Below are positions 1 to 22,502 of a stretch of DNA of 22,502 nt, one piece after another. Each line of letters starts with the position of its first letter. Within the stretch, counting starts at the first letter, position 1. The notes beneath the pieces were generated by a model, which saw only the letters and a program-made list of their open reading frames with translations, was not told the origin of the DNA and did no database searches. A program made the translations under genes and the position numbers. The DNA comes from a virus: positions 1 to 22,502 of the IMG/VR virus record IMGVR_UViG_3300030108_004730; one strand, given 5' to 3'.

Positions 1-51
1 AAGTCGGGTGAAAATGAGCTCTATGAACAAACACAAAAAGAGATCGTATAA
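1..51 (+). CDS. 3' end of an unidentified gene (partial)
   Basis: Frame 1 is open from the window edge to a TAA at 49-51 and encodes a short hydrophilic C-terminus (KSGENELYEQTQKEIV). The next ORF starts 8 nt later, as expected for dense phage packing. Too little is visible to name the product. The reading frame is inferred from its fit to the neighbouring ORF, not from recognised homology. Confidence 0.4.
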   Translation, partial: KSGENELYEQTQKEIV

Positions 52-59
52 ATCATACA

Positions 60-227
60 ATGGACAAGGACGATAACATCAAAATTTTGAGAGCTAAGAT
101 CGGCAACCTAGAAGTGCAGATAAGCGAATATCAACAAATTATAAAAGAGCTCACAGAAAAACTGGAGGCCTATAACCAAAAAGTTGGCTCAGTTTTTGTT
201 AAGTCAAAAAACCAGTTGAATAATTAA
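60..227 (+). CDS. small coiled-coil protein, 55 aa
   Basis: ATG at 60, stop at 225-227. The 55-residue product (begins MDKDDNIKILRAKIGNLEVQ) is charged, with heptad-like spacing of I/L residues from about residue 7 to 40, so a single coiled-coil helix is likely. It has no signal peptide or membrane segment and is therefore not the missing TctB subunit of the transporter encoded downstream. A TATAAATC sequence at 47-54 resembles the late-promoter octamer seen elsewhere here and would start transcription at the ATG itself. Function unknown; phage genomes of this type carry many such ORFs. Confidence 0.5.
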   Translation: MDKDDNIKILRAKIGNLEVQISEYQQIIKELTEKLEAYNQKVGSVFVKSKNQLNN

Positions 228-294
228 TTTTACATATTTTGCTGTAACGCTCCTAGTGAAGTTCACAGCATAGACAACCCCGAAATAATTTAGT

Positions 295-1731
295 ATGGAA
301 CTTGCTATTTTAATGGCAGGTATTGTTTATGGCTTGATCATTGGCCTAATACCAGCCGCAGGAGCAACAACAGGACTGATTACACTATTTGGATTCATGC
401 CCTACTTTGTGGGAGATCCTTACTTGGGTGTAATCTTTTGTGTCGCAGTTGTGGCATCCTCAACAACCGGTGATTCATTTAGTGGTGTGCTTTTAGGTAT
501 ACCGGGAGCCAACTCTGCGGCCGCCACCATGGTGGACGGATTCCCTATGGCCAAGAATGGAGAGGCAACAAGAGCACTTTCGGCCGCCATAACATCAAGC
601 ACTGTAAATGGTCTGTTCTGGGGATCGCTGACCTTTTTATTTCTTCCATGGTATACGCAGGTTGTTATGTTCATGGGCATTCCGGAACTGTGGGCATTGG
701 TGTTACTTGCCTTTGTGACGGTTGGCTTTGTATCCACAAGAAAATATGTTAGAAGCACACTTGCTATCATTTTGGGAATAACAATAGGACTTGTTGGGGT
801 TGATGTCAATAATGTTCCCCGTTTCACAATGGGTTGGAGATATCTTGAAGACGGAGTGCAAATATTGCCTTTTGTAGCTGGACTTTTTGCCATACCAGAA
901 CTATGGGATGGTTGGTTCAAGAGAAAAACAACCACTTCTGTAAAGGCAGTGCATGGCAGTTGGCTAGATGTTAAACAAGGTTTCCAAGATTCCATGAACT
1001 GTTGGAAAGATAGCATACGAGGTGGAGCAATTGGATCATTCATAGGACTTTTGCCTGGGCTTGGTGGAGCCATGGCAGACTGGTTGGCTTACGGGGCCAC
1101 GGTCGCGGCAAATCCTAAAGAAAAGTTTGGTAACGGAAACGTTAGAGGTATAGTGGGGGCAGAAGGCGCCAACAACGCTCAGAAAGCCTCATCATTTATT
1201 CCTACTGTGTTGTTTGGGATTCCAGGAGCACCATTCGCCGCAATTCTGATGGGCTTATTTTTATATCTAGGAATTGACCTCGGATCACCAGACACGTTTT
1301 ACGATGACAAATTATTTGACAGCATGACATTCGCATTCCTATTGGGCACAATGATCACTGCTTTTATATGTTATGGACTGGCATATTTCGCAGGTTGGGT
1401 AACACGTATTCCATATGTTTACTATTTTCCTTTTATACTTGCCGTTATTGTTTGGGCAACATTACAATATAGTGGCGGATGGGAAGACCTTGCGGTGCTA
1501 ATTGCATTCTCAACATTGGGACTGCTATGTAAAAAATTCCAAGTCAGTAGGCCAGCACTACTGATAGGGTACCTGTTGAGTGACAGGATATATAATCTCA
1601 CTTATCAACTAACATCTCTACATACTGTAAATGATTTAATTTCAAGACCAATCTTTATCTTTATAATTATTTGTGTTATACTTTTACTGTATTGGGGAAT
1701 AACAAAAAGGAGCAAATTAGACTATGCTTAA
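295..1731 (+). CDS. tctA: TctA-family tripartite carboxylate transporter, large permease subunit
   Basis: A 478-residue, strongly hydrophobic inner-membrane protein with the internal duplication typical of TctA. The first repeat has GLIIGLIPAAGATTGL (residues 13-28), LLGIPGANSAAATM (66-79) and DGFPMAKNGEATRAL (81-95). The second has GSFIGLLPGLGGAMADWLAYG (247-267), GAEGANNA (288-295) and LFGIPGAPFAAILMG (306-320). In the family this subunit carries tricarboxylates or other carboxylates across the inner membrane, using substrate delivered by a periplasmic binding protein. The N-terminus is some 15-20 residues shorter than usual for the family, whose members are about 500 aa. The stop overlaps the start of tctC by 8 nt, so the two are translationally coupled. 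No TctB (small four-helix subunit) is seen on either side. A GAAATAA variant of the late octamer lies at 282-288. Substrate not predictable. Confidence 0.88.
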   Translation: MELAILMAGIVYGLIIGLIPAAGATTGLITLFGFMPYFVGDPYLGVIFCVAVVASSTTGDSFSGVLLGIPGANSAAATMVDGFPMAKNGEATRALSAAITSSTVNGLFWGSLTFLFLPWYTQVVMFMGIPELWALVLLAFVTVGFVSTRKYVRSTLAIILGITIGLVGVDVNNVPRFTMGWRYLEDGVQILPFVAGLFAIPELWDGWFKRKTTTSVKAVHGSWLDVKQGFQDSMNCWKDSIRGGAIGSFIGLLPGLGGAMADWLAYGATVAANPKEKFGNGNVRGIVGAEGANNAQKASSFIPTVLFGIPGAPFAAILMGLFLYLGIDLGSPDTFYDDKLFDSMTFAFLLGTMITAFICYGLAYFAGWVTRIPYVYYFPFILAVIVWATLQYSGGWEDLAVLIAFSTLGLLCKKFQVSRPALLIGYLLSDRIYNLTYQLTSLHTVNDLISRPIFIFIIICVILLLYWGITKRSKLDYA

Positions 1732-2770
1732 AAAAACAATAATGGCTTTGTTTTTAATGACAACAACAGCCATGGCAGATTACAATTTAATCGTGCCACA
1801 AAAACCATCTGGTGGAACTTCTGTGTGGGCACAGATAGTTGTGGCAGAATGGGAGAAACATCTAGGCGAAAAGATCAACTTGATCTACAAGCCTGGTGCA
1901 AGAGATCAACTTGGTCCTAATCAATTCCAAAATGAATTGCGATTTGATAATAAAACTATTTTGGTATCACATGGGGGTAACGGTATATCATATCTTGTTG
2001 AGCCTGTCGACTACAATTACTTAGATTGGGAATCCATTGGACAGATGAATTTAAACATTATTGTAGGTGCAAGGAAAAACGCAGATGTGTTGAATGGTCC
2101 AATACAGTTTCCATCAGGATCAGGAATGACTCCTGAAGTGATGGCTATAACCATGTTATTGGCCGGACCTAACAATGATCCAATTAAAACTTTTGAGGAG
2201 AAGATTGTTTGGGTGAAAGGCATGAAAGGATCTGAAAGACGTTTAGCATTCATCAGAGGTGACTTGAACGCTACCAGAGAGAATCCTGCGGCATACAAAA
2301 AGCATGTGTTGCCGGTAATCAAAAAAGGTGACGCCTACACTTGGTTTCATCATGGTTTGCTGGATGTAGCAACAGGTGAACACAATGCAGATCCTAACTT
2401 TGAAGAGCCAACATTCGAGGCGCTGTATGAAGAGATGTGGTTGACCGCTCCGAGTGGAAACTTCTACGATGCATATAAACTTGTGAAGAGTTGGAGAGAT
2501 GCTTTGCAAAAAGCCTTTTGGGTCAACAAAGGAAATCCAAACAAAGAAAAACTTGTTAAGGCTTTGGACAAGATGATAAAAGATCCCGAGTCAGTTGCCG
2601 CAATTGAAAAGAAGGTCGGCAAATACGAGTGGAGAACAGGAGCAGAAGGGGATAATGCAGTGAAAACTTTGAAGTCTTTTATTACTCCTGAAGCACTTCA
2701 AACTTTGGCTGATTTTAAAAGTAAACAGTTAGGTTACAACACAGTGTACAAGGAAGATCTTACGAAATAA
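1724..2770 (+). CDS. tctC: TctC-like periplasmic substrate-binding protein of the carboxylate transporter
   Basis: A 348-residue protein with a clear Sec signal peptide (MLKKTIMALFLMTTTAMA, likely cut before DYN). The mature N-terminus LIVPQKPSGGTSVWAQIVVAEW and the following KINLIYKPGA match the start of the Bug/TctC fold, where a PxxPGG(x)-like loop and a VxNKPGA-like strand frame the ligand cleft. Mature length is close to the family's roughly 300 residues, with some extra sequence. The start is fixed by the signal peptide, by an AAAGGAG ribosome binding site at about 1707-1713, and by the 8-nt ATGCTTAA overlap with tctA. The gene order A-C, without B between, differs from the usual bacterial tctCBA. 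The sequence is divergent, so the ligand is unknown and TctC is a family-level call. Confidence 0.75.
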   Translation: MLKKTIMALFLMTTTAMADYNLIVPQKPSGGTSVWAQIVVAEWEKHLGEKINLIYKPGARDQLGPNQFQNELRFDNKTILVSHGGNGISYLVEPVDYNYLDWESIGQMNLNIIVGARKNADVLNGPIQFPSGSGMTPEVMAITMLLAGPNNDPIKTFEEKIVWVKGMKGSERRLAFIRGDLNATRENPAAYKKHVLPVIKKGDAYTWFHHGLLDVATGEHNADPNFEEPTFEALYEEMWLTAPSGNFYDAYKLVKSWRDALQKAFWVNKGNPNKEKLVKALDKMIKDPESVAAIEKKVGKYEWRTGAEGDNAVKTLKSFITPEALQTLADFKSKQLGYNTVYKEDLTK

Positions 2771-3351
2771 TGTACATACTTTTTACAGGGGCACCAGGAT
2801 CTAAATGGAGCAGTGTGTGTAAAAATATCTATTGGAGCGAAGATATTGATCACACCGACTATACCGAAGAACGAACATACTCCGTAGAGACCGATACCCC
2901 TGGAGAAAAGAAAGTGATGCATTTTGGAGCATATTGGGATCCGGGAATGGAATTCACCCCAATAGATTGGGACGGGCCATTCAGTGGTGTAGGCAGAAGG
3001 ATAATCAAATGTCACACTTTCGCTCATGAACTCGAGGAACTTAAGACTAAAGGATATCCAATAGTAATGTGTTTGAGATCCAATGGTGGATGTATTGAAT
3101 GGTGGACCAAAGCAGGAGCATTCAATATCACATATCCCAACTATCAATACTATAGGACAAGGACCAGAATGTGGGAACACATAAAAAAACAAAACTTTGA
3201 TATAAAAACTTTCTATCAGAATAATAAAAAAAGAATAGTAGAATTGTACAATAATGAAGAACTTTGTAAAACACTGGCAATTAAGTATCCTAAAGACACA
3301 CCCATACATGATTACAAAGAAAACAATGTCAGAGTCTTTGTTTATCAATAA
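2770..3351 (+). CDS. P-loop / sulfotransferase-like protein
   Basis: 193 residues beginning MYILFTGAPGSKWSSV. The TGAPGSKWS loop directly after the first strand is P-loop-like and resembles the 5'-phosphosulfate loop of sulfotransferases. YPIVMCLRSNGGCIEWWTKAG (residues 96-116) is placed like a 3'-phosphate-binding strand and helix with an Arg. A PAPS- or nucleotide-binding fold is therefore likely, but no substrate can be named. The start overlaps the tctC stop by 1 nt (TAATG), placing it in the same transcription unit. The C-terminal third is basic and helical. A kinase or another P-loop NTPase is possible. Confidence 0.5.
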   Translation: MYILFTGAPGSKWSSVCKNIYWSEDIDHTDYTEERTYSVETDTPGEKKVMHFGAYWDPGMEFTPIDWDGPFSGVGRRIIKCHTFAHELEELKTKGYPIVMCLRSNGGCIEWWTKAGAFNITYPNYQYYRTRTRMWEHIKKQNFDIKTFYQNNKKRIVELYNNEELCKTLAIKYPKDTPIHDYKENNVRVFVYQ

Positions 3352-3388
3352 TAAAAAAACTATATAGACTATAAAAGTTTTTTATTAT
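3348..3388 (+). terminator. A/T-rich hairpin, possible terminator
   Basis: A stem of 12 pairs with one bulged A joins 3348-3361 (AATAATAAAAAAACT) and 3376-3388 (AGTTTTTTATTAT) around a 14-nt loop. It starts at the stop codon of the upstream gene and ends 11 nt before the next ATG. The right arm is U-rich, as in an intrinsic terminator, but only one pair is G-C, so it may be weak or only protect the mRNA end. Confidence 0.35.
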
Positions 3389-3399
3389 ATACTATCATA

Positions 3400-4065
3400 A
3401 TGAACAAAAAAATATTCAATGAATTGCTTTCTTTCAGCAACAACGATATTACCAAAATTACACAACCTTACATTATGGAAACATTCGGAGTAGATGTAAA
3501 GCGATGTGATAGTTTAGAACAATATGCAAATATCATAGATGATGCATGTCTAAACAAATATTTTTCCAAATATTGGCAGAATGACATGAAGAAATGGAAG
3601 TACTCTGGTCTGGCATTGATCGATGAGGTGAACAATCTCAAACCGAGAGCGGTACTGGATGTAGGCTGTGGCTATAATGAATTCAAGGGCAGAATTAATA
3701 ACATAATAGGCATTGATCCTTATAACAAAAATGCCGATCTGCAAGTGGGTACATTGGAATATAAAACCGATCAAAAGTTTGATGTGATTTTGTGTCTGGG
3801 CTCAGTGAACTTTGGCAGTAGAGACAAGATAACAGCAGAGGTTGAGAGATGTGAAAGACTATTGGCCGATGGTGGCACAATGTTCTTTAGGGTCAATCCT
3901 GGCTTGCCGCATGACAAACCTGAAGCCGATTGGATTGAATTTTATGCTTGGAATGTTCCATTTATTATAGAGCTGAGTGAAAAATTCAACTTAAAAATAC
4001 TGGATATTCGTGACGACACCAACAGCCGTAAGTATTTTGTGTATAAAAAAGTGGCTAAACCGTAG
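3400..4065 (+). CDS. SAM-dependent methyltransferase (class I)
   Basis: 221 residues with a Rossmann-fold methyltransferase core. Motif I is VLDVGCGYN (85-93). GIDPYN (104-109) is the acidic-loop strand that binds the ribose. FDVILCLGSVNFGS (127-140) is motif IV-like, and LLADGGTMFFRVNP (154-167) is the following helix-strand. The N-terminal 70 residues form a helical cap containing many aromatic residues. It resembles the small methyltransferases found in marine T4-like phages, often near glycosyltransferases, where a sugar or virion-glycan substrate is plausible; this is inference. No DNA-recognition domain or (D/N)PPY motif is visible, so a DNA N-methyltransferase is unlikely. Confidence 0.8.
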   Translation: MNKKIFNELLSFSNNDITKITQPYIMETFGVDVKRCDSLEQYANIIDDACLNKYFSKYWQNDMKKWKYSGLALIDEVNNLKPRAVLDVGCGYNEFKGRINNIIGIDPYNKNADLQVGTLEYKTDQKFDVILCLGSVNFGSRDKITAEVERCERLLADGGTMFFRVNPGLPHDKPEADWIEFYAWNVPFIIELSEKFNLKILDIRDDTNSRKYFVYKKVAKP

Positions 4066-4094
4066 ACTTTTACTATAATTGTGTTACAATCAAA

Positions 4095-4102
4095 TGTAAA
4101 TA
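4095..4102 (+). promoter_or_regulatory. T4-type late promoter octamer
   Basis: TGTAAATA ends 6 nt before the ATG at 4109. With T4 late geometry (octamer at -13 to -6) transcription would start at 4108, giving a 1-nt leader. The sequence is part of a series repeated across the window. Confidence 0.55.
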
Positions 4103-4108
4103 CCATAT

Positions 4109-4408
4109 ATGCAAAAAGAAACACGCAGTATATTAGATGAACTATCCAACATTTCTTACAAGAAAGATAAGGAAAATGTAGTTGAGAGCCGTGCATCTCA
4201 TATAATTGATTCTGCGATTAGATTGATCACATATATCAAAGAAAATTTTGATCCTGAAACCGCATATAAATTGGAGAAGCGTTTTCATAACTCAATCAAA
4301 ACAATGGACCAAACTAAGTTCTCTAAAGGCATTGCTAGAATTAAAGAAAACAAGGACGTAAAAAATAACCTTCTAAAAATCAAAGACGGTGAATACCAAG
4401 AGGATTAA
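4109..4408 (+). CDS. small conserved T4-like phage protein, function unknown
   Basis: 99 residues, charged and predicted mostly helical (begins MQKETRSILDELSNI; ends KDGEYQED). The pattern ETRSILDEL, ESRASHIIDSAI and LEKRF.NSIK looks like a short protein I associate with marine T4-like phages, but I know no function for it. It sits 2 nt upstream of the KWDG protein and probably shares its transcript. The start follows a late octamer with almost no leader. No membrane segment or signal is seen. Confidence 0.65.
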   Translation: MQKETRSILDELSNISYKKDKENVVESRASHIIDSAIRLITYIKENFDPETAYKLEKRFHNSIKTMDQTKFSKGIARIKENKDVKNNLLKIKDGEYQED

Positions 4409-4410
4409 GA

Positions 4411-5625
4411 ATGTTAATTGAAGATGTTCTCACAGAGTTCAAAAGGACACACCTAGAACACATAGAAGATATTATCATAACAGATGGATTTGAGGGTGGT
4501 AAGGCTGTTGTTGAATATTTCAGAGGACTGTTACTGACCCTCAAAGGCACCAGTTCAGAAGCAGTCAAGGTGAGTGTGAAGTGGGACGGTGCACCTGCTG
4601 TTGTCTGTGGCGTCAATCCTGACAATGGTAGATTTTTTGTTGGCACCAAGTCTGTGTTCGCACAAAGTCCAAAAATAAACTACACCAAACGAGATATCGC
4701 AAAAAATCATGGCACTGATGATCTCGGACAAAAACTGCTTAAATGTTTGGTGCATTTAAAAAAGATCAACATGAATGGTGTGTATCAGGGAGACCTACTA
4801 TTCACCGACGAAGACATCACTAGAAAAAACATAGATGGCAAGCCACATTTAACATTCAATCCAAACACTATAACCTATGCGGTTCCTGAGCAAAGTGAAT
4901 TGGGAAAACAAATCGATGTGGCAAAAGTTGGTATCATATTCCATACTACCTATGTTGGCGAAACACTGGCTGACATGAATGCTAGTGCAGGGGCAAATAT
5001 TGAAGAATTTTCAAAAAATAGTTCAGTGTTCTTTGATAACGCAAGTTATAAAGATGTGTCTGGCAGTGCAAAATTTACAGATGACGAAACAAAAATATTT
5101 TTAGCTGAGATAGACAAGTTGGAAAGTTTATTGTCAAGGGTGCCACGTAACCTATCTAACCTATTTGGTGCTAATCAAGACTTTGTACCATTCTTTCAGA
5201 TGTATATTAATTTCATGGTCAAAGAAGGCCAGTTGCCTCAGAATAGTACAGAATTTCTACAAGGCTTTAGAAAATTTTATATTGATCGAATGCAACAACA
5301 AATATCTGGTTTAAAAGCACAAAGGGCTCTGGACCTGAGACAAGATAAAATCAAACAGATGCCACAATTCCTAAACAAACTGAAGGCCCCATTACAGAAC
5401 ATGCTATCTTTTTACAAACAGGTGCAAAGGATGAAAATGTTTGTGCTGAAAAAAATGAACCAAGCGATGGCAATAGGATCATTTCAACAGACCGAGAATG
5501 GATTGGAAGTCACAGAGCCAGAAGGATTTGTTGCTGTAGACAAGACAGGCAACGCTGTCAAACTTGTGGATAGGTTAGGATTCAGTCGACGTAATTTGAC
5601 CGCTATCAGCAAATTCAAGAAATAA
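4411..5625 (+). CDS. DUF6267-like phage protein with a KWDG nucleotidyltransferase-like motif
   Basis: 404 residues, preceded by an AAGAGGA ribosome binding site. The N-terminal half contains VKVSVKWDGAPAVV (residues 52-65), where K57-W-D-G matches motif I (KxDG) of the ATP-dependent ligase/nucleotidyltransferase superfamily. GVYQGDLLF (123-131) is placed like the GE(L/Y) motif III, and KVGIIFHTTY (172-181) like motif IV. The C-terminal half (about 230-380) is helical and basic with many Q/K residues. From memory this matches a conserved family in marine T4-like phages annotated DUF6267. A ligase-like adenylyl transfer is a plausible but unproven activity. The last 51 nt overlap the end of the convergent glycosyltransferase gene. 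Confidence 0.75.
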   Translation: MLIEDVLTEFKRTHLEHIEDIIITDGFEGGKAVVEYFRGLLLTLKGTSSEAVKVSVKWDGAPAVVCGVNPDNGRFFVGTKSVFAQSPKINYTKRDIAKNHGTDDLGQKLLKCLVHLKKINMNGVYQGDLLFTDEDITRKNIDGKPHLTFNPNTITYAVPEQSELGKQIDVAKVGIIFHTTYVGETLADMNASAGANIEEFSKNSSVFFDNASYKDVSGSAKFTDDETKIFLAEIDKLESLLSRVPRNLSNLFGANQDFVPFFQMYINFMVKEGQLPQNSTEFLQGFRKFYIDRMQQQISGLKAQRALDLRQDKIKQMPQFLNKLKAPLQNMLSFYKQVQRMKMFVLKKMNQAMAIGSFQQTENGLEVTEPEGFVAVDKTGNAVKLVDRLGFSRRNLTAISKFKK

Positions 5626-6621
5626 ATTGATAGTCTTATTCACCTGTTTACTTAATCTTTCCTTATTGAAAAACACATCATAGTTGTGCTGACGTAGTTT
5701 AATGGTTTGCAGATATAGATCTTTCCAATTTTTGTTCATTAGATCTTTACATAGTTCGCAAATGGCATCAATTTTTTTAATTGGATCTTTTTCTAGGTCA
5801 TAGGATTCATCAAAATAATGGCCAAATGTTTTGAAACCCATTTCACGTAATTTTTGCAGATATAAATGATTGCCGTGAACAACAAATATTTGTTGTGCGA
5901 TAATAGGCTTCCAAATTTTCTCTGTCATAAAAACATCGTGGTCATTGTCGTTGGACTCTGATACGATATTAAAAGCAGTTTCATTATATGGTTTTTCGTA
6001 GATGTCCTGATCCATGCCATAAAAAGGATAATCAGGTGCCCATGGTAGTTCGTAGTCTTTTGCTAATTTTTTGTCTGGCCAAAAACTATAAAGACTTTTT
6101 TGTAAAAAATTTGTTGAAGCTAATTTGTTGAACAAATTTGTCCTATGTTCTCTAAGCCCTTTATTAAGATATAAGAAATCATAATTCTTTTTGTTGTGAT
6201 CGAAAACAAATTTTGTATCTTTGTGTTTGTAATACATGTGTGACCAAAACCATGACACGCCTCCTGACCATTTGATATGATGTGTGTTCACTTCGGGATA
6301 CAATTCGCTTTTTGAAATATTATCTGCTGACTCCCATGGCGTGGCTGATATGAAAACAAAGCCTTGGCTATGCAGAAGTTTACATCTTCTTTCCAGTTCG
6401 TCATTAAATTCTATACTTCCTTTCAGCCGGTTGTTGTCGTGACGCACATCAATAATTACAAAACGCCTATCATAACTGTCCAAATCGTAATGATGTAATC
6501 TATAGTACTGCGATTCTAAACTGAATGATTGATCAGTTAGACTGTGTGAACTGATAAACTGCTCTATATCTTGATGTTTACCAGTTTTCATCAAATCTGT
6601 CAGAACAAAATTACGTTGCAT
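5575..6621 (-). CDS. phage glycosyltransferase, GT10 (fucosyltransferase)-like C-terminal domain
   Basis: 348 residues from the ATG at 6619-6621, chosen because it avoids overlap with the divergent gene and has AGG 4 nt upstream. YDFLYLNKGLREHRTNLFNKL (147-167) and the block FNIVSES (217-223), FMTEKIWKPI (231-240), GFKTF (262-266) match the donor-binding region of GT10-type enzymes, where (T)EK.W.P is the signature. Marine T4-like phages use such enzymes to decorate virion or host glycans; the acceptor is unknown. It is one of only two minus-strand genes in the window. Its 3' end runs 51 nt into the convergent KWDG gene, and its start lies 19 nt from a plus-strand gene. No clear minus-strand promoter was found. 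Confidence 0.75.
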   Translation of the reverse strand: MQRNFVLTDLMKTGKHQDIEQFISSHSLTDQSFSLESQYYRLHHYDLDSYDRRFVIIDVRHDNNRLKGSIEFNDELERRCKLLHSQGFVFISATPWESADNISKSELYPEVNTHHIKWSGGVSWFWSHMYYKHKDTKFVFDHNKKNYDFLYLNKGLREHRTNLFNKLASTNFLQKSLYSFWPDKKLAKDYELPWAPDYPFYGMDQDIYEKPYNETAFNIVSESNDNDHDVFMTEKIWKPIIAQQIFVVHGNHLYLQKLREMGFKTFGHYFDESYDLEKDPIKKIDAICELCKDLMNKNWKDLYLQTIKLRQHNYDVFFNKERLSKQVNKTINLFLEFADSGQITSTES

Positions 6622-6627
6622 TTTACC

Positions 6628-6635
6628 TATAAATA
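6628..6635 (+). promoter_or_regulatory. perfect T4-type late promoter octamer
   Basis: TATAAATA is identical to the T4 late consensus. It lies in the 19-nt gap between two divergent starts and faces the plus-strand gene. Predicted start of transcription is 6641, the A of the ATG. Confidence 0.65.
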
Positions 6636-6640
6636 CCTTT

Positions 6641-7486
6641 ATGTTAACACCTTTTTTAAAGTATGTATCTGAAGGCAGGATTGTAAGACGCCAAAGCGAC
6701 CTACAACGATACACATTCCAAGAAATCACGGAAAGGATCTATTTGTCTTTCCTGACTCTTACGTTGCTTAGAAGTTTCCAACAAACAATAGGATTCACAA
6801 AGGCCTATGCCAATGACACGTTGGCCTATGGATCTTTTGATAGGGTGCGACCCACTTCGAATGATCTTCATAACATGCTGGCTGTTGTTGCTGGCGATCC
6901 TGAGATCACAAAAAAATTAGCCAATAAAAATGCCGCAATGGCCTTGAGGCAAAGGCAGACGGTGCCTGTCCTGGCAATTCGTAGATATCTAAGAGATTTC
7001 AAAAACAGCTTTCAATTTCTTTCAAATTTGGAATCGGCCTTAGGTATAGGAAATTTGGATTACAAAAACTTGCGTAGAGCCATAAGTGATTATGCAAATC
7101 TTGATGCTCGAAGGAAAAAACTAACAACAACCAGGCTGTTACAAGCACTTAAGGCAAAACTTTCTGGAACTGACTTACAAAGAAAGGCACAAGAGTTTGC
7201 AGACAAGCAAAAACTTGAGTTGGATAATGTTGTCGATGCAGAAAGAACCGTGCCTGGTGCAGAACTTACGCCAGACGAAATGACTGGTTACAGAGTGCTG
7301 GTGGGTGCATCAAATGTGAGACGTGCCAAAGTTGCCGCTGACATGATAAGGCAGGGCAGAGCTGTGCCGGCACCTGTTATGCAGGCCTATGCACCAGTTG
7401 TAAGAATGATCGATGACATTGTAAAAGGTGGTTATAGTTTTGTGAGGCTATTACAAAATATACATGACAGAGCAAAGAAAAAATAA
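6641..7486 (+). CDS. conserved phage protein, function unknown, basic and helical
   Basis: 281 residues (begins MLTPFLKYVSEGRIVRRQSD), mostly helical and rich in Arg and Lys, with no membrane segment, signal peptide or motif I recognise. The charged helical segments (about residues 120-215) would suit a structural or nucleic-acid-associated role, but this is only inference from composition. The late octamer directly before the start places it among late (virion or assembly) genes. Its last 23 nt overlap the Cys-rich miniprotein gene in another frame. Confidence 0.65.
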   Translation: MLTPFLKYVSEGRIVRRQSDLQRYTFQEITERIYLSFLTLTLLRSFQQTIGFTKAYANDTLAYGSFDRVRPTSNDLHNMLAVVAGDPEITKKLANKNAAMALRQRQTVPVLAIRRYLRDFKNSFQFLSNLESALGIGNLDYKNLRRAISDYANLDARRKKLTTTRLLQALKAKLSGTDLQRKAQEFADKQKLELDNVVDAERTVPGAELTPDEMTGYRVLVGASNVRRAKVAADMIRQGRAVPAPVMQAYAPVVRMIDDIVKGGYSFVRLLQNIHDRAKKK

Positions 7487-7592
7487 ATGTTTTAGATGTG
7501 CATGTTTACCGCACTGCAAAGAAGCTTGTACAAATTGCGGAACCTGTGATATCTGTGATTGTAAAGAGTGCTTAGATAAAGACTCAAAATAA
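7464..7592 (+). CDS. ten-cysteine 42-aa miniprotein, probable metal binding
   Basis: ATG at 7464, inside the end of the preceding gene, and TAA at 7590-7592. The 42-residue product has ten Cys (9, 12, 14, 18, 22, 25, 28, 31, 33, 36), spaced C-x2-C-x-C-x3-C-x3-C-x2-C-x2-C-x2-C-x-C-x2-C, between a basic N-terminus and an acidic/Lys C-terminus. There is no signal peptide, so the thiols would be reduced and free to bind Zn, Fe-S or Cu. It fills the only gap between two confident genes. The spacing resembles metallothionein or zinc-ribbon clusters without matching one I can name. The upstream gene's end supplies no strong ribosome binding site, so coupling by overlap is likely. Confidence 0.6.
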   Translation: MTEQRKNKCFRCACLPHCKEACTNCGTCDICDCKECLDKDSK

Positions 7593-7595
7593 TAA

Positions 7596-7603
7596 ATTAA
7601 ATA
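7596..7603 (+). promoter_or_regulatory. T4-type late promoter octamer
   Basis: ATTAAATA ends 7 nt before the ATG at 7611. The predicted start is 7609, leaving a 2-nt leader. Confidence 0.5.
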
Positions 7604-7610
7604 TTCATAT

Positions 7611-7985
7611 ATGGCAACACCAAACAATTTTAAAGTAACTGACGCTATCGGTAGCACAGATAACTTTGCTGGAGCTGAAGTAAAGTTTTTCCACATCACT
7701 CTTATACAAAGTGATAGTTCAGTGTTAGATGTTAGGACAGAACTGGACTTTGACGAAACAGTTCACAACTTAATTAGAGTGATCCTACAACGAGGAACAA
7801 TATTGTATCAAAGGATAGACAACGCGGCCACCGGCAGAATAGACATAACCATGGAAAGGCCTGGCTGGACAGCATCAACTTTACAAACTGCTATCAGAGA
7901 CATGGGTGATAGTGTTGGAGTCAACAACAAGTCAGTATCCTTGTCTGTAGTGGCAGAAACCGAACTAAAACTGGATAATTCTTAA
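7611..7985 (+). CDS. putative virion protein, paralogue 1 of a four-gene family
   Basis: 124 residues (MATPNNFKVTDAIGSTDNFA), beta-rich with Ser/Thr/Asn. It shares an order of elements with the next three genes: a hydrophobic VKFFHITL strand, then a helix NLIRVILQRGTILYQ, a strand carrying GRIDITME, and a short helix LQTAIRDMG. This supports descent by duplication, although identity is low. The adjacent members are late-expressed with strong ribosome binding sites, pointing to an abundant structural protein such as a capsid decoration or small tail component. This member lacks a strong ribosome binding site and relies on the octamer next to its start. Confidence 0.6.
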   Translation: MATPNNFKVTDAIGSTDNFAGAEVKFFHITLIQSDSSVLDVRTELDFDETVHNLIRVILQRGTILYQRIDNAATGRIDITMERPGWTASTLQTAIRDMGDSVGVNNKSVSLSVVAETELKLDNS

Positions 7986-8013
7986 TATTATCGCATAATT
8001 TACCAATCTTTAC

Positions 8014-8021
8014 CATAAATA
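8014..8021 (+). promoter_or_regulatory. T4-type late promoter octamer with a real leader
   Basis: CATAAATA lies 63 nt before the ATG at 8085. Predicted start is 8027, giving a 58-nt leader that opens with a hairpin and ends with a strong ribosome binding site. This differs from the near-leaderless sites elsewhere. Confidence 0.6.
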
Positions 8022-8029
8022 CTAGCAAC

Positions 8030-8050
8030 TTACTGCCGGAGCGGCAGTAA
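8030..8050 (+). promoter_or_regulatory. perfect 9-bp hairpin at the 5' end of the virion-cassette mRNA
   Basis: TTACTGCCG and CGGCAGTAA are exact reverse complements around a GAG loop. The stem starts about 3 nt after the predicted transcription start, the position of 5' stabilising hairpins such as that of ompA mRNA. Only a short T run (8055-8059) follows, after a gap of 4 nt, so a terminator for the upstream gene is less likely but possible. Confidence 0.6.
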
Positions 8051-8084
8051 TGCATTTTTAATCAGAGAAAAAGGAGGATAAAAA

Positions 8085-8492
8085 ATGCCAGCAAGTGAAA
8101 ACAACACAACATTCGTATCGGCTGACAACAGCTCATTACTTGGGAAAGAACTTGAGTTTTTGACTGTAGACGCTGGCGAAGAATTAGCGAATCATTTGTT
8201 AAAAAATGAAACGCTAAATGCGATTGAAAACACAATCAGACAATTCGGTAACATCGTAGGGTCTGGTCCGTTGTTTGATACAAACGCAAGTAAAACATAT
8301 ATTGTTGAAGGTACTGACATGTTCGTTGGTAGTCCAGCAAGTTCAGGTGGAACGTTCACGTTCACAGAACAAGCAAGAGGTGGCACATCTGCTACAACTT
8401 TATTGGCGGCTATCAAAGCATTAGGTACAGTAGACAGTATCAACCTTAACGATGGTGGCACAACCGCGGTTGTGAACAACCTAGAAATCTAA
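8085..8492 (+). CDS. putative abundant virion protein, paralogue 2
   Basis: 135 residues, preceded by AAGGAGG at about 8070-8076, the strongest ribosome binding site in the window together with that of the third gene of this run. The family elements are KELEFLTVD, ENTIRQFGNIVGSGPL, TYIVEGTDMFV and LLAAIKALG. The protein is rich in Gly/Ser/Thr/Asn and acidic, with no Cys and no signal, as in small virion coat or decoration proteins. It is the first gene of a three-gene cassette (gaps 18 and 24 nt) with its own promoter, leader hairpin and terminator, an arrangement for high late expression. The exact virion role is unknown. Confidence 0.65.
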   Translation: MPASENNTTFVSADNSSLLGKELEFLTVDAGEELANHLLKNETLNAIENTIRQFGNIVGSGPLFDTNASKTYIVEGTDMFVGSPASSGGTFTFTEQARGGTSATTLLAAIKALGTVDSINLNDGGTTAVVNNLEI

Positions 8493-8510
8493 TAGAAGGA
8501 GAGATAAAAA

Positions 8511-8930
8511 ATGGCTTTCGATAATACATTACCAGCAGGAGGCCCTGCTAACTTCCAATCACCTAATACTCTTTTTGAGGCAGAAGGTGTAGGATTAACT
8601 TTCCTTTCTGTTGACTACATAAGCGCCATGAACGCAGAGGTAACATTTCCGTTAGCATCTGCTAACACGGCAGGTTTAGAACTTTGCAGACAAGCAATTG
8701 AAAACCAAGGTGTCAACGTTCTAGGAAGAGGTGTTCTAGCAAACTCTAACACTGAGATGACTTTCATGGTTAGAACAGATGCTTTAGACACAATCAGTGG
8801 AACAACTACTATCGCGGCAATTCAAACCGCTTTACAAGGGTTGAACAGTAACTCAAAAATAACGGCAACGATCAGTTCGGCGACAGCGGCAAGCAAAGGC
8901 TTGTCTGACACTGAAACGCAATCTGACTAA
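8511..8930 (+). CDS. putative abundant virion protein, paralogue 3
   Basis: 139 residues with an AAGGAGA ribosome binding site 9 nt before the ATG. GVGLTFLSVDYI, CRQAIENQGVNVLGRGVL, TEMTFMVRTDAL and IAAIQTALQGL align by eye with the elements of the flanking genes, clearest with paralogue 2. Composition is Ala/Thr/Ser/Asn-rich and the fold is likely beta. It is cotranscribed with its neighbours. Repeated duplication in place suggests interchangeable or stoichiometric partners on one virion structure; this is inference. Confidence 0.65.
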   Translation: MAFDNTLPAGGPANFQSPNTLFEAEGVGLTFLSVDYISAMNAEVTFPLASANTAGLELCRQAIENQGVNVLGRGVLANSNTEMTFMVRTDALDTISGTTTIAAIQTALQGLNSNSKITATISSATAASKGLSDTETQSD

Positions 8931-8954
8931 TAGTTAAAGGTAGGAGGATATAAC

Positions 8955-9497
8955 ATGCCAATAGCATCAAATGCCACAGCAAATATGTCTAGAAGACAAG
9001 CATTCAACGGAAAAGGTTTAACATTCGTTGAAGTAATTTTTGCTCAGTCTATGACAGCGACAGCAACTACTCCTGACACTAAAGACTCAGACTTTCAAAA
9101 AGTTTCGGAAGTGGTCAGAGAAAAAGGTAACCTTTTAGCTCAATCATACAGATTGGCGGCTAAGGCTACTGACAACGATGCCGCAGAAGCAACAGGTATC
9201 ACAGCAGACAACAGTATCGACTCGTATCAGTTTATATACGAAGGTACTCCAGGTCAGCACAACACAGCGGACTCAGTTGGAGACATTAACTTGGATCCAG
9301 GTCAGAACGAAACAAGTGCACCGGCAGTGATCGCAGACGCAGAAGCAGACATCGAAGCGGAAATCAGATCAAGACTATCTGGTGACTCTTCAAACAACGA
9401 CTTACAGGTGAAAGTAAGATTTTTACCTGCAGACGGCGTGGTATCAACAGGTATCGACGCAGTTTACGGAATGTTTGATCAAAGAGGTGACGCATAA
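8955..9497 (+). CDS. putative abundant virion protein, paralogue 4 (extended)
   Basis: 180 residues with TAGGAGGA 8 nt before the ATG. GKGLTFVEVIFAQSM and VSEVVREKGNLLAQSYRLA correspond to the strand and helix elements of the other three. About 50 extra residues (roughly 75-135, with EGTPGQHNTAD and LDPGQNETSAP) are inserted before the C-terminal strand VKVRFLPADG. The insert is acidic and polar and looks like an exposed loop or subdomain. It is the last gene of the cassette and is followed 21 nt later by a strong terminator. Confidence 0.6.
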   Translation: MPIASNATANMSRRQAFNGKGLTFVEVIFAQSMTATATTPDTKDSDFQKVSEVVREKGNLLAQSYRLAAKATDNDAAEATGITADNSIDSYQFIYEGTPGQHNTADSVGDINLDPGQNETSAPAVIADAEADIEAEIRSRLSGDSSNNDLQVKVRFLPADGVVSTGIDAVYGMFDQRGDA

Positions 9498-9518
9498 TAT
9501 TGAGTAGTTAATATTACC

Positions 9519-9555
9519 AAAGGGCGGATCTATATTGTAGGTTCGCCCTTTTTTT
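9519..9555 (+). terminator. strong intrinsic terminator
   Basis: Arms 9519-9530 (AAAGGGCGGATC) and 9540-9551 (GGTTCGCCCTTT) form 12 pairs including two G-U, around a 9-nt A/T loop, followed by a run of T to 9555. It closes the 8085-9497 cassette and is the best terminator in the window. Confidence 0.88.
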
Positions 9556-9558
9556 GTG

Positions 9559-9566
9559 AGTAAATA
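9559..9566 (+). promoter_or_regulatory. T4-type late promoter octamer
   Basis: AGTAAATA begins 4 nt after the terminator T-tract and ends 5 nt before the ATG at 9572, so the predicted start of transcription is the ATG itself. The terminator and promoter together isolate the next unit. Confidence 0.55.
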
Positions 9567-9571
9567 ATCCT

Positions 9572-10249
9572 ATGCCAACACACATAGACGAAGCAGTCAA
9601 GATAATTTTAAGCAAAGATTCAAAACTCAGAGAGATCACACCGATCATCTACGCACTGCCAGAAAAAATGCCAGAAGGATGGACGGACCTTAGACGCATG
9701 AGATATCTCGATCATGATCTCAGTGCAGGCAGGAACATAAAACGTTGGCTATGGCGTGATTACAGTCCTGAACTGATCCTGCAACAAAGGCCCTTTGACA
9801 AATATGATGATCAAAGTGAAATATTCACAGGTATCAGACATCCACTTGAACGTTGGTGGAGCGGAATCAAAGACTTCATGTATTTTTTGCCATACTACTC
9901 ATGGTGGACAAATGAGGCAATAATGGCACAATGGCCACACTTCCATAGAGCAACTTTGAGATTGCACGACATAATGGAAGAGGTCAAACCCCAACACTTG
10001 ATAAAAGTCGATGGAGGCATAGATCAAAGGCTATGCAATTTTGCTAGGAAACACAGACTTCTATTTTACGGCACCCTGCCACATGAAAAACACATCCGAC
10101 ACAAAAGGCCAGACATACTGAAAATGGAGAAAATTGGTGAAAGGCAATTGAAACAATGGCTGTTGAAAAATCCTGACTACCAAAAAAAATTAGATGATTA
10201 TTTGGAACCTGATTGGCAGTATTGGAATAAAGTAGAAGATCAAGAATAA
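9572..10249 (+). CDS. sulfotransferase-like protein lacking a recognisable P-loop
   Basis: 225 residues. EIFTGIRHPLERWWSGIKDF (residues 83-102) matches the 3'-phosphate-binding motif of sulfotransferases (hydrophobic strand, R-x-P-x-x-R-x-x-S). The N-terminal 5'-phosphosulfate loop (TxxxKxGT-type) expected in the first 40 residues is not visible. Many Trp, His and Arg residues follow, and the C-terminus is charged. It could be a degenerate or non-catalytic relative, or use an unrecognised loop. The stop overlaps the next start by 1 nt (TAATG). Confidence 0.55.
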   Translation: MPTHIDEAVKIILSKDSKLREITPIIYALPEKMPEGWTDLRRMRYLDHDLSAGRNIKRWLWRDYSPELILQQRPFDKYDDQSEIFTGIRHPLERWWSGIKDFMYFLPYYSWWTNEAIMAQWPHFHRATLRLHDIMEEVKPQHLIKVDGGIDQRLCNFARKHRLLFYGTLPHEKHIRHKRPDILKMEKIGERQLKQWLLKNPDYQKKLDDYLEPDWQYWNKVEDQE

Positions 10250-10719
10250 TGTATGAGTTTCGTGTTCACACCCTAGTAGATATAACTGACAACGGACTTT
10301 TACAAAAACCTTTTCCTTTCAAGACGCTTGGCGGCGAAGTGGTGCATGACAAACAAAGTCTAGCCATGGCACGTAACCAAAACAACAATTTCAACACCAT
10401 GTTACAACTGTTACAGATTCGAGGAAACATCACATGGGAACAACCACCCATGCGGTTGGACCAAACATTAGGCAATACCGGCTTTGGAAGATTCTACGAA
10501 GGCAAACACAATAGTTGGCATTTTCAATTTTTCACAGAACAGATGGAGGTATACGGTGATGCACAGGATCCCACAGGGCAACTCAAGGATGATTTTAATC
10601 TTGTTCCAATTATAAATTTTTGCAAGGAAACTGCTACCTTTCCAACCAGCACCTTCATTACACAGGATCATAACACAATAAACACATACTTTTCGTATAC
10701 AGGAATTTACAATAAATAG
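10249..10719 (+). CDS. conserved phage protein of unknown function
   Basis: 156 residues (begins MYEFRVHTLVDITDNGLLQK), aromatic- and Asn/Gln-rich, with a probable mixed beta fold and no signal or membrane segment. The block ARNQNNNFNTMLQLLQIRGNITWEQ is the most distinctive part. It is coupled by a 1-nt overlap to the sulfotransferase-like gene, so the two may be made together. I recognise no domain. Its stop codon lies inside the next late octamer. Confidence 0.6.
   Translation: MYEFRVHTLVDITDNGLLQKPFPFKTLGGEVVHDKQSLAMARNQNNNFNTMLQLLQIRGNITWEQPPMRLDQTLGNTGFGRFYEGKHNSWHFQFFTEQMEVYGDAQDPTGQLKDDFNLVPIINFCKETATFPTSTFITQDHNTINTYFSYTGIYNK
10711..10718 (+). promoter_or_regulatory. T4-type late promoter octamer
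   Basis: AATAAATA overlaps the stop codon of the preceding gene. Predicted start is 10724, giving a 41-nt leader to the ATG at 10765. Confidence 0.45.
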
Positions 10720-10764
10720 TAATGGTTAAGGCACTAATAGGCAAATACAAAGGCAGTTCAGGCT

Positions 10765-11070
10765 ATGGCTCAGGCACATATACAGGCTCTAATATTCGAG
10801 GTACGAAACCTCAAAAGTGAGATTAGAAATTATATGAGTACAACTGAATTAGAAAAACAAAATTTAGAAGCACACGTTGATCTGTGCTCGGAGAGATACA
10901 AAGGCCTTCACGACAGGCTATCAGCAATTGAAGTGCGACTTGGGAAAATGAATGAAGAAATGACAGCAGGTCACAAAAGCACTTCAAAAACAATTATCGC
11001 CACTGCCGGCACAGTGGTCGCAGGATTATTATCAACCGTGGTTGTAATCCTGATGAAAATGCCAGGCTAA
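10765..11070 (+). CDS. coiled-coil protein with a C-terminal membrane anchor
   Basis: 101 residues. Residues about 5-70 are charged with heptad-like I/L/V spacing (LIFEVRNLKSEIRNYM, LHDRLSAIEVRLGKMNEEM), and residues about 76-97 (IIATAGTVVAGLLSTVVVILM) form one membrane helix with only MPG after it. This layout, a cytoplasmic coiled coil with a tail anchor, is that of XhlA-like lysis-associated proteins. A role in lysis or at the membrane is inference. An internal ATG at 10834 (MSTTELEKQNLEAH) would remove 23 residues. I prefer 10765 because the coiled coil continues upstream, but neither start has a strong ribosome binding site. Confidence 0.6.
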   Translation: MAQAHIQALIFEVRNLKSEIRNYMSTTELEKQNLEAHVDLCSERYKGLHDRLSAIEVRLGKMNEEMTAGHKSTSKTIIATAGTVVAGLLSTVVVILMKMPG

Positions 11071-11095
11071 ACAATTTTAATTTTACCAATCAAAT

Positions 11096-11329
11096 ATGTA
11101 TGTACAAATAGCACCGCGATGCCGGGTATGGATCACAGACACCCAACTTGACTTTATTAGGACTCATCGCGACCACCCTTTCCGCAACACTGATCTACAT
11201 CCTATGGAAGTTGAAATAGCAAAACAACTTGCTGACAAATCAATTCTAGTAAGGAAAAAACTTGACACAGGCGTTCAATATGCTTTAAATAGACGCATAA
11301 GATTTGTTCAAGATGTCGATAAAAAATAA
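11096..11329 (+). CDS. small phage protein of unknown function
   Basis: 77 residues (begins MYVQIAPRCRVWITDTQLDF), rich in Arg and Asp, with HPMEVEIAKQLADKSILVRKK suggesting a helix followed by a beta hairpin, like a small winged-helix or adaptor. This is composition only. The last 17 nt overlap the next gene, so the two are coupled. Confidence 0.55.
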   Translation: MYVQIAPRCRVWITDTQLDFIRTHRDHPFRNTDLHPMEVEIAKQLADKSILVRKKLDTGVQYALNRRIRFVQDVDKK

Positions 11330-11816
11330 ACAGGAACTGGTTAGACAGATTGAGGCTTATGGTTTAAAACATAAGCTGGCGGAAATTGCACGGCGTGAAG
11401 AAAAACGTAGACCGTTCCGTCATTTACCAAAACAATTTTCAAAAGGCATCCTGATAGGCAACATTGCCATCGTGCCAAAAAAGCATACAGGAACAAGATA
11501 TGCCTATGTGATCGCAGACATGGTCGAGGCAAAGATATTGCACGATGATATAAATTTAAAACAGACTGCTATTTTGACAGCACACTATCTGGCGGATGGC
11601 AGGCAAGTGCCGAACAATGTACTAAATTACGACACACATTTTGCTTCTAAATTATTTGAAATACAACAGTTTAAGGCCACTATCAAACTGGCCCGTAAAG
11701 CAAAGGACGATGTAAAAGAACAGATCTATCAGCAGAGATTGGATGATGCAAACTACTATGCCGACGAATACAAGGCTAAAATACAAGATATTTTCCATTC
11801 AACGTTTGGAGTGTAG
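11313..11816 (+). CDS. phage protein of unknown function, basic and helical
   Basis: 167 residues from the ATG at 11313. A TTG at 11304 would add three residues, but ATG is the simpler choice and gives a 17-nt overlap with the upstream gene. The N-terminus is strongly basic (RREEKRRPFRHLPKQF). A central beta segment (GILIGNIAIVPKKHTGTRYAYVIAD) is followed by helices ending in QQRLDDANYYADEYKAKIQDI. No known domain was recognised. The position just upstream of the head-core-like gene and the late octamers suggests a structural or assembly protein. Confidence 0.6.
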   Translation: MSIKNKQELVRQIEAYGLKHKLAEIARREEKRRPFRHLPKQFSKGILIGNIAIVPKKHTGTRYAYVIADMVEAKILHDDINLKQTAILTAHYLADGRQVPNNVLNYDTHFASKLFEIQQFKATIKLARKAKDDVKEQIYQQRLDDANYYADEYKAKIQDIFHSTFGV

Positions 11817-11818
11817 CA

Positions 11819-11826
11819 ACTAAATA
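11819..11826 (+). promoter_or_regulatory. T4-type late promoter octamer
   Basis: ACTAAATA fills the gap between the stop at 11816 and the ATG at 11834. The predicted start is 11832, a 2-nt leader. Confidence 0.55.
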
Positions 11827-11833
11827 AACTTGT

Positions 11834-12673
11834 ATGAACAGCTTAGAATTAACAAAACCCATTACAACCGAAAGTCTATTAGCAGAATTTGAATCCAGAT
11901 TCAATCAAACTATGGACCTAAGCAAGTTCACAAAAGAAGAATTAGAAGATACAGCAAATCACATAAGAACAAAAATTCATAACATCACACAAAATACACA
12001 TTTTGGTGAAGAGCTTAAAAATAATGACTATCAAAAAAGTCAAATGATGCTTGACATTGTAAATCAAGCAATCAACGAATACGGTGGTAACATGGCAAGT
12101 TCTATTATTGGCAAGGCCACAGGAGAAATCAAAGATAAACTATCAAAAGGACAAGCAGTGAGTCCAGCAGATAGGAAAGCGGCGGCGCAGGCCATGAAGA
12201 CAGAGGGTGTGGAAGAACAATCAGAATTAATATTAGCGGCCAAGGACATGATGGACAAAGTGACAGGATACTTGGAAGATCTAGCAACAATGAAAACAGA
12301 AGGTGTGCTAGAATTGGCAGACAGAATCAGAGACGAAATGGGAGCAGACAAGGCAGATGCTTTCATGCAAAAAATCCAACCAGCGATTGAACAGGCAGAG
12401 GCAACTTTAACGACAACTAGGCAAGAACTAGATAACGGTGTAAGAATTTTGACCGGAGAAGAAGTAGCTTCAGACCCTATGGGAGCCGATGACACGATGA
12501 ATATGGATACAGATCTAGACTCACTGGACTCGGAAGGTGGAGAAGAGGACGATGAGTTTGGAGCCTCTGATGCCGAAGCAGGTGGCACAGAGCCAGAAGG
12601 CAGAGAACAAAGGGAAAGCAGAGAAGTGTTCGAAGCTTCAAACAGGATCTACGGCAAGTTATCGGGGAAATAA
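11834..12673 (+). CDS. putative virion/head-core protein with acidic tail
   Basis: 279 residues. The N-terminal two thirds are helical (HFGEELKNNDYQKSQMMLDI; LAAKDMMDKVTGYLEDLATM; LADRIRDEMGADKADAFMQ), with two spaced copies of an MKTEGV(E/L) segment at about residues 120 and 155. The C-terminal region (about 217-262) is highly acidic (DSLDSEGGEEDDEFGASDAE). It resembles, from memory, conserved proteins of marine T4-like phages annotated as structural. Helical bodies with acidic tails are common in prohead scaffold or core proteins, hence the tentative call. It is followed 5 nt later by the next gene, with GGGGAAA as a weak ribosome binding site. Confidence 0.5.
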   Translation: MNSLELTKPITTESLLAEFESRFNQTMDLSKFTKEELEDTANHIRTKIHNITQNTHFGEELKNNDYQKSQMMLDIVNQAINEYGGNMASSIIGKATGEIKDKLSKGQAVSPADRKAAAQAMKTEGVEEQSELILAAKDMMDKVTGYLEDLATMKTEGVLELADRIRDEMGADKADAFMQKIQPAIEQAEATLTTTRQELDNGVRILTGEEVASDPMGADDTMNMDTDLDSLDSEGGEEDDEFGASDAEAGGTEPEGREQRESREVFEASNRIYGKLSGK

Positions 12674-12678
12674 ACCCC

Positions 12679-13032
12679 ATGAGATTTTACGAATTCAATC
12701 AAGACAAAGATATAAAAAACGCATTGATGAATGTTCTTATGAATATGCAAGGTGATGCTGACGAAAGAGATACCTCAACAGAGATCAGTTTAGATGCTGT
12801 GAAAAGCATCATGTCCAACACAGGATATCCGTCGTTCAACTACGAAGTATTCAAAAAAATGTATGACCAAGACAATGATCTTAAAAACATAGTTGCAGAC
12901 TTTGATAAAGACAAAATTGTTGTCAAGACCGATAAAGAAGCAGATAAAGATCCTAAAATGGATTTTGACAATCAAGGTTCAACTGATGTGGTTAAGAAAA
13001 TGGCTAAGTCTGCAATGAATAAAAGAAAATAA
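12679..13032 (+). CDS. small phage protein of unknown function
   Basis: 117 residues (MRFYEFNQDKDIKNALMNVL), acidic and helical in the first two thirds, with a Lys-rich C-terminus (VVKKMAKSAMNKRK). The N-terminal MRFYEF is a start I associate with small proteins in T4-like marine phages, but no function is known to me. It is cotranscribed with the head-core-like gene. Its stop codon abuts the stop of the convergent radical SAM gene with no spacer (TAATTA). Confidence 0.6.
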   Translation: MRFYEFNQDKDIKNALMNVLMNMQGDADERDTSTEISLDAVKSIMSNTGYPSFNYEVFKKMYDQDNDLKNIVADFDKDKIVVKTDKEADKDPKMDFDNQGSTDVVKKMAKSAMNKRK

Positions 13033-14331
13033 TTACAAATCTTTTACTAAATTCCATATTTGAGGATATATAGTTTTCCAATTAGTACCACGTCTACGGT
13101 CTAATTCATTTAGATATATTTTTAACTGTTTCTGTCTTAGAAGATTAGGCTCTCTTTTAGCAAATTCTTTCATGTTTCCGATCATAAACTTTTGGTGAGA
13201 AACTTTTACAGAGTCCGGATAGCCAAATGATTTTGTATCAAACATTTCTATTGCTTCTCGTAGCCCCCAATCATTAATTTTATTTCCAAATATACCTGGA
13301 TACAAATATGGCCTAATGCCAAATTCATGTTCGTTGGCTTTCATCATGCTCCAATAGATGGGTTTGACTTTATTGCATTTATTAATGTATCTAACCATTT
13401 CAGGCATGCCTGGTACGGCCGTAACTGTCAACGCTGAATTGATTGCTTGTTCAATTTGAGTGTTGTAAAGTATATGTTCAAAATTTGGAATGGCAACCTT
13501 AAGGTCAAGTCCTGTACGAACGTATTCACCTTCTGGACCTAATGCATCACAACTAAAAAAGATCTGGATTTTATCCAGTCTACCTGATCTCTGTAATTTC
13601 TCGAGACGATTGATCCAGTTTTTAAATCTCTCATGTTCTATGTTGTGATTACTAAAGAAAACTAATGTAAGATCAGGATAGTCACCCTTCTCAAGGAATT
13701 CGATAAATCTGAATGTTTCTTTTTGTAAAAACGGCTCACCGCCCATTACAAATATCTTATGTAAACTATGTAAGTTCTTTTCAAACCATTTAAATAGGAG
13801 TTCCGTGTGCCGTTCTATATTAGGATTCTTCTTCCACCAGTCATTGATCTCAACTCCATCTTGTTCAAACTCGCCAAATCTTTTTTCCTCCTGTTGGATT
13901 GTCGAGCTGTAATGAGCTCCACAATATATACATGATTGCTGACAGGTATTTCCCCAGTACACTTCAAGTTGTCTTGGCGTGACGTCAACTGCTTCAAGAT
14001 CATTATCAAGCTCAGGAGGAGCAGTTGTGCCTTCAAGATTTAAGTGTATCATCCTATCTGATGTACCACCTGCTTCTTCTATGTGTTTACAATGTTGGCA
14101 CCCTCTCCCTGGCCATTCACCTCGTAGCATCTTCCTACGATCTTCGAGCTTTGCAGGTAGATTATGAAAATTTAATTCATTATTTTTTATTTCAAGTGGA
14201 TCACCTTGCACCCTATGACAACTCGCAGAAGTTCCATCTGTGAGATAGATAGTGCTGTGTGTCCATTTCAATTGACAAGGCAGTCCCTTGGTAATTGGAA
14301 ACGGTTTAGGTGGTTGCTTTGATATTCCCAT
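13033..14331 (-). CDS. radical SAM protein with N-terminal SPASM/twitch-like cysteine region (1)
   Basis: 432 residues. C130-x3-C-x2-C137 (NTCQQSCIYCGAH) is the radical SAM [4Fe-4S] motif, and GGEPF (197-201) is the conserved SAM-binding GGE strand. Before it, C19, C38 (TDGTSASCHR), C78 and C81 (GCQHCKHIEEAGG) follow the pattern of a SPASM/twitch auxiliary cluster, which in most families lies after, not before, the radical SAM barrel. Such proteins are found in marine T4-like phages, usually annotated twitch-domain radical SAM; their reaction is unknown. The gene is minus strand with stop codons back-to-back with the preceding gene, and its start is 18 nt from the divergent nuclease gene. Confidence 0.8.
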   Translation of the reverse strand: MGISKQPPKPFPITKGLPCQLKWTHSTIYLTDGTSASCHRVQGDPLEIKNNELNFHNLPAKLEDRRKMLRGEWPGRGCQHCKHIEEAGGTSDRMIHLNLEGTTAPPELDNDLEAVDVTPRQLEVYWGNTCQQSCIYCGAHYSSTIQQEEKRFGEFEQDGVEINDWWKKNPNIERHTELLFKWFEKNLHSLHKIFVMGGEPFLQKETFRFIEFLEKGDYPDLTLVFFSNHNIEHERFKNWINRLEKLQRSGRLDKIQIFFSCDALGPEGEYVRTGLDLKVAIPNFEHILYNTQIEQAINSALTVTAVPGMPEMVRYINKCNKVKPIYWSMMKANEHEFGIRPYLYPGIFGNKINDWGLREAIEMFDTKSFGYPDSVKVSHQKFMIGNMKEFAKREPNLLRQKQLKIYLNELDRRRGTNWKTIYPQIWNLVKDL

Positions 14332-14349
14332 ATGTGTATAATTATCTAT

Positions 14350-15057
14350 ATGAAAATCTCTGAAGATGTTCTAAAGACCAAAGGTATAGCTTATGTGCAA
14401 AAGTTTGACTATGATCATCTAGACAAAACTGCCCGTAATGGAAAAAGGCATTATCAAACACCTGATGGAAGGACGGTGCCGTCGGTAACCACTATTTTAT
14501 CTGCCACCAAAGACATGACACATTTACACGCATGGCGAAAAAGAATTGGCGAGGCAAAAGCTCAGCAAATCACCACAGAGTCAGCAAACATAGGCACAGT
14601 GATGCACCGTAGTCTTGAAAAGCACGTGAAGGGGGAGGACCGAACTCCTGGATCAAATCTTATACAACAGAAAGCTCATGGTATGGCCAATGTTATTATT
14701 GATAATGGACTGAATGATGTCACTGAGGTTTGGGGATCAGAAGTGTCATTGCACTATCCTGAGCTTTATGCCGGCACAACAGACCTGGTTGGTGTTTACA
14801 AAGGAGAACCTGCCATCATGGATTTTAAACAAGCTCGTAGATTAAAAAAGAAGGAATGGGTAGAAGATTATTATCTCCAACTGGTTGCATACGCAGAAGC
14901 ACATAACAAACAGTATGACACGCAAATTAGAAATGGGCGTATCTTTATTTGCACACAAGCCAATGAATATCAAACATTTGAAATTGACAACTATGATCAC
15001 TGGGTTGCCAAATGGTATGGTAAACTAGAAGAATACTACAAAAAAGTCCTTGATTAA
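14350..15057 (+). CDS. PD-(D/E)XK (RecB-like) exonuclease
   Basis: 235 residues from ATG 14350 (MKISEDVLKT); an ATG at 14332 would add six residues and abut the divergent gene. RecB-type nuclease motifs are in order: GTVMHRSLE (82-90, G-x3-H), YAGTTDLVG (140-148, with the metal-binding Asp at 145), IMDFKQ (156-161, D-x-K) and YYLQLVAYAEA (174-184, Q-x3-Y). SVTTIL (45-50) is also typical of this phage family. It probably degrades or trims DNA during recombination or host DNA breakdown. It lies between two radical SAM genes. No strong ribosome binding site is present. Confidence 0.8.
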   Translation: MKISEDVLKTKGIAYVQKFDYDHLDKTARNGKRHYQTPDGRTVPSVTTILSATKDMTHLHAWRKRIGEAKAQQITTESANIGTVMHRSLEKHVKGEDRTPGSNLIQQKAHGMANVIIDNGLNDVTEVWGSEVSLHYPELYAGTTDLVGVYKGEPAIMDFKQARRLKKKEWVEDYYLQLVAYAEAHNKQYDTQIRNGRIFICTQANEYQTFEIDNYDHWVAKWYGKLEEYYKKVLD

Positions 15058-15060
15058 ATA
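15053..15060 (+). promoter_or_regulatory. T4-type late promoter octamer
   Basis: ATTAAATA overlaps the stop codon of the nuclease gene. The predicted start of transcription, 15066, is 1 nt before the next ATG. Confidence 0.55.
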
Positions 15061-15066
15061 ACACTA

Positions 15067-16191
15067 ATGAAGACAGAACCGGACAAATTCTGTAAGGCTC
15101 CTTTTCGTAGTCTTGTGGTTGACAACGATGGAACATTGTTGCCATGTTGTGAATTTATAAGAGATGAATCTTCGCTACCACAATATAAAATATGGGAGTT
15201 TGAAAAATACAAGGCAGACACTTCCCTACGGCAAAAAATGCTTGATGGTCATATAGATGGTGGGTGTGCTTATTGCATTAAAAGAGAAGACAACGGCATA
15301 AACAGGAGACAGCATCACAGTAGGTTGTTTAAAGAAACTTATGAATCATTCACCCCAAATACTTTTGATGTAGGACATTTTGAACTAAGACTTGGAAATT
15401 TTTGTAATTTAAAATGTGCTTATTGTGGACCGTATGCCAGTTCACAATGGTCTGCTGAGGCAAAAAAATACAAAGATAAATTTGCAAAATTTAGTATTGG
15501 ATCTCTCAAATCAGATTATGATTGGGTAATGGATGAAGGGAATAAAAAATTTATTAAAGACACCTTAAAAAATTGTATATCTGCACATTTTGGAGGAGGC
15601 GAACCTTTTATCAATCCTTTTATAAATGACTTTCTAAAACAAATACCACTAGAATCCAATCTTGCATTTAGTACCAATGGTACAAAACTTCCTAATAATA
15701 CTTTAGCCCTCTTACAGAATAGGCCTAATCTTAAAATCCATATCAGTATAGATGGTATTGGTGAACACAACGATTATATACGAAGCGGTAGCTCATGGAA
15801 AGACATAGAGAATAATGTAACAAAATTAAAAGAAAGAAAAATAGATTTTATGTTTTACTATCTACTTCAACACACCTCCCTTTTTACATTTCGTCATGTA
15901 TACGAATATTGTGTAAAAAATGACATACAACTTGAAATTGGTGAGATATATAATGGATCTGTTGACGGGTCAGGACATCTCACTTTAATGAGTGCAAAAC
16001 AGAATGACGTTGATAGATTAAAGAAATGGCTTTCTACAATCAACTCTCCAAATATTAAAGTAGTAGATAATTGGTTAGAAAAATACGAATACAACGCCAA
16101 ACTACATGATAGATTTAAACAGTATTTCGCCATGTTAGATAGTGTAAGAGGAACAAATTTTGTCAAAACGTTCAATCCTTGCTGGACATAA
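15067..16191 (+). CDS. radical SAM protein with N-terminal SPASM-like cysteine region (2)
   Basis: 374 residues. The catalytic cluster is C113-x3-C-x2-C120 (NFCNLKCAYCGPY), with GGGEPF at 176-181 and FSTNGT near 200. The first 70 residues carry FCKAPFRSLVVDNDGTLLPCC (C9, C27, C28) and GGCAYCIKRE (C67, C70), an arrangement closely like a SPASM domain but placed at the N-terminus. This fixes the start, since C9 is only 8 residues in. It shares its order of modules with the minus-strand radical SAM gene upstream, but the two are quite diverged. The substrate is unknown; SPASM proteins often modify peptides, and a target in this window would be a guess. Its stop lies inside the next late octamer. 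Confidence 0.82.
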   Translation: MKTEPDKFCKAPFRSLVVDNDGTLLPCCEFIRDESSLPQYKIWEFEKYKADTSLRQKMLDGHIDGGCAYCIKREDNGINRRQHHSRLFKETYESFTPNTFDVGHFELRLGNFCNLKCAYCGPYASSQWSAEAKKYKDKFAKFSIGSLKSDYDWVMDEGNKKFIKDTLKNCISAHFGGGEPFINPFINDFLKQIPLESNLAFSTNGTKLPNNTLALLQNRPNLKIHISIDGIGEHNDYIRSGSSWKDIENNVTKLKERKIDFMFYYLLQHTSLFTFRHVYEYCVKNDIQLEIGEIYNGSVDGSGHLTLMSAKQNDVDRLKKWLSTINSPNIKVVDNWLEKYEYNAKLHDRFKQYFAMLDSVRGTNFVKTFNPCWT

Positions 16192-16194
16192 ATA
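16187..16194 (+). promoter_or_regulatory. T4-type late promoter octamer
   Basis: CATAAATA includes the stop codon of the radical SAM gene. The predicted start is 16200, 3 nt before the tail-fibre ATG at 16203. Confidence 0.6.
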
Positions 16195-16202
16195 ACTGCA
16201 TT

Positions 16203-17822
16203 ATGCCGATAGTACAGATATCAAGAATACAGCACAGACGTGGAAAACGCACGGATCTGCCACAGTTGGCGGCAGGTGAACTGGGTTGGGTAATTGATGA
16301 ACAAAGACTCTTTATAGGAAACGGTACAGTAGCCGACGGTGCCCCAGCAGTGGGAAATACAGAGATTGTAACATCTGGTAGTTCAGGATTTACAACCGCA
16401 TTAACTTACACTTATAAAGGATACCTAGGAGATTCAACTCCAATTATCACAGGCGCATCCGGCGATGTCAGTAGAACATTACAACAAGTTTTAGATGATA
16501 GAGTATCTGTTAAGGCCTTTGATGCAAAAGGCGATAATTCAACTGATGATACTTCCGCAATACAAAGGGCAATAGACGAATTATATTCAGACACAGACCA
16601 AGATGATACAAGAGCAAGACGAACATTGTTTTTTCCTGCAGGTGTGTATAAGATTACATCTGCACTGACCATTCCTCCTTTTGCTCACCTAGTTGGAGAA
16701 GGGCCTGACAAAACAATTATAAGCAATTCAGGCGCAACAAATGCCGTGGCTGTAACTGAGGACGACGACGGAAATGTATATGGTTCCATTGGGTCAGCTT
16801 CTGCGACAACGCCTACACAAATACATATCACAGGTATCACGTTTAAAAATACTGTGGCATATGGCGGAATTAGTATTGATAATGCAACAAACATGTTTTT
16901 CAATAATTGTAAGTTTCAAGGATCATATACTTCTGGCGGTACTGATAATTCAAATTCTAAGGGAGTAACCGTAAGATCTACGACCGCACTTCCTTGTTCA
17001 AAAATTATTTTTAATCAATGCCAATTTACAAAATTTGCACGACTTGTGGATTTTAGTTTTGATGTTACAAATGTAAGGTTTACTAATTGTGACTTCAGTG
17101 TGGCATTCTATGGTGCCATATTTGGTGAATCAGTTGACGGATCAACAAATGGTTTAACCATAGGGCCAAGAGATATTCAGTTTAATGGGAACAGCTGGTC
17201 GACAATAGGGCAACAAGCAATTTATGTGAAACAAACCAGTACGACTACGGGAAGTCAAACCAGAAATGTAATCAGCTATGGAAACTGGTATTCCGAAACT
17301 GTTGCTAATAATTTCGAAGGCGTGAATAGTATAAATGAAGTGCCGGTATTGCAATTTGATAATGACGAGTGTACTTCCATACTAGATTTCTTTGAAAGGA
17401 CAGACCAAAGGGATACTAATTTTGGTGACTCGACAGATCCATCAAACACTCCACCAGAGGTTCAAGGAATTGGTTTACATAGGAAAGCGGTTAGACAAAT
17501 TACTTTATCAGACAACACATCGTCGGCCACCGATACCGGAATATATCTTCCAGGATTTACTGATAAGGGGGTACGGATAACCTATAAAATGAATAGAGGC
17601 GCCAAGTATAGAACAGGTGTATTCACAATCAGTGCGGCAGGTGAACTATGCACACATAACGATGACTTTGAAGAAACATCTGATGTTGGTGTAACACTAT
17701 CAGCAAAAACATCGGACGGTGACTCAACCGCTGGTAATGATACAATTCGTGTTCAATATACTACGACTTCTGACTCATCTACAGATGTTACGATGGAATA
17801 TCAAATAGAAATCTTAGTTTAA
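16203..17822 (+). CDS. tail fibre/spike-like protein with pectate-lyase-type beta-helix
   Basis: 539 residues from ATG 16203. IQHRRGKRTDLPQLAAGELGW (9-29) and DEQRLFIGNG (32-41) form the Mtd-N-like virion-anchor module common to marine phage fibres. VSVKAFDAKGDNSTDDTSAIQRAI (101-124) and TLFFPAGVYKITSALTI (141-157) are the start of a pectate-lyase-3/GH28-type beta-helix. The repeated NxxFNNCKF/ITFKN-type turns from about 215 to 330 are its rungs. The last roughly 110 residues are a beta-rich C-terminal domain. Likely role: host surface or polysaccharide recognition, perhaps with glycan-cleaving activity; no catalytic residues could be assigned. A TTG at 16179 would extend the N-terminus by eight residues but falls within the preceding gene and before the octamer. 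Confidence 0.8.
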   Translation: MPIVQISRIQHRRGKRTDLPQLAAGELGWVIDEQRLFIGNGTVADGAPAVGNTEIVTSGSSGFTTALTYTYKGYLGDSTPIITGASGDVSRTLQQVLDDRVSVKAFDAKGDNSTDDTSAIQRAIDELYSDTDQDDTRARRTLFFPAGVYKITSALTIPPFAHLVGEGPDKTIISNSGATNAVAVTEDDDGNVYGSIGSASATTPTQIHITGITFKNTVAYGGISIDNATNMFFNNCKFQGSYTSGGTDNSNSKGVTVRSTTALPCSKIIFNQCQFTKFARLVDFSFDVTNVRFTNCDFSVAFYGAIFGESVDGSTNGLTIGPRDIQFNGNSWSTIGQQAIYVKQTSTTTGSQTRNVISYGNWYSETVANNFEGVNSINEVPVLQFDNDECTSILDFFERTDQRDTNFGDSTDPSNTPPEVQGIGLHRKAVRQITLSDNTSSATDTGIYLPGFTDKGVRITYKMNRGAKYRTGVFTISAAGELCTHNDDFEETSDVGVTLSAKTSDGDSTAGNDTIRVQYTTTSDSSTDVTMEYQIEILV

Positions 17823-17866
17823 CCAAAATATATAAAATTTCATAGCCTAATATACTACTTAAATCG

Positions 17867-17957
17867 TAGGTTGTGATAATTAAATCCGTAGACAAAAAAA
17901 CTTTTTTATCGTAATATAAGCATAAAATAAAATTGCAAAACGACAACCTAGTTTTGC
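17867..17957 (+). promoter_or_regulatory. structured region upstream of nrdA: inverted repeat and loop-complementary hairpin
   Basis: The 240-nt stretch 17823-18062 holds no convincing gene. GCAAAAC (17935-17941) and GTTTTGC (17951-17957) form a perfect 7-bp hairpin with a 9-nt loop GACAACCTA. TAGGTTGT at 17867-17874 is the exact complement of ACAACCTA in that loop (17943-17950), so a pseudoknot or an alternative long-range stem could form if one transcript spans both. A CTGT-TATG-ACAG mini-hairpin follows at 17957-17968. No known riboswitch class was recognised. Confidence 0.45.
17889..17917 (+). promoter_or_regulatory. sigma70-like promoter for nrdAB (early-type)
   Basis: TAGACA (17889-17894, 5 of 6 matches to -35) and TAATAT (17912-17917, 4 of 6 to -10) are separated by exactly 17 nt. 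The predicted start is near 17924, upstream of the hairpin. Nucleotide-metabolism genes are usually early/middle genes read by unmodified host RNA polymerase, which fits. Confidence 0.4.
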
Positions 17958-18007
17958 TGTTATGACAGGTGAAAAAAATTTGGAAAAACTTAATAAACTA
18001 ACTTTTA

Positions 18008-18015
18008 GATAAATA
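18008..18015 (+). promoter_or_regulatory. T4-type late octamer upstream of nrdA
   Basis: GATAAATA would start transcription near 18021, giving a 42-nt leader to the ATG at 18063. It overlaps the in-frame ATG at 18015, an argument against that codon as the start on this transcript. Confidence 0.4.
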
Positions 18016-18062
18016 TGGATACACAAACAAAGACAATCAAAACAAAAAATAAAAAAGTAATA

Positions 18063-20444
18063 ATGCCGAACACCAACTCTAGTACAATCAAAGTTCAAAA
18101 AAGAGATGGTAGGCTAGAACCACTCGACATTAATAAAATTCATTTCGTGGTTGAAGAGGCCTGCGAAGGACTCTCCGGTGTGTCTTCGTCTCAGATTGAG
18201 ATGAATGCTAACATTCAATTCTATGATGGCATGACAACTAAAGATATTCAAAATGTTTTGGTTCGCTCCGCAAATGATTTAATAAGTTTAGAAGCTCCAA
18301 ATTATCAATATGCCGCGGCAAGGCTTTTGTCATATGATGTAAGAAAGGAAGCACACGGCCAATATGAATATATTCCATTATTAAAATTAGTTTTAAGAAA
18401 TATCCGATTGGGTGTGTATGACAAAGGTATAGTAGACAAGTACACAACTAGTGATATAAAAAGATTCAACACATGGATAAGAAGAGATAGAGACTTAAAT
18501 TTCACTTACGCAGGATTAAGACAAATTGTAGACAAATATCTTGTGCAGGATAGAAGCACAGGACAGTTGTATGAAACTCCGCAGGACATGTACATGATGA
18601 TTGCGGCAACTTTGTTTGCAGACTATCCAACAAAATCAAGAATGTCTTATGTAAAAAAATACTACGATGCAATCTCTCAACACAAAATTAATATTCCAAC
18701 ACCGGTAATGGCAGGAGTGAGAACACCTATAAGACAATTTGCTTCGTGCGTTCTTGTAGACAGCGATGACACTTTGCCAAGTATCTTTTCAAGTGATATG
18801 GCAATAGGTTTGTATGTTGCCAGAAGAGCAGGTATAGGAATTAATGCAGGACGTATCAGAGGAATAAATTCTAAAATAAGAGGTGGGGAGGTCCAACACA
18901 CAGGAGTCATTCCGTTCCTTAAAAAATTCGAATCAACTGTGAGATGTTGTACACAGAATGGTGTGCGTGGTGGAAATGCAACCGTACACTTTCCTATATG
19001 GCATCCGGAGATCGAAGACATACTGGTTCTAAAAAACAACAAAGGCACAGAGGACAACAGAGTGAGACGGATGGATTATTCTGTGCAAATATCAAAACTG
19101 TTTTATGAAAGATTTATGAACGAAGAAGATATCAGTTTGATATCTCCACACATGGCACCAGGATTATATGAAGCGTTTGGCACAGAAGAGTTTGATGACT
19201 TATATTTGAAATACGAGCAAGACAAAACAATTCCAAAAAAAACTGTACCGGCACAAGACTTGTTTTTTGATTTGCTTAAAGAAAGAGCAGAAACTGGTCG
19301 TATCTATATCATGAATATAGATCATGCAAATTCCCATAGTTCATTCAAAGACAAAGTGTCAATGTCAAACCTTTGCCAAGAGATCACATTGCCAACAACA
19401 CCCATACAGCACATAGACGACGACAATGGTGAAATAGCACTATGTATTTTGTCAGCAATAAATGTTGGTGGCCTAAAAGATTTGAACGAGTTGGAAAATT
19501 TATGTGACCTGAGTGTTAGGGCATTGGATCAAATCATAGATTATCAAGATTATCCTGTGAAGGCGGCTGAGGTAAGCACAAAGAAAAGAAGAAGTTTAGG
19601 AATAGGTTATATCGGACTTGCACATTATCTTGCCAAGAACGGTGTGAAGTATTCAGATCCAAAGGCATGGGAGTTGGTTGATAGATTATCTGAAGCATTC
19701 CAATACAATTTGTTGAGAGCAAGTTGTAATCTTGCTGAAGAAAAAGGCAAATGTGAAATGTTTGATAGAACAAAATATGCTGACGGACAATTACCCATCG
19801 ATCATTACAAAAAAGAGATAGACGAAATAGTGCCACACAAACAAAGAATGGCATGGGAGAGCTTGAGGAAAGATATTGCCAAACATGGATTAAGGCATTC
19901 AACATTATCAGCACAAATGCCGTCTGAAAGTTCTTCAGTTGTCAGCAACGAAACAAATGGCATAGAACCTCCAAGAGCACTGCTTTCGATTAAAAAATCT
20001 AAAAAAGGTCCACTAAAACAGATAGTTCCAGGCTTTCCTAAATTAAAGAATGATTACACTCTGCTTTGGGACATGCCTAGTAACGAAGGTTATATTAATG
20101 TGGTTGCCATGATGCAAAAATATTTCGATCAAGCAATATCAGGAAATTGGAGTTATAACCCATTAAAATTTGAAAACAATGAGGTACCATTATCAGAAAT
20201 GGCACAAGATATGTTAACAACTTACAAGTTTGGTTGGAAAACATCTTATTACCAAAACACTTATGACTTCAAAGGTGAAGAAGAAGATCTTCAACCGGCT
20301 GGCATAAGCACTGCCCAAGAGGATGAAGGAGAGGACGTGATACTAGAGCCTGAAAATCCAACATATGTAAATGGGGTAAATGGATCTCAGAAGATAAGTA
20401 CAACCGCGGGCGAAGAAGGTGAGTGTGAAGCCTGTACAATTTAA
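18063..20444 (+). CDS. nrdA: ribonucleoside-diphosphate reductase, class Ia, alpha subunit
   Basis: 793 residues from ATG 18063 (MPNTNSSTIKVQKRDG); an in-frame ATG at 18015 would add 16 Lys-rich residues. It aligns along its length with E. coli NrdA: ATP-cone (KVQKRDGRLEPLDINKIH), FASCVL with the first redox Cys (C229), RAGIGINAGRIR, NGVRGGNATV, MSNLCQE with N436, C438 and E440, LCILSAINVGG with C461, PSESSSVVSNETNGIEPPR, and the radical-transfer YYQNT. The C-terminal redox pair is CEAC (C788-x2-C791) rather than the C-x4-C of E. coli. It reduces ribonucleoside diphosphates to deoxy forms with NrdB, supplying dNTPs for phage DNA. nrdB follows after 15 nt. Confidence 0.97.
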   Translation: MPNTNSSTIKVQKRDGRLEPLDINKIHFVVEEACEGLSGVSSSQIEMNANIQFYDGMTTKDIQNVLVRSANDLISLEAPNYQYAAARLLSYDVRKEAHGQYEYIPLLKLVLRNIRLGVYDKGIVDKYTTSDIKRFNTWIRRDRDLNFTYAGLRQIVDKYLVQDRSTGQLYETPQDMYMMIAATLFADYPTKSRMSYVKKYYDAISQHKINIPTPVMAGVRTPIRQFASCVLVDSDDTLPSIFSSDMAIGLYVARRAGIGINAGRIRGINSKIRGGEVQHTGVIPFLKKFESTVRCCTQNGVRGGNATVHFPIWHPEIEDILVLKNNKGTEDNRVRRMDYSVQISKLFYERFMNEEDISLISPHMAPGLYEAFGTEEFDDLYLKYEQDKTIPKKTVPAQDLFFDLLKERAETGRIYIMNIDHANSHSSFKDKVSMSNLCQEITLPTTPIQHIDDDNGEIALCILSAINVGGLKDLNELENLCDLSVRALDQIIDYQDYPVKAAEVSTKKRRSLGIGYIGLAHYLAKNGVKYSDPKAWELVDRLSEAFQYNLLRASCNLAEEKGKCEMFDRTKYADGQLPIDHYKKEIDEIVPHKQRMAWESLRKDIAKHGLRHSTLSAQMPSESSSVVSNETNGIEPPRALLSIKKSKKGPLKQIVPGFPKLKNDYTLLWDMPSNEGYINVVAMMQKYFDQAISGNWSYNPLKFENNEVPLSEMAQDMLTTYKFGWKTSYYQNTYDFKGEEEDLQPAGISTAQEDEGEDVILEPENPTYVNGVNGSQKISTTAGEEGECEACTI

Positions 20445-20459
20445 CAAAAATTATTAATT

Positions 20460-21560
20460 ATGAGTAAGACTGTTTTTAACCAGAAGGATATCGATTTCAC
20501 TAAACAACCTATGTTTTTTGGTGAAGATGGTGGTGTGCAAAGATATGACACTTTCAAATATCCTCAATTTGACAAACTGAACCAAACAATGATAGGTTAC
20601 TTTTGGAGACCGGAAGAAGTGTCATTACAAAAAGATAGAGCAGACTTTCAAACTTTCAGACCAGAGCAAAAACACATATTCACATCTAACTTAAAATATC
20701 AAACACTGTTGGACAGTGTGCAAGGCAGAGGACCAAGCCTTATGTTCTTGCCATACGTTTCAAATCCAGAACTTGAAGGTTGCATTGTAACTTGGGATTT
20801 TTTTGAAGCAATACATTCACGTTCCTACACACATATCATGAAGAATGTTTACCCTGACCCAAGTGAAGTGTTTGACACAATTTTGAATGATAAAGAAATA
20901 TTGAAAAGAGCAAAATCGGTCACAGGCGAGTATGACAAGTTTGGTAAGATGGCAGAAGATTATTTTGTAAAGGGCAAAGGCGAGATAATAGATTTGAAAA
21001 GGCAATTGTATCTTGCGATGATGACAGTAAATTTACTAGAAGGTTTGCGTTTTTACATTTCATTTGCTTGTACATTTGCATTTGGTGAACTAAAACTCAT
21101 GGAAGGTTCTGCAAAAATACTTTCTTTAATTGCAAGAGACGAGGCAACTCATCTTAATTTATCAACACATGTATTGAAGGCATGGTACAAAGGCGATGAT
21201 CCGGAAATGACAAAAGCAATTAAAGGAACTGAAAAAACTGTTATACAAATGTTCAAAGATTGTGTTGAAGAAGAAAAAGCATGGGCAAAACATTTGTTCA
21301 AAGATGGATCAATTATCGGACTTAACGAAAGATTACTAGGTTCTTATGTTGAATGGACGGCGAACAAACGTCTTAGAGCATTGGGCTTTGATCCATTGTA
21401 CGACGTACCAGCATCACAAAATCCACTTCCATGGACACAGCACTGGCTGTCTAGCAAAGGTATGCAGGTGGCTCCGCAGGAGACAGAAGTAGAGTCGTAT
21501 ATTGTTGGTGGCATCAAACAAGATGTCAAAAAAGGCCAATTCAGTAAATTTAAACTTTAA
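20460..21560 (+). CDS. nrdB: ribonucleoside-diphosphate reductase, class Ia, beta subunit
   Basis: 366 residues, aligned throughout with E. coli NrdB. The di-iron ligands are all present: D85 (LLDSVQGR), E116 and H119 (FEAIHSRSY), E194 (LEGLRFY), E228 and H231 (ARDEATH). Y123 is the radical tyrosine, so this is a class Ia, Y-radical enzyme. The C-terminus (ending VKKGQFSKFKL) would dock on NrdA. No strong ribosome binding site precedes the ATG, only an A/T-rich 15-nt gap. It is intact, with no intein or intron, and is followed 13 nt later by the cytochrome b gene with no terminator between them. Confidence 0.97.
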   Translation: MSKTVFNQKDIDFTKQPMFFGEDGGVQRYDTFKYPQFDKLNQTMIGYFWRPEEVSLQKDRADFQTFRPEQKHIFTSNLKYQTLLDSVQGRGPSLMFLPYVSNPELEGCIVTWDFFEAIHSRSYTHIMKNVYPDPSEVFDTILNDKEILKRAKSVTGEYDKFGKMAEDYFVKGKGEIIDLKRQLYLAMMTVNLLEGLRFYISFACTFAFGELKLMEGSAKILSLIARDEATHLNLSTHVLKAWYKGDDPEMTKAIKGTEKTVIQMFKDCVEEEKAWAKHLFKDGSIIGLNERLLGSYVEWTANKRLRALGFDPLYDVPASQNPLPWTQHWLSSKGMQVAPQETEVESYIVGGIKQDVKKGQFSKFKL

Positions 21561-21573
21561 TATTATTTAAAAT

Positions 21574-22502
21574 ATGGATAATAAGGATTACAAACCTGTT
21601 CATACCAACAAGGTAAAAGATAACACTTCTCCTTTTACAGGAGCATTAGGTTGGTTGGACAATCGACTACCCATCTTTAGAATGTTCAAGCATGAATATC
21701 TTGACTTCCAGGTGCCTAAAAATCTTAATTATTTTTGGAGTTTTGGAGCAATACTGACATTCACCTTACTAGGACTAATAGCAACAGGACTGGTTCTTGG
21801 AATGCACTACAAACCTAGTGTGGCTGAGGCGTTCAGCAGTGTTGAACATATAATGAGAGATGTCAATGGAGGCTGGCTACTAAGATATGCCCACATGAAC
21901 CTGGCGTCGTTCTTTTTCATAGCAGTCTACATACACATGTTTAGGGGGCTATATTTTGGATCATATAAGGAACCAAGACAACTAATGTGGATATTTGGAA
22001 TCATAATATACTTCCTCATGATGGCCACAGCTTTCCTAGGATATGTTCTACCATGGGGACAGATGAGTTATTGGGGTGCCACAGTAATAACAAGTTTATT
22101 TGGAGCCATACCAGTGGTCGGCGATAGTATCGTCACATTGTTGTGGGGTGACTATTCAGTTGGTGATGCATTTCTAAACAGGGCATTTGTCTTACACTGG
22201 TTAATTGCATTTATAATTGTGGCGGTTGTTGTATTTCATGTCATTGCTTTACATATGACAGGATCGAATAACCCAACAGGGGTTGAACCAAAAGACACTA
22301 GGGACACAGTATCATTTCATCCATACATCACTCTCAAAGACATGTATGCTTTCCTTGTCTTCCTACTGATTTTTATGTTATTTTTGATGTATGTTCCTAA
22401 TATACTTGGACACCCAGACAATTACATTGAGGCCAATCCATTAGTGACTCCGGCACACATTGTACCTGAATGGTACTTTTTGCCGTGGTATGCAATCTTG
22501 AG
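21574..22502 (+). CDS. petB: cytochrome b of the cytochrome bc1 complex (partial, 309 aa, runs off window)
   Basis: The ORF is open from ATG 21574 to the window end. The four haem ligands are present as two H-x13-H pairs: H107/H121 ([10 protein letters not shown]...VYIHMFRG) and H208/H222 (VLHWLIAF...FHVIALH). [18 protein letters not shown] (157-173 region) and PEWY (298-301) are the Qo quinol-oxidation site, and [10 protein letters not shown] (229-238) and [10 protein letters not shown] are canonical. PEWY in the same chain and x13 in the second pair make it bc1-type, not cyanobacterial b6. One oddity: the usual H-x-N-G-A-S after the first ligand is HMNLAS here, with Leu for Gly. Arg codons are mixed AGA/AGG as in the phage genes. 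In the host this subunit transfers electrons from quinol to the Rieske protein and pumps protons. No Rieske gene lies upstream; c1 could lie downstream. Confidence 0.95.

Follow-up and report, generated by a model that had tools for sequence, protein, structure and literature searches.

A candidate TctB-less TTT-type importer encoded in an exchangeable cassette of marine T4-like phages

Can a virus-encoded permease and binding protein of the TTT family, lying side by side with no TctB nearby, form a working importer? The question is raised by the 22,502-base linear fragment analysed here, a whole IMG/VR record that we refer to as the window. On its plus strand, tctA (295..1731), encoding a TTT-family permease of 478 aa, runs into a tctC-like gene for a putatively periplasmic solute-binding protein of 348 aa (1724..2770, plus strand), such that the two genes share 8 nt (ATGCTTAA, 1724..1731, plus strand). 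The ORF coordinates confirm the A-C order and the overlap described in the initial annotation. The sequence AAGGAG lies upstream of the tctC ATG, and the overlap suggests that translation of the two genes is coupled. Among 93 distinct A-C loci, the same overlap of exactly 8 nt recurs in 86, which, together with the low dN/dS of the pair, places the arrangement in the window far from chance. The T4-type late promoter TATAAATA is absent upstream of tctA, with a single match, at chance level, elsewhere.

The tctA product matches PF01970 over positions 1-422 of the 423-position profile (E=3e-92). The initial annotation held the TctA motifs of both repeats to be intact, which is correct for the copy in TM7 but not for that in TM1. 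In TM7, the motif G-Hy3-G-Hy3-G-Hy2-P-G-Hy-G is present in the window as GSFIGLLPGLGG (GLLPGLGG; G-SFI-G-LL-P-G-L-G), and P-G-L/V/I-G recurs in the phage TctAs wherever the sequence is complete. In contrast, the TM1 copy in the window reads GLIPAAG (P-A-A-G) rather than P-G-x-G, and throughout the phage TctA family another residue stands in place of the glycine that follows the proline (P-[A/S/M]-A-G). Judged from the aligned sequences, the altered TM1 motif is a trait of the family and not a sign of decay, and the protein stays within PF01970 despite this change because the match spans the whole profile. Loss-of-function changes in conserved TctA residues were sought across the related phages and none was found; TctA is constrained. 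Comparison of a TctA structure model with the PDB returned no usable match.

The downstream gene is far more diverged. Its product has no match in Pfam, PHROGs or NCBIfam, and PF03401 is not reached above the curated cut-off in the window; across 24 related records, it matches no more than two fragments, at 11.7 bits. The N-terminus resembles a signal peptide (MLKKTIMALFLMTTTAMA|D, approximately residues 1-18); the segment, ending AMA|D, was judged by eye, and A18 and D19 are invariant in the alignment. A profile built from 16 phage TctC relatives reaches four PDB sequences at E<=1, all of them TctC/Bug but weak (E=0.06-0.9), and the best 17 PDB matches of an AlphaFold model (pLDDT 85) in Foldseek are 17 TctC/Bug chains (E<=7e-9). 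Since all matches of the profile and the best 17 of the model are TctC/Bug, the predicted fold identifies the product as a strongly diverged TctC-type binding protein, as had been proposed for this ORF, and one that ordinary annotation would miss.

A full TTT set of TctA, TctB and TctC was not found in the phages, whose genomes are incomplete: TctB (PF07331, E<=1) is absent from 24 long viral records, which include one with 97% identity to the window, and in a hydropathy search of 36 loci no small 4-TM protein is consistently present within 6 kb of the pair. The initial reading of a pair without TctB thus holds in these longer records, and a TctB ORF near the locus was looked for in related genomes and not found. 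Because conservation of TctB is very low (average identity 27%; PMC5812351), the searches could have missed a diverged or remote TctB-like gene located in another part of the incomplete phage genomes.

The bacterial relatives suggest how the subunit came to be missing. The closest relatives of the phage TctA and of the phage TctC are encoded in the same operons, found in Alphaproteobacteria and Gammaproteobacteria (for example L184, L187 and L190), where a TctC of 352-408 aa adjoins a TctA of 640-750 aa. Although Pfam does not recognize the C-terminal extension of these TctAs, its approximately 180 extra residues match TctB (hhalign, 95.9%, E=5e-9). These TctC-TctAB fusion operons resemble the phage pair in combining a permease with a TctC-type protein and no separate tctB, but they have C-A order and usually lie beside PrpF, whereas the phage TctA, in mostly A-C order, lacks the TctB-like domain. 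In the tree, the phage TctA and that of the marine bacterium B5-7, a gammaproteobacterium, form one clade (100/100) that groups with the fused proteins (100/99) and is nested among them (90/81). The stem of the phage clade is long, at 2.0 changes per column, and its place among the fused proteins therefore has only moderate support. Given this nesting, the missing TctB looks like a domain loss, the simplest history being that the fused C-terminal TctB domain was lost from the phage TctA. TctB is without known function and has not been seen in archaea, and a TctAB fusion has been noted in Paraburkholderia caribensis (PMC5812351).

On this basis we suggest that the pair is probably a functional, phage-encoded two-component importer of the TTT type, carried in a swappable cassette. 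In the periplasm of an infected cell, TctC would capture a small carboxylate and dock on TctA, which would carry the substrate inward on an ion gradient; with the ancestral fused TctB domain lost, no TctB subunit would be required. The minimal two-part importer that had been envisaged for this locus is thus plausible, in that a permease and a binding protein are encoded under constraint with no TctB nearby, although the altered TM1 motif counts against it.

The most serious alternative, which we consider unlikely, is that the pair does need TctB, either borrowed from the host, as the initial annotation proposed, or replaced by an unrecognized phage membrane protein. TctB defines most TTT systems, and it is encoded in 12 of 41 genomes comprising the Pelagibacter MAG of one possible SAR11 host and its relatives. 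However, the other 29 show none (some of the genomes may be incomplete), and those present serve other, distant TTT systems, which weakens the case for borrowing. As to a substitute, 2-TM proteins of approximately 150 aa are encoded just upstream of the pair on the opposite strand in 9 of 36 loci, but no small multi-TM neighbour is consistently present. Moreover, because TctB is fused to TctA in the nearest bacterial relatives, a free TctB is not a natural partner of the phage TctA.

The pair is also part of a larger unit. Directly downstream, on the plus strand, lie genes for a 193-aa P-loop-like protein (2770..3351; motif TGAPGSKWS, invariant) and a 221-aa SAM-dependent methyltransferase (3400..4065). 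The latter matches PF13489 at E=1.5e-5 and 25.3 bits, slightly below the curated 27, and its motif I (VLDVGCGYNEF) supports membership among the methyltransferases. Across 44 de-duplicated loci flanked by 2.5 kb or more, several of them close relatives so that the counts are partly non-independent, 43 have the methyltransferase near the pair and 42 have the P-loop-like protein, with several arrangements of the genes; the B5-7 locus retains both. The association also holds in the reverse direction. Searching from the P-loop-like protein, whose relatives come from alignment scans (a single-sequence scan gave near copies only), yielded 28 full-flank loci, and 21 of these encode the phage-type TctC within 5 kb. 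Among the seven without it, the neighbourhoods examined hold either a C-A tctC-tctA pair with a methyltransferase directly behind (L263, L268, L272, L284, L287) or an SSF symporter (L277). In 9 of the 10 distinct C-A loci, 12-14 nt separate the end of tctA from the methyltransferase start. The 193-aa partner had been considered as a sulfotransferase, but nine members gave no sulfotransferase family in Pfam even at E<=1 and no PDB sulfotransferase was matched; as the profiles give no support beyond the GxPGSxWS motif, that assignment was rejected and the protein is labelled here as P-loop-like only.

The cassette occupies a defined slot. In the window, the slot is bounded upstream by a small phage ORF (60..227, plus strand; cluster c14, 47 loci) and downstream by a 99-aa phage gene (4109..4408, plus strand; cluster c7, 87 loci), which is followed by a DUF6267/phrog_455 phage gene (4411..5625, plus strand; PF19782 E=2.5e-102, phrog_455 E=1e-95) that we used as an anchor. 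In phages with an empty slot, the 99-aa gene directly adjoins an upstream flank gene, as in L391, where the slot edges are 70 bp apart. Among 16 loci anchored on DUF6267, the methyltransferase is present in 8/8 with a transporter and 0/8 without, and the P-loop-like gene in 7/8 and 0/8, respectively (p=0.00016 and 0.0014, computed as if the loci were independent, whereas near copies reduce the empty loci to approximately five distinct lineages). Near sisters differ in occupancy: L391 is empty and L397 occupied at 94% identity of DUF6267, and L362 is empty and L360 occupied at 96%. The association at the anchored loci and the differences between sisters thus argue that the cassette is gained and lost as a unit. 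The slot can be empty in sister phages or be filled by a C-A tctCA pair or by an SSF Na+/solute symporter (PF00474; L277:5939-7384, L344:5936-7378, L350:5812-7257). This symporter shares the slot and the downstream partners of the tctAC pair, but is a one-part transporter of unrelated fold with no binding protein. Since the same slot takes either of these, it would be a site for transporters, with the transporter as the variable part of the cassette. T4-like marine phages may accordingly gain, lose and swap at one slot a cassette of permease, binding protein, P-loop-like protein and methyltransferase. In the C-A variant (L263:708-7286 and similar loci), the neighbourhood also includes its own methyltransferase, a nearby GATase/peptidase C26-like gene and a 231-aa protein, and loci of this type encode a 351-aa protein that is amidinotransferase-like in appearance, without profile support.

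That the pair is almost always accompanied by a methyltransferase and a P-loop-like protein could also mean that the cassette serves envelope modification or phage exclusion rather than nutrition, with a building block being imported or sensed and the two partners modifying surface molecules. Radical-SAM genes nearby and the conserved opposite-strand ORF at 5575-6729 of the window would fit such a role. We nevertheless regard it as improbable, given that the other occupant of the slot, the SSF symporter, is an uptake transporter, that neither partner matches the profile of a glycan-modifying family, and that a receptor-like feature was not found. A further role for the methyltransferase, for which the chances seem comparably slim, would be in a phage-specific, binding-protein-dependent transporter that does without the small membrane subunit and has a dedicated methyltransferase coupled to it, such that the carboxylate is methylated on entry and thereby trapped or rerouted for the phage. 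The notion of a trans-aconitate methyltransferase, which came from the PrpF and aconitase of the bacterial relatives, has no sequence evidence and is not claimed.

The pair recurs in hundreds of viral contigs, a scan with the TctC alignment giving 280 relatives, and both genes are kept in relatives of 50% identity. In most comparisons with unsaturated dS, dN/dS of the pair genes is approximately 0.03-0.08 (0.04-0.08 for tctA), showing that tctA and tctC are both under strong purifying selection. This bears on the earlier proposal that the binding protein mainly redirects host permeases to a new substrate, which would leave TctA vestigial. Pattern scans of viral contigs yielded more TctC than TctA relatives (204 and 83), but this is no fair count, since the two scans used different pattern sets, and selection on TctA is as strong as on TctC. 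In addition, TctA adjoins TctC wherever the contig is long enough; with a cognate permease co-encoded almost everywhere, redirection is not needed, and we hold it to be very improbable.

Outside viral contigs, two conserved peptide patterns of TctC, scanned against 84,980 prokaryote genomes, recovered only two loci, a 7.9-kb Pelagibacter MAG contig with the same cassette (L144) and the B5-7 MAG (L145); the phage TctC subfamily therefore appears nearly confined to phages, within the reach of this pattern scan. That the pair is host DNA or an assembly artefact, as the Pelagibacter contig might suggest, is scarcely credible, since in many independent contigs the neighbours of the pair include phage genes (DUF6267/phrog_455, exonuclease, virion protein), four related tctA-bearing contigs encode Gp23, and the Pelagibacter contig, on which the phage gene for DUF6267 is itself found, probably derives from a phage.

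The closest cultured phage for DUF6267 of the window is Pelagibacter phage HTVC008M (41%), and NrdA is closest to a cyanophage and to Pelagibacter phage Mosig (69%). One of the four Gp23s is 76% identical to that of Mosig, and two others that were compared are up to 72-76% identical to those of jumbo T4-like phages, Phosso among them, and PA5oct follows closely. Judging by these identities, the carriers of the pair include pelagimyophage-like and jumbo T4-like phages, and many marine T4-like phages are among them. SAR11 was considered as the host on indirect grounds; because Gp23 of the related contigs points to two phage groups, the host was not assigned to it. Among cultured phages, no TctC relative was found, and TctA matches reach only 26-30%.

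As to what the two-component importer would carry, the genes in the bacterial sister operons offer a guide: PrpF is encoded in 7 of 12, and single operons contain an aconitase (L190) or an isocitrate/isopropylmalate-type dehydrogenase (L187). By analogy with these distant relatives, the substrate would most likely be a di- or tricarboxylate (C4-C6) of the aconitate, tricarballylate or isocitrate kind, a weak guess given that the phage TctC is very distant from any characterized TctC. The cassette would presumably maintain uptake of this substrate during infection; phages may in this way feed the cells they infect through a transporter of their own.

Compared with the prototype TTT system, TctABC of Salmonella (TC 2.A.80), which likewise combines a TctA-family permease with a protein of the TctC fold but has a separate 4-TM TctB and the order tctCBA (PMC5812351), the phage pair has no TctB, an altered TM1 motif and a TctC below Pfam recognition. 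In viruses, Roux et al. (2014, PMC4164917) described tctA, from a domain hit only, as a putative auxiliary metabolic gene of viral contigs associated with SUP05, and a review (PMC6359870) lists it; in the relevant part of the original report, its metabolic role is called unknown, and a tctC partner, a cassette or TctB is not named. BFVD entries of uncultured Caudovirales annotated as PBP2_Bug_TTT or Bordetella uptake protein share the TctC/Bug fold, but at 280-317 aa and 11-16% identity they are apparently separate acquisitions. The main texts of pelagiphage and ocean AMG papers that we searched mention no tricarboxylate transporter, and in the papers open to search we found no description of the pair, of how it came to lack TctB or of the cassette. 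The kinship to TctAB fusions and the place of the pair within a larger cassette also go beyond the initial annotation. If the importer is active, the infected cell would receive from marine phages an organic-acid importer of high affinity, and phage-encoded uptake would be wider than phosphate. The clade further provides a natural test of the need for TctB, as the TctB domain is precisely what separates the phage proteins from the bacterial ones within a single lineage, and a slot with interchangeable transporters could be a way to read which nutrients limit infection.

Several other genes on these contigs deserve mention. A second TctA of approximately 445 aa is encoded in 6 of 24 related records; in G001, the contig nearest to the window, this second TctA-like permease is a 441-aa ORF (L409:4464-5789, minus strand), followed by a 289-aa signal-peptide protein without a family match (L409:3496-4365, minus strand). 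Directly after nrdA-nrdB lies a gene for a bc1-type cytochrome b (21574-22500 in the window; L410:1221-2474, minus strand). Its sole match among 50,697 phage records, at 41%, lies at the terminus of a record from a Helicobacter phage. Since G001 has a complete 417-aa copy at the same place, cytochrome b genuinely belongs to the phage in at least two contigs. The opposite-strand ORF of the window (5575-6729, minus strand) encodes 384 aa without a Pfam match and belongs to cluster c3, with approximately 100 loci. Finally, a phage exonuclease gene of the window is flanked by genes for two radical-SAM proteins (13033-14331, minus strand, and 15067-16191, plus strand), with cluster c11 relatives in approximately 40 loci.
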